From Catenulispora sp. MAP5-51 (GTDB lineage: Bacteria > Actinomycetota > Actinomycetes > Streptomycetales > Catenulisporaceae): DNA of 64,000 nt. The DNA is taken from assembly GCF_041261205.1 (NCBI RefSeq), contig NZ_JBGCCH010000004.1, positions 1-64,000 on the forward strand, in the 5' to 3' direction. Each line of letters begins with the position of its first letter. Within the stretch, counting starts at the first letter, position 1. Below the pieces are notes generated by a model, which was not told where the DNA came from, searched no databases, and saw nothing but the letters and a program-made list of their open reading frames with translations. Position numbers and translations under genes: made by a program. This document shows, one piece after another, positions 1-64,000 of this stretch.

Positions 1-1
1 C

Positions 2-70
2 GCCGCGATCTGGCACAACGACAACATCGGAGCACCTATCCACCGCTCGCTGATCGCCTACGACCACTGA
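2..70 (+). CDS. C-terminal end of a transposase (partial)
   Basis: Only the last 22 codons and the stop lie in the window. The peptide AIWHNDNIGAPIHRSLIAYD resembles the C-terminal tail of IS5-type DDE transposases common in streptomycetes (my recollection of the family, not a search). The rest lies before the window, so whether the gene is intact is unknown. It stops 22 bp before the target duplication of the IS701 element, so two unrelated insertion sequences lie next to each other. Confidence 0.55.
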   Translation, partial: AAIWHNDNIGAPIHRSLIAYDH

Positions 71-95
71 CGAGCCCTTGGAATCAGTCATCTAG

Positions 96-112
96 TACTG
101 CAGCCGCAGTTG
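96..112 (+). repeat. IS left inverted repeat
   Basis: TACTGCAGCCGCAGTTG, the exact reverse complement of 1474-1490. The CTAG duplication sits just outside. The match stops sharply at the inner edge, as expected for a true terminal repeat. Confidence 0.9.
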
Positions 113-116
113 ATGA

Positions 117-1438
117 TCAGGGTGGGGTCTGGCCGCGTCGTTTGAAGTGACTGCGTTGGGCGCGTTTTTGATGGCGGCGCCGCCAGATGCTCCAGCCGAT
201 GGTGAACAGCAGCTGCCGGGCCCGGGCTCCGATCTGGGTGAACAGGCGCCGGATCTCGGCCAGTGACAGGTCTACCAGGTCGTCACACCGGTCGGCCGCA
301 GCCCCCTTTTCCGGGCGCGTTCGGCCGCGCGAATCACGGTCAGGCAGGCATGGGCGGCCATCGACAACGTGATGTGCCGGTACCAGGCGGCGTATCTGCG
401 GACCTGGTACTGGTCCAGCCCGCACTCGTTCTTCGCGGTCTGGAAGCACTCCTCGATCGCCCACCGGGCCCCGGCGACCTCGACCAGCGTCTTCAGCGTC
501 GTGGCCGCCGGACCGAAGCAGTGATAGTAGGCGATCTCCCCGTCGCAGATCGACCGGCGGGCCAGCACCCACCGCTTGCGGCCCGCGATGTCGCAGGGCA
601 CCGCGATGCGGATCCAGTCATAGAACCGCTCCCCGTGCGCTCCGGTGCCGGCCGAGCGTCGGTGCCAGCGTCCATCAGGCTGCGCGGCGACCAGTTCGGC
701 CACCGACACCCCGCCCGGCGCGGACAGGTTCGTGCTGCGCGTGGCCATGACGAACGCCACGTCGTGGTCTTCCATCCAGCCGCGCAGCTCGGCGTTCTGT
801 CCGAACGCCTCATCGGCGGTCGCCCAGGCGAACGGCACCCCGGCGTCCAACGCGCGGGCCAGTATCGCCCGGTACTGTTCGGGCTTGGTCGCGAAGGCGA
901 CCTCATCGCCGATCCCGGCGGCCCGGCACCGGTCCCGATCGGCGATCCAGGTGTGCTCCGGGACATACAACTCCCGGTCGATCAGGGTTCTGCCGTGCCG
1001 GGAGGCGTAGGCCAGGAAAGTACCGATCTGGCAATTCTCGGTACGTCCGGCAGTGCCGGAGTACTGGCGCTGCACCCCGGCCGACTCCCGGCCCTTCTTC
1101 AAGAACCCGGTGTCGTCGCCGACCAGGACCGCCTCCGGGTCGCCCAGCCGCTCCACCACGTAGTCCCGCACCCGGTCCCGGACCTCGTCGGCGTCCCAGA
1201 CCGCATCGTTCAGCAACCGTTGCATGCCATCTGGCGTGCTCTCGCCCGCATCCTCGGCAAGCGTCCATCCGTTCTTGCGCTCCAACGGCGCAAGCAGGCC
1301 CCACACATACCGCAGGGCCCGCTCACGCGGCTCCGACCTAAGGAAACAGTCAGCGAACCGTTCATGCAGACTGGCGAGCTCCGCATCCCAGCCCTCGATC
1401 CGTTCCAGGACATCAGCAGCAACCGCGACGTGATCCAC
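117..1438 (-). pseudogene. IS701-family transposase, frameshifted
   Basis: The first frame starts at GTG 1438 and runs to a stop at 272 (388 residues). It shows DDE-type segments: VGDDTGFLKKG, an ATADEAFGQN block, and WAIEECFQTAKNECGL near the C-terminus. The usual family tail (LSLAEIRRLF followed by a basic WRRRHQKRAQRSH stretch) is instead in the -1 frame, which stays open to the stop at 117. The switch must occur near the run C5T4 at 302-310 (A4G5 on the coding strand). A joined product would be about 440 residues, the normal family size. A one-base loss in the homopolymer is the simplest reading. Programmed -1 slippage is possible, but the P-site codon would re-pair poorly. Confidence 0.8.
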
Positions 1439-1473
1439 GCACTACCAACGACCACCAGCACCACACGTCACAC

Positions 1474-1490
1474 CAACTGCGGCTGCAGTA
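1474..1490 (-). repeat. IS right inverted repeat
   Basis: CAACTGCGGCTGCAGTA, the exact partner of 96-112. The next four bases (1491-1494, CTAG) are the second copy of the target duplication and also supply the TAG stop codon of the neighbouring DUF3592 gene. Confidence 0.9.
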
Positions 1491-1946
1491 CTAGTGCCCG
1501 AAGGACCAGGAGACGCTCACCACGGTCAGCAGGATGCCCGCGGCGACGGGCACCAGCTCGCGGGCCTGGAAGTCGAACCCGCCGACCGCCACGCGCTCGG
1601 GTTTGCGGGCGTCGTAACGGACCTCGACCGCTTCGCCCGCCGCCTTGGCGCAGCGCGGGCGGTAGAAGGCGGGCGAGGTCGTCACCTGCCGGCCGTCGGC
1701 AGTGGTGAAGGCGACGAACGGGCGTCGCATCGGACGCCTCTCGCCGTTGCTTCCGCGGATCTCCACCTTGGTCACCGTCGCGGCGGCTTTGGTGCCGGAC
1801 ATGAGCAGGATCCAGCTGGGGATGCGGCGCAGTCCGCGCACAGCGATGATGACGCCCAGAGCGCTGGCGAACACCGTCAGCCAGCGCACGACGGGGTTGG
1901 TGTCGGCGACGACCGGATCCGGCGCCACCGCGAGTATGAGATGCAC
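1491..1946 (-). CDS. DUF3592-type membrane protein
   Basis: 151 residues. A membrane segment at about residues 20-41, a soluble beta-rich stretch containing VAFTTADGRQVT and VEVRYDARKPER, and a second membrane segment at about 130-148. This two-helix layout around a DUF3592 core is typical of small actinobacterial envelope proteins of unknown role. The TAG stop is formed by the IS target duplication, so the insertion hit the stop codon itself without altering the protein. Whatever lay downstream on this strand is now separated by the IS. Confidence 0.7.
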   Translation of the reverse strand: MHLILAVAPDPVVADTNPVVRWLTVFASALGVIIAVRGLRRIPSWILLMSGTKAAATVTKVEIRGSNGERRPMRRPFVAFTTADGRQVTTSPAFYRPRCAKAAGEAVEVRYDARKPERVAVGGFDFQARELVPVAAGILLTVVSVSWSFGH

Positions 1947-2084
1947 CGTAGGTATCTACAGGTTGATCGACGGGCTCGCAAGCAGACCGGGTGACAACAC
2001 CCGGCCGCGGCCGGATCCCGATCAGTTCGGCGACACGCCGAACAGCCTCTATGCAGAGCTACTCGGAAGTAAGACAGTGAGGGA

Positions 2085-3629
2085 ATGCAAATCCCCCTCA
2101 CTGTCTCCGACTTCCTGGACCGCGCAGAAGCCGTCTACGGCGACAGGGCTGCCGTCGTCGACGAGCCCGACCAGCCCGCGCCGTCCTGGGGCACCCTCAC
2201 GTACAAGGACATCGCGCGGCGGGCGCGGGCGCAGGCGGCGGCGTTGGACCGGCTGGGGGTCGGCGCCGGGGCGCGGGTGGCGGTGGTGTCGCACAACTCG
2301 GCGCGGCTGCTCACCTCGTTCTTCGGGGTCAGCGGGTACGGGCGGGTGCTGGTGCCGGTGAACTTCCGGCTGCGGGCCGACGAGGTCGCCTACATCGTCG
2401 AGCACAGCGGGGCGGAGGTGCTGCTCGTCGATCCCGAGGTGGACGAGGCGCTCAAGGGCGTGACGGCGCGGCACCGTTTCGTCATCGGCGCCGAGACCGA
2501 CGCCGTGTTCTTCGAGGGTGAGCACGAGCCGGTGCGGCACGCCGTCGGCGAGAACGACACCGCGACCATCAACTACACCTCCGGCACCACGGCGCGGCCC
2601 AAGGGCGTGCAGCTGACGCACCGCAACCTCTGGCTGAACGCGGTCCTGATGGGCCTGCACCTCGGCGTCGGCGACCGGGACGTCTACCTGCACACGCTGC
2701 CGATGTTCCACGCCAACGGCTGGGGCATGCCCTACGTCGTGACCGGCCTGGGCGCCGAGCAGATCGTGCTGCGCAAGGTCGACGGGGCCGAGATCCTGCG
2801 CCGGATCGAGCGGCACGGCGTCACGCTGCTGAACGGCGCGCCGACCGTCATCGCGATGGTGCTGGCGGCGGCCCAGGAGTGGGAGGGCGAGATCCCCGGC
2901 CGGGACCGGGTCCGGGTGGTGGTGGCCGGCGCGCCGCCGCCGAGCACCGTCATCCAGCAGGTCGAGGACGTGCTGGGCTGGCAGTTCAACCAGATCTACG
3001 GCCTGACCGAGACGGCCCCGCTGGTCACCGTGAACCGGACCCGCCAGGAGTGGGACGGCCTGTCGAGCCTGGAGCGCGCGCAGAACCTGATGCGCGCCGG
3101 CGTCCCCTCGCTGGGCACCCGCATGGTCACCGACGACGAGGGCGAGGTCCTGGTGCGCTCCAACGTGGTGCTCCAGGGCTACTGGCAGCAGCCCGAGGAG
3201 TCCGAGCGCGCGCTGGCCGACGACTGGTTCCACACCGGCGACGGCGGCGCGATCAGCGGCGACGGATACCTGACGATCTCCGACCGCAAGAAGGACGTCA
3301 TCATCACCGGCGGCGAGAACGTGTCCTCCATCGAGGTCGAGGACGCGCTCTACAAGCACCCGGGGATCGCCGAGTGCGCGGTGATCGGCGTGCCGGACGA
3401 GAAGTGGGGCGAGACCATCAAGGCCCTGGTGGTGCTGAAGGAGGACCACTCCTCGCGGGCCACCACCGAGGCCGAGGTGATCAAGCACTGCAAGGGGCTG
3501 ATCGCCGGCTACAAGGCGCCGACGAGCGTGGAGTTCCGGGAAGTGCTGCCGCGCACCGCGACCGGCAAGCTGCAGAAGTTCAAGCTGCGCGAACCGTACT
3601 GGGAGGGGCGGGAACGCAAGGTGAACTGA
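2085..3629 (+). CDS. Long-chain acyl-CoA synthetase (AMP-forming)
   Basis: 514 residues of the ANL adenylate-forming family, which activates a carboxylate with ATP and transfers it to CoA. The P-loop YTSGTTARPKG is at 164-174, the A5 motif GLTET at 306-310, WFHTGD at 381-386, the hinge SDRKKDVI near 399-406 and the catalytic lysine in TATGK at 495. All key residues are present and the length is normal. It is a single gene with no other fatty-acid genes beside it, so the acyl substrate cannot be assigned; medium- or long-chain fatty acids are most likely for FadD-type members. Confidence 0.9.
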   Translation: MQIPLTVSDFLDRAEAVYGDRAAVVDEPDQPAPSWGTLTYKDIARRARAQAAALDRLGVGAGARVAVVSHNSARLLTSFFGVSGYGRVLVPVNFRLRADEVAYIVEHSGAEVLLVDPEVDEALKGVTARHRFVIGAETDAVFFEGEHEPVRHAVGENDTATINYTSGTTARPKGVQLTHRNLWLNAVLMGLHLGVGDRDVYLHTLPMFHANGWGMPYVVTGLGAEQIVLRKVDGAEILRRIERHGVTLLNGAPTVIAMVLAAAQEWEGEIPGRDRVRVVVAGAPPPSTVIQQVEDVLGWQFNQIYGLTETAPLVTVNRTRQEWDGLSSLERAQNLMRAGVPSLGTRMVTDDEGEVLVRSNVVLQGYWQQPEESERALADDWFHTGDGGAISGDGYLTISDRKKDVIITGGENVSSIEVEDALYKHPGIAECAVIGVPDEKWGETIKALVVLKEDHSSRATTEAEVIKHCKGLIAGYKAPTSVEFREVLPRTATGKLQKFKLREPYWEGRERKVN

Positions 3630-3650
3630 GAGCCGCGGCAATAAGGGTTC

Positions 3651-3680
3651 TTGTGTATTGCGCAGGTCTCTGGCTACGTT
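3651..3680 (+). promoter_or_regulatory. Candidate promoter of the type VII-like unit
   Basis: TTGTGT (3651-3656), an 18-bp spacer, then TACGTT (3675-3680), about 60 bp before the first gene of the four-gene unit. This matches a main-sigma promoter only moderately. Confidence 0.35.
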
Positions 3681-3742
3681 GTCCCGCGTAAGTCGGGCGC
3701 ATACGACTATCACGCGGGTCCGCCCGCGACGGGGATGGGGCT

Positions 3743-4048
3743 ATGTCAGGGACCTTGCAGCTGGACGACGCCACGTTGAACGCCATCGTGTCGGCGCTCA
3801 ACCAGGCGGCCACGCGCATGCAGACATTGAGCAAGTCGGTGCAGGGCAACGACGTGGACGTCGTCGGCGCCGACGCGCTCATCGAGGGCATCGACAAGAT
3901 GCAGGAGAACATCGGCGGCCGGGTGGGGCTGCTCGCGATCTGTGCGAACGACCTGGCCGAGAAGGTGAAGGGCGTGGGCACCACGTTCGACGCCGCCGAC
4001 CGGAACATCGCGCACAGCGCCGGCGGCCGTGCGCAGGCGATCGCGTGA
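3743..4048 (+). CDS. WXG100/EsxA-like small helical protein
   Basis: 101 residues, predicted almost wholly helical, with no signal peptide and no cysteine-rich motif. Size, helical content and position just before a larger WXG-containing protein fit an ESX (type VII secretion) small partner. The classical WxG turn is absent, so this would be the non-WXG member of a pair. It overlaps the next gene by four bases (GTGA), which implies translational coupling. Function is inferred from layout only; it could be a chaperone or co-secreted partner. Confidence 0.55.
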   Translation: MSGTLQLDDATLNAIVSALNQAATRMQTLSKSVQGNDVDVVGADALIEGIDKMQENIGGRVGLLAICANDLAEKVKGVGTTFDAADRNIAHSAGGRAQAIA

Positions 4049-5256
4049 GCGCGCACGCCCGGCCGATGCCGAACCTGGGCTGGGACCCGACGCCCGGGGA
4101 CGTCGCGGGCACCCAGACCCTGGCGCGCAAGCACGACGCGGCCATCACCGAGCTGAACTCGATCATGACCCTGCTCAAGGGGATCGACACCGGGCCCTGG
4201 CAGGGTGACGCGGCGCAGCGCACCGAGGTCGAGGTCTTCGAGAAGGTGATCCCGGCGCTGCAGTCGGTCATCGACGACGCGCAGAAGATGGCCGACGCCT
4301 CCAAGGCCTGGGTGGGGCAGCTCGCCGGCTTCCAGTCCGAGGCCGCCACGCTGGAGAACCAGGCGAAGGGCGCGGCCGCCGACCTGGCCTCGGCCCAGAA
4401 GGAGAAGGCCGGCCCCGGGCAGCTGAAGCAGCAGGACGTCTCCGACGCGCAGTCCGCGGCCTCCGGCGTCCAGGCCAAGGCGCACGAGCTGAACGACCGC
4501 TACAACGAGGCGGCGAAGAAGGGTTCCGGCGAGGAGGAGAGCAAGCCTTTCTCCGAGCAGATCGAGCCCTACCGCATCATCCTCGAGGGCATCTTGTCGC
4601 CGCTGGACATCGTGGCCGCCGACAAGTGGATCGACATGCTCAAGGAGGTCGCCGGCCAGCCCTCCGAGTGGGTCAAGGGCGTGGACGAGGCCGTCGAGGC
4701 CGCCGAGGGCCTGCGGGCCGAGGGCAAGTCCGCCGCCGAGGCCCTGATCGAGGCGGCGCAGCTGGCCGAGCGGGCCGGCGGCGAGATCGACGCCTTCGAG
4801 GCGTTCTCCCCGGGCTGGCTGTCGCTGGCCGCGCGCGGCATCGTGGGCATCAGGGGCCTGAGCGCCGGGCTGAGCGGGCTGGGCCTGCTGGCCGACGGCC
4901 TCACCGTCGTGTGGCCGCCGGACAAGGGCGCCATGGGCTGGGTGGACCGCGGCGCGGCCGGCATCAACGGCGGCCTGATCGCGGCCAACCTGATGATGGA
5001 CGAGATCCCGGTGGCCGGCGAGGTCGTGATGATCGGCACCGGGCTCTATCTGGCGGGCAATTTCCTGTACCACCACTGGAAGCCGTTCACGAACGTCTGC
5101 AACGCGGTCGGCCACGGTACTGTCGTCGCGGCGAAGGCCGTCGGGCACGGCGTCACCGTCGGGGCCGAGGACGTCGCGCACGGCGTCACCACGGGGGCCA
5201 AGGACGTCGGCCATGCGGCGAAGTCGGCGTGGCACGCCGTGACCAGCATCTTCTAG
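4045..5256 (+). CDS. WXG-motif type VII secretion substrate-like protein with 11-residue C-terminal repeats
   Basis: 403 residues from GTG 4045, chosen because it overlaps the upstream stop. The N-terminal 100 residues form a helical hairpin with a PWQG turn, the WxG signature of ESX-secreted proteins. A long coiled-coil-like region rich in Ala, Glu and Lys follows. Around residues 260-350 are two hydrophobic segments separated by a glycine-rich stretch. The last 50 residues are about four copies of an 11-residue repeat (VGHGVTVGAED type), which would form an amphipathic helix. No known toxin domain is seen. No EccC-type ATPase lies nearby, so secretion would depend on machinery elsewhere. 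Confidence 0.6.
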   Translation: MSAHARPMPNLGWDPTPGDVAGTQTLARKHDAAITELNSIMTLLKGIDTGPWQGDAAQRTEVEVFEKVIPALQSVIDDAQKMADASKAWVGQLAGFQSEAATLENQAKGAAADLASAQKEKAGPGQLKQQDVSDAQSAASGVQAKAHELNDRYNEAAKKGSGEEESKPFSEQIEPYRIILEGILSPLDIVAADKWIDMLKEVAGQPSEWVKGVDEAVEAAEGLRAEGKSAAEALIEAAQLAERAGGEIDAFEAFSPGWLSLAARGIVGIRGLSAGLSGLGLLADGLTVVWPPDKGAMGWVDRGAAGINGGLIAANLMMDEIPVAGEVVMIGTGLYLAGNFLYHHWKPFTNVCNAVGHGTVVAAKAVGHGVTVGAEDVAHGVTTGAKDVGHAAKSAWHAVTSIF

Positions 5257-5274
5257 CGGCGGCACGAGGACGAG

Positions 5275-6066
5275 ATGAACACCGAGGCATTGATGACACC
5301 GCGGGAACGCGAGGCGGCGGCGGTGCGGCTCTTCGAGCGCGCCGGGGCCGGGGAGACGGTCGATCTGGCCGTGCTGTCGGCGATGGAGCGCTGTGTCCTG
5401 GGCGGCCCGAAGCAGGCGCTGTTCGAGCGGGAAGTCGTGCAGGCCTGGAACGAGTTCGGCGAGAAGCGCCGGACGAAGGCCATGGACGCGAACCTGGCGA
5501 CGCTGCGCGAGCGCGGGCTGCTGCTGGACGACGCCCCCGAGGGGCCCGGCGTGGCGGCCTGGAGCGTGTCGCCCGAACTGGGGATCCTTCTGGGGGCGTG
5601 CGAGCGGCCCACCTATGTGGTGGCGACCGAGGTCGAGGGCAGACAGACGCGCTGCCTGCAGTTCTTCGCGGTCGGCGACCTCGAGCAGCCGGTGCGCGGC
5701 GTCGTGGTCGAGGAGCCGGTGGCGCTGCCGCCGGGGGCGTACAAGCACGTCAAGAACCTGGGCCCGCTGGGCTGGATGACGCGCTACCGTCTGGTCTCCG
5801 AGACCGCGGCCGCCGGCATCCTGGCCGATGTGGCCCTGGTGCCCCGGCAGGACAAGGACGGGACGTATCCCTACAACATCCGCCGGTTCAGGCACCACGA
5901 CGGCAGGCCGGTCACCGAGGCCGGGCTGTCGGTCATCGGCGCCGGGACGTCGGCCCGGGTCCGGCTGTTCAAGGGCGACCCGCGGAACCCGGACGACGTC
6001 GTGCTGGTGGACCCCGAAGGCCTGCGCGGCCTGCTCACCCGGGTCCTGACCACCGGCGCCTGGTGA
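5275..6066 (+). CDS. Uncharacterised soluble protein of the type VII-like unit
   Basis: 263 residues with no signal peptide or membrane segment. The N-terminal 80 residues look helical, possibly a winged-helix-like segment (NLATLRERGLLLDD); the remainder is mixed beta with RFRHHDGRPVTEAG near residue 205. I do not recognise the family. Position directly after the WXG protein, 18 bp downstream, suggests a dedicated cytosolic chaperone analogous to EspG, but no EspG hallmark is visible. Confidence 0.5.
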   Translation: MNTEALMTPREREAAAVRLFERAGAGETVDLAVLSAMERCVLGGPKQALFEREVVQAWNEFGEKRRTKAMDANLATLRERGLLLDDAPEGPGVAAWSVSPELGILLGACERPTYVVATEVEGRQTRCLQFFAVGDLEQPVRGVVVEEPVALPPGAYKHVKNLGPLGWMTRYRLVSETAAAGILADVALVPRQDKDGTYPYNIRRFRHHDGRPVTEAGLSVIGAGTSARVRLFKGDPRNPDDVVLVDPEGLRGLLTRVLTTGAW

Positions 6067-6076
6067 GGTGATCGCG

Positions 6077-6709
6077 ATGGCCGAGTACCGGGAGACCCGC
6101 ACCGCCCTGACCTGGCCCCTGGTCGTGGCCGGAGGCGTGGTCCCGGCCGCGCTGATGCTCGCGGGCCTGGTGCTCGGCGTCGCGGTGGGTCCGGCGTGGT
6201 TCGTGGTCGTGGTCGTGGTGCCCTTCTGCCCGCCGTTCATCGTCTATATCAGCCTGCTGTGGCGCAACCGCCGCACCGGGATCGCGGTGGACGACGCGGG
6301 CCTGCGGATCGGGGCGCTCGACGGCGGCGCCGACTCGTATCAGGCCCCGTGGGTCGCGGTGCGGTCGGCGCGGATCGAGACCAGCGCGGGGGTCGTCGAC
6401 GCGATGCTGAAGGCCCGCCGGATCTTCAGTGCCAACCGGTACTGGGGCGTCCCGCGCGGCCACTCGCACTACACGATCGCCGCCGGGGTTCTCGTCCCGC
6501 CGTTCGCACGGACCGTGCTGATCGTCGAACTCGCCGAGCTGACCGGCGTCGAGGCCCGGCCGCCGAAGCCCCGGCGGTACTTCGGCAACTACCTGAACGT
6601 CGCCTCGTTCTCGCGCCGGTACCAGCCGAAGGAGAGCACCGTGTGGCTGGTTCCGACGCGGCGTCCGGAAGATCTCGCATCCGCCTTGGCGCAGCACGGG
6701 TTCGGCTGA
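6077..6709 (+). CDS. Membrane protein with PH-like domain
   Basis: 210 residues from ATG 6077, preferred over GTG 6068 because GAGGTG lies 6-11 bp before it. Two hydrophobic segments (about 14-35 and 38-60) are followed by a cytosolic beta-rich domain of about 140 residues, the usual layout of bacterial PH-domain membrane proteins. It is ten bases from the previous stop, so probably the last gene of the unit. Its role could be a membrane anchor for the secreted proteins encoded upstream; this is inference. Confidence 0.55.
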   Translation: MAEYRETRTALTWPLVVAGGVVPAALMLAGLVLGVAVGPAWFVVVVVVPFCPPFIVYISLLWRNRRTGIAVDDAGLRIGALDGGADSYQAPWVAVRSARIETSAGVVDAMLKARRIFSANRYWGVPRGHSHYTIAAGVLVPPFARTVLIVELAELTGVEARPPKPRRYFGNYLNVASFSRRYQPKESTVWLVPTRRPEDLASALAQHGFG

Positions 6710-6898
6710 CCGGGCGAGCCTGATCAGGCCTCTGTCAAACCGCGACGCCCCTGTTTGTCGTCCCGGCAATCGTCCGGCAGGACTCCGTTGGGCCGTTGTT
6801 CAGCCACCGGTGCGGCCTGCGGCCACCTTCGCCTCGCAGGATACGGGGCGGCGACCGGCCATCCCGGGCTGGTCGCACCTCACGAGGAGGCCCCTGCC

Positions 6899-8572
6899 TT
6901 GTCCCGCACCGTCACCCGGCTCGCCGTCGCAGGCGGCCTGACCGCCCTGCTGGGCGGAGTCCTGGCCGCCGCCCCGTCCCAGGCGGCCTCGCACGGCAAG
7001 ACGCACGCCGCCGCGAAGCACGTACTGCTCATCTCAGTGGACGGCCTGCACCAGTCGGACCTGGCCTGGTACGTGAAGCAGCACCCGAACTCGGCGCTGG
7101 CCGCGCTGGTCAAGGGCGGCGTGGACTACTCCGCGGCCTCGACGCCGGTCCCGTCGGACTCCTTCCCGGGCATGACCGCCCAGGTCACCGGCGGCGACCC
7201 GGGGACCACCGGCGTCTACTACGACGACACCTACAACCACGGCCTGCTCCCGGCCGGCACCACCAAGTGCGACGGCAGCGTCAAGCCGGGCGCCGAGGTC
7301 GACCTCACCGAGGACCTGGACTGGAACAAGAACTCGATCGACGCCGGCCAGGGCCTGGCCGGTCTGCCGAACTCGATCCTGAACCTCACCGGCGACGCCT
7401 CGAAGCTGATCAACCCGGCCAAGCTGCCGGTGGACCCCAAGACCTGCAAGCCGGTCACCCCGAACAGCTACCTGCAGGTGAACACGATCTTCAACGTGAT
7501 CGCCGACGCCGGTCTGCGCACCGCCTGGTCCGACAAGCACGCGGCCTACGACATCCTGGACGGCCCGCAGGGCAACGGCATCCAGGACCTGTTCACCCCG
7601 GAGATCAACAGCCAGGACCCGGCGCTGGCCGCGGGCAAGGACTGGACCACGGACAACGCCGCGACCCGGCAGTACGACAACTACAAGGTCCAGGCCGTCC
7701 TGAACGAGATCGACGGCTACGACCACAGCGGCAAGACCAAGGTCGGCACCCCGGCGATCTTCGGTCTGAACTTCCAGTCCGTCTCCACCGCGGAGAAGCT
7801 GCCGACCTCCGAGGGCCAGGCCGGCGGCTACCTCGCCGACGGCGAGACTCCCGGCCCGCTGCTGTCCGGTTCGCTTGACTTCGTCAACGGCGAGGTCGGC
7901 CGGTTCACCGCCGAGCTGAGGAAGGACGGCCTGGCCAAGAGCACCACCATCATCCTGTCGGCCAAGCACGGCCAGTCCCCGAAGGACCCGGCCGCGCTGA
8001 CCCGCATCGACGACGGCGCGCTGCTCGACGGCCTGAACGCGGCGTGGAAGAAGGCCCACCCGGGCGCCGGCGACCTGGTCGCGTTCTCCGTCGACGACGA
8101 CGCGATGCTGCTGTGGCTCAACGACCGCAGCCAGGCCGCCGCGGACTTCGCGAAGAACTACCTGCTGGCGCAGAGCGGCACCGGCAACGGCATCACCGGC
8201 GCCGCGAAGGCCTTCACGCACGGCGGCCTGACCAAGGTCTACGCCGGCGCCGAGGCCCGGGCGTACTTCCACGTGCAGCCGGGCGACAACCGGGTTCCGG
8301 ACCTGTTCGGCATCGCGCAGCAGGGCGTGGTGTACACCGGCGGCCAGAGCAAGATCGCCGAGCACGGCGGCGCGGCCGACGACGACCGCAACGTGCCGAT
8401 CGTGGTGTCCGGCGCGGGCGTCAGCGCGCGCGGCGTGAACGGCCAGCAGGTCGAGACCACGCAGATCGCCCCGACCATCCTGCGCCTGCTCGGCCTGGAC
8501 CCGCAGCGCCTGCAGGCGGTGCGGATCGAGCACACGAAGGTGCTGCCGGCGCTCGGCCGCGACTGCGACTGA
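6899..8572 (+). CDS. Secreted alkaline-phosphatase-superfamily phosphodiesterase
   Basis: 557 residues from TTG 6899, chosen because GAGGAGG lies at 6884-6890 and the start leads straight into a Sec signal peptide that ends near APSQAAS. Type I phosphodiesterase/nucleotide pyrophosphatase fold: metal-binding LISVDGL after the signal, a nucleophile loop PSDSFPG where serine replaces the usual threonine, then SAKHGQSP and AEHGGAADDD for the second metal site. Likely exported or cell-wall located and acting on phosphodiesters or nucleotides. A strong terminator follows at once, so it is monocistronic. No clear PHO box was found upstream. Confidence 0.85.
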   Translation: MSRTVTRLAVAGGLTALLGGVLAAAPSQAASHGKTHAAAKHVLLISVDGLHQSDLAWYVKQHPNSALAALVKGGVDYSAASTPVPSDSFPGMTAQVTGGDPGTTGVYYDDTYNHGLLPAGTTKCDGSVKPGAEVDLTEDLDWNKNSIDAGQGLAGLPNSILNLTGDASKLINPAKLPVDPKTCKPVTPNSYLQVNTIFNVIADAGLRTAWSDKHAAYDILDGPQGNGIQDLFTPEINSQDPALAAGKDWTTDNAATRQYDNYKVQAVLNEIDGYDHSGKTKVGTPAIFGLNFQSVSTAEKLPTSEGQAGGYLADGETPGPLLSGSLDFVNGEVGRFTAELRKDGLAKSTTIILSAKHGQSPKDPAALTRIDDGALLDGLNAAWKKAHPGAGDLVAFSVDDDAMLLWLNDRSQAAADFAKNYLLAQSGTGNGITGAAKAFTHGGLTKVYAGAEARAYFHVQPGDNRVPDLFGIAQQGVVYTGGQSKIAEHGGAADDDRNVPIVVSGAGVSARGVNGQQVETTQIAPTILRLLGLDPQRLQAVRIEHTKVLPALGRDCD

Positions 8573-8596
8573 GCTGCGTCGATCGAGAACTGACAG

Positions 8597-8637
8597 GCCG
8601 TCGGGCCGGTGCCATGGCGCACCGGCCCGACGGCTTT
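8597..8637 (+). terminator. Rho-independent-like terminator
   Basis: Perfect 15-bp stem (8597-8611 with 8620-8634), 8-nt loop, followed by TTT. It closes the phosphodiesterase transcript just before the promoter of the next gene. Confidence 0.85.
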
Positions 8638-8641
8638 GCCT

Positions 8642-8647
8642 TAACCT
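8642..8647 (+). promoter_or_regulatory. -10 box, leaderless start
   Basis: TAACCT lies exactly 6 nt before GTG 8654, the TANNNT-N6/7-start arrangement of leaderless actinobacterial transcripts. No ribosome binding site precedes the start codon, which agrees. Confidence 0.6.
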
Positions 8648-8653
8648 CGAACG

Positions 8654-9943
8654 GTGCTGACCCTCCATGCCGCCCCGCTCGTCCTGCCCATGACCTCGGC
8701 CCCGATCGCCGACGGCGCGATCGTCGTCGACAACGACCGCGTCGTCGCGGTCGGCACCCGGGCCGACCTCGTCGCCGCGCACCCTGAGGCGCGTGTGCGT
8801 GACTGGCCCGGCATTCTCATGCCGGGGCTGGTCAACAGCCACGCGCACACGCAGTACTACGACTTCGGGGACCTGGCGTCCTCCGGCCTGCCGTTCCCCG
8901 AGTGGCTGCACCAGATGGTCGCGCGCCGGGCGACGTTCACCGACGCGATGTGGCAGGAGTCCACCCGGCGCGGGCTGCACGCGTACCTGAAGACCGGGAC
9001 CACGGCGGTCGCGGACATCGTGACCGAGCCGGTGGTGCTCTCGGCGATCGCGCGCAGCGGGATCCGCGGCGTGGCCTACATCGAGGCGGTCTTCGCCGAC
9101 GACGCTTCGTGGGCGGCCGGAAAGCGGGCGGACTTCGTGGTGGCGGTCGACGGCGCCGGCGGTCCGGTCCGCGGCGTCTCGCCGCACACGCCCTTCACCA
9201 TCAGCACCGGTGTGTACGAGGACTGCGTCGTCATCGCCCACGAGGGCGGCAGGCGCCTGCACCCGCACATCGCCGAGACCACGCAGGAATCGGAGTACGT
9301 GCTGACCGGCACCGGCCCCTTCGCCGACAACGCCAAGCAGTTCGGTCTGGACTTCTCCGACATCCTCGACCGCGGCACCGGCATGACGCCGGTGGAGTGG
9401 GCCGACGCGCGCGGCGCGCTCGGCGCCGACTGCCACATCGCGCACGGCGTCCACACCAGCGAGTCCGACCGCGCGCTGCTGCGCGAACGCGGTACCGCCG
9501 TGGCGTTGTGCGTGCGCTCGAACCGGATCCTGGAGGCCGGGGAGCCGCCGGTGGCCGCTTATCTGGCCGAGGGCTCGCCGATCGGCATCGGCACCGACTC
9601 CGCAGCCTCCTCGCCCTCGCTCGACCTGCTGGACGAGGCGCGGGGACTGAAGGCCGTGGCTCGGGCCCAGGGCTACGCCGCCGACGATCTGGACCGTCGC
9701 ATCGTGGAGGCCGCGACCCTCGGCGGCGCGGCCGCGCTCGGACTGAGCGGGGGAGCGGACCGGGTCGGGCGGCTGGAGCCCGGAGTCCGTGCGGACTTCG
9801 CTGTGTTCTCGGTGGAAGGCAGCGTGGGCGGTGCCGGCGGCGCGGACAGTGCCGGCGACGGCGATCCCCATGCGCGGCTGATCGACCACGGTACCTGTGT
9901 GGCCACGGTGCTCGGCGGCAAGATCGTGCACCGGACTGTCTGA
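8654..9943 (+). CDS. Amidohydrolase, possible aminofutalosine deaminase (MqnX type)
   Basis: 429 residues of the amidohydrolase superfamily: metal-binding HAH at residues 63-65 (NSHAHTQ), a third ligand in HPHIAETTQE, then an AHGVHTSESD block and the late aspartate in GIGTDSAASSPS. The superfamily deaminates purine-like or heterocyclic substrates. In actinobacteria that make menaquinone by the futalosine route, such a protein (MqnX) deaminates aminofutalosine. The next genes downstream are menG and, further on, a MenJ-like reductase, so this role is plausible but unproven; a guanine- or ammeline-type deaminase remains possible. A 20-residue Gly/Ala/Asp insertion near residue 395 looks like repeat expansion. 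Confidence 0.75.
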   Translation: MLTLHAAPLVLPMTSAPIADGAIVVDNDRVVAVGTRADLVAAHPEARVRDWPGILMPGLVNSHAHTQYYDFGDLASSGLPFPEWLHQMVARRATFTDAMWQESTRRGLHAYLKTGTTAVADIVTEPVVLSAIARSGIRGVAYIEAVFADDASWAAGKRADFVVAVDGAGGPVRGVSPHTPFTISTGVYEDCVVIAHEGGRRLHPHIAETTQESEYVLTGTGPFADNAKQFGLDFSDILDRGTGMTPVEWADARGALGADCHIAHGVHTSESDRALLRERGTAVALCVRSNRILEAGEPPVAAYLAEGSPIGIGTDSAASSPSLDLLDEARGLKAVARAQGYAADDLDRRIVEAATLGGAAALGLSGGADRVGRLEPGVRADFAVFSVEGSVGGAGGADSAGDGDPHARLIDHGTCVATVLGGKIVHRTV

Positions 9944-9982
9944 GCCGGCTGTGCCATCTGTGCCATCTGTGCTTTCTGCGCG

Positions 9983-10021
9983 CCGGAGTGTCCGAGGCGG
10001 TACCGGCCCCGGACACTCCGG
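9983..10021 (+). terminator. Hairpin between amidohydrolase and menG
   Basis: A 12-bp perfect stem (9983-9994 with 10010-10021) without a T tract. It may be an inefficient terminator or an mRNA stability element. Before it (about 9949-9972) lie short repeats of GTGCCATCT. Confidence 0.45.
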
Positions 10022-10037
10022 GTGAGAGAATCGGCCC

Positions 10038-10733
10038 GTGAGCCGAGCATCCCTGGACAAACAGCCGCACGAGGTCGCCGCCATGTTCGACGGCGTGGCC
10101 GAGCGCTACGACCTGACCAACGACGTCCTGGCGCTCGGCCAGACGCGGCTGTGGCGGCGCGCGGTGCGCCAGGCCGTGGACGCCAAGCCCGGGCAGCGGG
10201 TGCTGGACCTCGCGGCCGGCACCGGGACCAGCACGCAGCCGTTCCACGCCGCCGGGGCGGAGACCGTCTCCTGCGACTTCTCCCTGGGCATGCTCCAGGT
10301 CGGCAAGCGCCGCCTGCCGCACCTGACCTTCGCCGCCGGCGACGCCACGCGCCTGCCGTTCCGGGACGGCGTCTTCGACGCCGTCACCATCTCCTTCGGG
10401 CTGCGCAACGTCCAGGACACCGAGGTCGCGCTGCGCGAGATGCTGCGCGTCGCCAAGCCCGGCGGGCGCCTGGTGGTCTGCGAGTTCTCGCGCCCGACCA
10501 TCGCGCCCTTGCGCACGGCGTACATCGAGTACTTGATGAAGGCGCTGCCCGCGGTGGCGACGAAGGTGAGTTCGAACCCGGACGCCTACGTCTACCTCGC
10601 CGAGTCCATCCGGGCCTGGCCGGACCAGCGGGAACTGGCGGCTGTGATCGGCGGCGCGGGCTGGCGGCGGGTCGCGCACCGTAACCTGACTGGCGGAATC
10701 GTCGCATTGCATCGCGCGTATAAGGAAGACTGA
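10038..10733 (+). CDS. menG: Demethylmenaquinone methyltransferase
   Basis: 231 residues from GTG 10038. It methylates demethylmenaquinone with SAM, the last step of menaquinone synthesis. The N-terminus [20 protein letters not shown] is the family signature, DLAAGTGT forms the SAM-binding loop, and SFGLRNV is the second UbiE/MenG signature. Length is normal. The lipoprotein gene starts four bases after the stop, so the two are probably cotranscribed. Confidence 0.92.
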
Positions 10734-10737
10734 GCCT

Positions 10738-12363
10738 GTGAAGGCTCGAATAGGCAGGGCGGCAGCGCTCGTCACCGCGGTGCTGGTCCTGGCCTCGGCC
10801 GCGGCGTGCTCGGGGGGCGGTTCGAAGCATTCGGGCCCTGACAACGGCGGGGTTCCCGGCACCGCGCGGAACAGCAGTCCGGGCGCTTCCGGCGACGGTC
10901 CTACTGGGGCTCCCGCTGGGGCTCTGAACGTCGCGGCGGAGAACGCGCAGCCCGGTACGCCCGACTGGAACAAGGGCGTGGACTCCGGTGCCGACCACGG
11001 GATCGAGGGCTACGCCGACCAGATCGAGGTGACGTCGGGGGACAGCTTCAAGCTGTTCGTGAACACCACCGCGCCGCAGTTCACCGCCACGGCCCTCCGG
11101 ATCGGCTACTACGGCGGGACTCAGGCCCGGCAGGTGTGGAAGTCCCCGGTGACCGCCGGGAAGGTGCAGCCGGCGGCGACGGTGCGGGCCCAGGTGAACA
11201 CGGTCAGCACGACCTGGCAGCCGTCGATGACGGTGTCCACGAGCGGCTGGCCGGAGGGCTCGTACCTGATCCGGCTGGACGCGGTCGGCGGCAAGGTGAA
11301 GGGCGCGCGGTTCGTGCCGGTCACCGTCAAGTCCACCTCCACGGCCGGCAAGGTGGTGCTGATCAACGGCGTCACCACGTGGCAGGCGTACAACGAGTAC
11401 GGCGGGTACGACCTCTACAGCGGCGGCCCGAGGAACGACTACGCGCACCGCGCCCGGATCGTGTCCTTCGACCGGCCCTACGACACCACCGGCGCCGACC
11501 GCTTCCAGACCTACGAGCAGTCCTCGATCGTCTTCGCCGAGAAGCTGGCAGCCGGCCACGGACTCCAACTGGCCTACGCCACGGACCTGGACCTGCACGA
11601 GAACCCCGGCCTGTTCCAGGGCGCCCGGGCGATCATCTCGCTGGGCCACGACGAGTACTACTCGACCCAGATGCGCCAGACCCTGACGCAGGCGCGCGAC
11701 GCCGGGACGAACATCGCCTTCCTCGGCGCGAACGCGATCTTCCGCCACATCCGCTTCCAGGACTCGCCGCTGGGCAAGGACCGCATCCAGGTGGACTACA
11801 AGGACGCGGCCGAGGACCCGATGCACGCGACCGACCCGGAGGAGTCGACCCAGGACTGGCGCAACCCGCCGGACCCGCGCCCGGAGAACGTGCTGACCGG
11901 CGTCTTCTACGAGTGCAACCCGGCGAACGCGAACATGGTCGTCTACGACCCGACCTCGTGGCTCCTGGCCGGCACCGACGCGCACGCGGGCCAGTCCTAC
12001 AAGGGACTGGTCGGCGTGGAGTACGACCGGGTGGTGTCGGACCCGACCACACCGCACCCGATCGAAGCCCTCACCCACTCGCCGATCACCTGCCAGGGCA
12101 AAGCCTCCTACGCGGACTCGGCCTACTACACGGTCCCCTCCGGCGCGGGCGTCTTCGCCACCGGAACCATGCGCTGGAACTGCGCCCTGGTCAGCGGCGG
12201 CTGCACCGACAAAATGGACGCCGCCGCCCACACCTTCGCCCAGCAGGTGACGGCCAACATGCTCCTGGCCTTCGCCGCCGGCCCGGCCGGCAAGACGCAC
12301 CCGGCGCAGGACAACACCGCGAAGCTGAAGCCGGCGCCGAGCCGGGGCGGGGTGGCGCCGTAG
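10738..12363 (+). CDS. Lipoprotein with N,N-dimethylformamidase beta-subunit-like domain
   Basis: 541 residues from GTG 10738. A 23-residue signal ends in LASAAAC, so Cys24 is the likely lipidated residue, followed by a Gly/Ser/Pro linker to about residue 65. The rest matches the DMFase-beta-like fold: a beta domain (GYYGGTQARQVW), then VTTWQAYNEYGGYDLY, FDRPYDT, SLGHDEYYS and FLGANAIF, a glutamine-amidotransferase-like core. This domain occurs in many secreted actinobacterial proteins of unknown substrate. It lies on the outer membrane face, four bases after menG. The link to quinones is positional only. Confidence 0.75.
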   Translation: MKARIGRAAALVTAVLVLASAAACSGGGSKHSGPDNGGVPGTARNSSPGASGDGPTGAPAGALNVAAENAQPGTPDWNKGVDSGADHGIEGYADQIEVTSGDSFKLFVNTTAPQFTATALRIGYYGGTQARQVWKSPVTAGKVQPAATVRAQVNTVSTTWQPSMTVSTSGWPEGSYLIRLDAVGGKVKGARFVPVTVKSTSTAGKVVLINGVTTWQAYNEYGGYDLYSGGPRNDYAHRARIVSFDRPYDTTGADRFQTYEQSSIVFAEKLAAGHGLQLAYATDLDLHENPGLFQGARAIISLGHDEYYSTQMRQTLTQARDAGTNIAFLGANAIFRHIRFQDSPLGKDRIQVDYKDAAEDPMHATDPEESTQDWRNPPDPRPENVLTGVFYECNPANANMVVYDPTSWLLAGTDAHAGQSYKGLVGVEYDRVVSDPTTPHPIEALTHSPITCQGKASYADSAYYTVPSGAGVFATGTMRWNCALVSGGCTDKMDAAAHTFAQQVTANMLLAFAAGPAGKTHPAQDNTAKLKPAPSRGGVAP

Positions 12364-12419
12364 CGGAGGCGCCTGGCGCATGAGCGCCTCGTGGAGGACG
12401 CCGGAGTCCAGTGGTGGCT

Positions 12420-12556
12420 TGTCGGATCGATGGTCGGGCCGGCCGGGTCGATCCAGTCGAGCCGGTCGGGCCGGCAAGTGGGTTGTGCTGGTCAAGCCGA
12501 GCCGGTCGGGCGATCCAGTCGGTCGGGCCGGTCGGGCCGGTCGAGCCGGTCGAGCA
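12420..12556. repeat. Degenerate 9-bp tandem repeat at a gene 3' end
   Basis: Imperfect copies of GGTCGGGCC and GGTCGAGCC, plus ATCCAGTCG variants, run from the intergenic space into the last codons of the esterase gene. In that frame they encode a Leu-Asp-Arg-Pro tail. Confidence 0.8.
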
Positions 12557-13244
12557 GGAACCTGGCGGCCGCATCCATGACCTCGTCGAAGTGATCGCCG
12601 TCGGGATAGTGGAAGGCATGCTTGGCGCCCGCGTACTCCACCAGCGCGCATTCGGTGCCGGCGCTCGCCATCGCGTCCCGGAACCTGCGCACCCCGTCGA
12701 TCGGCTGGATCTCGTCGTCGGTTCCGTGCTGGATCAGCGTCGGTGGCGCGTCCGGTCGGACGAAACCGAGGGCCGAATAGTCGGTCAGCCTGCCCGGCGT
12801 GATGCCGACCCGCTCTTCGAGGCGGCGTTGGTCCTCCGGCTCCATGGCGCCGAGATCCAGACCCGCCGGGTTGAGCGCCACGACGGCCGCGGCGCCCGGC
12901 GCGGCGCCGGTCAGCACCGAGAGCAGCGCGAGGTGGGCTCCGGCCGAGCTGCCGCCGGCGGCCAGGCGGTCCGGGCCCAGGCCGTGCGCCGCCGCCGTTT
13001 GTCCGAAGTGCTCGATCGCGTGCCGGACGTCGGCGAGACAGTCGTCGATGTTCGCCGCGCCACGGCCGAGCAGCCGGTAGCCGGCCGACACCGCGAGGAT
13101 CCCGTGCTCGGCCAAGCGCGGGCAGTGCGGGGCCAGATCGTCGGGCGAGCCGTGGAGCAGGCCGCCGCCGTGGAACAGGATCACGCCGGCGCGCGGCGGG
13201 GTGGTGTCGGCCGGTTCGAAGGTCAGCAGCGTCACGGGCGCCAT
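12492..13244 (-). CDS. Alpha/beta-hydrolase, hormone-sensitive-lipase type
   Basis: 250 residues from ATG 13244 (a TTG nine codons upstream is the alternative). It carries the oxyanion-hole motif HGGG (LFHGGGLLHG), the nucleophile elbow GGSSAG, an aspartate in HGTDDEIQP and a histidine in GAKHAFHYPDGD, so a full Ser-Asp-His triad of the acyl-esterase/lipase group. Substrate unknown. The C-terminus (LDRLDRPDRPDRLDRP) is built from the local DNA tandem repeat and is probably dispensable. It stands alone between two plus-strand genes. Confidence 0.8.
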   Translation of the reverse strand: MAPVTLLTFEPADTTPPRAGVILFHGGGLLHGSPDDLAPHCPRLAEHGILAVSAGYRLLGRGAANIDDCLADVRHAIEHFGQTAAAHGLGPDRLAAGGSSAGAHLALLSVLTGAAPGAAAVVALNPAGLDLGAMEPEDQRRLEERVGITPGRLTDYSALGFVRPDAPPTLIQHGTDDEIQPIDGVRRFRDAMASAGTECALVEYAGAKHAFHYPDGDHFDEVMDAAARFLLDRLDRPDRPDRLDRPTGSA

Positions 13245-13332
13245 CCGACCACCGTGCGCGGGGCCGGGCAAGGGGGCCGGCGCCGTGCCGCGCTCGCACC
13301 GGCCTGACCGCAGGCCCCGTACCGCCTGCGCT

Positions 13333-13338
13333 TAGAAT
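13333..13338 (+). promoter_or_regulatory. -10 box, leaderless start
   Basis: TAGAAT lies 7 nt before GTG 13346 of the reductase gene, with no ribosome binding site in between. Confidence 0.65.
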
Positions 13339-13345
13339 CGGGCGG

Positions 13346-14656
13346 GTGACCGCGCAAACCTCTTCCGCCGCTCCGAGCGAGGCCGTGCCCTCGGAGAACG
13401 TCGCCGACGTCATCGTGGTCGGGGCCGGGCCCTCGGGCTCGGCGACGGCCCACCATCTGGCCACCGCGGGCCTGGACGTCCTGCTGCTGGAGAAGTCCCA
13501 GTTCCCGCGGGAGAAGATCTGCGGCGATGGCCTGACGCCGCGCGCGGTGAAGTCGCTGGTGCGGATGGGCATCGACACCTCCGAGGAAGCCGGCTGGCTG
13601 CACAACAAGGGCCTGCGGATCATCGGCGGCGGGATGCGGCTGGAGATGCCGTGGCCGGAGCTGGCCGCGTATCCCAACTACGGACTGGTGCGGCCGCGGG
13701 CCGACTTCGACCAGATCCTGGCGCGGCAGGCGGAGAAGTCCGGGGCCCGGCTGCGCGAGAACACGAACGTCACCGGTCCGATCGTGGACCCGCGCAGCAA
13801 CCGGGTGATCGGTGTGACCGCGCGCATCACCGACGGCGACGGCGCCAAGCGGGAGACCGCCTTCCACGCCCCGCTGATCGTCGCCGCCGACGGCAACTCC
13901 ACCCGGCTGTCCATCGCGCTGGGCCTGCACAAGCGCGACGACCGCCCGATGGGCGTCGCTTACCGCACCTACTACAAGTCGCCGCGCACCAACGACGACT
14001 ACCTCGAGTCCTGGCTCGAGCTCTGGGACGGCGAGCGCCTGCTGCCCGGCTACGGCTGGGTCTTCGGCATGGGCGACGGCACCTCCAACGTGGGCCTGGG
14101 CATCCTGAACACCACCAAGTCCTTCCGCAACGTGAAGTACCCCGACCTGCTGCGCGCCTGGCTGAAGAACACCCCCGAGGAGTGGGGCTTCAACGAGGAG
14201 AACCGCACCGAGCCGATCCGCGGCGCCGCGCTGCCGATGGGCTTCAACCGGCAGCCGCACTACACCCGCGGCGTGCTGCTCGTCGGCGACGCCGGCGGCA
14301 TGGTGAACCCGTTCAACGGCGAGGGCATCGCCTACGCGATGGAGTCCGGCGAGCTCGCCGCGGACGTGATCGCGCAGGCCCTGGCGCGTCCGGCCGGCCC
14401 GGAGCGGGAGCTGGCGCTGTCGGCGTACCCGCGCGCGCTGAAGGAGACCTACGGCGGCTACTACACGATGGGCCGCCTGTTCGTCCGCCTGATCGGCAAC
14501 CCGAAGGTGATGCGCCTGGCCACCCAGCGCGGCCTGTCGCACCCGATGCTGATGCGCTTCACGCTGAAGACGCTGGCCAACCTCACCGACCCCAAGGGCG
14601 GCGACGCGATGGACCGCATCATCAACGCGATGGCGAAGATCGCGCCGGACGCGTAG
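13346..14656 (+). CDS. Geranylgeranyl-reductase-family flavoprotein, MenJ-like
   Basis: 436 residues. FAD-binding Rossmann motif VVGAGPSGSATAHHL at about residues 28-42, the family motif REKICGDGLTPRAV near 56-69, and the second FAD motif VLLVGDAGGMVNPFNGEGI near 310-330. The family reduces isoprenoid double bonds. In mycobacteria MenJ saturates one isoprene unit of the menaquinone tail, and the location near menG supports that role here. An archaeal-type lipid function is unlikely in this host. It is followed directly by the folD riboswitch. Confidence 0.85.
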   Translation: MTAQTSSAAPSEAVPSENVADVIVVGAGPSGSATAHHLATAGLDVLLLEKSQFPREKICGDGLTPRAVKSLVRMGIDTSEEAGWLHNKGLRIIGGGMRLEMPWPELAAYPNYGLVRPRADFDQILARQAEKSGARLRENTNVTGPIVDPRSNRVIGVTARITDGDGAKRETAFHAPLIVAADGNSTRLSIALGLHKRDDRPMGVAYRTYYKSPRTNDDYLESWLELWDGERLLPGYGWVFGMGDGTSNVGLGILNTTKSFRNVKYPDLLRAWLKNTPEEWGFNEENRTEPIRGAALPMGFNRQPHYTRGVLLVGDAGGMVNPFNGEGIAYAMESGELAADVIAQALARPAGPERELALSAYPRALKETYGGYYTMGRLFVRLIGNPKVMRLATQRGLSHPMLMRFTLKTLANLTDPKGGDAMDRIINAMAKIAPDA

Positions 14657-14690
14657 CCTGCCGCGTCACTCTGTCCGTGACGTAGAGTGC

Positions 14691-14796
14691 TGTCAGGCCG
14701 TGACTGGCGTTCAGGTGGGACACCACCGGGGAGCGGTCTGACACTCGCTGTCTTCTGCCGTGCGCCTGGGCGACTTCCTTCAAGCCGCCCAGGAGG
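14691..14796 (+). promoter_or_regulatory. ZTP/ZMP (pfl) riboswitch controlling folD
   Basis: The aptamer shows the conserved blocks of the pfl RNA: CGTGACTGGCG at 14699-14709, a GGTGG/CCACC hairpin with CCGGGGAGCG around 14726-14735, P1 closing GTCAG (14692-14696) with CTGAC (14738-14742), and the distal CGCCTGGGC at 14764-14771. ZMP/ZTP signals low 10-formyl-tetrahydrofolate, and the class commonly sits before folD. The 3' aptamer strand 14765-14772 can pair perfectly with 14786-14793, which overlaps the AGGAGG ribosome binding site (14791-14796). This predicts that ligand binding frees the site and turns translation on. No T tract is present, so control is translational. Confidence 0.93.
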
Positions 14797-14803
14797 CGTG
14801 CCC

Positions 14804-15640
14804 ATGCTCATGAACGGCACCGAAGCAGCCCGGCACATCGTGGAGAAGGCCGCCGCTGATGCGGCCGCGTTGAAGGCCGTCACCGGGGTCACCCCGTGTC
14901 TGGCGACCGTGCTCGTCGGCTCGGACCCGGCCTCGGTCACCTATGTCCGGATGAAGCAGAACCGCAGTGCGAAGGCCGGGATCGGTTCGTGGCACGTGGA
15001 ACTGCCCGACACCATCACCACCGCCACGCTGGTCGCCGCGCTCACCGAGCTGTCGCAGGACCCGGACGTCCACGGCATCCTGCTCCAGCACCCCGTGCCC
15101 GCGCACATCGACGAGCGCGCCGCCTTCGAGGCCATCGCGCCGGAGAAGGATGTGGACGGCGTGACGATGCACTCCTTCGCCGCCATGGCCTTCGGCGAGC
15201 CCGGTTTCGCCTCGGCCACCCCCGGCGGCATCCTGCGGCTGCTGGACGAATACGAGGTCGAACTCGCCGGGAAGCACGCGGTGGTGGTCGGCCGCAGCCC
15301 GATCCTCGGCAAGCCGGTGGGCATGCTGCTGCTGGCCCGGGACGCGACCGTGACCTACTGCCACTCCAGGACCGCCGACCTCGCCGCGCACACGCGTGAA
15401 GCCGACATCCTCGTCGCCGCGGTCGGCCGGCCGAACTTCATCAAGGGCGCCGACATCAAGCCCGGCGCGGTCGTCGTCGACGCCGGATACAACCCGGGCA
15501 ACGTCGGGGACGTCGACTTCGCCTCGGCGGCGGAGAAGGCGAGCCTGATCACCCCGGTGCCCGGCGGCGTCGGGCCGATGACGATCGCGGTGCTGCTGGA
15601 GCAGACCGTGGAGGCGGCGCGGCGGCAAGTGGCGCGCTAG
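14804..15640 (+). CDS. folD: Methylenetetrahydrofolate dehydrogenase/cyclohydrolase
   Basis: 278 residues from ATG 14804, with AGGAGG eight bases upstream; a second ATG two codons on is possible. Bifunctional NADP-dependent enzyme interconverting 5,10-methylene- and 10-formyl-tetrahydrofolate. The catalytic YxxxK occurs in TYVRMKQ, then GILLQHPVP, EKDVDGV, the Rossmann block VVGRSPILGKPVG and the C-terminal TPVPGGVGPMT signature. Complete and standard in length. Expression is predicted to rise with ZMP/ZTP through the upstream riboswitch. Confidence 0.95.
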   Translation: MLMNGTEAARHIVEKAAADAAALKAVTGVTPCLATVLVGSDPASVTYVRMKQNRSAKAGIGSWHVELPDTITTATLVAALTELSQDPDVHGILLQHPVPAHIDERAAFEAIAPEKDVDGVTMHSFAAMAFGEPGFASATPGGILRLLDEYEVELAGKHAVVVGRSPILGKPVGMLLLARDATVTYCHSRTADLAAHTREADILVAAVGRPNFIKGADIKPGAVVVDAGYNPGNVGDVDFASAAEKASLITPVPGGVGPMTIAVLLEQTVEAARRQVAR

Positions 15641-15704
15641 GAGCGTTCCGCCGTATGGCTGATCGGCACCCCCGCTGTCGCCTGAGTGGCGGGCCGACGG
15701 GTGA

Positions 15705-16130
15705 GGACTCCGGCAGAAGAGGGCAGGTGGAAGCCAGATCGCCCTGAAGCCGAGCCTGGAACAGGCCACCTTGGTGGCCGTACAGCGTCTTGCGGGGGCG
15801 GTGATCGGTGCCGTCACGGCTTCGCTGGTGCTGTTGGTGCCCGCCAGCGAACACGGCCTCAAGCTCTTCTCGGTCCTGCGCGGCCTGGAAATCATCGCGC
15901 TCATCCTGCTGATGCAAGGGGTGGCCGTCCGGTTCTGGAACTACGCGCTTTACAGTGCCGCGATCGCCGCGGGCGTCCTCATCCTGCCGGATCTTCCCCA
16001 GCCTTCGAACTACAGCGCCGAGGGCTACCGGGTGCTGTGGACCTTGTGCGGGGTGGGGTTCGCCGTCGTCGTCATGCTGCTCGCGGGCTTGTTCGCCAAG
16101 CGCGGCGCGGCTGAGCAACCGGCCGCGTAG
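15705..16130 (+). pseudogene. Remnant of a FUSC-family membrane protein
   Basis: The frame is open from 15705 but has no ATG or GTG; the only possible start is TTG 15771, which falls inside a conserved segment. The reading ALKPSLEQATLVAVQRLAG just before and after it is the FUSC transporter signature that normally follows a large N-terminal half. Four hydrophobic helices follow. The N-terminal half is missing, since folD occupies the upstream DNA. The remaining 3' part is in frame and stops two bases before the convergent channel gene. A truncated 119-residue product from TTG cannot be excluded. Confidence 0.65.
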
Positions 16131-16131
16131 G

Positions 16132-16689
16132 TCATTCGTCGTCCTCGGATCGGCGTTGCCGGCCGCGCTTGACGGCGCGCACGAAGACCTTGATGGCCAC
16201 ACCATAGATGACCAGGTCGGTGAGCATCTGCATGGTGACCACGAGCCGTGCCGTATCGGTCTTGGCGGTGATATCGCCGAACCCGACGGTGGAGAACACG
16301 GTGACGGTGAAGTAGAGCCCGTCGGTGTGTGTGAGGTGCTGGCCGAAGCTGGTCGGCGACAGATTGGCCAGCGCGACATAGCTGGCGGCGAACAGCAGCA
16401 GGAAGAACGAGACGCTGACGGCCAGTGCCTCGACGGCCCGCAACGTCGGCCACCGGGACCGGACGATCGTGCGGACCTGGAAGCCGACCAGAGCGACGAA
16501 CGAGACCAGTCCGATCAGCAGCATCGTGACGGTGACGGCCGTGCCCGCGTGGTCCAAGGGCAGCAGGTAGTACAGCGTCGTGATCGCGGCGATCGAGACC
16601 GCCACCCGCAGGACCGTCCAAACGATCCGGCGACCGGGGGGCCGCGCGGCGGCCTGGTCCGGGGCGGCGACGCCGGTGCGGGCGGTCAT
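16132..16689 (-). CDS. Two-pore-helix-type potassium channel protein
   Basis: 185 residues from ATG 16689. Hydrophobic segments at about 28-43, 50-70 and 88-108, a pore helix and the selectivity filter TVGFGD at 134-139, then a final helix at about 150-170 and a basic tail. No cytosolic RCK domain, so gating is not evident. The start overlaps the stop of the upstream YihY-type gene (ATGA), showing coupling. Confidence 0.85.
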   Translation of the reverse strand: MTARTGVAAPDQAAARPPGRRIVWTVLRVAVSIAAITTLYYLLPLDHAGTAVTVTMLLIGLVSFVALVGFQVRTIVRSRWPTLRAVEALAVSVSFFLLLFAASYVALANLSPTSFGQHLTHTDGLYFTVTVFSTVGFGDITAKTDTARLVVTMQMLTDLVIYGVAIKVFVRAVKRGRQRRSEDDE

Positions 16690-17594
16690 GACGCCCCCGG
16701 CACCTTCCGGACCGCCGCCCGCAGGGACAGGCCGCGGTCGTGCCACATCATCCCGGTGGCCGCGCCCAGGGTGATCACCACTCCGATCGCGATGAAGAAC
16801 GACATGAGGTCGAACACCACCCCGATCGGCCCGTACTGCCGGTCGGAGCCGGTCACCATGGTGGAGAACGTGAAATGGAAGACGACCAGCATGCCGATCC
16901 AGAACAGCCCGGTGGCGACGGCACAGGGCAGCAACCTGCGCCAGGCGACCTTCCCGCCCACCAGAAGCCACATCGTGAACCACCAGAAACCGATGAACCC
17001 GGGGACGGCGACGATCCACCACAGGACGGGCTGGCTTCTGGAGAAGCCGTGTCCCGTCACGGTGCCCAGGGCGCTCAAGCCCACGATCAGCGCGAGCCAG
17101 CCCAGCGCCGACAGCCTGTCCCACCTTCCCGGCTGTACTTGGAAGATCTTCCGGTACAGAGCCTGGACCGTGGTGGCCGCGGCGAGCCCGCCGAGGATGA
17201 AGAAGACCCACGACGTGCCGGTGACCGCCGCGGAGACGGCCGAGGAGGAGGCGAACAGGTGGCCGACGTCGGTGGCGGCCTGGTGGCTCAGGCCCAGCCG
17301 CAGCGCCAGCGTCGTCGTGGCCGAGCGCCCGGCCAGGGCGTCGGCGACGATCATGAACGGGACGGCGCACAGGAGGAACGTGGCGGCCAGCAGGATGGAC
17401 TCGTTCATGAAGTCCACCGCGCGCAGCCGGACCCACAGGTCCTCGGCCCAGGACCCGCGGAATTCGGCCTCGGCCCAGCGGGCGATGCGGGGACCTCGCC
17501 TGTCCTGCCCGGCCTGCCCGTCCTGTGTGGCGCTCCGTGCCTGGTCGACGTCGATGTCCCGCGACGCGCCCGCAGCGTGGTCAGTCGCCCGCAT
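16686..17594 (-). CDS. YihY/UPF0761-family membrane protein
   Basis: 302 residues. After a polar N-terminus of about 65 residues come six hydrophobic segments with the family pattern: the first around FLLCAVPFMIVADAL, a conserved loop ending in WVFFILGGLAAATTVQALYR (order as seen) and a last one near 265-285. The family was once called RNase BN but is a membrane protein of unknown transport or envelope role. First gene of a two-gene unit with the K+ channel, so an ion or osmotic function is a reasonable guess. Confidence 0.75.
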   Translation of the reverse strand: MRATDHAAGASRDIDVDQARSATQDGQAGQDRRGPRIARWAEAEFRGSWAEDLWVRLRAVDFMNESILLAATFLLCAVPFMIVADALAGRSATTTLALRLGLSHQAATDVGHLFASSSAVSAAVTGTSWVFFILGGLAAATTVQALYRKIFQVQPGRWDRLSALGWLALIVGLSALGTVTGHGFSRSQPVLWWIVAVPGFIGFWWFTMWLLVGGKVAWRRLLPCAVATGLFWIGMLVVFHFTFSTMVTGSDRQYGPIGVVFDLMSFFIAIGVVITLGAATGMMWHDRGLSLRAAVRKVPGAS

Positions 17595-17687
17595 CGTCCA
17601 CCTCCAGCAGGCCGCATGGGTGTCCGCCGGTCGCGCTCTTCACCAACGTCGCACGGAGGTCCTGGCCGCGATAGTGCTGAAAGTCCC

Positions 17688-18977
17688 TTATCGCTGCGCG
17701 GCGGTGCCGATGACCGCCACGCCGTTCGCGGTTCCCAGGAACAGCTTGTCCCCGACGGCGGCCGGCGCGGCGAAGTGCGGCAGCGCCCCGACGGCGATCT
17801 GCCGTGCGGCGTGGCCGGTGGCCGGATCGAGCGCGTACAGCATGCCGTTGTCGTAGTCCGTGGCCCAGACCAGGCCGTCGGCCAGTACCGGCTGGCCGTC
17901 GGCGTGCGCGGCGTGCCAAAGCGGCGTCGCCTGAGCCCCGATCCGGTAGGCGCGCGTGCCGTCCGCGCAGGGCAGGTACACCACGTCACCGTTCACCGCG
18001 GCCGCTCCGAACGGCGAGCACGCCTGGAACGCCGCACCGCCGCTGATGCCGCCCAGGTGCGCGGGGTCCAGCACATATCCCTGCCCTGATTTACCGGCGA
18101 TGATCACATGTCCGGCCGCCAGTACCGGGTTCATCGACCCCAGATCCAGGTCGGATCCGTTGTCCGAGGCCCAGGAGACCGGCGCGAAGAAGTCCACCCG
18201 TTTGGCGTTCACATCCAGGGCGACCACCGAGTCGGTGCCGTCATAGGGCTGGCCGGCTTGTACCGCGTTGCCGTTGCCGATCGAGAAGTACAGGCGGTCC
18301 GTGCCGATCGCCGCCGAGCCGGGGGCCCACATGCCGCCGCGTCCGCTGGAGGAGGCCTCGAACCAATTCACGGATCCCGAGGCGGTGTCCACCGATGCGA
18401 CCGCTCCGGTGTAGGTGCCGCAGTCCCCGAACAGGCCGCCGAAGGCCGCGAACACGTGGCCGTGCCACAGCGTCAGCGCCGAACGCTGTTGCAGGTAGGC
18501 GCGGTCGCCGACCGGGGGATCGACGGCGGTGTGCGAGACGACGTGTCCGTCCGCCGCGCTGAGTCCGTACAGCATGTGGTGCGCGCTCGCGTCCTCCGCG
18601 ACCACGTACACAAAATGGGAATCGGGATCGTAGGCGGGCGCGCCCGTGATGCCCAGGGGATTGATGTTCCCGCACGTATGCGGCCGAAACGGCTCGGCCA
18701 AGTGCTTGCTCCACATCACCGAACCGTTGGCCGGTGAGAGCGCGTAAACCGTGTCGTTCTCCGTCGCGGCGAACACCGCGGTGCCGCCGTCGGCGGGCTT
18801 TCCGTAGACCGGCCCGTCGAGTTTCACCGGGGAGACGGCGGTCGTGGACGGCTTCGGCGCGGCTGTGCTGTGCGCCGCACAGCCCGTCGTCGTCGCGGCC
18901 AGACCGAGGGCCAGCAGTGCTCCCGCGGCACGGGCGACGGACACGCCGTTGTGTCGTCGACTCCGAAAGGGCCTCAC
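17688..18977 (-). CDS. PQQ-type beta-propeller lipoprotein
   Basis: 429 residues. An N-terminal signal with a cysteine at about 33 (LGLAATTTGC) suggests lipidation, although the -3 residue is not ideal. The body is made of propeller blades with motifs such as VYALSPANGSVMW, LYGLSAADG, VASVDTASGSVNW, VVALDVNAK and LYALDPATGHA. The family resembles quinoprotein dehydrogenases but no heme site or PQQ-binding aspartate pair is evident, so a binding or scaffold role outside the membrane is more likely. It lies 22 bp after the end of ndgR on the same strand. Confidence 0.75.
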   Translation of the reverse strand: MRPFRSRRHNGVSVARAAGALLALGLAATTTGCAAHSTAAPKPSTTAVSPVKLDGPVYGKPADGGTAVFAATENDTVYALSPANGSVMWSKHLAEPFRPHTCGNINPLGITGAPAYDPDSHFVYVVAEDASAHHMLYGLSAADGHVVSHTAVDPPVGDRAYLQQRSALTLWHGHVFAAFGGLFGDCGTYTGAVASVDTASGSVNWFEASSSGRGGMWAPGSAAIGTDRLYFSIGNGNAVQAGQPYDGTDSVVALDVNAKRVDFFAPVSWASDNGSDLDLGSMNPVLAAGHVIIAGKSGQGYVLDPAHLGGISGGAAFQACSPFGAAAVNGDVVYLPCADGTRAYRIGAQATPLWHAAHADGQPVLADGLVWATDYDNGMLYALDPATGHAARQIAVGALPHFAAPAAVGDKLFLGTANGVAVIGTAAQR

Positions 18978-18999
18978 TCGTCCAGTGTGCCCCCAGTGT

Positions 19000-19716
19000 C
19001 TACGAGCCGCGCTTCACGGCTTCGCTGAGCCGGGCCGCGGCCTCCACCACCGACTGCGCGTGCAGCCGGCCGGGCTGGCGGGTCAGCCGCTCGATCGGGC
19101 CGGACACCGACACCGCGGCGATGACCCGGTTGTTGGGCCCGCGCACCGGTGCCGAGACCGACGCCACACCCTGCTCGCGCTCGGCCACCGACTGGGCCCA
19201 GCCGCGGCGGCGCACGCCGGCCAGCGTGGTCGCGGTGAACCGCGCGCCCTGCAGCCCGCGGTGCAGCCGGTCCGGCTCCTCCCAGGCCAGCAGGATCTGC
19301 GCCGCCGAGCCGGCGGTCATCGGCAGCGCCGAGCCGATCGGCACGGTGTCGCGCAGCCCCGACATCCGCTCCGCGGCGGCCACACAGACCCGCAGGTCGC
19401 CCTGGCGGCGGTAGAGCTGCGCGGACTCCCCGGTGTGGTCCCGCAGGGCCGCCAGGACCGGTCCGGCGGCGGCCAGGAGCCGGTCCTCGCCGGCCGCCGA
19501 GGCCAGTTCCTGCAGACGGGGGCCGAGGATGAAGCGGCCCTGCATGTCCCGGGATACGAGACGGTGATGCTCAAGGGCCACGGCCAGCCTGTGGGCGGTC
19601 GGGCGCGCCAATCCGGTGGCCGTGACCAGGCCCGCCAATGTGGTCGGGCCCGCTTCCAGGGCGCTGAGTACGACGGCGGCCTTGTCCAGGACGCCGACTC
19701 CGCTAGAGTTGTCCAT
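19000..19716 (-). CDS. ndgR: IclR-family regulator of leucine/amino-acid genes
   Basis: 238 residues. An N-terminal winged helix ([15 protein letters not shown], then [20 protein letters not shown]) and a C-terminal IclR ligand-binding domain ending in [11 protein letters not shown]. Divergent placement 128 bp from leuC is the hallmark of NdgR/AreB/LtbR, which control leuCD in actinobacteria. A palindrome 15 bp upstream of its start is the likely operator. The start lies 7 nt after a CAGAAT box, so the mRNA may be leaderless. Confidence 0.85.
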
Positions 19717-19730
19717 AGACCGAATTCTGC

Positions 19731-19749
19731 CGTCTCAGATCCCGAGACG
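19731..19749. promoter_or_regulatory. Candidate NdgR operator
   Basis: CGTCTC-AGATCCC-GAGACG, a perfect inverted repeat with 6-bp arms and 7-bp spacer in the ndgR/leuC intergenic region. Placement next to the ndgR -10 region suggests autoregulation and control of leuC. Inferred from symmetry and position. Confidence 0.5.
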
Positions 19750-19844
19750 CAAGGCGTTCGCCGCGAATGATCCAACACGCTGCGCCGCCGCCGGCCCCGA
19801 GAGCCCGACGACAGAGCCGACCGTAGTGGGAAGACAGGAGCGAC

Positions 19845-21251
19845 ATGTCCCACACCCTGGCCGAGAAGGTGTGGGCGGACCATGTGGTCCGCTCGGCCGA
19901 CGGCGAGCCCGACCTGCTCTACATCGACCTGCACCTGCTGCACGAGGTGACCTCGCCGCAGGCCTTCGACGGGCTCCGTCAGGCGAACAGGGCCGTGCGC
20001 CGCCCCGACCTCACCATCGCCACCGAGGACCACAACACCCCCACGCTGGAGATCGACAAGCCGATCGCCGACCCGGTGTCCCGGCTGCAGATCGAGACGC
20101 TGCGCAAGAACTGCGCCGACTTCGGGGTGCGCATCCACTCCCTGGGCGACGCCCAGCAGGGCATCGTGCACGTCGTCGGGCCGCAGCTGGGCCTGACCCA
20201 GCCCGGCATGACCGTGGTGTGCGGCGACTCGCACACCTCCACCCACGGCGCCTTCGGCGCGCTGGCCTTCGGCATCGGCACCAGCGAGGTCGAGCACGTG
20301 CTGGCCACGCAGACGCTGCCGCTCAAGCCGTTCAAGACGATGGCCGTCACGGTCACCGGCGAGCTGGCCGAGGGCGTCACGGCCAAGGACATCGTCCTCG
20401 CGGTCATCGCGAAGATCGGTACCGGCGGCGGCCAGGGCTACGTCCTGGAGTACCGCGGCGACGCCATCGAGAAGCTGTCGATGGAGGGCCGGATGACGGT
20501 CTGCAACATGTCCATCGAGGCCGGCGCCCGCGCCGGGATGATCGCCCCGGACGAGACCACGTTCGCCTACCTGAAGGGCCGTGCGCACGCGCCGCAGGGC
20601 GCCGACTGGGACGCCGCGGTCGAGTACTGGAAGACGCTGCGCACCGACGACGGCGCGGCCTTCGACGCCGAGGTCGTCATCGACGGCGACGCGCTGACCC
20701 CGTACGTCACCTGGGGCACCAACCCCGGCCAGGGCCTGCCGCTGTCGGCCTCGGTGCCGGACCCGGAGACCGACTTCGCCGCGGAGACCGACAAGGTCGC
20801 GGCCCGCAAGGCGTTGGAGTACATGGGCCTGGAGGCCGGCACGCCGCTGCGCGAGATCAAGGTGGACACGGTCTTCCTCGGCTCGTGCACCAACGGCCGC
20901 CTGGAGGACCTGCGCGCCGCCGCCGCCGTCATCAAGGGCCGCAAGGTCGCCGAGGGCGTGCGGATGCTGGTGGTGCCCGGTTCGGCGCGGGTGCGGCTGG
21001 AGGCCGAGGCCGAGGGCCTGCACGAGGTGTTCACCGAGGCCGGCGCCGAGTGGCGGTTCGCCGGCTGCTCGATGTGCCTGGGCATGAACCCCGACCAGCT
21101 GGCCCCCGGCGAGCGCTCGGCGTCCACGTCCAACCGCAACTTCGAGGGGCGCCAGGGCAAGGGCGGACGCACCCACCTGGTGTCGCCGCTGGTGGCCGCC
21201 GCCACCGCTGTCCGGGGCACGCTGTCGTCCCCGTCGGACCTGGCCGCCTGA
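19845..21251 (+). CDS. leuC: 3-isopropylmalate dehydratase large subunit
   Basis: 468 residues with a ribosome site AGGAG just upstream. Isomerises 2- to 3-isopropylmalate in leucine synthesis together with LeuD. The [4Fe-4S] ligands are visible in GSCTNGR and in CSMCLGMN, and [15 protein letters not shown] and EDHNTPT are family signatures. Normal length. LeuD follows after 20 bp with its own AGGAGG site, so the two form an operon. Confidence 0.97.
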
Positions 21252-21271
21252 GCCCGAGGAGGATTTCAGTC

Positions 21272-21871
21272 ATGGAGAAGTTCACGACGCACACCGGGCG
21301 CGCGCTGCCGCTGCGCCGCTCCAACGTCGACACCGACCAGATCATCCCGGCGGTGTACCTCAAGCGCATCACCCGCACCGGCTTCGAGGACGGGCTGTTC
21401 GCCGCCTGGCGCGCCGATCCGGAGTTCATCTTGAACCAGGAGCAGTACCAGGACGTGTCGGTGCTGGTCGCCGGCCCCGACTTCGGTACCGGCTCCTCGC
21501 GCGAGCACGCGGTGTGGGCGCTGAAGGACTACGGCTTCAAGGTGGTCCTGTCGGCCCGGTTCGCCGACATCTTCCGGGGCAACTCGGCCAAGGACGGCCT
21601 GCTGACCGCCGTGCTGAAGCAGGAGGACATCGAGATCCTGTGGAAGCTGGTGGAGGAGAACCCGGAGCTGGAGGTGACGGTCGACCTGCAGGCGCGCGAG
21701 GTGCGCGTCGAGGGCCACGTGTTCACCTTCGAGGTGGACGACTACACGCGCTGGCGCCTGCTGGAGGGGCTGGACGACATCAGCCTGACGCTGCGGCACG
21801 GCGAGGAGATCGACTCCTTCGAGCAGGAGCGTCCGCGGTTCAAGCCGAGGACGCTGCCGGCCGCGGTCTGA
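21272..21871 (+). CDS. leuD: 3-isopropylmalate dehydratase small subunit
   Basis: 199 residues from ATG 21272. The swivel domain of the LeuCD enzyme: [12 protein letters not shown] near the N-terminus and [11 protein letters not shown] around residue 70 are diagnostic. The start is set by GAGGAGG ten bases upstream. Confidence 0.97.
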
Positions 21872-21946
21872 GTTCCGCGGGTTCAGCTTGACCGCCGCCG
21901 CTTGATCAGTTTTCAGTTGGGCGGGGTCGAGGGGCACTATGGGTGG

Positions 21947-22231
21947 ATGCCACCGGACGTGCCCCTTCGGCCCCGCCCTTCTCGCTACGCGGCCTTCGCC
22001 ACGCGGCTGAAGGACGTCCACAAAGCGCTCGGGGATCCGCGCATCCCGGCGCAGCGGCGCGCCGAACTCACCAAACGGGTGCTCGCCATCACCGCTTTGT
22101 CGCGCCACGACGTGACCGTCGCGGCACACCGTTTGGAAGAGTTTTTCAGCGAACTCGCGATCCTGGCTCCGGGGGCCGTTTCCGCCCCCGAAGACATCCC
22201 TTTTGGGAAAAATACTGCGACACAAGGGTGA
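21947..22231 (+). CDS. Small conserved-position hypothetical protein
   Basis: 94 residues from ATG 21947. Basic and helical (YAAFATRLKDVHKALGDPRI, then RAELTKRVLAITALSRHD), with no membrane segment or cysteine. I do not recognise a domain. The slot between leuD and the HU gene is filled by a small protein in related actinomycetes, which supports it being real. Its 3' end falls into an AT-richer stretch that probably belongs to the hup promoter. Confidence 0.55.
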   Translation: MPPDVPLRPRPSRYAAFATRLKDVHKALGDPRIPAQRRAELTKRVLAITALSRHDVTVAAHRLEEFFSELAILAPGAVSAPEDIPFGKNTATQG

Positions 22232-22247
22232 TTTAACCCCTAGGTAT

Positions 22248-22277
22248 TTGATTCGCCCTCTGGCGCCACCATACGGT
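22248..22277 (+). promoter_or_regulatory. Candidate hup promoter
   Basis: TTGATT (22248-22253), an 18-bp spacer and TACGGT (22272-22277), in the most AT-rich part of this intergenic region. The predicted leader is about 80 nt. Confidence 0.45.
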
Positions 22278-22362
22278 GCGATTGGTTCTGATACGGAGCA
22301 AGCATGCGACGTACGGCCGAAATCAGAGCAAGACGTACCAACAGCCCTAAGGGTAGGTAGAC

Positions 22363-23076
22363 ATGAACAAGGCCCAGCTGATCGAGGCCGTCGCCGACAA
22401 GCTCCAGGCGTCCAAGAAGGACGCCGGGGACGCGGTCGACGCGGTTCTGGACGCGATCATCGCCACGGTGGCCTCGGGGACCAAGGTCTCCATCACCGGC
22501 TTCGGATCCTTCGAGAAGGTCAAGCGCCCGGCGCGCACCGCCCGCAACCCCCGCACCGGCGAGTCGGTGAAGGTCAAGGCCTCCTCGGCGCCGAAGTTCA
22601 AGGCGGGCCAGGGCTTCAAGGACATGGTCAACGGCGACAAGAAGGCCCCCGCGGCCGCCAAGGCCGCCGCCAAGAAGACCACCGCGAAGGCCACCGCCAA
22701 GAAGGCCGCCCCGGCCAAGAAGGCAGCGGTGAAGGCCACCGCCGCCAAGGCCGTCGCCAAGAAGGCCGCCCCGGCGAAGAAGACCGCGGTGAAGGCCACC
22801 GCCAAGAAGGCGGCCCCGGCCAAGAAGACCACCGCCGCCCGCAAGACCACCCCGGCGAAGAAGACCGCGGCGAAGAAGGCGACCGTGGTGAAGGCGGCGG
22901 CCAAGAAGGCCGCCACCGCCAAGAAGGCCCCGGCCAAGAAGGCCACCCCCGCGAAGAAGGCGGCGGCCCGGCCGGTCGCGAAGAAGGTCGCCAAGGCCCC
23001 GGCGAAGAAGGCCGCCCCGGCCAAGCGAACCACCGCCAAGAAGGCCCCGGCCAAGAAGACCGCCGCGAAGCGGTAG
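22363..23076 (+). CDS. hupS: HU-family nucleoid protein with histone H1-like tail
   Basis: 237 residues. Residues 1-92 are a complete HU fold (MNKAQLIEAVADKL, TGFGSFEKVKRPARTARNPR, which includes the DNA-bending arm). Residues 93-237 are a tail made of Lys-Ala-Ala-Pro units (AAPAKKTAVKATAKK type), as in actinobacterial HupS/HupB. It would compact DNA and bind it non-specifically. The tail is about 145 residues, long for the family, and its DNA is a run of near-repeats prone to length change. A strong terminator follows. Confidence 0.93.
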   Translation: MNKAQLIEAVADKLQASKKDAGDAVDAVLDAIIATVASGTKVSITGFGSFEKVKRPARTARNPRTGESVKVKASSAPKFKAGQGFKDMVNGDKKAPAAAKAAAKKTTAKATAKKAAPAKKAAVKATAAKAVAKKAAPAKKTAVKATAKKAAPAKKTTAARKTTPAKKTAAKKATVVKAAAKKAATAKKAPAKKATPAKKAAARPVAKKVAKAPAKKAAPAKRTTAKKAPAKKTAAKR

Positions 23077-23117
23077 TCACAGCAGGTACAGCAGAGTCAC
23101 AGCAGAGCCACAGCAGG
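23077..23117. repeat. Short CACAGCAG repeats after hup
   Basis: Three spaced copies of (T/C)CACAGCAG with an extra TACAGCAG lie just past the stop codon. Function unknown; the arrangement resembles the other short tandem repeats at gene ends in this window. Confidence 0.6.
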
Positions 23118-23153
23118 TGTCCGGCTGCCGGGACGCGGTCCCAGCGGTCTGAT

Positions 23154-23185
23154 ACGAGGCGGTGCCCGATCGGGCACCGCCTCGT
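23154..23185 (+). terminator. Terminator of hup
   Basis: A 14-bp perfect stem (23154-23167 with 23172-23185) with a 4-nt GATC loop. There is no T tract, which is common in actinomycete terminators. It faces the convergent small gene at 23345 and may act in both directions. Confidence 0.75.
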
Positions 23186-23344
23186 CGGGTTCGGGGCGGG
23201 TCCGGGGGCGGGTGGCTGCGGCGCGCCGGCCGGTTCTCCATCCGCCAGGCGGCTGATTTCGCCGGGCCGTGTCCTGCGGGCTGCCGGCCGATTCCGGAAT
23301 TCGTCGCGCGCGTTCGCCGGCGCCGGCGGGAGTCTGCCGAGCGC

Positions 23345-23563
23345 CTACTCCGGCAGCGGCAGCGTCACCAGCGTCACCGCCGTGACCTGCCCGTCCTCCA
23401 CACGCATCTTCACGCGCTGGCCGATCCGCAGCAGGCGCAAGGCCCCGGCGTCGAAGGCGGCGGCGCCGAAGGCGACCTCGGTGCCGTCGTCGAGCAGGAC
23501 GGTGCCGGTGCGGGTCGTGGGGTCGAAAACCCGGGCGGTGCCTTGGGTCTCTTTGCGCGTCAC
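23345..23563 (-). CDS. Cold-shock-like small OB-fold protein
   Basis: 72 residues from GTG 23563. GTARVFDPTTRTGTVLLDDG followed by VAFGAAAF and LRIGQRVKMRV reads as a five-stranded OB fold, like a cold-shock domain but without the aromatic RNP motifs, so nucleic-acid binding is uncertain. It lies seven bases after cofC/fbiD on the same strand and is probably cotranscribed with it. Confidence 0.65.
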   Translation of the reverse strand: MTRKETQGTARVFDPTTRTGTVLLDDGTEVAFGAAAFDAGALRLLRIGQRVKMRVEDGQVTAVTLVTLPLPE

Positions 23564-23570
23564 GCACTGT

Positions 23571-24281
23571 TTATACACCCGAGCACACCCGTTCCCGTGC
23601 GCCCCAGGCCGCTGTCGTGTGCGGGCCGACGCCCAGCAGGAGGGCGTCGGCGAGGTCGGCGGCGGTGTCCACGTCGCGTCGCAGTGAGCTGATGCGGTCC
23701 GGCGGAAGCTCCCTCGCGCCGCTGGCGGTGTGCGACGCGCGGGACGGGCCGCCGAAGCGGGGGTCCAGGTCCACGCCGGGCGGGGCGAAGAGCATCGTGG
23801 TGCCGATGTCGTGGGCGTCGGCGATGAAAGAGCGGGTTTCGCCGTCCATTTGTGCCAATGCGATATCCAACTCCGGACCGCGTAATGCCGGGAGATCGGC
23901 GGTGCACGCGGCGATACCCATTCCCGTTCCGAATTCCCGGCGGGCGCTCGCCGCTCCGAACAAGAATGCGGCATTCAATCCGGCGTCCGGTTCGTCGGGG
24001 ACGACGGTCGCGCCGATCGCCGTGAGGACCTCGGCCGCCCGCGGGTCGTCGCTCACCACGACGGCGTGGGCCACGTGCGCCGCCGACAGGGCGGCGGTCA
24101 CGGTGTCCGCCGCGAAGGCCAGCGCCAGCCGTTCGCGCAGCGGCGCCGGGACGCCGGGGCCGGCCAGGCGGGTCTTGGCGAGCCCCAGTCGTTTCACCGG
24201 CACCACCAGGCACCAGCTGGTGTTCCCTGCGGTGCGGACCGTGGCGTCCGCGCCGTGCTCGGAGAGGTCTGACCGGGGCAT
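23571..24281 (-). CDS. fbiD: 2-phospho-lactate/PEP guanylyltransferase (F420 biosynthesis)
   Basis: 236 residues of the CofC/FbiD family, a MobA-like nucleotidyltransferase fold. CLVVPVKRLGLAKTRL is the nucleotide-binding N-terminus; VVSDDP, ACTADLPAL and FIADAHDIGTTML are family motifs. It joins GMP from GTP to phosphoenolpyruvate (actinobacteria) or 2-phospholactate, giving the precursor of coenzyme F420. The start follows a CAGGAT box by 6 nt, so it may be leaderless. It is divergent from the acyltransferase gene. Confidence 0.88.
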   Translation of the reverse strand: MPRSDLSEHGADATVRTAGNTSWCLVVPVKRLGLAKTRLAGPGVPAPLRERLALAFAADTVTAALSAAHVAHAVVVSDDPRAAEVLTAIGATVVPDEPDAGLNAAFLFGAASARREFGTGMGIAACTADLPALRGPELDIALAQMDGETRSFIADAHDIGTTMLFAPPGVDLDPRFGGPSRASHTASGARELPPDRISSLRRDVDTAADLADALLLGVGPHTTAAWGARERVCSGV

Positions 24282-24355
24282 GGCTTGATCCTGTCATGCC
24301 GCGACGACGACCGGCGTACTTGTTCGGACGCCCCGCACTCGGGAACACTTGGGGG

Positions 24356-25291
24356 ATGTCCTCCAGCACCCCCTACCGGCCACCCAGGAAGCAGGGCGCG
24401 GCCTTCCGTTTCATCGTCGTGGTGATGGTGCCGCCGCTGCGCGTGCTGATGAAGCGGGACTGGCGCGGCGGCGAGAACATCCCGAGGACCGGCGGGGTGG
24501 TGATCGCGGCCAATCACATCTCGCACGTGGACGCGCTCGCCTTCGGGCATTACATCTACGGCAACGGCCGGGTCCCGCGCTTCCTGGCCAAGTCCGGGGT
24601 GTTCAAGAACAAGTTCGTCGGCCGGGTGCTGCGGGCGGCCAAGCAGATCCCGGTCTACCGGGACACCGCGGACGCGGCCAACGCGCTGCGCGACGCGATC
24701 GCCGCCGTGAGCGACGGCCAGGCGGTCGCGATGTACCCGGAGGGCACGATCTCGCGCGACCCGGCGCTGTGGCCCATGGCCGCCAAGAGCGGCGCCGCGC
24801 GCATCGCGCTGACCACCGGCTGCCCGGTGATCCCGGTGGCGCAGTGGGGGGCGCAGGAGATCCTGGCCTACCACGAGAAGAAGCCGCACCTGCTGCCGCG
24901 CAAGCGGATGATCATGCTGGCCGGACCGCCGGTGGACCTGGACGACCTGCGCGCTCTGCCGCAGAACGCCGACACGCTGCGCGAGGCGACCGACCGCATC
25001 ATGGACGCCATCACCGAGCTGCTGGCGAAGGTGCGCGGCGAGGAGCCGCCGGCCCGGCGCTTCGTGCCGGCCGACGAGGCGGACAATGACAATGAGGACG
25101 GCATCGAGAACGGGCTCGGGAACGGGCTCGGGAACGGCATTGGGACCGGTGCCGGGACCGGTGCCGGGATCGGTGGCCGCGGCACCGGAAACGGTACCGA
25201 GAACGACAACGGTGTCAGCGCGGCGGCCGATCGGACCGCGGCGCGGGGCGACGCCGAAGGCGACAGCGGAAAGCAGGTAGAGAGCGCATGA
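24356..25291 (+). CDS. 1-acyl-glycerol-3-phosphate acyltransferase (PlsC family)
   Basis: 311 residues from ATG 24356 (an in-frame ATG at 24296 would add 20 residues unlike the family N-terminus). The acyltransferase motif NHISHVDA gives the HX4D catalytic pair, and MYPEGTIS is the substrate-binding motif. It makes phosphatidic acid at the membrane. The last 70 residues are an Asn/Gly/Thr/Asp-rich low-complexity tail coded by tandem DNA repeats, not part of the enzyme fold. The stop overlaps the gpsA start (ATGA), so the two genes supplying phospholipid precursors are coupled. Confidence 0.88.
   Translation: MSSSTPYRPPRKQGAAFRFIVVVMVPPLRVLMKRDWRGGENIPRTGGVVIAANHISHVDALAFGHYIYGNGRVPRFLAKSGVFKNKFVGRVLRAAKQIPVYRDTADAANALRDAIAAVSDGQAVAMYPEGTISRDPALWPMAAKSGAARIALTTGCPVIPVAQWGAQEILAYHEKKPHLLPRKRMIMLAGPPVDLDDLRALPQNADTLREATDRIMDAITELLAKVRGEEPPARRFVPADEADNDNEDGIENGLGNGLGNGIGTGAGTGAGIGGRGTGNGTENDNGVSAAADRTAARGDAEGDSGKQVESA
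25103..25200. repeat. Coding 12-bp tandem repeats in the plsC tail
   Basis: Two exact copies of AACGGGCTCGGG at 25109-25132 and two of ACCGGTGCCGGG at 25145-25168, with degenerate copies on both sides. They encode the Gly/Asn/Thr-rich tail of the acyltransferase. Confidence 0.85.
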
Positions 25292-26295
25292 GGCGTTGTG
25301 CCGTCTTCGGTACCGGTATGTGGGGCACGGCCATGAGCATCGTGCTGGCCGACGCCGGGAACGAGGTCGTGATGGTCGGCCGCCGCGAGGCGCAGATCGC
25401 CGCGGTCAACGCCGACCACGAGAATCCCGAGTATTTCCCCGGCGTCCGGCTCCCGGATGCCGTCCGCGCCACCACCGATCCCGGCGAGGCGTTGTCCGGC
25501 GCGGAGTTCGCCTACCTCAGCATCCCGGCCCAGACCCTCCGCGCGAACCTCACGGCCTGGAAGGACCTCATCGACCCCGACACCGTCCTGGTGTCGCTGA
25601 TGAAGGGCCTGGAAGTCGGCACCGCCAAGCGGATGACCGAGGTGATCCGCGAGGTCACCGGCTTCGGTCGCGAGCGCGTCGCCGTCGTGTCCGGCCCCAA
25701 CCTGTCCCCGGAGATCGCCCGCCGGCAGCCCGCCGCCTCGGTCGTGGCCAGCCGCGACGAGGACGTGGCGCTGCGCCTGCAGGCCGCCACGAACGGCCCC
25801 TACTTCCGCACCTACACCGCCAGCGACGTCACCGGCGTGGAGCTCGGCGGCGTGGTGAAGAACGTCATCGGCCTGGCGGTCGGCATCGCCGACGGCATGG
25901 GCTTCGGCGACAACACCAAGGCCACCATCATCACGCGCGGCCTGGCCGAGACGGCGCGCTTGGGCGCGGCCCTGGGCGCCGACCCCTACACCTTCTCCGG
26001 CCTGGCCGGCCTCGGCGACCTGGTCGCCACGTGCGCCTCGCCGCTGTCGCGCAACCGCAGCTTCGGCGTCCACCTCGGCCGCGGTCTGACGCTGGAGGAG
26101 GCCCAGGCGGAGGTGAAGCAGACCGTCGAGGGCGTGAAGTCCTGCGAGGCGGTGTTGGAACTGGCGGACCGGCACGGGGTGGAGATGCCGATCGCCGAGA
26201 CGGTGGTCGCCATCGTGCACGACGGACGCGCCCCGGCGGAGATGCTCAAGGAACTGATGACGCGGCCGTTGAAGGCTGAGCGCCACGGGCACTAG
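25288..26295 (+). CDS. gpsA: Glycerol-3-phosphate dehydrogenase [NAD(P)+]
   Basis: 335 residues. Rossmann motif FGTGMWGTAM at residues 7-16, SLMKGLE and the catalytic lysine in GGVVKNVIGLAVGIADG, and TFSGLAGLGDLVATC near 235. It reduces dihydroxyacetone phosphate to sn-glycerol-3-phosphate, the phospholipid backbone. Translationally coupled to the upstream acyltransferase. It ends six bases before the convergent transporter gene, leaving no room for a terminator. Confidence 0.95.
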   Translation: MRRCAVFGTGMWGTAMSIVLADAGNEVVMVGRREAQIAAVNADHENPEYFPGVRLPDAVRATTDPGEALSGAEFAYLSIPAQTLRANLTAWKDLIDPDTVLVSLMKGLEVGTAKRMTEVIREVTGFGRERVAVVSGPNLSPEIARRQPAASVVASRDEDVALRLQAATNGPYFRTYTASDVTGVELGGVVKNVIGLAVGIADGMGFGDNTKATIITRGLAETARLGAALGADPYTFSGLAGLGDLVATCASPLSRNRSFGVHLGRGLTLEEAQAEVKQTVEGVKSCEAVLELADRHGVEMPIAETVVAIVHDGRAPAEMLKELMTRPLKAERHGH

Positions 26296-26301
26296 CCGTC
26301 C

Positions 26302-27594
26302 TCATGCGGACGCGGCGATCTCCGCCGGCCGTGTCCGCTCGGCCCATCGGGTGACCGCCGGCCCCGTCAGACCGGCGGCTGCGAAGCCCACCCCGACGAC
26401 CACCCAGCCGGGCCCGTCGAGCCCGAGCACCACCGCGGTCAACAACGCCGGTCCCACGGCGCCCGCCGCATCCAGCCCGAGCAAGGTGAGTCCCTGGTAT
26501 TGCCCCTGCGCGTGAGCGGGAGCAAGTCCGAAACTCAATGAGAAGCCCGCGGCCGTCACCCACACCCCGGCGGCGCACAACACCGCGGCACCCGCGAACA
26601 ACACCAGCGTCTGGGACCACCGCGGTCCCGAGTCGCTCCCGGCCAGCACCACGCATCCGGCGGCGATCGCCAGCCCGGCGACGCGAAGTGCCTTCCCGCC
26701 TTGCTCCGTCGTCTCTATACGACGTCCCACCGGCTGCATCAGCGCCGTGCCCACAACGAAGTTCAGCCCGAAGACCGCGGCGGCGGCCCAGTGCGGGATG
26801 TGCGTCCGCGACGCGATCCACAGCGGGATCAGCAGCGTCACCACGACCGCCTGCAGGTTGATCAGACCATTGAGAACCGCGAACGCCGCGTACGGCCGGT
26901 CCGCCAGCGCCGCGAAACGCCGCGCGCCCTCGGGCAACGGCTGCGGCCCGAAGCTCGGCACCCGCAGGAGCAGCAACGCGCAGACCACGTACGACACCGC
27001 GTTCACCAGGATCACCGTGACATAGGCCTGGCGCGTCCCGATCTGGATCGCGACCGCCGCGAGCAGCGTCCCGACCACCACCCCGACGCTCACGAACGTC
27101 CGCAGCTTCGCGCGGAACAACGCCGGGCGCTCGCCGCCGATGCGGCCTATCAGCGCCCCGCGGGCCGCGTTGTTCGCCGCGTCCGCGACGTAGTCGAGGG
27201 CCGCCACGACGGTGAACGCCCACCACGAGTGCACGACGACGAACAGCGCCATCGTCACGGTCTGGACGGCGAGTGTCACCAGCTGGACGGTGCGCGGCCC
27301 GACGCGGTCGGCGAGCGTCCCGGCGGGTACCGAGCCCAGCAGAGCGGCCAGACCGGCGATGCTCAGTCCGGTGCCGACCTGGCGGGCCGGGATACCCACG
27401 ATCACCGTGAAATACAGAGCCGAGGTCGCGAGGAACATGCCGGTGCCGATGCGGTTGACGAAGCTCGACATCACCAGCGCGCGTTGCGGTCCGGTGTCGG
27501 GCAGAGCCCGCCGCAACCAGCCCTGGGGGTGCTCCGGGACGCCGTGACTGGCCACTTCGCCGTCCACCCCCGATCCCGCACCCCGCTCGACCAT
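26302..27594 (-). CDS. Major facilitator superfamily transporter
   Basis: 430 residues from ATG 27594, preferred to the more upstream start because a TAGCGT box sits 7 nt before it. Twelve hydrophobic segments; the loop-2 signature appears as GTLADRVGPRTVQ. An N-terminal polar extension of about 35 residues is present. Substrate unknown; drug- or metabolite-efflux types share this pattern. It is divergent from ddl with only 52 bp between the starts. Confidence 0.8.
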   Translation of the reverse strand: MVERGAGSGVDGEVASHGVPEHPQGWLRRALPDTGPQRALVMSSFVNRIGTGMFLATSALYFTVIVGIPARQVGTGLSIAGLAALLGSVPAGTLADRVGPRTVQLVTLAVQTVTMALFVVVHSWWAFTVVAALDYVADAANNAARGALIGRIGGERPALFRAKLRTFVSVGVVVGTLLAAVAIQIGTRQAYVTVILVNAVSYVVCALLLLRVPSFGPQPLPEGARRFAALADRPYAAFAVLNGLINLQAVVVTLLIPLWIASRTHIPHWAAAAVFGLNFVVGTALMQPVGRRIETTEQGGKALRVAGLAIAAGCVVLAGSDSGPRWSQTLVLFAGAAVLCAAGVWVTAAGFSLSFGLAPAHAQGQYQGLTLLGLDAAGAVGPALLTAVVLGLDGPGWVVVGVGFAAAGLTGPAVTRWAERTRPAEIAASA

Positions 27595-27601
27595 GTGCCG
27601 G

Positions 27602-27607
27602 ACGCTA
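27602..27607 (-). promoter_or_regulatory. -10 box of the MFS gene, leaderless
   Basis: On the minus strand TAGCGT lies 7 nt before ATG 27594. Forms one half of a compact divergent promoter pair with ddl. Confidence 0.6.
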
Positions 27608-27633
27608 CCGCCATCGGCACGGCCAGTGTTCGG

Positions 27634-27639
27634 TAGGGT
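27634..27639 (+). promoter_or_regulatory. -10 box of ddl, leaderless
   Basis: TAGGGT lies 7 nt before ATG 27647. It is 26 bp from the divergent -10 box of the MFS gene, so their -35 regions must interleave. Confidence 0.65.
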
Positions 27640-27646
27640 CAGTCCC

Positions 27647-28819
<1,173 letters not shown>

Positions 28820-28834
28820 GGCCTGAGCCCGCTG

Positions 28835-29419
28835 CTACTGCTGGCTCTGGTCCTGGTCGCTGACGAACCGGCCGGACCTGGTCGGCACGGTCTTGACGAT
28901 CGTCGGCGCCAGGTCCACCAGGATGTTCGACGCGTTCTGCTTCTCGGCGGCGCCGTCGTAGGGGACTGTGATCTCGACGTAGACGGCGCGGTCGGTGGTG
29001 GTGAAGGTCACGCTGTCGCCGTGGTCCTCGATGAGCCAGTTGACCTGGTAGGTGCCGGTGGAGTCGCCGATCCCGACGTACTGGTTGGACAGCGGCGTGT
29101 AGTCCGGGCCGCCGACCACGATCGCGGCCGGCTCGCTCACCCCGCAGCGCAGGACGGTCGCCGGCGCGCCCCAGGCCGCGGCGCGCTGCTCGGCATGGGC
29201 GTCGGGGCCGGCCGCGCCGCGCAGGTGCCCGCCCTCCACCTCGGCCGGCAGGGCCTTGACGAGGTTCGCGCAGGCCGCGAGCACGTGCGGGTCCGAAGTC
29301 TTCGGCAGGGCGACGCCGACGGCGCCGGTGCGCCCGACGTGGTAGCCCCACGCCCCGCCCACGCACGCCAAAACCGCGGCTGTAGCTACAGCCGCGGCCG
29401 GTATCCACCTTTTCGTCAT
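28835..29419 (-). CDS. DUF3515 membrane-anchored protein
   Basis: 194 residues from ATG 29419 (GTG 29482 is possible but would add a polar stretch before the anchor). One hydrophobic helix at about 5-25, then an extracytoplasmic domain with ACANLVKALPAEVEG, VLRCGVSEPAAIVV, VNWLIED and FTTTDRAVYVEI. The DUF3515 family is actinobacterial, of unknown function, and commonly sits between ddl and thiL as here. Confidence 0.8.
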   Translation of the reverse strand: MTKRWIPAAAVATAAVLACVGGAWGYHVGRTGAVGVALPKTSDPHVLAACANLVKALPAEVEGGHLRGAAGPDAHAEQRAAAWGAPATVLRCGVSEPAAIVVGGPDYTPLSNQYVGIGDSTGTYQVNWLIEDHGDSVTFTTTDRAVYVEITVPYDGAAEKQNASNILVDLAPTIVKTVPTRSGRFVSDQDQSQQ

Positions 29420-29483
29420 GTCCTCGGTGCTGCGTTTCTGAGGATCTCCCGCGGTCGCTCCCACGGAAGATTGGTCTACCACA

Positions 29484-29723
29484 TCATTCGAAGTGCACGA
29501 TGGGGCAGGTCAATGTCCGCGTGATGCCCTCGATGACCTGGATCTTGGCGATCACCAGCCGGCCGAGCTCGTCCATGGTCGCGGCCTCGGCGCGCACGAT
29601 GACGTCGTAGGGCCCGGTCACGTCCTCGGCGGTGGTGATCCCGCTCTCGAGTTCGGCGATCGCCTGCGCCACGGCGCCCGCCTTCCCCACCTCGGTCTGG
29701 ACCAGGATGTACGCTTGAACCAC
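29484..29723 (-). CDS. Stand-alone Lrp/AsnC ligand-binding (RAM) domain
   Basis: 79 residues from GTG 29723, fixed by GGAGGACAC just before it. VQAYILVQTEVGKAGAVAQA starts a beta-alpha-beta RAM domain and GPYDVIVRAEAATMDELG carries the effector-binding loop. The DNA-binding helix-turn-helix of full-length Lrp proteins is absent. Such proteins bind amino acids and may pair with full-length Lrp regulators. Its target cannot be told from context. Confidence 0.85.
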   Translation of the reverse strand: MVQAYILVQTEVGKAGAVAQAIAELESGITTAEDVTGPYDVIVRAEAATMDELGRLVIAKIQVIEGITRTLTCPIVHFE

Positions 29724-29842
29724 GTGTCCTCCTACTGTCGGAAACGCCACCTTAGCCTGCGGTTCCCCCATAACGGGAGTCCATGCCCGTTGGGCGGACC
29801 GGCGCGGTTCACCCGAACGAGTAGTGCGGGACCGGGGCGGGT

Positions 29843-29848
29843 TACCGT
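29843..29848 (+). promoter_or_regulatory. -10 box of thiL, leaderless
   Basis: TACCGT lies 6 nt before GTG 29855; no ribosome binding site precedes the start. Confidence 0.6.
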
Positions 29849-29854
29849 ACCGGC

Positions 29855-30874
29855 GTGGAGACCATCGACGACGTCGGCGAGTTCGGGCTGATCGCCCGCG
29901 TCCAGGCGCGCCTGCCCCTGACCAGCCCCGACACCCTGGTGCCGTCCGGCGACGACGCCGCGGTGCTGGCCGCCCCCGACGGCCGCCTGGCCGTCAGCTC
30001 CGACGTGCTGCTGGAGGGCCGCCACTTCCGCCGCGACTGGTCCGGCCCCCGTGACATCGGGCACAAGGCCGCGGCGCAGAACTTCAGCGACATCGCCGCG
30101 ATGGGCGGCGTCCCCACCTCCCTGCTGCTGTCCATGGTGCTGCCCGGCGACCTGCCCGTGGCCTGGGTCGAGGAGTTCGCCGAGGGGGTGGCCGCCGAGT
30201 GCGCGCCGCTGGGCGCCGTCGTGGCCGGCGGCGACATGGTGCGCGGCGACCTGATCACGATCTCGGTGACGGTCCTCGGCACACTCCAGGGCCGCCCCCC
30301 GGTCCTGCGCTCCGGCGCCCGGCCGGGGGACACCGTGGCGGTCGCCGGACGCCTCGGCTGGTCGGCGGCGGGACTGGAAATGCTCCTGTCCGGCGAGAAA
30401 ACCGGTAATGAATCGGGTGATGGCGCGGAGCAAGCGGGGCCTGGCGCGACCACGGCCGGACCGCAAACCCCGTCGGAACCGCAGCCCGCTGACTATCTGG
30501 CCGCGCACCGCCGCCCGAACCCGCCGTACGCGGCCGGCCCCGAAGCCGCCCGCGCCGGCGCCACGGCCATGCTCGACGTCAGCGACGGCCTGCTCGCGGA
30601 CCTGGAACACCTGGCCGTGGCCAGCCGGGTCGCGGTCGACGTCGACAGCACCCTGCTCCTCCTCACCCCGGGCCCGCGCCTGGACCAGATGCTGACCGGC
30701 GGCGAGGACCACGCGCTGGTCGCGACCTTCGCCCCGGACGCCGCCCTGCCCGGCGGCTGGCGCCGGATCGGGACCGTGCACGAGGGCGGCGAGTCCGGGA
30801 CCGTGACCGTGACGGTCGACGGCAAGGCCTGGGACGGACCCGGCGGGTTCAGCCACTTCGGCCATTCGGCGTAA
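29855..30874 (+). CDS. thiL: Thiamine-monophosphate kinase
   Basis: 339 residues. GDDAAVL, the metal-binding SSDVLLEGRHF, KAAAQNFSDIAAMG, VVAGGDMVRG, and LDVSDGLLADL and LTGGEDHAL in the C-terminal half are all ThiL signatures. It phosphorylates thiamine phosphate to thiamine diphosphate. Residues about 183-208 are a Gly/Ser/Glu/Thr-rich insertion between the two halves, with visibly lower G+C. It stands apart from thiD, 3.8 kb downstream, and no TPP riboswitch is seen. Confidence 0.94.
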   Translation: METIDDVGEFGLIARVQARLPLTSPDTLVPSGDDAAVLAAPDGRLAVSSDVLLEGRHFRRDWSGPRDIGHKAAAQNFSDIAAMGGVPTSLLLSMVLPGDLPVAWVEEFAEGVAAECAPLGAVVAGGDMVRGDLITISVTVLGTLQGRPPVLRSGARPGDTVAVAGRLGWSAAGLEMLLSGEKTGNESGDGAEQAGPGATTAGPQTPSEPQPADYLAAHRRPNPPYAAGPEAARAGATAMLDVSDGLLADLEHLAVASRVAVDVDSTLLLLTPGPRLDQMLTGGEDHALVATFAPDAALPGGWRRIGTVHEGGESGTVTVTVDGKAWDGPGGFSHFGHSA

Positions 30875-30879
30875 CGGCG

Positions 30880-30911
30880 GCGGCGCCGGCCCTGATGGGG
30901 ACCGGCGCCGC
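30880..30911. terminator. Bidirectional terminator, thiL / MFS exporter
   Basis: A 10-bp stem GCGGCGCCGG (30880-30889) with its complement at 30902-30911, between two convergent genes. Confidence 0.6.
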
Positions 30912-30942
30912 TGCCGAAGAAGGCTGAGCGCCGCACCCGGCA

Positions 30943-32343
30943 TCACGCTTGCGCGCTCCGGCGCGTCAGCCCGGCCAGCACCAGCGTGATCAGCGCCCCG
31001 GCGGCCATCGCGATCCCTGCGGCGTGCATCCCGGACAGTGTTCCGAGGACCGCCACGCCCAGGGCGCTGCCGGTCTGGCGGGCGGCGTTCAGGGCGCCTT
31101 GGCCGGTCGCGGCGAGCGGGCGGGGGGTGGCCACGGCCATGTCCGCGGTGATCGACGGGATGGTCATGGTGGTGGCGATCGCCATCAGGATCTGCGCGGC
31201 GACCACCACGGCCAGCGAGGTGTGCGCGCCGACGGTGAACAGGACCGCGCCGACCGCGGCGTCCAGCACCATCGCGACCATCACCATCGGCCGCGCGCCG
31301 AAGCGGTGGGCCAGGCGGCTGGTGAAGAAGGGCAGGAAGCACAGCGGGATCATCATCGGCAGGAACGCCACCCCGGTCATCGCCGCGCTCAGGTGCCGTG
31401 TCTCCTCCAGCCACAGCGTCACCGTGTACAGCAGGCCGTAGAAGATGTAGTTCGCCGTGACCGCCGTCAGCAGGTTGGTGCGGACCCGGCCCAGGCGCAG
31501 CAGTTCCGGCGGCAGGACCGGGGTCTGGGCTCCGCGCTCTACCAGGGTCACCGCCACCGCCGCCAGTACCGCGACCGCCAGCGCGATCAGCGCGGCCGGC
31601 CGGCTCCAGCCCTCGGTGCCGGCGTCCACCAGGCCGTAGGTCAGGGCGCAGAGCGCGACGGTGAACAGCACCAGGCCTGGGAGGTCGAACTTCTTGCGCT
31701 GACCGGAACCCTGCCCGGCACCGTGTCCGGAACCCTGTGAGGACAAGCCCCGCACCAGGAACCAGGAGACCAGGGCCAGCGGCGGGTTCACGACGAACAC
31801 CAGCCGCCAGCCGCCGGCCGCGACCAGCGCGCCGCCGAGCACCGGCCCGACGGCCAGCCCGATCCCGGACAGCGCGGCCCACGCGCCGACGGCCTTCATC
31901 CGCTCCTTGGCGTCGGGGTAGAGCCCGGCCAGCAGTGCCAGCGAGGCCGGGACCATGCCGGCCGCGGCGGCGCCGAGCAGCGCCCGGCCGGCGATCAGGC
32001 CGCCGGCGTTCGGCGCCAGCGCGCACAGCAGCGACAACACGCCGAACAGGGCGACGGCGCTCTGGTAGACGCGGCGGGCGCCGAACCGGTCGGCGACCGC
32101 GCCGGAGGCCAGCATCAGGCCGGCGAACACCACGGTGTAGGCGTCCACGGTCCACGGCAGCGCGGCGGCCGAGGCGTGCAGGTGCGCTTTCAGGTCGGGG
32201 AGGGCGACGTTGAGGATGGTCGCGTCGATCAGGACCATGAAGTTGCCGGCGACGATGCCGGTGAAGGCTGCTCTGTTTCTCGGAGTGGAGGTGCGCGGTG
32301 CGGGCGCCGCCGTCTTCGGCGCGGCTTCGTCGATCAGTGCCAT
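30943..32343 (-). CDS. MFS drug-efflux transporter, 14-helix EmrB/QacA type
   Basis: 466 residues. Motif NFMVLIDATILNVALPDLK in the first helix is the motif D1 of the DHA2 family; GAVADRFGARRVY is the loop-2 motif and GRALLGAAAAGMVPASLALL and VGPVLGGALVAAGGWRLVF are typical of the drug:H+ antiporter-2 group. About 14 membrane helices. Export of an antibiotic-like or toxic compound is expected. It is divergent from the Dabb gene; a 27-bp palindrome between them also occurs in short form at the LysR gene nearby. Confidence 0.85.
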   Translation of the reverse strand: MALIDEAAPKTAAPAPRTSTPRNRAAFTGIVAGNFMVLIDATILNVALPDLKAHLHASAAALPWTVDAYTVVFAGLMLASGAVADRFGARRVYQSAVALFGVLSLLCALAPNAGGLIAGRALLGAAAAGMVPASLALLAGLYPDAKERMKAVGAWAALSGIGLAVGPVLGGALVAAGGWRLVFVVNPPLALVSWFLVRGLSSQGSGHGAGQGSGQRKKFDLPGLVLFTVALCALTYGLVDAGTEGWSRPAALIALAVAVLAAVAVTLVERGAQTPVLPPELLRLGRVRTNLLTAVTANYIFYGLLYTVTLWLEETRHLSAAMTGVAFLPMMIPLCFLPFFTSRLAHRFGARPMVMVAMVLDAAVGAVLFTVGAHTSLAVVVAAQILMAIATTMTIPSITADMAVATPRPLAATGQGALNAARQTGSALGVAVLGTLSGMHAAGIAMAAGALITLVLAGLTRRSAQA

Positions 32344-32394
32344 GACCCGAGGATCACGCCGGGCGGCGCGGTCTCGACAGGTCTTGTTTCCGAT

Positions 32395-32421
32395 CGCGCC
32401 ATCGGAGACTCCGATGGCGCG
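32395..32421. promoter_or_regulatory. Palindromic operator, exporter / Dabb intergenic
   Basis: Perfect inverted repeat with 12-bp arms (CGCGCCATCGGA and TCCGATGGCGCG) and a 3-bp spacer. Its core, ATCGG-AGACT-CCGAT, is nearly identical to the palindrome before the LysR gene at 33153. It is centred about 43 bp before the Dabb start, the usual distance for LysR-type activation. Confidence 0.65.
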
Positions 32422-32450
32422 CGGGTCGGCGGCTGCGCGAAGATCGGAGG

Positions 32451-32738
32451 GTGATCAGAAGCATATTGCTCATCAAATTCACCCCCGAGGCCACCGACGA
32501 GCAGATCGAGGCCTTCGGCCGGGCCCTGGGCGCCGTGCCGTTCGAGGGGCGCCGCCACTTCGAGTTCCACCGCGACGTCCGCCTGACGGACGACGCGATG
32601 GACGCGGCGGTGATCGCCGACTTCGACGACGAGGAGACCTACCGGGCCTGGGTCGCCGACCCCGGCCACCACGAAGTGCGTTCCACGTTCCTGGATCCGA
32701 TCCGCGCGCAGCGGGACCGGATCCTGTACCGGATCTAG
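32451..32738 (+). CDS. Dabb-family (stress-response A/B barrel) protein
   Basis: 95 residues from GTG 32451. SILLIKFTPEATDEQIEAF and ADFDDEETYRAWVADPGHHE match the dimeric alpha/beta-barrel (Dabb) ferredoxin-like fold. Members include polyketide cyclases such as olivetolic acid cyclase and proteins of unknown role. Divergent from an exporter and sharing its operator, so it may act on the exported compound. The last residues are basic and short, as usual. Confidence 0.75.
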   Translation: MIRSILLIKFTPEATDEQIEAFGRALGAVPFEGRRHFEFHRDVRLTDDAMDAAVIADFDDEETYRAWVADPGHHEVRSTFLDPIRAQRDRILYRI

Positions 32739-32780
32739 CGGCGGACCGGGGCGGACCGCAGCGGCCGGGCGGCCGCAGCC

Positions 32781-32810
32781 GGTCTCGATCGGTCTCGATC
32801 GGTCTCAATC
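32781..32810. repeat. 10-bp tandem repeat
   Basis: GGTCTCGATC occurs twice in tandem followed by GGTCTCAATC. It lies in the 76-bp gap between two convergent small genes. No hairpin-type terminator is evident. Confidence 0.75.
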
Positions 32811-32814
32811 AGCC

Positions 32815-33102
32815 TCAGCCGGCCAGCCAGCTCCCCAGGACCGGGTTGAACTCGTTGATCCGGACCCGGCTGACCAGGTCCGCCTCGGCGAAGGGGTCGT
32901 GCTCCAGCAGGGCCTTCAGCGCGGCCTCGTCCTCGGTCTCGAAGATCAGCAGCGCGCCGGTGTTGTTGGCCCAGGGCCCGGAGACCAGCAGCTCTCCGCG
33001 GCTCTGGGCCTCGGCCAGGAACGCGCGGTGCGCGGGGCGGATCTCGTCCCGCTTGGCGGTGTCGGCGGTGTAGACGTATTCGACGGCGAAGCGAGCCACC
33101 AT
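32815..33102 (-). CDS. YciI-family protein
   Basis: 95 residues. FAVEYVYTADTAKRDEIRPA, HRAFLAEAQSRGELLVSGPW and DPFAEADLVSRVRINEFNP match the YciI ferredoxin-like dimer with its conserved His-Asp pair. A proposed muconolactone-isomerase-like catalysis is known for the fold, but this member's substrate is unknown. AAGGAGAC lies just before ATG 33102. Divergent from the LysR regulator across a palindrome. Confidence 0.8.
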   Translation of the reverse strand: MVARFAVEYVYTADTAKRDEIRPAHRAFLAEAQSRGELLVSGPWANNTGALLIFETEDEAALKALLEHDPFAEADLVSRVRINEFNPVLGSWLAG

Positions 33103-33152
33103 GTCTCCTTGGGAATGGAAGTTTCAGGCACCGTATCCTGCGAGCCTCCCGT

Positions 33153-33167
33153 ATCGGAGAAACCGAT
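33153..33167. promoter_or_regulatory. LysR-gene palindrome
   Basis: ATCGG-AGAAA-CCGAT, a perfect 5-5-5 inverted repeat. It stops three bases before the CAGGAT -10 box of the LysR gene (33170-33175, 6 nt from ATG). Position over the promoter suggests negative autoregulation and control of divergent yciI. Confidence 0.6.
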
Positions 33168-33181
33168 GGCAGGATGGCCGC

Positions 33182-34084
33182 ATGGACACCCGGCAGTTGC
33201 GCGCGTTCCTCGCGGTCGTGGAATCCGGCGGCATCTCGGCGGCCGCCGAGCAGCTCGGCTACGCGCAGAGCAGCGTCAGCGACCAGCTGCGCACCCTGGA
33301 GCGCGACCTGGGCACACCGGTCCTGAACCGTACGAGCATCGGCACGGTCCCGACCGAGGCCGGGCAGCGCCTGCTGCCGTACGCGCGCCGGATGCTGGAC
33401 CTGGACGGCGAGATGCGGCGCACCGTCTCCGGGCACCGTCCGCTGCTGCGCATCGGGGCGCTGCAGTCGCTGGCCGACGAGTGGCTGCCGGAGATGCTGA
33501 CCGCCTTCGACCACGGGGCCGCGGGCCCCCAGACGGCGGACGTCACGGTCACCGTCACCAGCCGCACCCGGCTGATGGAGGAGTTGCAGGAAGGGCGCCT
33601 GGACGCGGTGTTCACGCTGGACAGCGGCCCGCCCTACGACGGCCCCACGGCGGTGGTCGGCACCGACCGCGTGGTGCTGGTGACGGCGCCCTCGCACCCG
33701 CTGGCGAGCGTGCATCCGCTGACGCTGGACGACGTGCGCCGCACGGAGTTCATGGTGACCGAGATCGGCTGCATCTACCGGCAGCTGTTCGACGAGTGCG
33801 GGCGCGATCTGGGGCCGTCGCTGAAGATCGCCATGATCACCGGATCGCTGAACGCGCTGCGGCGGCTGACGGTCAACGGGCGCGGAGCCGCGCTGCTGCC
33901 GAGGTTCTCGGTCGCGGCGGAGCTGGAATCCGGGGACCTGGTGATGCTGGACCTGAAGGAAGGCCTGGCGCCGCTGACCATCGAGGCGCGGTGGCGCGAG
34001 GGGATCGGGCCGGCCGCGGAGCCGTTGCGGGCGCTGGTGGAGCTGACGCAGAAGTTCAGTCCGGCGTCCTGGGCGATGGCGTAG
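33182..34084 (+). CDS. LysR-family transcriptional regulator
   Basis: 300 residues from ATG 33182. Winged helix-turn-helix MDTRQLRAFLAVVESGGISA, then AAAEQLGYAQSSVSDQLRTL, followed by a type-2 periplasmic-binding-like effector domain (IGALQSLADEWLPEMLTAF, DAVFTLDSGPPYDG, PRFSVAAELESGDL). Two nearly identical palindromes at its own promoter and at the exporter/Dabb promoter suggest it controls the exporter, Dabb and YciI genes. Effector unknown. Confidence 0.88.
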   Translation: MDTRQLRAFLAVVESGGISAAAEQLGYAQSSVSDQLRTLERDLGTPVLNRTSIGTVPTEAGQRLLPYARRMLDLDGEMRRTVSGHRPLLRIGALQSLADEWLPEMLTAFDHGAAGPQTADVTVTVTSRTRLMEELQEGRLDAVFTLDSGPPYDGPTAVVGTDRVVLVTAPSHPLASVHPLTLDDVRRTEFMVTEIGCIYRQLFDECGRDLGPSLKIAMITGSLNALRRLTVNGRGAALLPRFSVAAELESGDLVMLDLKEGLAPLTIEARWREGIGPAAEPLRALVELTQKFSPASWAMA

Positions 34085-34100
34085 TGGCACACTGCGGATC

Positions 34101-34631
34101 ATGAACAGCCCGGTTGTGGAGATCCGCGATGGTGTCGCGGCGGACCAGTCTGTGGCCGATGCCGCGCAGACCATCTTTGCCGAGCTGGTTTCCGGCGGCG
34201 CGGCGCTCGGGTGGGTGGACCCGCCTTCGAAGGCTGAGATCGCCGCGCTTTTGGCGAAGGTCGCTGCCGCCTCGCGTGCCGGTGACGGTGCGCTGCGGTT
34301 GGCGTACTCCGGCGATCGCTTGGTGGGGCTCGGCTATTGGCTGCGGTATGAGCGCCCCACGCATCGTCCGCACGCCGACTTGGAGAAGGTCGCCATCGAC
34401 CCCGGCGCGCAGGGCCTGGGAGCCGGTCGCCTGCTCACCGCGGCCCTGGTGGACAGTGCGCGCGACGCCGGGATCGAGGTGCTGACCCTCGACGCCCGCG
34501 GCGACAACGCGAACGCGCTGCATCTGTACCGCACGCTCGGCTTCCGCGAATACGGCCGGCTCCCGGACTTCGTCGCGGTGGGGGAGAAGCGCTACGACAA
34601 GGTCTTCTACATGCTGGACCTGCGCATCTGA
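34101..34631 (+). CDS. GNAT-family N-acetyltransferase
   Basis: 176 residues. [19 protein letters not shown] is the acetyl-CoA pyrophosphate-binding loop (Q/RxxGxG/A) and [19 protein letters not shown] is the following conserved strand-helix. Substrate not predictable. It starts 16 bp after the LysR gene and may be read through from it, but it also has a CACACT box 7 nt before the start. Confidence 0.82.
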
Positions 34632-34649
34632 CCCGCCCTCCGCGGCTCG

Positions 34650-34655
34650 TATGCT
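34650..34655 (+). promoter_or_regulatory. -10 box of thiD, leaderless
   Basis: TATGCT lies 7 nt before ATG 34663. It contains the upstream in-frame ATG 34651, which argues that 34663, not 34651, is the true start. CTGACC sits 16 bp upstream as a possible -35. Confidence 0.6.
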
Positions 34656-34662
34656 GATCACC

Positions 34663-35511
34663 ATGTCAGCCGCCCCCGGTGCCCCGGTTTCCAGCGCCCC
34701 GCCCCGTGTCCTCACCATCGCCGGAAGCGACTCCGGCGGCGGCGCGGGCATCCAGGCCGATCTGAAGACGATGCTGGCGCACGGCGTGCACGGCATGTCG
34801 GTGCTGACGGCGGTCACCGCGCAGAACTCGCTCGGCGTCCAGGACTTCTGGGCGCTGCCGATCGAGGCGGTGGAGCGCCAGTTCCGCTCGGTCGTGGACG
34901 ACATCGGCGTGGACGCGGTGAAGACCGGCATGCTGGCCTCCTCCGAGCTCACCTCGGCGGTGGCCCGGCTGATCGGCACCCTGGACCCGGCCGTCCCGGT
35001 GGTCGTCGACCCGGTGAGCGTCTCCAAGCACGGCGACCCGCTGCTGGCCCCCGAGGCCCTGGACGCCCTGCGCGGCGAACTGCTGCCGCGCGCCACGGTG
35101 GTCACCCCGAACCTCGACGAGGTCCGCCTCATCACCGGCCTGGAGGTGACCGCCGAGGCCGACATGATCGAGGCCGCCCGCGCCCTGGCCGACCTGGGCC
35201 CGCGCTGGGTCCTGGTGAAGGGCGGCCACCTGAGCCGGGCCCCGGAGTCGGTGGACCTCCTGGTCGGCCCCGACGGCGCCGAGCACTGGCTGCGCGCCCC
35301 CCGCCACGACAACCGCCACACCCACGGCACCGGCTGCACCCTGGCCAGCGCCATCGCCTCCCGCCTGGCCCTCGGCGACGACGTGCCCAGCGCGGTGCGC
35401 GCCGCGAAGGACTACGTCACCGGCGGCATCGCGGCCGGCTTCCCGCTGGGCGCCGGCATCGGTCCGGTGGACCACGGCTGGCGCTGGCGGGCCCTGGCGA
35501 ACCGAGCCTGA
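34663..35511 (+). CDS. thiD: Hydroxymethylpyrimidine (phosphate) kinase
   Basis: 282 residues from ATG 34663. [19 protein letters not shown] at the N-terminus is the ThiD signature, then [24 protein letters not shown] and the ribokinase-fold ATP motif [13 protein letters not shown]. It phosphorylates HMP and HMP-P for thiamine synthesis. Length is normal. It may be monocistronic given its own promoter; a secreted-protein gene follows after 99 bp. Confidence 0.94.
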
Positions 35512-35610
35512 GGACCGCCGGCCGGCTTCAGTCCCCGGCCGCCGAGGCCGATATCCCCGGGGAGAGGCCGCCGCACCACGCCGGCGGCCGCCGAGCGATG
35601 GAGGTCCTCC

Positions 35611-36168
35611 TTGCGAACCCGGATGAAATGCGCCGCCCTCACCCTGGCGACCGTGTCCGCCGCGGCGCTCACGGCACCCGCCGCGTCGGCACAGCCCGCG
35701 AAGCCCGGCAGCCACCCGCACGGCCGGGTGTGCCTGTTCGACGCGCCGCGCGAACCGGTGGACGCCGGGCACATCGGCTGGGCGTACCGCTGGTCCGCCG
35801 ACCACGGCCAGTGGGACTACGGCGCGACGCTCGGGCAGCAGAACGGCTGGCGCAAGCACGGCTCCTTCGCACAGATGGTGGCCGACTTCCGGAACCGCCA
35901 CGACGCCGGCGGCTACACCACCTACCGCTGCACGGACACCCTGGCCTCCGACCAGCATGACGCCAACGCGGTGGTCAACCGGATCAACGGCAAGAACTAC
36001 AACCTCGTCGCGGACAACTGCCTGACCAAGGCCGTCCAGATCCTCAAGGCCTACGACCAGTCCGGCGGCCTGAACCCCCTGCCCACGGGGAAGTGGACGA
36101 TCCCCAACTACTACTACACGGCGATGCTGGACAAGGCCGGCTGGGACCGGCTGGTGCGCCTGCACTGA
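35611..36168 (+). CDS. Small secreted protein of unknown function
   Basis: 185 residues from TTG 35611, chosen because GGAGGT lies 6 bp upstream; ATG 35623 is the alternative. A signal peptide of about 27 residues ends at PAASAQP. The mature protein has three cysteines and the segment LVADNCLTKAVQILKAYD, then IPNYYYTAMLDKAGW. An asparagine-cysteine (DNC) at a helix start is seen in NlpC/P60- and LRAT-like cysteine hydrolases, so a cell-wall or papain-fold role is possible but unproven. Confidence 0.6.
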   Translation: MRTRMKCAALTLATVSAAALTAPAASAQPAKPGSHPHGRVCLFDAPREPVDAGHIGWAYRWSADHGQWDYGATLGQQNGWRKHGSFAQMVADFRNRHDAGGYTTYRCTDTLASDQHDANAVVNRINGKNYNLVADNCLTKAVQILKAYDQSGGLNPLPTGKWTIPNYYYTAMLDKAGWDRLVRLH

Positions 36169-36242
36169 GGCGGCCGGGCCGGTCCGCGCCGTCGCACCCG
36201 CGGCGCAATCGCGACGCAAGGCGTGCCGCATAGCGTGTGGCC

Positions 36243-36281
36243 GTCCGGAGGGACGGGAACTGCCTACTCGTTCCTCCGGAC
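36243..36281. terminator. Terminator between convergent genes
   Basis: GTCCGGAGG (36243-36251) pairs with CCTCCGGAC (36273-36281), with an extra GAAC/GTTC pairing inside the loop. Located between the secreted-protein gene and egtD. Confidence 0.55.
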
Positions 36282-36305
36282 GACCTTCCACCAGCTACCG
36301 GGCTG

Positions 36306-37277
36306 CTACACGGCTTCCGCCAGCGAAAGCCCGAACCGCCCCGCCGAGTCCGTCCACCAGTGCCGCACCGCGAACCCGGCCGCGCCGAGTTCCCGGGCCA
36401 CACCCTCGGGCCGGAACTTCGCCGAGATCTCAGTCCGCAGCTCCTCGCCGCGCTCGAACGACACCCCCAGATCCAGGTCCTTCAGCCGGACCGACAGCTC
36501 GCGCCGGGCCCGCAGCCGCATCTCGATCCACTCCGCGGCCGGATCCCACAGCGCCACGTGGTCGAAGTCGTCCGGATCGAAATCGGCGTCCAGTTCCCGG
36601 TCCACCACGCGCAGCACGTTCTTGTTGAACTCCGCCGTCACCCCGGCCGCGTCGTCGTACGCCGCGACCAGCGTCTCAGGGTCCTTCACCAAGTCCGTGC
36701 CGAGCAGCAGCCACTCCCCGGGGCGCAGCCCGGCGCGCAGCCGCGCCAGGAAGACCGAGCGCTCCTCGGGCAGCAGGTTGCCGATCGTCCCGCCGAGGAA
36801 GACCACCAGCCGGGGCCCGGCCGACTCCGGGATCGCCAGCCGCTCCTCGAAGTCGGTGACGACCGCGTGGATCGTCAGCTCCGGATAGCGCCGCTGCAAT
36901 TGCTCGCCCGAGGCCAGCAGCGCCGCCTCGCTGACGTCGATCGGGTCGTAGCGGCGCAGTGTCCCGGCGTCGCGGAGGGCGTCGAGCAGCAGCGTCGTCT
37001 TGGTCGAGGACCCCGAGCCGAGTTCGGCCAGCGTCTCGGCCCGCGTCACCGAGGCGATCTCGGCCGCGCGGTCGGTCAGGATCTCCCGCTCGGCGCGCGT
37101 CGGGTAGTACTCCGGAAGGCGGGTGATCTCCTCGAACAACTCGCTGCCGCGCGCGTCGTAGAACCACTTGGGCGGCAGCCACTTCGGCTCCGCGGTCAGG
37201 CCCTTGAGGACGTCGTCCCGCAGCGCCGCCGCGAAGAAGTCCTCCGGAAGCCGGCGCTCGATCTCTATACCTGTCAT
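36306..37277 (-). CDS. egtD: L-histidine N-alpha-methyltransferase (ergothioneine)
   Basis: 323 residues from ATG 37277, with GGAGGG upstream. SAM-dependent: ELGSGSSTKTTLLLDAL (about 85-101) is the SAM loop; PPKWFYDARGSELFEEITRL and EYYPTRAE are EgtD signatures, and FLGGTIGNL follows. It makes hercynine from histidine, the first committed step. Last gene of the egt operon; the start overlaps the egtC stop (ATGA). Confidence 0.95.
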   Translation of the reverse strand: MTGIEIERRLPEDFFAAALRDDVLKGLTAEPKWLPPKWFYDARGSELFEEITRLPEYYPTRAEREILTDRAAEIASVTRAETLAELGSGSSTKTTLLLDALRDAGTLRRYDPIDVSEAALLASGEQLQRRYPELTIHAVVTDFEERLAIPESAGPRLVVFLGGTIGNLLPEERSVFLARLRAGLRPGEWLLLGTDLVKDPETLVAAYDDAAGVTAEFNKNVLRVVDRELDADFDPDDFDHVALWDPAAEWIEMRLRARRELSVRLKDLDLGVSFERGEELRTEISAKFRPEGVARELGAAGFAVRHWWTDSAGRFGLSLAEAV

Positions 37278-38002
37278 CGTCCCTCCACCAATCCGTGCGC
37301 ACTCCACATGTGGACCCCCTCCGCGACGTCGGCCCAATCGGCCGAGTCGTCGTCGGGCTCCGAGGCGACGACCGTGAGGCCGCCGCCGGTCCGCGCGCTG
37401 AGCGAGTCGCCGAAGACCGAGGCGACGATTGTCGTGTCGTTCATGAGCAGCAGGTTGAGCCGGGACTCGGCGACCGCCGCCACGTCGGCGACGACCGAGG
37501 CGACCGCCTCGTCCATCGCCGCGCCGTCGCGCGCCCGGGACCGGATCAGGGCCCAGACGAACGCCGAGTCGGTCCGTGACTCCAGCTCCAGCAGGTCCAC
37601 CGCCGGCAGCGTCCCGGCCAGCTTGGCGACCGATCCCGGATAACCGCCGACCGATCCGTTGTGGCTGAACAGCCAGCCCTCGCCGGTGTAGGGGGCCGCG
37701 GCCTCGGCGCCGGTGGCCGTGCCCGTCGTGGCGTCGCGCACGGCGGCCAGCACCGCACCGCTGCGCGTCACCCGCGCGATGTCGGGGAACGAGGGGTCGG
37801 CCCAGATCGGGCCGGCCTGCCGGTACCGCGCCGGCACCGGGTCCGGGTCGGCGAACCAGCCGACGCCGAAACCGTCCGCGTTCACCACGCCGTGCGTCTG
37901 CCGCGACGGTTCCCAGCTCTGCCGGAACAGGGAGTGCGGCGGGTCGATCAGCAGCTCCCGCAAGGATCTGCGCGGGCCCAGATAGGCCAGGTGCCGGCAC
38001 AT
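37274..38002 (-). CDS. egtC: Ergothioneine biosynthesis amidohydrolase
   Basis: 242 residues from ATG 38002. Class II glutamine-amidotransferase (Ntn) fold with Cys2 as the nucleophile (MCRHLAYLG), then NADGFGVGW and FSHNGSVGGYP. It removes the gamma-glutamyl group from the hercynyl-gamma-glutamylcysteine sulfoxide. Starts on the last base of the egtB stop codon and overlaps egtD. Confidence 0.95.
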   Translation of the reverse strand: MCRHLAYLGPRRSLRELLIDPPHSLFRQSWEPSRQTHGVVNADGFGVGWFADPDPVPARYRQAGPIWADPSFPDIARVTRSGAVLAAVRDATTGTATGAEAAAPYTGEGWLFSHNGSVGGYPGSVAKLAGTLPAVDLLELESRTDSAFVWALIRSRARDGAAMDEAVASVVADVAAVAESRLNLLLMNDTTIVASVFGDSLSARTGGGLTVVASEPDDDSADWADVAEGVHMWSAHGLVEGR

Positions 38003-39357
38003 CAGAGGGCTCCCCCTGATTCCAGGGCTCCATCGCGGGCCGTCCGGAACCCGGAGAAGATCTGCCGCCGGATCGGGTAGTCCCAGTTCCGGAAGGTGCC
38101 CCGGCAGGCCACCGGGTCGACGGCGAACGAACCGCCGCGCAGCACCTTGTAGTCCGGGCCGAAGAAGACCTCCGAGTACTCCCGGTACGGCCACGCGGCG
38201 AACCCGGGATAGGGCAGGAAGTCCGACGACACCCACTCCCAGACGTCGCCGATCAGCTGCCGCGCCCCGGACGGCGCCTCGCCCTCCGGATAGGAGCCCG
38301 CGGCAGAGGGCTGCAGGTAGGCCTGACCGAGATTCGCGTGCTGCGGCAGGGGATCCTCGTCACCCCACGGGTACCGGCGCGAGCGGCCGCTGATCGGGTC
38401 GTGGCGCGCGGCCTTCTCCCACTCGGCCTCGGTCGGCAGCCGCCGGCCCTTCCACGCCGCGTAGGCCTCGGCCTCGTAGTAGGTGACATGGACCACCGGC
38501 TCCTCGGCCGGCACCGGCTCCACCACACCGAAGCGCCGCCGCAACCACTGCTCGCCCTCGCGGGTCCAGTAGAGCGGGGCGAACAGGCCGGCCGACTGCC
38601 GGTGTGCCCAGCCGGCCTCGGACCACCAGCGCGGGTCGTCGTAGCCGCCGTCGGCGATGAACTCCAGGTACGCGCCGTTGGTGACCGGGGTGGTGTCGAG
38701 CCAGAACCCGGCGACGTCGACCTCGTGCGCCGGGCGCTCGTTGTCCAGGGCCCAGGCCTCGGTCGAGGTGCCCATGGTGAACGGGCCTCCGGGGACGAAC
38801 ACCTCGGCCGGCAGCGCGAGCGCGTCGGCCGGCGGGGCCGGCGGCGCTGAGCGGTGCAGGACCGGCTCGCCGGCCCGGATCTGGTGGGTGATCAGCATGG
38901 TCTCGTCGTGCTGCTGCTCGTGCTGGGCGATCATGCCGAAGGCGAAGCCGCCGCGGCTGAGCTCCTCGTCTCCCCAGCGGGGCTGCTCCAGCAGGTCCAT
39001 CACCCGGCCGCGGACTTCGTGGACGTAGCGTCTGGCCTCGTCGGGCGGCAGCAGCGGCAGGGTCGGGCGCTCGGCGCGCGGGTGCTCGAAGGCGTCGTAC
39101 AGCGGGTCGATCTCCGGGTGCATGGGCTCGCGGCCGCCGAGGTTGCGCAGCAGCCACAGCTCCTCCTGGTTGCCGATGTGCGCCAGGTCCCAGACCAGGG
39201 GCGACATCAGCGGGGAGTGCTGGCGGATGAGATCGGGGTCCTCGACCGGGCCGGTCAGGCCGTGCGTGCGTTCCCGGGCGCGCTCCAGGCTGCGGGCGAT
39301 GCGCTCGGCCAGGCCGGCCGCGCCGGCCGACGCGGTGTCGTCTACGGGCACTGTCAT
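38002..39357 (-). CDS. egtB: Iron-dependent sulfoxide synthase (ergothioneine)
   Basis: 451 residues from ATG 39357. An N-terminal DinB-like helical domain bears the iron-binding triad His60, His146 and His150 (DLAHIGNQEE; AQHEQQHDE), and the C-terminal formylglycine-enzyme-like domain shows FVPGGPFTMGTS, RLPTEAEWEKAAR, GDVWEWVSS and VLRGGSF. It joins gamma-glutamylcysteine to hercynine with oxygen. Presence of egtA and egtC supports gamma-glutamylcysteine as donor. Confidence 0.95.
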   Translation of the reverse strand: MTVPVDDTASAGAAGLAERIARSLERARERTHGLTGPVEDPDLIRQHSPLMSPLVWDLAHIGNQEELWLLRNLGGREPMHPEIDPLYDAFEHPRAERPTLPLLPPDEARRYVHEVRGRVMDLLEQPRWGDEELSRGGFAFGMIAQHEQQHDETMLITHQIRAGEPVLHRSAPPAPPADALALPAEVFVPGGPFTMGTSTEAWALDNERPAHEVDVAGFWLDTTPVTNGAYLEFIADGGYDDPRWWSEAGWAHRQSAGLFAPLYWTREGEQWLRRRFGVVEPVPAEEPVVHVTYYEAEAYAAWKGRRLPTEAEWEKAARHDPISGRSRRYPWGDEDPLPQHANLGQAYLQPSAAGSYPEGEAPSGARQLIGDVWEWVSSDFLPYPGFAAWPYREYSEVFFGPDYKVLRGGSFAVDPVACRGTFRNWDYPIRRQIFSGFRTARDGALESGGAL

Positions 39358-40454
39358 GGGAGGTCCTCCTCGGCGTAGCGCGCGACCTCGGCTATGAGCG
39401 ACGACGGCACGTCCATCCGCCCCAGGGCGGACAGGGCGGCGTCGAAGCAGGCCGCGGCGGCTTTCCGGATCGGGGTCAGTTCGAGGGCGGCCCAGGCGTC
39501 GTCGGCGGCCTGGGCGTCGTGGAACAGGGCGGTGACGACCGCGGTCGGCACCCGCCACAGATCGCCGGGCAGCGCGTCGAGCACCCGCAACTCCAGGTGC
39601 CCCTGCGGCCGTACCGGCGGGAAGAGGGTGGACAGGTGATAGGCGAGGTCGTCCAGGGTCGGTGGGCGGTCCTCGCCGGGATCCAGCTCGCCGGTCTTGA
39701 TCCACTCGCGGAAGGTGAGTCCCGGCGGCGCGGTCCAGGGGGCGCCTTCGGGGCGCCGGACGCACAACAGGTTCGCGTCCAGGGCGTACTGCGCGTACGC
39801 CAGACGCGGGTCGGGGGAGTCCAGGGGAGGGGCGCCGGTGCGCCCGGGGTCGATCGCGGCCCACACCGCCGGCCTGTCGGTCCGGCAGAAGGCGTAGGTG
39901 AGGACCGGGGTGAGCTGGTGCGCCAGCCGCCAGCGGCGGCGGTAACCGTCCGGACCGTCGTGCTCGGTGCCGGCGTCCAGGTTCACCTGGATCGAGGCGG
40001 TGGAGCACATCATGACGCGGCCGGAGCCGTTGTCGCGGTCGAAGTAGTGCTCCATCGCGACGTAGCGGGGATGGTCGACGAGCCGACTCGGGGGGTGGCC
40101 GTGCTCGCGGCCCATGCCGACGAGCGCTAAGCCTGCCTCCGCAGCCGATCGCCGGAGGAGTTCCAGATCACGGTCCGCGGTGGCGATCAGATCACGGACC
40201 GAGTCGGCGGGGGAGGAGCTGAGCTCCCACTGGCCGCCGGGTTCCATCGTCAGGGTGCCGGACAACGGCAGGTCCGCCGCGTCCGCGAAGGCACGCATGA
40301 GGCGTTCACGCTCCGGCAAATGCTCCGGATGGCGTGCGTCCCGGGGGAACCATTCCAGTTCCACGCCGACCCGGCTCGGCGGGCCGGTCTTGAAGCAGAT
40401 GCCCGAGATGTAGTCCAGGGCACCCTCCACCGTGAGAAGGGTCATGCGTTCCAT
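39354..40454 (-). CDS. egtA: Glutamate--cysteine ligase EgtA
   Basis: 366 residues from ATG 40454 (GTG 40475 and ATG 40445 are alternatives; no strong ribosome site separates them). GCS2-like ligase: VGVELEWFP near the N-terminus, GGQWELSSSP, MCSTASIQVNLD and HLELRVLDALPG are typical. It makes gamma-glutamylcysteine for EgtB. First gene of a fully overlapping egtABCD operon (ATGA junction with egtB). Confidence 0.9.
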   Translation of the reverse strand: MERMTLLTVEGALDYISGICFKTGPPSRVGVELEWFPRDARHPEHLPERERLMRAFADAADLPLSGTLTMEPGGQWELSSSPADSVRDLIATADRDLELLRRSAAEAGLALVGMGREHGHPPSRLVDHPRYVAMEHYFDRDNGSGRVMMCSTASIQVNLDAGTEHDGPDGYRRRWRLAHQLTPVLTYAFCRTDRPAVWAAIDPGRTGAPPLDSPDPRLAYAQYALDANLLCVRRPEGAPWTAPPGLTFREWIKTGELDPGEDRPPTLDDLAYHLSTLFPPVRPQGHLELRVLDALPGDLWRVPTAVVTALFHDAQAADDAWAALELTPIRKAAAACFDAALSALGRMDVPSSLIAEVARYAEEDLP

Positions 40455-40514
40455 CGTGACATGCCGTACTGACACAGTCGCGAGTCGGAGGCCTTACCGT
40501 TTGAAGAACACACA

Positions 40515-40553
40515 GAACCGCAGGTCGGCCCTCGAGGGGCTGACCTGCGGTTC
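40515..40553 (-). terminator. Terminator of rpmB
   Basis: A 12-bp perfect stem (40515-40526 with 40542-40553) extended inward by a G-T pair and four more pairs. Reading on the minus strand it is followed by a T-rich stretch (TCTGTGTGTTCTTC). Confidence 0.8.
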
Positions 40554-40611
40554 GACAAGCTTCAGAGCATGCGGCTTTTTACCACCGCTTTGCCCGCCAC
40601 TCAGCACACGC

Positions 40612-40797
40612 TCAGCGCGCGACCTTGCCCGCCTTGATGCAGGAGGTGCAGGCGTTGACGCGCTTCGGAGTCCCGTTCACGACCGCGCGGACGGTCTGGA
40701 TGTTCGGGTTCCAGCGCCGCTTGGTGCGGCGGTGCGAGTGCGAGATGTTGTGGCCGAAGCCCGGCCCCTTGCCGCACACGTCGCAGTTGGCAGCCAC
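40612..40797 (-). CDS. rpmB: 50S ribosomal protein L28, zinc-binding form
   Basis: 61 residues from GTG 40797, with GAGGTGA nine bases upstream. [20 protein letters not shown] is the L28 core. Cys5, Cys8, Cys50 and Cys53 form two CxxC pairs, so this is the zinc-containing (C+) form; zinc-free paralogues are used by actinobacteria under zinc starvation. Single gene with its own terminator, divergent from the DAK gene. The leader of about 130 nt has no obvious riboswitch. Confidence 0.96.
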
Positions 40798-41012
40798 TTC
40801 GATTCACCTCTACCGAGTCGTTGACGCTGCCGGTGGTCTTGATTTCCTGCGGCTGCGTGCTTGCGTGATCCCCGCCGTCATCGGCGGGCAGGTACTGATG
40901 GCCAGGGGGCTGGGCCCGTCCTGGCAACCTGGTCAGAGTAGCCGACGTGCGGGCCGTGACGCCAATCCGGTGCCCGGGCGGTGCGTGCGCCGGTTGCCAC
41001 AGGCCGCAGCGG

Positions 41013-41018
41013 TACCCT
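41013..41018 (+). promoter_or_regulatory. -10 box of the DAK gene, leaderless
   Basis: TACCCT lies 7 nt before ATG 41026, which supports this start over an in-frame GTG at 40981. Confidence 0.55.
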
Positions 41019-41025
41019 GGCCGCC

Positions 41026-42849
41026 ATGCCCCCCACCGCGCCCGGACCCGCCGCGCCGCCCCCGCGCCCGGCCGCGGCCCCGGTCGACGCCGGAGCGCTG
41101 CGCCGCTGGGCCGGAGCGGCCCTGACGGTCCTGGGACGGCACCGCGAGGAGATCGACGCGCTCAACGTCTTCCCCATCGCCGACTCCGACACCGGTACCA
41201 ACATGTACCTCACCTTCGAGGCCGCGTGCCGCGCCCTGGACGACCGGATGGCCGCCCCGGGCCCCGCGCCCTCGGTCCCGGAGGCGCTCCAGGCGCTGGC
41301 CCACGGTGCCCTGCTGGGCGCGCGCGGGAACTCCGGGGTGATCCTCAGCCAGCTGCTGCGCGGCGCCGCGGGGGCCCGCTACACCGGCTCGGCGGTCGAC
41401 GGCGCGGCCCTGGCGGCCGGCCTGGCCGCGGCGGCCGAGCTGGCCTACGAGGCGGTCGCCCGGCCGGCCGCCGGGACCATCCTGTCGGTGGCCTCGGCGG
41501 CGGCCGAGGCGGCGTCGGCGGCCGCGGCGGCGATCGGGGAGCTGGCGGCGCGGACCGAGGCTCCGGCCGACGGACAGGCAGGGCAGGCGGGCCAGGTGCT
41601 GCCGGTACAGCCCGTGCCGCCGGTGCCGAACCCGCTCACCGCGAACGACTCCCTGGCCTACGTCGCGCAGGCCACCGCGGCCGGCGCCCGCGAGGCGCTG
41701 GGCCGCACCCCCGAGCAGCTCGACGTGCTGCGCCAGGCCGGCGTGGTGGACGCCGGCGGGCTCGGGCTGGTGGTGATCCTGGACACGCTGGCGGCCTACA
41801 CCGGCGGCCTGGACCCGCGCGGCGCCCTGCGCCAGCGGCGGCTGGCCGCCGTGCGGGCGCTGGAGCCGGTCCCGGCGCCGGCCCGCCCGGAGCCGGAGTT
41901 CGAGGTCATCTACCTGCTGGAAGCCGCCGACGAGGCGGTGGCGGGGCTCCGGCGGGCCCTGGACGACTTCTGCGAGCGCGGCGGCGGCGACAGCCTGGTG
42001 GTGGTCGGCGGCGACGGCCTGTGGCGGGTCCACGTGCACGTCGACGACGCCGGCTTCGCGCTGGAGGCCGGGATCGCCGCCGGCCGGCCGCGCGACATCC
42101 AGATCACCCACCTGGCCTCGCAGGTCGCCAAGCCGGCCGAGCCGCCGGCGCTCTCCGCCTCCGCCGCGCCGGGCCCCCGCGCGACCCGGGCCGTCGTGGC
42201 CGTGGCCTACGGCGAGGGCATCGCCGCGCTGCTGGAGGAGGCCGGGGCGCACGTGCTGCGCGTCGCGCCCGGCCGGGTGCCCAGCGCCGCCGACTTCGAG
42301 CGCGCCGTGGCCGCCACCCGGGCCTCCGAGGTGGTGCTGCTGCCCAACGACACCGAGACCACCGCGGTCGCCGCGGCCGTGGCCGAGCGGCTCTCCGCCG
42401 GGCAGCCGGCGATGCGGGTCGCCGCGGTGCCGGCGAAGGTGACCGTGCAGGGCATAGCGGCGCTGGCCGTGCACGAGCCGTCCCGGCGCTTCGACGCCGA
42501 CGTGGTGGCGATGACCGCGGCGGCCGGGGCCACCCGGTACGGGGCCATCGAGGTGGCCTCCGCCGAGGCCTGGACGATGGCCGGGGTGTGCCGGCCCGGC
42601 CAGGTGCTGGGCCATGTCGAGAACGACGTCGCGCTGATCGAGGACGACCAGGCCGCCGCGGCCGAGGCCGTGCTGGAGCGCATGCTGTCGGCGGGCGGTG
42701 AGATGGTGACCCTGGTGATCGGGGACGGCACCGAGCCGGGCGTGCCCGAGGCCGTCACCGAGCGGGTGCGGATGCGGCACCCGGTGGTGGACGTGGTGGT
42801 GTACGACGGCGGGCAGACCGGCTACCCGCTCCTGATCGGTGTTGAATAA
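41026..42849 (+). CDS. DAK2/DhaL-domain fatty-acid-kinase-like protein
   Basis: 607 residues. N-terminal DhaL domain with the nucleotide/Mg motif IADSDTGTNM (51-60) and GARGNSGVILSQLLRG; an Ala-rich linker with Pro-Val repeats near 195-210; then a FakA-like middle domain (VVDAGGLGLVVIL, VHVHVDDAG) and a C-terminal DegV-like part (NDTETTAVA, DGGQTGYPLLIG). Homologues include FakA, which phosphorylates fatty acids bound to FakB, and YloV. Position between rpmB and recG is conserved across many bacteria. Substrate here is inferred. Confidence 0.85.
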   Translation: MPPTAPGPAAPPPRPAAAPVDAGALRRWAGAALTVLGRHREEIDALNVFPIADSDTGTNMYLTFEAACRALDDRMAAPGPAPSVPEALQALAHGALLGARGNSGVILSQLLRGAAGARYTGSAVDGAALAAGLAAAAELAYEAVARPAAGTILSVASAAAEAASAAAAAIGELAARTEAPADGQAGQAGQVLPVQPVPPVPNPLTANDSLAYVAQATAAGAREALGRTPEQLDVLRQAGVVDAGGLGLVVILDTLAAYTGGLDPRGALRQRRLAAVRALEPVPAPARPEPEFEVIYLLEAADEAVAGLRRALDDFCERGGGDSLVVVGGDGLWRVHVHVDDAGFALEAGIAAGRPRDIQITHLASQVAKPAEPPALSASAAPGPRATRAVVAVAYGEGIAALLEEAGAHVLRVAPGRVPSAADFERAVAATRASEVVLLPNDTETTAVAAAVAERLSAGQPAMRVAAVPAKVTVQGIAALAVHEPSRRFDADVVAMTAAAGATRYGAIEVASAEAWTMAGVCRPGQVLGHVENDVALIEDDQAAAAEAVLERMLSAGGEMVTLVIGDGTEPGVPEAVTERVRMRHPVVDVVVYDGGQTGYPLLIGVE

Positions 42850-42921
42850 AAGCCGGCGTTGAATGAAAAATCGGCGTTGGGTGAGCAACGGTGTCGAGCG
42901 ACCCCGGGAGGTGTCCGGGCC

Positions 42922-45153
42922 ATGGGTATCCGCTTGGATGAGCCCCTGCACAAGGCGGTGGGCGACCGCACCGCCAAGGTGCTGCGTACCGGGCTCAGCC
43001 TGGACACGGTCGGCGACCTGCTGCGCCACTACCCGCGCAAGTACGTCAAGCGCGGCCAGCTGACCGAGCTGGCCGAGCTCGAGCCGGGTACCGAGGCCAC
43101 GATCGTCGCGCAGGTGACCAAGGTCAGCCGGCGCTCGATGGCGGCCCGGCGCGGCCAGATGCTGACCGTCGAGGTGCGCGACAGCGCCGACACCGCGGTG
43201 GAGATCACCTTCTTCAACCCGAAGGCCGCGAACGCGCTCAAGCCCGGCATGCTCGGCATGTTCGCCGGCAAGGTCGGCGAGTACCACGGCAAGATCCAGC
43301 TGACGAACCCCGACTTCGCGAAACTGGACGCCGATGCCGAGGACAACGACGTCGACAACTGGGCCGGCGAGCTGATCCCGCTCTACCCGAGCACCGGCGG
43401 CCTGCCGTCCTGGAAGATCGCGCGCTGCGTCCGCATGGTCATGGACCAGCTCGACGCCGACATCGAGGACGACCCGCTGCCCCGCCCGGTCCGGGCCCGG
43501 CAGGGCCTGCTGACGCTGACCGAGGCGTTCCGCAGGATCCACCGCCCCGACGACTGGCCGGAGATCGCCACCGCCCGCAAGCGCCTGAAGTGGGACGAGG
43601 CGCTGCCGATGCAGGTCGTCCTGGCCCAGCGCCGGGAGGCGCTCAAGGCCCTGCCGGCCGTGCCCCGCCGCCGGGTCGAAGGCGGCCTGCTCGATGCCTT
43701 CGACGCGGCTTTGCCGTTTATTCTGACCGGCGGCCAGCGCCAGGTCGGCGCGGAGATCGAGCAGGACCTGGCCTCCGAGCACCCGATGCACCGGCTGCTG
43801 CAGGGCGACGTGGGATCGGGCAAGACGATGGTCGCGCTGCGCGCCATGCTCGCCGTGGTGGACGCCGGCGGCCAGGCGGTGATGCTGGCCCCGACCGAGG
43901 TCCTGGCGCAGCAGCACCACCGGTCCATCGTGCAGATGCTCGGCGCCGCCGCGGACGTGCCGCTGGATCTGTTCTCCGAAGCGGAGGCCCCGGCCTTCGA
44001 CCCGTCGCGCAAGCAGGTGAAGGTCGCTCTGCTCACCGGATCGCAGAACGCGAAGGACCGCCGGGTCAACCTGCTGGACGCGGCCTCCGGCGCGGCCGGG
44101 ATCGTGATCGGGACGCACGCGGTGATCCAGGACCACGTGCAGTTCGCCGACCTCGGTCTGGTGGTGATCGACGAGCAGCACCGCTTCGGCGTCGAGCAGC
44201 GCGACGCGCTGCGCGCCAAGGGCGAGGACCCGCCGCACGTGCTGGTCATGACCGCGACGCCGATCCCGCGCACGGTCGCCATGACGGTGTTCGGCGACCT
44301 GGAGACCTCGATCCTTTCCGAGCTCCCGGCCGGCCGCTCGCCCATCGCCACGCACGTGGTGGCCGCGCACGAGCACCCTTCGCACTTCACGCGGGTCTGG
44401 GAGCGGATCCGCGAGGAGGTCGCCGCGGGGCATCAGGCCTATGTGGTCTGCCCGCGCATCGGCGAGGCCGGCGAGGGCAATGCCGGTCAGGAAACCAGCG
44501 ACGACGGCTCCGAGCTGGTCTCCGACCCCGGGCAGGCCCGGCCGCCGCTGGCCGTGGTCGAGGTCGCGGCCAAACTGGCCGAGGCCCCGCTGAAGGGCCT
44601 GCGCGTCGGGATGCTGCACGGCCGCATGGCGCCGGACGACAAGGACGCGGTGATGCGCGCGTACGCCGCGCACGAGCTGGACGTCCTGGTCGCCACGACG
44701 GTCATCGAGGTCGGCGTGAACGTCCCGAACTCCACGGTGATCGTGGTGATGGACGCGGACCGCTTCGGCGTGTCGCAGCTGCACCAGCTGCGCGGGCGGG
44801 TGGGCCGCGGGAAGTGGGCGGGGCTGTGCCTGCTGGTGACCGAGTCGCCCGACGGCTCCGCGGCCCGCGAACGGCTGGCCGCGGTGGCCTCCACGCTGGA
44901 CGGCTTCGAGCTGTCGAAACTGGACCTCGCGATCCGCAAGGAGGGCGACGTCCTGGGCGCCACGCAGTCCGGCTACCGCAGCTCACTGCGGATGCTCAGC
45001 GTGATCGACGACGAGGACGTGATCCGCGCGGCCCGCGACGAGGCCACACCGCTGGTCGAGGCGGACCCGGAGCTGACGGCGTATCCGGCGCTCGCCCGGA
45101 CAATTGCCGTCTTGCTGGACCCCGAGCGCGCGGAATACTTGGGCAAGACATGA
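42922..45153 (+). CDS. recG: ATP-dependent DNA helicase RecG
   Basis: 743 residues from ATG 42922, with GGGAGGTG before it. An N-terminal wedge/OB domain (DLLRHYPRKYV; TFFNPKAANALKPG-type motif), Walker A GDVGSGKT near 295-302, the DEQH box VIDEQHRFGVEQR near 416, TATPIPRT, and QLHQLRGRVGRG in the second helicase lobe. Remodels stalled forks and Holliday junctions. An insertion of about 30 acidic residues lies near residue 515. Followed by rsmD after 34 bp. Confidence 0.96.
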   Translation: MGIRLDEPLHKAVGDRTAKVLRTGLSLDTVGDLLRHYPRKYVKRGQLTELAELEPGTEATIVAQVTKVSRRSMAARRGQMLTVEVRDSADTAVEITFFNPKAANALKPGMLGMFAGKVGEYHGKIQLTNPDFAKLDADAEDNDVDNWAGELIPLYPSTGGLPSWKIARCVRMVMDQLDADIEDDPLPRPVRARQGLLTLTEAFRRIHRPDDWPEIATARKRLKWDEALPMQVVLAQRREALKALPAVPRRRVEGGLLDAFDAALPFILTGGQRQVGAEIEQDLASEHPMHRLLQGDVGSGKTMVALRAMLAVVDAGGQAVMLAPTEVLAQQHHRSIVQMLGAAADVPLDLFSEAEAPAFDPSRKQVKVALLTGSQNAKDRRVNLLDAASGAAGIVIGTHAVIQDHVQFADLGLVVIDEQHRFGVEQRDALRAKGEDPPHVLVMTATPIPRTVAMTVFGDLETSILSELPAGRSPIATHVVAAHEHPSHFTRVWERIREEVAAGHQAYVVCPRIGEAGEGNAGQETSDDGSELVSDPGQARPPLAVVEVAAKLAEAPLKGLRVGMLHGRMAPDDKDAVMRAYAAHELDVLVATTVIEVGVNVPNSTVIVVMDADRFGVSQLHQLRGRVGRGKWAGLCLLVTESPDGSAARERLAAVASTLDGFELSKLDLAIRKEGDVLGATQSGYRSSLRMLSVIDDEDVIRAARDEATPLVEADPELTAYPALARTIAVLLDPERAEYLGKT

Positions 45154-45187
45154 TCAGCGACCTCACCTCCCATCCGGGCCGCCACCG

Positions 45188-45796
45188 ATGACCCGCGTCA
45201 TCGCGGGCAGTGCGCGGGGCCGCCGCCTGGCCGTCCCGCCCGGCGACGGCACCCGCCCCACCGGCGACCGGGCCCGCGAAGGACTGTTCTCAGCCCTGGA
45301 ATCCGAATTCGGCGGCATGTCCGGATTGTCAGTCCTCGATCTCTTCGCCGGATCCGGCGCGCTGGGCCTGGAGGCTCTTTCGCGCGGCGCCGAGAACGTG
45401 CTGCTCGTCGAGGCGGATCGGCGTGTCACCCGGCTGATCGCGCAGAACATCGCGACGGTCGGCCTGCCCGGCGTGCGGGTCGCCGCCGACCGGGTCGAGC
45501 GCGCCGTGGCCGCCGAGCCCCCCGAGGAGGCGCCGTTCGACCTGGTCCTGCTCGATCCGCCCTACGCGGTGGCCGACGCCGACGTCGTGACCATCCTCAC
45601 AGCGCTGGCGGCCGGCGGCTGGCTCGCCGAGGACGCCGTCGCGGTGCTCGAGCGCTCGGCGCGGGACGGGGATTTCCCCTGGCCGCAGGGCTATGAGCCG
45701 ACGCGGACCAAGACTTACGGGGAGGCCCGGATGAACTTCGCTGTCTGGTACGTTCGCGGCGGCCCAACGACCGGTCCCCTCAATCCGCCGGAGTAA
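45188..45796 (+). CDS. rsmD: 16S rRNA (guanine966-N2)-methyltransferase
   Basis: 202 residues from ATG 45188. RVIAGSARGRRL and RPTGDRAREGLFSAL at the N-terminus, LDLFAGSGALGLEALSRGA for SAM binding and the catalytic LLDPPYA are RsmD signatures. Two bases separate its stop from the coaD start, so they are cotranscribed. Confidence 0.95.
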   Translation: MTRVIAGSARGRRLAVPPGDGTRPTGDRAREGLFSALESEFGGMSGLSVLDLFAGSGALGLEALSRGAENVLLVEADRRVTRLIAQNIATVGLPGVRVAADRVERAVAAEPPEEAPFDLVLLDPPYAVADADVVTILTALAAGGWLAEDAVAVLERSARDGDFPWPQGYEPTRTKTYGEARMNFAVWYVRGGPTTGPLNPPE

Positions 45797-45798
45797 CC

Positions 45799-46311
45799 AT
45801 GGACGAGCCCCTCATCCGCCGTGTGGTCTGTCCCGGGTCCTTCGACCCGATCACCAACGGCCACCTGGACATCATCGGCCGCGCCTCGCAGCTGTTCGAC
45901 GAGGTGATCGTCGCGGTGGGGGTGAACGCCGGCAAGGCCGGATCGCTGTTCACCATCGACGAGCGGATCGACCTGGTCAAGCAGGTCAGCGCCGAGTACG
46001 GGAACGTGCGGGCCGAGCCCTTCGAGGGCCTGCTGGTCGACTTCTGCGCGCGGCACGGGATCCGGGCGATCATGAAGGGGCTGCGGGCGGTGAGCGACTA
46101 CGAGTACGAACTCCAGATGTCGCACATGAACCACCGGCTGTCCGGGGTCGAGACGTTGTTCGTGGCCTCCAACCCGCTGTACAGCTACCTGTCCTCCTCC
46201 CTGCTGAAGGAAGTCGCCTCGCTCGGCGGAGACGTCTCGGGCCTGGTCCCCGACCTGGTCCTTTCGTCTCTTACCGACCGACTGGCTGAACGGAAGAAGA
46301 AGTCCGCGTAG
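45799..46311 (+). CDS. coaD: Phosphopantetheine adenylyltransferase
   Basis: 170 residues. VCPGSFDPITNGHLDII contains the T/HxGH nucleotidyltransferase motif, MKGLRAVSDYEYELQM and YLSSSLLKEVASLGGDVSG are CoaD-specific. Fourth step of CoA synthesis. The last eight residues are basic. Confidence 0.96.
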   Translation: MDEPLIRRVVCPGSFDPITNGHLDIIGRASQLFDEVIVAVGVNAGKAGSLFTIDERIDLVKQVSAEYGNVRAEPFEGLLVDFCARHGIRAIMKGLRAVSDYEYELQMSHMNHRLSGVETLFVASNPLYSYLSSSLLKEVASLGGDVSGLVPDLVLSSLTDRLAERKKKSA

Positions 46312-46407
46312 CCTTTGCCGCTAGGGGGCTCGCGCGCGAGACCCCGCGAAGACCGACCGTCGCCAAGAAGGGGCGGCCCCTCGGGCCGCTAGAGGAGCGA
46401 GTGAGAA

Positions 46408-47622
46408 GTGGCCACAAGCGACCGCCTGGAGCAGATGGTCGGAGACCTCGTGCAGATCGTCGAGACCGCCAAAGCGGTCCCGATGTCGGCCTCGTGCGTG
46501 ATCAACCGCGCCGAGGTCCTGGAGATCCTGCACGAGCTCGCCGCCGGGGTGTCCGAGGAACTCGCCGATTCGCGGCGCCTGGTCGCCGAGCGCGACGAGG
46601 TGATAGCCCAGGCCCGGCGGGACGCCTCGGAGCACATCGAGGCGGCCCGGCGCGAGCGCGGCAGCATGCTCTCCGGGACCGAGATGGGCCGGGAGGCCGA
46701 GCGCATCCGCGGCGCCGCCCTGGAGGAGGCGCGCCGGATCCGCGAGGACGCCGACAACTACGTCGACGACAAGCTCGCCAACTTCGAGGTGGTGCTCACC
46801 AAGACGCTGCAGGCGGTGGGCCGGGGCCGGGCCAAGATGGTCGGCCGTGACCCGATGTCCGAGCTCGGCGAGCACATGGCCGAGCAGGACGCCGTCGAGG
46901 CGGCGACCCGGCCGGAGTACGACTTCGACGAGCGCGACGAGGTGCCCACCGGCGGCTACCCGCGCGAGACGTACAACACCGGCGAGTACCCGAAGTACAC
47001 CGACGAGGGCTACGAGGCGCAGCAGAACGGCTATCAGCAGGAGCCGTCCTACCAGCCGCAGGAGCCCGCGTACCAGGAGCAGCAGCCGTCGTACCAGGAC
47101 GCGGCCTATGCCGAGCCCGCGTACCAGGAGCCGGCCTATCAGGAGCCGGCGTACGCCGAGCCCGCCTACGCCCAGCAGGGCGCCGTCTACGGCCAGAGCG
47201 AGTACGGCCTGCCGGAGCCGGAGCTCTCGCACGAGTTCGCCGCGGCCGACATGAGCGGCGTCTTCCAGCGCCCGGACTTCTCGCAGGACTACCCGCCGCA
47301 GGAGTACCAGCACCAGCAGCAGCCGGCGCAGGTCGCGGTGGGCTACGGCTACGACACCGAGAACGGCTACGCCGCGAACTACAGCGACCCGGCCTCGGTC
47401 CCGTACCCGGTGCAGCCCTACGGCGCCCAGTACGAGCAGCAGCAACAGCAACAGCAACAGCAGCCGGAGTACCACACCGGCGAGTACCAGGCGTACCCGC
47501 AGCACGAGCAGCAGTACGCCCAGCAGCCGTCGCACCAGCAGCACCCGGAGGCCTCCGGGTTCTTCGACACCGGGATGATCGACGTCCGGCAGTTCCGGGA
47601 CGACCCGTACCAGCAGCACTGA
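46408..47622 (+). CDS. Coiled-coil protein with long Gln/Tyr/Pro-rich tail
   Basis: 404 residues from GTG 46408. Residues 1-160 are a coiled coil of DivIVA or ATP-synthase-b-subunit character (ELADSRRLVAERDEVIAQAR; EAERIRGAALEEARRIRED), as in the small protein that commonly follows coaD in actinomycetes. Residues 165-404 are low complexity: repeats of EPAYQ, runs of nine glutamines, many tyrosines, aspartates and glutamates and almost no hydrophobics. Such composition is prion-like and disordered. A short conserved-looking end (TGMIDVRQFRDDPY) closes it. Function unknown; a polar-growth or assembly role is conceivable. Confidence 0.7.
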   Translation: MATSDRLEQMVGDLVQIVETAKAVPMSASCVINRAEVLEILHELAAGVSEELADSRRLVAERDEVIAQARRDASEHIEAARRERGSMLSGTEMGREAERIRGAALEEARRIREDADNYVDDKLANFEVVLTKTLQAVGRGRAKMVGRDPMSELGEHMAEQDAVEAATRPEYDFDERDEVPTGGYPRETYNTGEYPKYTDEGYEAQQNGYQQEPSYQPQEPAYQEQQPSYQDAAYAEPAYQEPAYQEPAYAEPAYAQQGAVYGQSEYGLPEPELSHEFAAADMSGVFQRPDFSQDYPPQEYQHQQQPAQVAVGYGYDTENGYAANYSDPASVPYPVQPYGAQYEQQQQQQQQQPEYHTGEYQAYPQHEQQYAQQPSHQQHPEASGFFDTGMIDVRQFRDDPYQQH

Positions 47623-47645
47623 GCCCCGGTACCGGCTCACACAGC

Positions 47646-47695
47646 AACGGCCGCGGCCCGCATCCCGAAGACACCGGATGCGGGCCGCGGCCGTT
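47646..47695. terminator. Strong bidirectional terminator
   Basis: A 20-bp perfect stem (47646-47665 with 47676-47695) and 10-nt loop between two convergent genes. Confidence 0.9.
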
Positions 47696-47715
47696 CGCGC
47701 TTCACAGCGCCGGAC

Positions 47716-49731
47716 TCAGCTCCCCGCGAGCTGCCAGCCGCCGAACGGGCTGCCCGTCCCGGCCGCCGTCTGCCGGTTCGCGTGCAGCGCCCCGTCCAGC
47801 TCCATGGCCAGCACGACCAGCCGGCCGTCGGTGTCCACCGCCAGCGCCGGCGCGCCGACGATCACGTTCCCCAGGTCCGGCCAGGACCCGGAGAAGCCGG
47901 CGTTCGCCGCGCTCTGCGACGCCATGCTGACCCCGCCGCCGGCGTTGCGGATCGCGATGCTGATCCGGCCGTCGCCCGCGGTCGCGGTGGCGACGCTCTC
48001 CAGCATCGGCGGGCTGCCGCCGAGCAGCCCCGGGTTCTTCGTCCAGGTGCCGTCGCCCTGCGTCCACTGCGTCGCGACCGCCGGGTTGTTCGGGTCGGCG
48101 TAGAAGATCTCCGGCCGGCCGTCCGCGTTGAGGGCGAAGGAGACCTGGGTCTTCCCGGTCGCCGCGGGGGTCAGCGGTGAGGAGTCCATCGCCCAGCGCT
48201 TGGCCGCGTTCTGCTTCCAGTGCAGGATGCCCTGGCCCGACGGGGCGAACAGCTCGCCGGCGCCGCTGCCGCCCAGGCCCACCGACAGGTCGTCGCGGAC
48301 CTGGTAGCCGCCGAGGTCGGCCCACGTGCTGGGCCAGCTGCCGCCGGGATTCAGGGTCTTGCCGCTGACCCCGGTGCCGAGGTTGCGGACGAACACGGTC
48401 ACGTTCCCGTTCTGCTCGGTGAACGCGGCAGGATCGCCCACCAGCGTCGGGTTGTCGGAGTTGGGGTTGCCCAGCGACTTCCAGGCCCCCCAGACGCCCG
48501 GAGCGGTCTGCACGTCCGTCATGACCGAGTAGTCCGACAGCCGCGTGGTGAACACCCGCAGCAGCCCCGAGGCGTCGACCGTCACCGACAGCCTCGGGGT
48601 CATCCCGCCGCTGCCGGCGATCGGCGTGGGGCCGGTCCAGGCCCCGCCCGGCGAGCTCTCGGTCCAGGTCTGGATCTGGCTGTTGAGGATGGCGAAGGCG
48701 GTGAGCTTCCCGGTGCCGGCCACCGCCGTCCACACGTTCCCGTTCGGCCACCGCGAGTACTGGCGGCTGTAGAAGGGCGTGTAGAACGTGTTGTTCGGAT
48801 CCGGCGAGGTGTCGTACAAGCCGTGATACACACCGGGGATGTCGCCGCGGTCCGGCCCGAGGTAGCTCAGGAAGTCGCCCTTCTTCACCGCGCTGTCGCC
48901 GCTGTTGAGGGTGGAGCCCTCGTTGCTGATGTTGTAGTCGCGGTAGGGGCGCAGCAGGACGTGGCCGCCGTTGTTCGGGCCGTGGTAGTTCGCCACCGAG
49001 TCCAGGGTGAAGCCGCCGGCGCCGAGGTGGTCGGTGTTCCCCGGGTCGCTGTCGAACCGGTGTGGGTCCATGCCGTACACGACGGTCGCGTTGTAGTGCG
49101 CGTAGAGCGCCGTCAGCGAGGCCGTCAGCTGCGACTTGGTGTACGTCTGGTTCGCGTACGCCTGCTCGCAGTCCGAGCCGCCGTCGGCCGCCAGGGTGCC
49201 CATGGTGGCCTCGTGCCAGCCGGTGACCTGGCCGGAGTTGTAGATCTGCTCCAGGATCCCCTGCTTGTTCACGCCGCTGACGTAGTTGGCGTCACCGGCG
49301 TCGTGCAGCTTGAAGAACACCAGCTTCACCCGGGGCGCCTGGTCGAGGGTGTCCTCCTCGACGACCTTGCCGGCGAAGGTGATCGGGGTCCGGGTCCAGG
49401 TGGGGTTCTTCACGCCGGCGATCTCGGCGGCGGCGGCGCGGGCGCCCTCGTCGCGGCTCTCGCCGTACAGGCAGGTGCTCGAGAACGGCTTGCCCGGGCC
49501 CACTTCCGTGGTGGCCGCGCCCGCGGTGAGGAACACCGTGACGAGCGGGTAGTCGTAGACCTTGCGCAGGTCCGGGTTGAAGAACAGGAACGTGTCGTCG
49601 GCGTGCGCGACGACTTGGACGACGTTCGGGGTGGCGGCGAAGGTGTCGGCGTGGGCCGGTCCCGGCGGCACGCCGAACAAGGCTGTCGCGACCGCCAGCA
49701 CGGCGGCGCGGATTCTGAGGTGGCGACGCAT
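47716..49731 (-). CDS. Secreted PIG-L deacetylase with C-terminal beta-propeller
   Basis: 671 residues from ATG 49731. Signal peptide ends near GPAHADT. The N-terminal half is a PIG-L/LmbE-type zinc deacetylase: VVAHADDTFLFF (AHxDD) and the late metal histidine segment DPHRFDSDPGNTDHLGAG. From about residue 330 on come beta-propeller-like repeats (TAFAILNSQIQTWTESSPGG, LFAPSGQGILHWKQN and similar), as in PLL-type sugar-binding propellers. Probably deacetylates an extracellular N-acetyl sugar while the propeller binds glycan. A cytosolic mycothiol role is excluded by the signal. Confidence 0.8.
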   Translation of the reverse strand: MRRHLRIRAAVLAVATALFGVPPGPAHADTFAATPNVVQVVAHADDTFLFFNPDLRKVYDYPLVTVFLTAGAATTEVGPGKPFSSTCLYGESRDEGARAAAAEIAGVKNPTWTRTPITFAGKVVEEDTLDQAPRVKLVFFKLHDAGDANYVSGVNKQGILEQIYNSGQVTGWHEATMGTLAADGGSDCEQAYANQTYTKSQLTASLTALYAHYNATVVYGMDPHRFDSDPGNTDHLGAGGFTLDSVANYHGPNNGGHVLLRPYRDYNISNEGSTLNSGDSAVKKGDFLSYLGPDRGDIPGVYHGLYDTSPDPNNTFYTPFYSRQYSRWPNGNVWTAVAGTGKLTAFAILNSQIQTWTESSPGGAWTGPTPIAGSGGMTPRLSVTVDASGLLRVFTTRLSDYSVMTDVQTAPGVWGAWKSLGNPNSDNPTLVGDPAAFTEQNGNVTVFVRNLGTGVSGKTLNPGGSWPSTWADLGGYQVRDDLSVGLGGSGAGELFAPSGQGILHWKQNAAKRWAMDSSPLTPAATGKTQVSFALNADGRPEIFYADPNNPAVATQWTQGDGTWTKNPGLLGGSPPMLESVATATAGDGRISIAIRNAGGGVSMASQSAANAGFSGSWPDLGNVIVGAPALAVDTDGRLVVLAMELDGALHANRQTAAGTGSPFGGWQLAGS

Positions 49732-49942
49732 CAAGAAGATCCGTGGGGGTGAGTTCCGACGGCTCTAGGCCGATTCGCGCCTATGCGTACTCTCCTGGCG
49801 CGTTTCAGCACTATTCGACACGCCGCCCCGGCGCCAGTACTTCGCAAAGCACTCATACGGCGCAAAGGGACTTGCCGCCGGGGCGCCTGGAGTAGTCAAG
49901 TAAGCGACGACAGTGCTTGATCCATGACTTCAGGGAGCCATC

Positions 49943-50902
49943 GTGCGCAAGGACGTGAAGCCGGCCCGGACCCGTCGTCTGATCACGGTCGCTGGTGCGG
50001 CCACGCTCGTCGCCGGATGCCTGGGCGCGGCTCCGGCATGGGCCGACACAACGCAGACCTTCACCCAGGACGGCACGTTCACGGTGCCCGACGGCGTGAC
50101 CCAGCTCACCGTCACGGCGGTGGGCGCCGGGGGCGGCGGCGGCGGGGACAGCGTCATGCACGGCAAAGCCTCCTGGGGCGGCGGTGGCGGGGGCGGCGGC
50201 GCGATCGTCCAGTGCGTGCTCCCGGTGACGCCCGGGCAGGTGTTCACGGTCTCCGTGGGCGGCTTCGGCGGCCGCGGGTCGTCCCAGGCCGCCACCACGG
50301 TCTTGGCCGGCGGCGGCGGCGGCAGCGGCGGCGGCACCGCGGGCCAGGACGGCCAGGCCGGCAGCTCCAATGGCGGCGACGGCACGTCCGGCACCGCCGG
50401 CGGCGGCGGCGGAGGCGGGGCGAACGGCCGGTCCAGCGGGATGGAGCCGCACGGCGGCGACGGCGGGAGCGGGGCGAGCGTGGTCCCGGGCAGCTCCAGC
50501 CAGGGCGGCAAAGGGGCCACCGACGTCTACGCCGGCGGAGGCGGCGGTGGCGGTGGCGGTGCGACCGCCTTCATGACCTCGGACCTGGCGAACTACGTCA
50601 TGGCGGCCGGCGGCGAGGGCGGCAGCGCCGGCGCGGTCGGCGAGGAGGACGGCGGCCACGGCGGCCTGCCCGGCCTCGGCGGCCGCGACGGAGGCTGCGT
50701 CTCGCAGGGGCAGACGGTCGACGCCACCGTGACCCCGGGCGGCGACGCCACCGGCGGCGCCGCGGCCAACAGCAGCACCAGCGCCGTCGGCGGCACCGGC
50801 GGCACCGGGAACGACGACGGGACCGGCTTGGGCGGGAACGGCGGCGGGGACAGCGACGGCCCGGTGTCGGGCGCCGCCGGCGAGATCGTGGTCAGCTACT
50901 GA
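49943..50902 (+). CDS. Secreted glycine-rich protein
   Basis: 319 residues from GTG 49943. A signal peptide ends near APAWADT. Next comes a short beta segment (TFTVPDGVTQLTVTAVGAG) that recurs in secreted glycine-rich proteins, then about 250 residues with more than 40% glycine, including several runs of 7-9 glycines, and a closing GAAGEIVVSY strand. Only two cysteines. It looks like a structural or surface-coat protein; no enzyme motif. Mycobacterial PGRS proteins share the composition but not the N-terminus. Confidence 0.75.
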   Translation: MRKDVKPARTRRLITVAGAATLVAGCLGAAPAWADTTQTFTQDGTFTVPDGVTQLTVTAVGAGGGGGGDSVMHGKASWGGGGGGGGAIVQCVLPVTPGQVFTVSVGGFGGRGSSQAATTVLAGGGGGSGGGTAGQDGQAGSSNGGDGTSGTAGGGGGGGANGRSSGMEPHGGDGGSGASVVPGSSSQGGKGATDVYAGGGGGGGGGATAFMTSDLANYVMAAGGEGGSAGAVGEEDGGHGGLPGLGGRDGGCVSQGQTVDATVTPGGDATGGAAANSSTSAVGGTGGTGNDDGTGLGGNGGGDSDGPVSGAAGEIVVSY

Positions 50903-51122
50903 GAGGATCGCCGGGAAAGATCGTCGGGAGCGCGCCGCGGCCGCCGGGAACCTCGCCGGCGGACCGCGGCGCGACCCGTTTCCCGGGGCGGTCCGGGCCC
51001 GGTGAGGACGTGCGTTTGGCCGACACCCCGGCCCTCGGCTATCGTGGACGTCTGCCTGACTGCCGGATGGCTGACGCACGCCTTTCGCCTTGAGGTCCAC
51101 CAAACACGACGATAGAGGGATC

Positions 51123-51737
51123 ATGCCTGGCACGACGCCGAAGAAACCGGCGCAGCCCGACCTTCGCTCGCCGTATGTGGTGGACACCCAAGACTTCGCC
51201 AGGCGCCCGGGTTCGATGCGCAAGCTGCACGAGACCGTCCCGGCGCCGGAGTCCCTCGGGGACAAGGACGGGGTCGCCAGCGTGCCGGCGGGTTCGGACG
51301 TGGAGCTCGACGTGCGGCTGGAAGCCGTCGTGGAGGGCGTCCTGGCCACCGGTACCGCCAGTGCCGCCGTGGCCGGGGAGTGCGTCCGGTGCCTGGAGCC
51401 GCTCGACCTCGAGGTCGAGGCGGAGTTCCAGGAACTGTACTTCTTCCCGGGTGAAGACACGGGAGGCGACGAGGACGCGGTGTTCCTCGTCAACGACCTG
51501 CTCGACCTCGAGCCGGTCGTGCACGACGCGGTGGTGCTCGCACTGCCGTCGGCACCGTTGTGCCGGGACGACTGCCAGGGACTGTGCCCCGAATGCGGCG
51601 CGAACCTGAACGACGACCCGGAGCACTCGCACGAGACCGTCGACCCCCGGTGGGCGGCCTTGGCGGACCTGAAAGACCAAGTAGCCAGCAACAGCGGTAC
51701 GGCGCCGGTCGCCCCGCCCGCCCAAGACCAGGAGTAG
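51123..51737 (+). CDS. DUF177 (YceD) protein
   Basis: 204 residues from ATG 51123. Contains GECVRCLEPLDLEVEAEFQE and a C-terminal cysteine cluster CRDDCQGLCPECGANLN, both typical of the DUF177 family linked to 23S rRNA/L32 supply. It lies four bases before rpmF, the usual arrangement. A TATCGT box near 51039 could be its promoter, giving a leader of about 70 nt. Confidence 0.9.
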   Translation: MPGTTPKKPAQPDLRSPYVVDTQDFARRPGSMRKLHETVPAPESLGDKDGVASVPAGSDVELDVRLEAVVEGVLATGTASAAVAGECVRCLEPLDLEVEAEFQELYFFPGEDTGGDEDAVFLVNDLLDLEPVVHDAVVLALPSAPLCRDDCQGLCPECGANLNDDPEHSHETVDPRWAALADLKDQVASNSGTAPVAPPAQDQE

Positions 51738-51741
51738 GCCC

Positions 51742-51915
51742 GTGGCCGTCCCGAAGCGCAAGAAGTCCCGCAGCCGTACCCGTTCGCGCCGTGCCCAGTG
51801 GAAGGCCGCGCCGCTGACCCTGGTGGCGTGCGAGAACTGCGGCCAGACCAAGGTTCCGCACCACCTGTGCGCGAACTGCGGCACCTACGACCGCCGCCAG
51901 GTCGTCGAGGTCTGA
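51742..51915 (+). CDS. rpmF: 50S ribosomal protein L32, zinc-binding form
   Basis: 57 residues from GTG 51742. [20 protein letters not shown] is the L32 N-terminus. [17 protein letters not shown] holds two CxxC pairs that bind zinc. Part of the DUF177-rpmF-rnc unit; rnc begins 23 bp on. Confidence 0.97.
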
Positions 51916-51938
51916 GCCGCACCGGAATCTCGATAGCT

Positions 51939-52766
51939 GTGGCGTCTTCGAACAGGTCCGGCAAGGGCGGGACAGGAGCCTCCGCCCCGCCGGAGGATCT
52001 CATCGCCCGACTTGGCCTGCCCGTGGACGCCCGGCTCATCGACCGGGCGCTGACCCACCGCTCGTACGCGTACGAGAACGGCGGCCTGCCCACCAACGAG
52101 CGCCTGGAGTTCCTCGGCGACTCGGTGCTGGGCCTGGTGGTCACCGACACGCTCTACACCACGCACAGCGAGCTGCCCGAGGGGCAGCTCGCCAAGCTGC
52201 GTTCGGCCGTGGTCAACTCCAAGGCCCTGGCCGAGGTGGCCCGGGGCCTGCGCCTGGGCGACTACGTGAAGCTGGGCCGCGGCGAGGAGACCACCGGCGG
52301 GCGGGACAAGGCCTCGATCCTGGCCGACACCCTGGAAGCCCTGATCGGCTCGGTCTACCTCGACCACGGCATCGAGGTCGCCTTCGACCTGGTCCGCCGC
52401 CTGTTCGGCCCGCTGATCGCCACCTCGGCGACCCTGGGCGCCGGGCTGGACTGGAAGACCTCGCTGCAGGAGCTGACCGCGGTCGCCGGCATCGGCGTCC
52501 CGGACTACCGGGTGACCGAGACCGGCCCGGACCACGACAAGTTCTTCGAGGCCGACGCCTGCGTGGGCGGCACCGTCTACGGCCACGGCTCGGGCCGCTC
52601 CAAGAAGGAGGCCGAGCAGCAGGCGGCCGAGGAGGCCTGGCGCACCATCCGCGAGACGCACGCCGAGGCGCTGGCCGCCAAGGGCGTGCTGCCCGGAGCC
52701 GCCGGAGACCGCAAGCTCACACACGGCCCGTACGACATCGAACCGGATCCGGCGGACGCGTCCTGA
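51939..52766 (+). CDS. rnc: Ribonuclease III
   Basis: 275 residues from GTG 51939. Signature [13 protein letters not shown] at 53-65, catalytic Asp130/Glu133 in [16 protein letters not shown], then a double-stranded RNA-binding domain at about 172-240 ending in [14 protein letters not shown]. Cleaves dsRNA in rRNA and mRNA processing; the S. coelicolor orthologue is AbsB, which affects antibiotic production. The extra 30-residue tail is polar. Confidence 0.96.
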
Positions 52767-52779
52767 CGGTGGGCTTCGG

Positions 52780-52785
52780 TACGCT
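52780..52785 (+). promoter_or_regulatory. -10 box of mutM, leaderless
   Basis: TACGCT lies 6 nt before GTG 52792, so mutM can be transcribed independently of rnc although it lies only 25 bp after it. Confidence 0.55.
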
Positions 52786-52791
52786 CGAGGC

Positions 52792-53664
52792 GTGCCGGAA
52801 CTGCCTGAAGTAGAAGTCGTCCGCCGCGGTCTGGAGCACTGGGCGGTCGGACGCACCGTCGCCGACGCCGAGGTGCTGCACCCCCGGGCGATCCGCCGCC
52901 ATCCCGACGGCCCCGAGGACTTCGCCGCCCGCACCGCCGGGCTCACCCTGCTCAGCGCCGAACGCCGCGGCAAGTTCCTGTGGCTGCCGCTGGGCGAGGG
53001 CGGCACGGGCGTCGGCGAGGCCGTGACCGGCCATCTCGGGATGAGCGGCCAGCTGTTGGTCCAGCCCGAGGGCACCCCCGACGAGAAGCACCTGCGCATC
53101 CGGTTCACCTTCACCGACGGCGGATCCGAACTCCGCTTCGTCGACCAGCGCACCTTCGGCGGCATGGCCCTGGAGAAGCTGGAACACGACCGGCACGGCG
53201 TGCTCGTCCCGACCTCCGTGGCGCACATCGCCCGCGACGTCATGGACCCGGAGTTCGACGCCGACCACTTCCACAGCGAACTCCGCCGCCGCGACACCGG
53301 CCTGAAGCGCGCGCTGCTGGACCAGACCCGGGTCAGCGGCATCGGCAACATCTACGCCGACGAGGCGCTGTGGATCGCGCGGCTGCACTACGACCGCCCG
53401 ACCTCGAAGATGCGCCGCCCGGACACCGACCGCGTGCTGGCGGCGGCCCGCGAGGTGATGACCGCCGCGCTAGCCGTCGGGGGCACGTCCTTCGACAGCC
53501 TGTATGTGAACGTCAACGGCGAGAGCGGCTACTTCGCCCGGTCGCTGCACGCCTACGGCCGCGAGGCGGAGCCCTGCGAACGCTGCGGGACGGCGATCAG
53601 GCGCGAGTCCTTCATGAACCGGTCGAGCTACTTCTGCCCGAAGTGCCAGCGGCTTCCGCGCTGA
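52792..53664 (+). CDS. mutM: Formamidopyrimidine-DNA glycosylase
   Basis: 290 residues from GTG 52792. Pro2-Glu3 ([15 protein letters not shown]) are the catalytic N-terminal residues; [24 protein letters not shown] and the zinc finger CERCGTAI...YFCPKC are complete. Removes 8-oxoguanine. Its last 53 bases overlap the 3' end of the convergent membrane-protein gene. Confidence 0.96.
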
Positions 53665-56056
53665 CCCGGCCGATTTCGCCGATTTCGCCGACTCCGTCGG
53701 CCTCACCGACGTTGCCGATCTCGCCGATCTCGCCGATCCCGCCGGCACCGCCGGTCCGGAGCCGCCGCTTGTCGCGGTACCACAGCGCGATGATCACCCC
53801 CGCCAGGCACAGCCCGAGCAGCGCCATCGCCTGCCCGATCCGGTAGCCCGGCGGCCGGAAGCTCAGCCGCAGCGTGCTGCCGCCCTTGCGGGCCGGCGGG
53901 AGCAGGACCTTGATGATGCCGACGTCGGTGCCCTTCAGCCGCACCGCGTGCCCGTCCACGGTGGCCCGCCAGCCCGGCCACAGCAGCGCCGCGATCCGGA
54001 CCTCGCCCCGGCCGGTGTAGCGCAGGGTCTCGCCGACGCCGTCCGCGGCGATGGCATCCGTTGTGACGTGCGCGCTCGGCGCCGTGTACGAGACCCGTCC
54101 GCCCGGCCACGGCAGGGGCTTGCGGCGGTTCAGGACCAGGGTGTGGTCGTCCAGCACGCGCATGGTCCAGCCGGCCGGCACGGTCAGCGGCTTGGCGCGC
54201 TTCTTCCCCGGGACCACCGGCGGGTTCAGCGTGTCCACCACGTGCTGCTGGGTCTGGACCACCACGGTCTGCAGCCGCAGCAGGTCGGCGAGCTCGGCGG
54301 CGGAGTCGCTGTCCTTGCGCCACAGCCGGGCGTAGAGGGACTGGCAGGTGCCCCCGTAGTAGGACATGCACAGGTGCCGCATGTAGGCGCGGTAGGAGAC
54401 CCCGGTGTAGTTGTTCAGGCTCGTCACCCCGGCCACCTGCAGCAGGCTGCCGCCGGGCAGGTCGTGCCAGACGCTGCGCCGGCCCAGCCGGTCGGCCTCG
54501 GTCAGCGGGTCGCCGACCATCAGGGTGTTGCCCTGGTACAGGGTGCCGAAGTGCCGCTTCATCGAGGCCACGTCGTGCTGCGGGTGCCAGTCGGTGACGT
54601 TCTGGTTGGCCGGGAAGGCCACGGCCTGGAAGCCCAGCACCGCCACCGTCCCGCCGACCAGCAGCCGGGACAGCGGCCGGCCGGCGCGCACCCGGCGGAC
54701 CATCAGCCAGGACAGGACGCCGACCAGCGCGGTCGCGGCGATGACGGTGGGGAACCGGCCGGGCTGCGCCGACCACGACAGGTAGCCGCCGACCACGATG
54801 ATCACCGCGGTGGCCGCGGCGCGGCGGCGGGGCAGGTCGGTGCGCGGCGACTCGGTGAGCGCCAGTGCCAGCACCACGCTCAGGCCCAGATAGGCGTACT
54901 CGATGACGCGCAGCGGCCAGCGGAACAGCCAGATCTGCGACGGGCCGACCGTCAGCGCCAGGTACACCACCGCCAGCAGGCCCACGCCGATCAGCGTGCG
55001 CGGCCGGCGCACCACCCGCCGCCAGTCCAGCCACGGCGCCAGCGGGGCGATGAACCACGCCAGGTACGTGGCCGGCACGGACCAGAAGGCCATGTGCCAG
55101 GACACCGAGTGCGGCAGGTACGCCGGCGCGGACAGGTTCAGCAGGTCGCCGACCCCGGGGACCAGGAAGCCGGTGTTCATGATGCCCGAGCCCGGCGAGC
55201 GGGTGGTGACCGCGGCGCTGAGCACCAGCGGCAGGAACACCATCGCGGCCGCCGAGGCCGCCACCGCGCCGACCCCGGCCAGCCGCCAGATCGCGCGGCG
55301 GTCGCGCGCCGCCAGCGACTCCACGGCCAGCGCCCCGGCCACCACCACCATGCCCAGCAGGCCGTAGGGGTTGCCGGTGGTGACGATCAGCAGTCCGAAG
55401 ACGATCGGCACCACCGGGTTCAGCCGCCCGCGCATGTACCGGCGCGCCGACCACCAGAAGTGCGCGGTCCAGGCGAAGCCCATGAGGCCGGCGATCCAGG
55501 AGGCGGCGTCGAAGTAGAGCGTGAAGCCGGAGAACGGCAGCGCGACCGCCATGACCGCCGAGGCGGCCCGGTTCGCGCGGTACTCGCGGCAGACCGCGTA
55601 GATGCCCAGCGTCAGCAGCACCAGGAACTGGGTCTTGATCACGATCGCCGCGATCAGCAGGTCCCCGGACAGCGCGGTGAGCACCGCGTCCAGCAGCTCC
55701 ACCGGGTTCCAGATCCCGAACAGCGCCTCGGCGGCGAAGTTCCCGCCGTTCCACATGCTCGGCACCTGCGGATTCCAGTGCCCGGCCAGCAGATCGGCGC
55801 CGATGCGGTGCCAGACCGGCAGGAACTCCGCGGCGCTGTCGTCCCAGAGATAGAAGAACCGGTTGGTCAGCATCGGGATCTGCGCCAGCACCGCGACGAC
55901 GACGGCGACCAGCGCGGCCGTCCCGGCGTCGGTGCGCGGTACCCACCGGCGGCGCGGCGGGGCGGCCGGCCTGGGCGCGGCGTCGCCGCGGGGACGGATC
56001 AGGCGACCGGGAAGACGGGGGGCCGGCGGCCGCAGGGCCGGGGGCGTGACACTCAA
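53612..56056 (-). CDS. YfhO-like polytopic membrane protein (GT-C type)
   Basis: 814 residues from TTG 56056, chosen since GAGGAG lies 7 bp upstream; GTG 56050 is an alternative. About 12-14 hydrophobic segments, an early acidic motif [15 protein letters not shown] in the first outside loop and a large C-terminal extracytoplasmic domain ([15 protein letters not shown]). This is the YfhO layout, lipid-linked-sugar glycosyltransferases of GT-C fold. The last 35 residues are IGE/VGE repeats encoded by a tandem DNA repeat that overlaps mutM. Acceptor unknown. Confidence 0.8.
53670..53745. repeat. 9-bp tandem repeat in gene 3' end
   Basis: Copies of GCCGATTTC / GCCGATCTC with variants, starting five bases after the mutM stop. 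On the minus strand it encodes the IGEIGE-type tail of the YfhO-like protein. Confidence 0.85.
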
Positions 56057-56272
56057 CGCAGGACTCCTCGGGCATGGCGCGGGACGCACGCTGCGGACGG
56101 GCGCGCGCCGATGATGCACAACGAGCCACCCGCCCCCCCGGCACCGGCTGCTCCGCCGAACGGCTGGGATGTTCACCGCATCCGGTGACGCGCGGGCCTG
56201 CGCGCCGCCCCCGGGACCGCCGGTGGTTTAGCGTCCGCAGGACACCCCGCGCAAGCCTCAGGAGGCTGACTC

Positions 56273-58129
56273 GTGTCCCGGACCGTGCCCGCGCGGCAGC
56301 GCCCGACCATCGTCCGCCGGACCTGGCGGGCGGCCTTCGCCGCCTTCGCCCTGCTGGCCGTCGCCTGGTCCCTGGCCATGCCCGCGGACGGCACCACCGA
56401 TGAACGCCAGCACCTGGAGCGCGCCTACGGCGCGGTCACCGGCCGCCTGGCGGGCCCGCAGGGTGAGGACCCGCTGGTCCACCGCCCCGGCGCCGCCTTC
56501 GAGGTACCGAAGAGCCTGCTTCCGCCGAACGCGCTGTGCGTCTACTTCCCGAACGTCCACCAGGACCAGAGCTGGGTGGCGCGACCCGCGAGCTGCCAGC
56601 ACCCGGCGCCGTCCACCCACGCCAAGACCCGCGTGGTGTCCTGGGTGGGACGCTACAACCCGCTGTACTACCTGGCGGTCGGCGGCCCGCTGCGCTTCTG
56701 GCCGGACATGACCGGCATCGTGCTGAGCCGCATCCTGGCCGCCCTGCTGGCCTCGGCGTTCGCCGCGACGGCGGCGGCGATCGCGATCCGCACCCGCCGC
56801 CCGATGCTGCTGGCGGCGCTGCTGACGGTCCTCACGCCGACCACCATCGCGCTGAACTCCACGGTGAACCCGAACGGGATCGAGATCTCGGCGGCGCTGC
56901 TGCTGTGGGTGTGCCTGGTGGATCTGGCGCGGCCGGGGGCGGCGGGGCGGAGGCTCTCGCCGGTGCCCGCAGCCGAACGGGGCTGTGGTGCGCGGCTTTC
57001 GCGGGTCGGTGTGCTGCGACAGGCGACCATCGGGGCTGATTCCGAGGACCGGCGCTCGCTGGGCGGGCTGCTGCGGCAGGCGACTTCTGCGGTCCCGGTT
57101 GTCCAGGCCGGTCCTGCCGACCGGCGCTCGCCTGCCGGCCTGCTGCGGCGCGCGGCTTTCGCGTTGGCGCCGGCCGGTCCGGGCGCGTCCCCCTCCCAGC
57201 TCGCCCTCCTGCTGCTCGCCGCCGTTTCCGGCGCCGTCGTCCTCACCGTCCGCGCCGAGGGCCCGTTCTGGTTCGCCCTGGCCGTCGCCGGCTCGCTGGC
57301 GGTCGCCGAGCCGGGCCGTATCAGGGAGCTGTTTCGGTGGCGCGCCGCCCGCCGGGTCGCCGCCGCCTGGGCCGTGACCGCTGTGCTGGCCGTGGTCTGG
57401 AACGTGGTCTCGGGCAATGACAAGGTCACCGAGACCCTCATCGCCGTCCACCCCGCCGACCACCGTGTCGGCACCCTGCTCCGGGTGGTCGCCGTGACCC
57501 GCGTCGGCGGGTGGTTCAGCGAGGCGTTCGCGCTGGACGTGCAGGCCTCGTGGGTGCCGATGCTGTGGGCGGCGCTGGCGGCGGCGGTGCTGGTCCCGGT
57601 GGCGGTGCTGCGGACCCGGCGGGTGGCGGTCGTGGCGCTCGCCGTCGCGGCGGCCTCGCTCGGGATCACCGTGGTGCTGGAGATCAAGTTCCTCGGGACG
57701 CTCGGCTGGTCCCAGTACGGCCGCTACTTCCTGCCCGGCCTGGCCGGCACCGCCGTGCTGCTGGCCTCCGGTCCCGCCGGGGAGCTGCCGCCGGTGCTGC
57801 GCCGCCGGATCCCGCGCCTGTTCGCCCTCGGGGCCGCGTTCTGCCAGCTGTGGGTGCTCGCCGTCGAGATGACGCGGGTCCAGGCCGGTCCCGACGCCCC
57901 GCTGAACCCCCTGGGCGGCTCCTGGCACCCGGCCGCCGGGTCGCTCACGGTGCTCGCCGTGGCGGCGCTGGGAGCCGCGGCCCTGATCGCCCTCGTGTGG
58001 GCCGCCACAGCCGATACGACCGCCACAGCCGCTACAGCCGACACGACCGCCACGGCCACCGCCGCCGTCCCCGCCGCCGCTACCGCACTCGCGGCTCCCG
58101 AGGCGGTACCCGAACCGGCAAACTCCTGA
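56273..58129 (+). CDS. DUF2142-family membrane protein
   Basis: 618 residues from GTG 56273, with AGGAGG upstream and a TAGCGT box at 56227. Hydrophobic helices with the DUF2142 early motif TTDERQHLERAYGAVTGRL in the first outer loop and RYNPLYYLAVGGPL, ALNSTVNPNGIEISAALL further on. GT-C-like, unknown substrate. Residues about 222-305 are a cytosolic loop rich in Arg, Leu, Ala with repeated units and many T-ending codons, unlike the rest. The C-terminal 40 residues are Ala/Thr repeats. Confidence 0.8.
   Translation: MSRTVPARQRPTIVRRTWRAAFAAFALLAVAWSLAMPADGTTDERQHLERAYGAVTGRLAGPQGEDPLVHRPGAAFEVPKSLLPPNALCVYFPNVHQDQSWVARPASCQHPAPSTHAKTRVVSWVGRYNPLYYLAVGGPLRFWPDMTGIVLSRILAALLASAFAATAAAIAIRTRRPMLLAALLTVLTPTTIALNSTVNPNGIEISAALLLWVCLVDLARPGAAGRRLSPVPAAERGCGARLSRVGVLRQATIGADSEDRRSLGGLLRQATSAVPVVQAGPADRRSPAGLLRRAAFALAPAGPGASPSQLALLLLAAVSGAVVLTVRAEGPFWFALAVAGSLAVAEPGRIRELFRWRAARRVAAAWAVTAVLAVVWNVVSGNDKVTETLIAVHPADHRVGTLLRVVAVTRVGGWFSEAFALDVQASWVPMLWAALAAAVLVPVAVLRTRRVAVVALAVAAASLGITVVLEIKFLGTLGWSQYGRYFLPGLAGTAVLLASGPAGELPPVLRRRIPRLFALGAAFCQLWVLAVEMTRVQAGPDAPLNPLGGSWHPAAGSLTVLAVAALGAAALIALVWAATADTTATAATADTTATATAAVPAAATALAAPEAVPEPANS
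58004..58051. repeat. Coding tandem repeat, DUF2142 tail
   Basis: Two imperfect copies of a unit of about 27 bp built from GCCACAGCCGATACGACC-like blocks; encodes ATADTTATA repeats. Confidence 0.75.
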
Positions 58130-58189
58130 TTCCATCATCTATTGGCGTAATACGCCGTTACCCGGCGCCTATCGTCTCGTTGGTGCGTT

Positions 58190-59770
58190 GTGTCAACAAT
58201 CTCTTCACAAGCGCCAGAATCCGGACAGGACGCGACCGACGCGCCCGCCGTCGCCGTCGTCGTCATCGGGGCCGGGCCGGCCGGGCTGACCGCCGCCTAC
58301 CAGCTGGTCAAGTCCGGGGTGCGGCCGACCGTCTTCGAGTCCGACGACGTCGTCGGCGGCATCAGCCGGACCGTGGAGCGCGGCGGATGGCGGTTCGACA
58401 TCGGCGGCCACCGCTTCTTCACCAAGGCCGGGCCGGTGGAGGCGCTGTGGCACGAGATCCTGCCCGACGAGGACTTCCTGATGCGGCCGCGGATGAGCCG
58501 CATCCACTACCGCGGCAAGCTGTTCGACTACCCGCTCAAGGCCGGCAACGCGCTGTCCGGGCTGGGGCTGGTCGAGGCCGCGCGCTGCGTCGCCTCCTAC
58601 GTCTGGGCGCAGATCAAGCCGCCGAAGGACCAGACCAAGTTCGAGGGCTGGGTCGCCGCGCGCTTCGGTTTCCGGCTGTACTCGATCTTCTTCAAGACCT
58701 ACACCGAGAAGGTGTGGGGCATGCCGGCCAACGAGATCGAGGCCGACTGGGCCGCCCAGCGGATCAAGAACCTGTCGCTGTTCAAGGCGGTGGTCAACGC
58801 GCTGGCCCCGAAGCGCAAGAACCAGAAGCAGATCACCAGCCTGATCGAGCAGTTCCAGTATCCGAAGTACGGCCCCGGCATGATGTGGGAGCGCTGCCGG
58901 GACCTGGTGACCGACGCCGGCGGCTCGGTCGTGATGAACACCTGGGTCACCGCCGTGCACCGGGCCGAGGGCGGCGCCGTCGCGGTGACCGTGAAGAACG
59001 GCGCCGGCGAGCGCACCGTCCAGGCCGACCACGTGGTCTCCTCGATGCCGATCTCCGCGCTGGTGCGCGCGATGGACCCGCCGGCCCCGGCCGAGGTGCT
59101 CGCCGCCGCCGACGACCTGCGCTACCGCGACTTCCTCACCGTCGCGCTGGTGGTGCCCGAGTCCGCCGGCTTCCCCGACAACTGGATCTACATCCACACC
59201 CCCGGCGTGCGGGTCGGCCGGATCCAGAACTTCGGCTCGTGGTCGCCGTACCTGGTCAAGGAGGGGCGCACCTGCCTGGGCCTGGAGTACTTCGTCTCCG
59301 AGGGCGACGACCTGTGGGAGGCCGCCGACGACGTCCTGATCAAGCAGGGCGCGCAGGAGCTGGAGGCGCTCGGCCTGGTGAACGCCGACGCCGTCGAAGA
59401 GGGCTACGTGGTGCGGATGCCCAAGGCGTACCCGGTCTACGACGAGTACTACCGCGCCAACGTGGACGTGATCCGCGAGTGGCTGGCGCGCGAGGTCCCG
59501 AACGTGCACCCGGTCGGCCGCAACGGCATGCACCGCTACAACAACCAGGACCACTCGATGATGACGGCGATGCTCACCGCCGAGAACATCGCCACCGGCA
59601 CCACGCACGACGTGTGGTCGGTGAACGTCGAGGAGGAGTACCACGAGGAGGGCTCGGAGCAGAAACCCTCCGGCACCTCGGGGACCGGCCGCGACGCGCC
59701 GATCGTGCCGCGCCGGCGGGTCGAGGCGCCGAGCGGGGCCAAGGCCGCGAAGGCCGATCAGCGGGTCTGA
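58190..59770 (+). CDS. FAD-dependent oxidoreductase, UDP-galactopyranose-mutase-like
   Basis: 526 residues from GTG 58190. Rossmann motif VVIGAGPAGLTAAYQL at 24-39, then VVGGISRTVERGGWRFDIGGHRFFT, EKVWGMPANEI, YPKYGPGMMWE and late FAD contact NGMHRYNNQDHSMMTAM. This pattern belongs to a group between UDP-galactopyranose mutases and protoporphyrinogen-oxidase-like amine oxidases, often found with surface-glycan genes. A nucleotide-sugar isomerase or dehydrogenase role is likely. The last 50 residues are low complexity. Palindrome GGCGTA-A-TACGCC at 58144-58156 lies upstream. Confidence 0.78.
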   Translation: MSTISSQAPESGQDATDAPAVAVVVIGAGPAGLTAAYQLVKSGVRPTVFESDDVVGGISRTVERGGWRFDIGGHRFFTKAGPVEALWHEILPDEDFLMRPRMSRIHYRGKLFDYPLKAGNALSGLGLVEAARCVASYVWAQIKPPKDQTKFEGWVAARFGFRLYSIFFKTYTEKVWGMPANEIEADWAAQRIKNLSLFKAVVNALAPKRKNQKQITSLIEQFQYPKYGPGMMWERCRDLVTDAGGSVVMNTWVTAVHRAEGGAVAVTVKNGAGERTVQADHVVSSMPISALVRAMDPPAPAEVLAAADDLRYRDFLTVALVVPESAGFPDNWIYIHTPGVRVGRIQNFGSWSPYLVKEGRTCLGLEYFVSEGDDLWEAADDVLIKQGAQELEALGLVNADAVEEGYVVRMPKAYPVYDEYYRANVDVIREWLAREVPNVHPVGRNGMHRYNNQDHSMMTAMLTAENIATGTTHDVWSVNVEEEYHEEGSEQKPSGTSGTGRDAPIVPRRRVEAPSGAKAAKADQRV

Positions 59771-59777
59771 GTCACAG

Positions 59778-59822
59778 AACGGCGATGCCGCGGGATCCGG
59801 AAGGACCCGCGGCATCGCCGTT
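59778..59822 (+). terminator. Terminator of the oxidoreductase gene
   Basis: A 17-bp perfect stem (59778-59794 with 59806-59822) with an 11-nt loop, between convergent genes; probably works in both directions. Confidence 0.88.
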
Positions 59823-59843
59823 CCCGCATCGGTGCGTACCGCT

Positions 59844-61463
59844 TCAGAGGGCAGGCTGCCCGGCCTCCGCCGGAACCGGCTGCGCGATCCCGGCGCCGTC
59901 CGCGCTCCGGCGCCGCCGCTCCGCGACCGCCACGAGCACCTCCACCGCGGCGAAGACCCACGCCAGCGTCGTCGCGAACACCGCCAGGTCGAGGTGCTTG
60001 GCGGTGTCGATCCCGTCGGCGAACGCCGAGGCGCCGAACTGGGTGGCCGCCACCGCGAGCAGCAGCCCCAGCACCGCCCCGGAACCGAGCAGCGCCCGGC
60101 GCCGCCGCGTGGCGGACACCGCGGCCGCCGGGAGCAGCCACAGCAGGAACAGCGTCCCCATCCCGGAGCCGCGCAGCAGCCCGAGCGCCCCGGTGACCGG
60201 CGCCCAGCGGGTGTCCAGCACGCCGCGCTTCGTGTGGCCGTTGTTGGTGTAGTTCGCCAGATGCGGCAGGACCATGACCTGCGTGCCGTTCGGCCCGGCA
60301 TGGCACAGCGTGGCCGTCGGCCGCGGCACGTAGAAGTACGCCGCGGCGCGGTCCAGCACCGGCAGCAGCCGCGTCGGGTGGTCGACGAAGTAGCCGAGGA
60401 TCCGCTTGTGTGACAAGCCCTTGGTGAACCGCTGGTAGGCGGCACTGTCCTGCAACTTCGTCGGCGCGCACCACGGCGGCGCCCCGGAATATTTCGCGAG
60501 CCAGGACGGTGCGGCGAACGCCGCGAGGTCTCCTCCGGGATGCGCCGTGGTCGGCAGCAGCGTGACGGTCACGAAGTTGGCCTCGGTCAGCTGCGCCGTC
60601 CGCTTGTCCTCGTTGCCCGACACCGCGAACGCCCCGGCCGCCAGCACCACCACGGCCACCAGGCCGGTGAGCCGATGCCGCAGCCGCAGGTCCAGCTTGC
60701 GCAGCCGGGCCACCGGCACCGGGACCGCCGGCGCCAGCAGCACCAGGGCCAGCGGCAGCATCGCCGGCACGTTCTGGGTCTTGGCGGTGGCCAGGAAGAG
60801 CCCTGACACGCCGGTGACCGCGATGCCCGCCAGCCGCCGCCGGCGGCTCGGCCCGGCCAGCAGCAGCACCCCGACCAGCACGTAGAGCAGGCCGATGATC
60901 GACGCGATCTCGCTGAACGGCGAGACCGCGTAGTCGATGAACACGGTGTCGGCGACGACGCCCAGCACCGCGGCGCACAGCAGCAGCCGGTAGCGGTGCC
61001 GCACCGTCAGGACCCGGTACAGCAGCCCGATCGCCAGCCCGATCAGCAGACAGCACACGACGCCGACCGCCCGCAGGTCCAGATAGCCCGGCAGCCGCAG
61101 TGCCCGGGTGAGCAGCCGGCCCGCGTACAGCACCAGCACCTGGCTGCTCTGGTAGGGCACGTCCGGCAGCCGGATCGAGCCCAGCATGTGTTTGTGGCAG
61201 GTGAAGTGCGCGAGGTGGTCGTAGCGGTAGTACACGTAGTCGCGCAGCCGGGGCGTGTTCTTCGGCAGCCGCACATCGACGCCGAGATGGCACATCAGCC
61301 GGACGCCGTCGTAGTTGTCGGCCACCCCGACCGGCCTCGGCACGAACAAGCGGAGCATGAGCAGCACCGCCGAACCGATGCCGACGGCCGCCGCGAGGAC
61401 GGTCGCCGAGAGCCGGGACGGACGGAGTCCTTCGATCCTTGGTTTACGCACGCCTTGGTTCAA
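59844..61463 (-). CDS. Polytopic membrane protein, GT-C-like
   Basis: 539 residues from ATG 61463. About ten hydrophobic segments. The first extracytoplasmic loop holds VADNYDGVRLMC, an acidic motif similar in place to the catalytic Asp of GT-C glycosyltransferases such as the WsfD type; I assign it at fold level only. The long loop FVTVTLLPTTAHPGGDLAAF through GYFVDHPTRLLPVL also fits membrane glycan enzymes. Convergent with the flavoprotein gene. Confidence 0.6.
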   Translation of the reverse strand: MNQGVRKPRIEGLRPSRLSATVLAAAVGIGSAVLLMLRLFVPRPVGVADNYDGVRLMCHLGVDVRLPKNTPRLRDYVYYRYDHLAHFTCHKHMLGSIRLPDVPYQSSQVLVLYAGRLLTRALRLPGYLDLRAVGVVCCLLIGLAIGLLYRVLTVRHRYRLLLCAAVLGVVADTVFIDYAVSPFSEIASIIGLLYVLVGVLLLAGPSRRRRLAGIAVTGVSGLFLATAKTQNVPAMLPLALVLLAPAVPVPVARLRKLDLRLRHRLTGLVAVVVLAAGAFAVSGNEDKRTAQLTEANFVTVTLLPTTAHPGGDLAAFAAPSWLAKYSGAPPWCAPTKLQDSAAYQRFTKGLSHKRILGYFVDHPTRLLPVLDRAAAYFYVPRPTATLCHAGPNGTQVMVLPHLANYTNNGHTKRGVLDTRWAPVTGALGLLRGSGMGTLFLLWLLPAAAVSATRRRRALLGSGAVLGLLLAVAATQFGASAFADGIDTAKHLDLAVFATTLAWVFAAVEVLVAVAERRRRSADGAGIAQPVPAEAGQPAL

Positions 61464-61526
61464 CGACCGAGACGGTGCCGCATCACGCTTTTTCCGCTTT
61501 CCTGGTGAATCCGCCGGGTTCGGGGA

Positions 61527-62468
61527 TCACATCCAGCCGAGCTCGATCGTCCAGTACACGTCGCCGGTCGCCGGGTCCAGCTGTGCCGAGACCCCGATCG
61601 TGGTGTTCCAGAACGACAGCAGCGCCCGCCGCGAGGACGGGTCCTTCATCAGCGCGCCGATGACGTCGTCGCCGGGCTTGCCGTGCGCGATCAGCTCCTG
61701 GGACAGCGAGTAGCAGCCCACGTCCGCCGCGCGGCTGAACGGATCGGAGCCGTCGGAGCCGATGTGGCTGAAGTCGCCGGTGTGCGCCATGTCCGTGGAA
61801 TGCAGCTTCGCCGCCTTGGACAGCAGCGAGTCCAGGCTCAGCCCGCTGACCCCCTGCTGGCCCCGGGCGCTGCCGATCTCGCTCAGGGCCGAGGAGACCG
61901 CGGCCGAGGAGTTGAACGGCGCGGTGTTCGACGTCGGCGTGGTCGGCGACGGCACCACCGGCGCGGTCGGCGGGCTGCTCGGGGGAGTGGCCGGCGGCCG
62001 GCTCGGCGTGGAGGGGGCCGACGGCGAGGGCTGCGACTGGCTCGGCTGCGGCTGCGAGGGCCGCGAGGAGGAGGCCGGCGCGGTCGGGGAGTGCGCCGTC
62101 ATCGGCGCCGGGCTGGAGCTCGACGCGGCCGGGGCGGCCGCGGTGCTGGTCGGCGTCGCGGGCACGTCCGAGGACGAACTGGCCGGCGCGGTCACGGTCA
62201 CGAACCCTGGAGCCGCGTTGCCGCCGAAGCCCTGCGCCATCGGCGTTATGCGGTTCGGCGCACCGTCCAGAACCGTCGAACCGGTCCCCGCCGGGCTGCC
62301 GTGCAGGATCCCGGGCGCGACGAAGGCGAACGCGGCGATGGCGGCCGTGGACAGGCTGCCGATGGCGATCGGCGTCGGCCGCAGCGGGCTGAACGGGCTG
62401 CGGCCCCGGTGGCGCGCGCTGTAGGAGCCGGCCCTGATGCCGGCCTCCTGCCACGTGCGTAGGTCCAT
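61527..62468 (-). CDS. CAP-domain surface protein 1
   Basis: 313 residues from ATG 62468 (62507 is a longer option). One hydrophobic helix at about 35-55, probably an uncleaved anchor or signal, then about 110 residues rich in Ser, Pro, Thr and Ala, and a C-terminal CAP (SCP/PR1) domain with LSLDSLLSKAAKLHSTDMAH and FSHIGSDGSDPFSRA. Only part of the CAP signature is present: the ENIA-type motif is replaced by QELIAHGKPGD. Same strand and domain type as the next gene, which suggests divergence after duplication. Confidence 0.75.
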   Translation of the reverse strand: MDLRTWQEAGIRAGSYSARHRGRSPFSPLRPTPIAIGSLSTAAIAAFAFVAPGILHGSPAGTGSTVLDGAPNRITPMAQGFGGNAAPGFVTVTAPASSSSDVPATPTSTAAAPAASSSSPAPMTAHSPTAPASSSRPSQPQPSQSQPSPSAPSTPSRPPATPPSSPPTAPVVPSPTTPTSNTAPFNSSAAVSSALSEIGSARGQQGVSGLSLDSLLSKAAKLHSTDMAHTGDFSHIGSDGSDPFSRAADVGCYSLSQELIAHGKPGDDVIGALMKDPSSRRALLSFWNTTIGVSAQLDPATGDVYWTIELGWM

Positions 62469-62585
62469 GCGCTGATTCCCCCTGGTCCTGCGAGCGCCCG
62501 AAGTCACCAGATGCTACCGCTGAGGCGCAAGGGGAGTAAGAGTATTCGCGGTCTGCCGGGAAGGGATTCTCCCCACGGATCCGGG

Positions 62586-63413
62586 TCAGGAATACCCGAA
62601 GTCCTGGGTCCACCACGGCCCGTCCGGACCGAACTGCACGCCCACCCCGATGGCCTTGGACGAGCAGTTCAGGATGTTGGCGCGGTGGCCCGCGGAGTTC
62701 ATCCAGGCCTCCACGACCGCCTGCGGCGTGGACTGGCCCCGCGCGATGTTCTCGGCGGAGGGATCTGAGTATCCCTGAGCTTCGATGCGGGTCCACGGCG
62801 TCACGCCGGCGGGGGTGTTGTGATCGAAGTAGTCCCGGGCCCTCATGTCGACGCTGTGGCCTATCGCCGCGGCGCGCAGCCGGGAGTCGTCGCGCAGGGC
62901 CGGGCAGCCGTGCGCGACGCGCTGGTCGTTGGTCAGCGCGACGACTTCGGCCTCGTAGGAGGCGGCCTGGTCCGAGGAGACCTGCACGGTCGGCTCGCCG
63001 TTGCCGGTGGGCTGGGCGGACTCGGTGGGCTCGGTGGGCTCAGTGGGCTCGGTGGGGGTGCCGGAGAAGCCGGAGAAGCCGGGCGTGGCCGAGCGGGTCG
63101 CGTCGCGGGACACCGGCGGGGTGGAGCGGCTGCCGGCCGCCGCCGTCGGGTCCGACGAGGGTGACGGGGTCGGGGACTGCGTCGTGACGTCGGCGGGGGC
63201 GGCGCTGGTCGGTGCCGAGCCGCCGGGCCCGAGCGCGACCACGCCTTCGACCCCGGGGCGCAGCATCAGCGGCGCGGTGATCGCCAGCCCGCCGACGACC
63301 GCGGTGATCGCCGGCCCGCGCAGCCTCCGGCGCCGCTGGGGCGCTCTGCGCCGGTGGCTGGTCGGGCGCCGGGGGCGGTCGGACCGTTCCCCGTCGTCAA
63401 GCACTGAGGCCAT
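62586..63413 (-). CDS. CAP-domain surface protein 2
   Basis: 275 residues. A very basic N-terminus (about 35 residues), one membrane helix at about 36-52, a Ser/Thr/Pro linker ending in PTEPTEPTEPTE repeats, and a CAP domain (about 152-275) with HSVDMRARDYFDHNTPAGVT, SAENIARGQ and HRANILNCSSKAIGVGV, the full bacterial SCP/YkwD signature. Calcium-dependent or wall-associated roles are proposed for the family; biochemical function is unknown. Confidence 0.85.
   Translation of the reverse strand: MASVLDDGERSDRPRRPTSHRRRAPQRRRRLRGPAITAVVGGLAITAPLMLRPGVEGVVALGPGGSAPTSAAPADVTTQSPTPSPSSDPTAAAGSRSTPPVSRDATRSATPGFSGFSGTPTEPTEPTEPTESAQPTGNGEPTVQVSSDQAASYEAEVVALTNDQRVAHGCPALRDDSRLRAAAIGHSVDMRARDYFDHNTPAGVTPWTRIEAQGYSDPSAENIARGQSTPQAVVEAWMNSAGHRANILNCSSKAIGVGVQFGPDGPWWTQDFGYS
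63019..63056. repeat. 9-bp coding tandem repeat, CAP protein 2 linker
   Basis: Four copies of the 9-bp unit GGTGGGCTC (one with A for G) encode the PTE repeat of the linker. Copy number is expected to vary between strains. Confidence 0.85.
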
Positions 63414-63861
63414 GCCGCCAAGCTACAAAGGGTCGTTAGCCCGTTCGAGCGACTTGGGCAAAGCTTTGCGTCCCTGGTCGGTCCCGGACCTAGTCGCCGG
63501 GTACCCCCAGGGTGAATTCCCGCTCCGGATAAGGCGGATCCAGGCCGGATAAAGCTTGACGACCCGGTGTCAACAGTGATCGAGTGGCCCCACGGCCTTC
63601 GGGGTCCGCTTTGCGGTGCCCTGCTTCGTGTTGACCCAAGACCCCTTTCGGTGCGACCCTGGTAGTCGCGCACTCCTTTATGTCGGCGCGGTATGCCCTG
63701 TGGTGAAACCGGCTAAACACCGGCCTCATCGCCGATTCATAACGCTTCCGACGCTGCCCCCGCAGCCGGTGCGCGACCACGGCACCACCCTTGTCTGGCA
63801 GGTTGACACCTACAGAGGTTCTGGCGAAGACGCCAGGCACTCATCGTGAAGGACCCTCACT
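63414..63861. other. 448-bp region without a supported gene
   Basis: No convincing coding frame. It holds a 12-bp palindrome GCAAAGCTTTGC (63458-63469), two copies of CCGGATAA about 20 bp apart near 63525-63550, an inverted repeat TTGAC-N8-GTCAA (63556-63573), a possible promoter TTGACC-N18-GACCCT (63631-63660) and a hairpin CTGGCG-AAGA-CGCCAG (63821-63836) shortly before the next gene. It is likely a divergent control region for CAP protein 2 and the downstream gene. Confidence 0.5.
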
Positions 63862-64000
63862 ATGGCTAAGGCGCTTCTCGGGCATGTCGCTGCGGTGGAC
63901 CACCGCATGGTTTCCGAGATGAGGCGGCTCAAGCAGCGCGTCGTCGACCTCGAGGCGTATGTGTCCCGCCTCGAGGACGAGAACGCGGCGCTGGCCGCTT
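63862..64000 (+). CDS. Coiled-coil protein, partial
   Basis: The first 46 codons only. MAKALLGHVAAVDHRMVSEM then RRLKQRVVDLEAYVSRLEDE and NAALAA read as a parallel coiled coil with leucines and valines in heptad spacing. The start is supported by GAAGGA ten bases upstream. Small proteins with this opening occur in actinomycetes without known function. The 3' part lies beyond the window. Confidence 0.7.
   Translation, partial: MAKALLGHVAAVDHRMVSEMRRLKQRVVDLEAYVSRLEDENAALAA

What the first reader, a model, noticed from the sequence alone, without database searches (positions are those of the whole stretch)
46408..47622. Prion-like Gln/Tyr/Pro tail on a DivIVA/b-subunit-type coiled coil
A 160-residue coiled coil is joined to about 240 residues of EPAYQ-type repeats and a nine-residue glutamine run, rare in a bacterium with this GC content because CAG/CAA and TAC codons must be kept. 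Tyr-rich, acidic, disordered tails favour phase separation or scaffold formation. The neighbours (coaD, DUF177-rpmF) are housekeeping genes.
Basis: partly seen in the sequence, partly recalled or inferred. Interest (0 to 1): 0.55.

Follow-up and report, generated by a model that had tools for sequence, protein, structure and literature searches.

The report
SepIVA with disordered tail, conserved tip
This is a Catenulispora copy of SepIVA, a known polar-growth scaffold protein of actinobacteria; its odd glutamine/tyrosine-rich tail drifts freely in sequence, but it carries two strictly conserved short pieces, one at its very end, that look like docking sites for unknown partners.

Summary
In detail: window 46408-47622 encodes 404 residues, a coiled coil (to about residue 167) plus a Q/Y/P/E-rich tail with EPAYQ repeats and nine consecutive glutamines. 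It is the orthologue of SepIVA, between coaD and DUF177-rpmF-rnc. A disordered C-terminal extension is already published for Streptomyces venezuelae SepIVA, so the tail as such is not new. The nine-Q run is unstable (3 to 9 in the genus), and the GC argument fails (tail GC3 0.973).

I read the protein as a tip-localised coiled-coil scaffold whose tail is a tether presenting docking peptides, like SSB's tip or FtsZ's C-terminal peptide. The partner is unknown. Condensation is possible but undemonstrated; the published S. venezuelae deletion has no phenotype.

The parts
46408..47622 (+). sepIVA orthologue, 404 aa
   Evidence: family coil in 60 of 60 relatives; synteny
46408..46839 (+). structured N-terminal part, residues 1-144: short helix, conserved loop PMSASC-V(V/I)NR-AEV, two long helices; dN/dS 0.105 (computed from residue 10)
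46852..46908 (+). further predicted helix, residues 149-167
46840..47202 (+). spacer 1, residues 145-265, mostly disordered, EPAYQ-type repeats; dN/dS 0.497, 20% of pairwise cells gapped
47203..47307 (+). conserved genus block, residues 266-300 (YGLPEPELSHEF..ADMSGVFQRPDFSQDYPPQEY); dN/dS 0.059; 3 of 35 columns variable among 10 genomes
47308..47544 (+). disordered spacer 2, residues 301-379; dN/dS 0.597
47437..47463 (+). nine-glutamine run, length variable within the genus
47545..47610 (+). C-terminal tip peptide, residues 380-401 (PEASGFFDTGMIDVRQFRDDPY); dN/dS 0.034; 1 of 22 columns variable
45799..46311 (+). coaD, upstream syntenic neighbour
51090..51737 (+). DUF177 protein, downstream syntenic neighbour, followed by rpmF and rnc

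Best explanation
The gene is the Catenulispora orthologue of sepIVA. Shown: coil, synteny, disorder prediction, and selection on two tail peptides. Inferred: the coil dimerises and sits with DivIVA at growing poles, as published for S. venezuelae; the low-complexity Q/Y/P/E segments act as a flexible spacer of roughly 200 residues; the spacer displays a C-terminal docking peptide (extended FDT-x-MI followed by a short capped helix) and, in Catenulispora, a second internal peptide, which capture partner proteins at the tip. The architecture works like the SSB linker-plus-tip or the FtsZ linker-plus-C-terminal-peptide. The partner is unknown.
For: Synteny: coaD, DUF177 and rnc in 77 of 77 named non-Catenulispora loci of the order; DUF177 in 39 of 39 and coaD in 38 of 39 loci of other families. 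The tip is carried by 108 of 109 unique orthologues, six of them with T, A or L variants. Selection: dN/dS 0.034 (tip) and 0.059 (block) against 0.497 and 0.597 in the spacers, with dS 0.24-0.34 everywhere; variable columns 1 of 22 and 3 of 35 against 71 of 154 (Fisher 1e-4 and 2e-5). The site after FDTxMI is only S, D, T or N, all helix N-cap residues (general knowledge), in 102 of 102; AlphaFold2 raises pLDDT to 60 over 391-400 and puts a helix at 393-397 inside an otherwise largely unstructured tail. S. venezuelae SepIVA localises to tips and binds itself and DivIVA in a two-hybrid test (PMC11571769).
Against: No partner is known, and no binding was shown here. Deleting S. venezuelae sepIVA gave no detectable phenotype (PMC11571769, abstract and discussion). 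Tip pLDDT is only about 60. The two-hybrid contact with DivIVA could be made by the coil. L140 has lost the tip. L015, in the same order, has neither long tail nor tip. The block boundaries were set after seeing the alignment.
Confidence: 0.6

Rival explanations
1. The tail is a prion-like or sticker-spacer region whose Tyr/Gln content drives condensation of SepIVA at the hyphal tip; composition, not a docking peptide, is the function.
For: Q 8.5-22.4%, Y 5.7-12.2% and acidic residues 12-19% in all 109 orthologues, although the spacers barely align. Aromatic residues in the window spacer are more evenly spaced than shuffles, z -2.95.
Against: Over 109 orthologues the spacing z has median -0.51, below -1.64 in 16 and above 1.64 in 7: no general constraint. 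The Q run is unstable. Composition alone does not explain dN/dS 0.03 at the tip. It could coexist with docking.
Confidence: 0.2
2. The invariant Thr of FDTxMI is a phosphorylation switch read by an FHA-domain protein (pThr with Ile at +3), linking the polarisome to Ser/Thr kinases.
For: The Thr is kept in 108 of 108 tip-bearing orthologues, with Ile at +3 in 107 and Leu in 1. DivIVA is AfsK-phosphorylated in S. coelicolor (PMC13432765, passages). SepIVA was recovered in the M. smegmatis FhaA interactome (PMC11898655, passage). The FHA +3 preference is recalled, not looked up.
Against: No phosphosite at this Thr is reported in the passages read; supplements could not be read. Phe and Asp are as conserved as Thr, and Met and the helix part nearly so, more than a bare FHA site needs. 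SepIVAs sampled from other families lack the tip, so the FhaA link probably does not rest on it.
Confidence: 0.12
3. The tail is a near-neutral low-complexity expansion without function; conservation of the tip is a by-product.
For: Spacer dN/dS 0.5-0.6, many indels; no deletion phenotype in S. venezuelae; most families do without it.
Against: The tip and block are kept with normal synonymous change; 244 of 245 genomes keep the tip.
Confidence: 0.07

Closest known systems
SepIVA of Streptomyces venezuelae (vnz26025; PMC11571769)
   Same: Same gene neighbourhood type, DivIVA-like coiled coil, disordered C-terminal extension.
   Different: Streptomyces-type SepIVA mostly has a second copy of the YVDxKLxxFEAVLxKTLEAVGRGR unit before the disordered part (two units in 89 of 109 by pattern); Catenulispora has one unit, a longer disordered part and its own internal block. 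The vnz26025 sequence was not held here, so no direct alignment was made.
SepIVA of mycobacteria (MSMEG_2416/Rv2927c)
   Same: Orthologue by published synteny and BLAST (PMC11571769, section 13).
   Different: About 100 residues shorter than the S. venezuelae protein for lack of the extension; reported septal and essential (PMC11571769 abstract), though a viable M. smegmatis null is reported in PMC7654743 (passage).
SSB (OB-fold core, disordered linker, acidic tip)
   Same: Core, disordered linker, conserved C-terminal tip that recruits partners (PMC10018359, abstract; linker recalled and from search terms).
   Different: Unrelated core and tip sequence; no DNA binding implied.
FtsZ C-terminal linker and C-terminal peptide
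   Same: Polymer-forming core, disordered linker, conserved terminal peptide (listing and starts of abstracts).
   Different: No homology.
F-type ATP synthase subunit b
   Same: Helix resemblance only, E 0.0022 over profile positions 44-125.
   Different: No membrane anchor, no atp neighbourhood.

Membership tests
SepIVA | Conserved gene context (coaD upstream, DUF177/rnc downstream) | tested here: met
   Window coaD 45799, DUF177 51090, rnc to 52766; same context in 77 of 77 named loci of the order. In Catenulispora two genes are inserted.
SepIVA | Family coiled-coil sequence | tested here: met
   60 of 60 relatives, 139 of 197 class genomes, 31 invariant columns in 15 diverse sequences. The sequences of vnz26025 and MSMEG_2416 themselves were not available.
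SepIVA | Polar or septal localisation, DivIVA contact | not testable with these tools
   Published for S. venezuelae only.
DivIVA-like domain proteins | N-terminal motif RGYDxxEVD between a short helix and the coil (PMC9858780, passages) | tested here: not met
   No RGYD in the protein. The same place, between helix 3-20 and helix 34-88, holds PMSASCVINRAEV. The published 'similarity to DivIVA' is therefore remote or structural here.
F-type ATP synthase subunit b | N-terminal membrane helix and atp operon | tested here: not met
   Residues 1-33 carry charges and no long hydrophobic stretch (read; no predictor run); neighbours are coaD and DUF177. NCBIfam b-subunit models at 9.4-9.6 bits, far below cut-off.
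Prion-like domain | Long Q/N-rich, compositionally biased disordered stretch | tested here: inconclusive
   Q 17.7%, N 1.5%; predicted disordered; no prion predictor was run.
Prion-like domain | Self-templating assembly or condensation | not testable with these tools
   Needs experiment.

The most novel reading that the evidence does not exclude
SepIVA is a general polarisome hub that presents a clade-specific C-terminal docking peptide: FDTxMI plus capped helix on a long tether in Streptomycetales, and an acidic PLP(G/E) end directly after the coil in many other families. Finding what binds these tips would identify an unknown cell-wall or polarity factor recruited to growing actinobacterial tips.
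Probability: 0.35. Interest if true: 0.6.

Novelty: new member of a known kind. Interest (0 to 1): 0.35.

Why it matters
Streptomyces SepIVA sits at hyphal tips with no known job and no deletion phenotype. A nearly invariant C-terminal peptide on a fast-evolving tether gives a concrete bait for finding its partner, and suggests that redundancy, not irrelevance, explains the silent deletion. It also warns against reading the Q/Y-rich composition alone as the function.

Tried and rejected
Rejected: ATP synthase b identity; Pfam gave no family. Rejected: GC tension. Rejected: functional poly-Q. Looked for the tip in other proteins of the same genomes: none above chance in the 41 relatives and, at E 0.01 or better, one match per genome except G600, whose second match was not in the listed rows. 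Searched six tip strings in papers: 0 papers. Alignment A2 used the wrong strand for three loci and was discarded in favour of A3.

The acidic PLP tip of other families was noticed first and then counted on the same data (35 of 95, against 35 of 1331 control ORFs). A further sample gave 3 of 19 against 5 of 162 controls, mostly from families already seen to lack it, so support is weak. L254 (G701) was fetched but left out of that count.

In one search the script chose an internal Met (residue 10) as start for Catenulispora; rates for the coil therefore start at residue 10. The 80 named loci are the best 80 of 509, so they are biased to near relatives. One search took 109 unique of 117 order loci; L015 (same order, no tail) was kept apart in the 'other' group, and of the 95 'other' proteins 81 had a recognisable coil end for tail length. 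Locus tags used as search terms were partly recalled; one of them (SCO5569) hit a paper that gives that tag to RNase III, so I do not use it.

Full report
The ORF at 46408-47622 (+) is real and encodes 404 residues.

Identity. Pfam finds nothing and NCBIfam only noise-level models, ATP synthase subunits among them. The coil matches in all relatives (60 of 60; Streptomyces-type genomes show an adjacent second match within the same gene, and G002 has one weak second hit elsewhere) and in 139 of 197 class genomes. The gene lies after coaD and before DUF177, rpmF, rnc and mutM; coaD, DUF177 and rnc are also found around it in 77 of 77 named loci of the order. PMC11571769 (abstract, sections 11, 13, 17, 20 and found passages read) describes the S. 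venezuelae protein in conserved flanking context as SepIVA: 350 aa, with a C-terminal extension 'predicted to be mainly disordered', at hyphal tips, self-interacting, DivIVA-interacting, dispensable. So the protein is SepIVA, and a disordered tail on it is already in print.

Anatomy. AlphaFold2 on 21 orthologues (A4) gives helices 3-20, 34-88, 92-144 and 149-167, then pLDDT below 50 over 171-203, 206-226 and 228-384, and a local rise to about 60 at 391-400 with a helix at 393-397. The most conserved parts of the structured domain are the loop PMSASC-V-NR and the stretch YVDxKLANFEVVLxKTL.

Tail evolution. In ten Catenulispora genomes the spacers differ by many insertions and deletions of EPAYQ, QQPDAYG and Q units. 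Nei-Gojobori rates: coil dN/dS 0.105; spacer 1 0.497; block 266-300 0.059; spacer 2 0.597; tip 380-401 0.034; dS is 0.24 to 0.34 in all, so the contrast is selection and not mutation rate. Variable ungapped columns: 41 of 89 and 30 of 65 in the spacers, 3 of 35 in the block, 1 of 22 in the tip. Among all 22-residue windows of the tail the best are those on the tip and the block.

The tip. It was noticed, before the rate analysis. A profile of 13 rows (A1) gives one strong hit per genome in 40 of 41 relatives; 16 of 197 class genomes have a strong hit, all in the order, and the other hits are at E 0.0366 or worse, so 0 of 181 outside the order; 8 of 198 phylum genomes, all in the order, with six further hits at E 0.02-0.09 that I take as noise; and 244 of 245 genomes of the order. 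The exception, G015 (family f3), has a short SepIVA with no tail. In 109 unique orthologues of the order, 102 fit FDT(G/S)(M/L)I and 6 more fit with T or A after FDT, or L for I; one, L140, has lost it. The position after FDTxMI is S, D, T or N in 102 of 102, which are helix N-cap residues (general knowledge), and is mostly followed by x-(E/D/R)-Q-(L/F)-R. I infer an extended FDTxMI segment followed by a capped short helix.

Distribution of tails. Order: tail 154-296 residues, median 222, Q 8.5-22.4%, Y 5.7-12.2% (109 of 109). Elsewhere in the class: median tail 26 residues in the 81 of 95 proteins with a recognisable coil end; 12 have 60 or more, and among these Q is at most 7.3%. The long Q/Y tail is thus a feature of the order minus family f3, not of SepIVA in general. 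In most Streptomyces-type proteins part of the extra length is a second copy of the last coil unit (two copies in 89 of 109 by pattern).

The glutamine run. Longest runs in the genus are 9, 6, 5, 5, 3, 5, 3, 6, 3, 3; only 1 of 109 orthologues has 9. It looks like slippage-type length variation in a CAG/CAA tract, with no sign of being kept. The codon argument fails: GC3 of the tail is 0.973.

Mechanism. The anatomy is oligomeric core, variable tether and conserved terminal peptide. SSB recruits at least 17 partners by its tip (PMC10018359, abstract), and FtsZ has a disordered tail with a conserved C-terminal peptide (listing and starts of abstracts). I infer that SepIVA, placed at growing tips by its coil and DivIVA, uses the tether to present the tip (and, in Catenulispora, the block) to partners. 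Condensation of the spacer may add to this: aromatic spacing is unusually even in the window protein (z -2.95) but not generally (median z -0.51 over 109). A phospho-switch reading is open. None of this is experimentally shown, and the published S. venezuelae deletion was silent, which warns that any role is redundant or conditional.

Novelty. The protein is a new member of a published family, and the disordered extension is published. I found no mention of the tip: six tip strings occur in 0 papers of the held library, a word search of PMC11571769 for C-terminal, motif and disordered showed none, and 'polarisome, Streptomyces, intrinsically disordered' gave two papers that, from the listing, are about other proteins. 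Supplementary figures, including the published alignment, could not be read.

Noticed in passing
47716-49734 (-) and 49943-50902 (+): A secreted PIG-L deacetylase-like gene and a glycine-rich secreted-type ORF (names recalled from sequence look, no family search run) are inserted between sepIVA and DUF177; matches to both lie after sepIVA in 3 of 3 named Catenulispora contigs, and neither was found in the 77 other named loci of the order.
   Followed up: partly
L031-L113 and L194-L233, SepIVA C-termini: Short-tailed SepIVAs of other families often end in acidic residues followed by PLP(G/E): LP within the last five residues in 35 of 95 (17 of 33 families) against 35 of 1331 control ORFs; a further sample gave 3 of 19 against 5 of 162.
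   Followed up: partly
L016 and other Streptomyces-type loci: The last coil unit (YVDxKLxxFEAVLxKTLEAVGRGR) is duplicated in tandem in most Streptomyces-type SepIVAs, absent in Catenulispora and in L118/L119.
   Followed up: partly
L101 and L102 (family f30): Another family has EQPY-type repeats in its SepIVA tail but no FDTxMI tip.
   Followed up: no
L088, L219 and L282: SepIVAs of one family share a different conserved end, PAARGGMTGHVRLTS.
   Followed up: no
L140: One Streptomyces orthologue loses the tip after LDET; no reading frame nearby shows it, so assembly error or real loss.
   Followed up: partly
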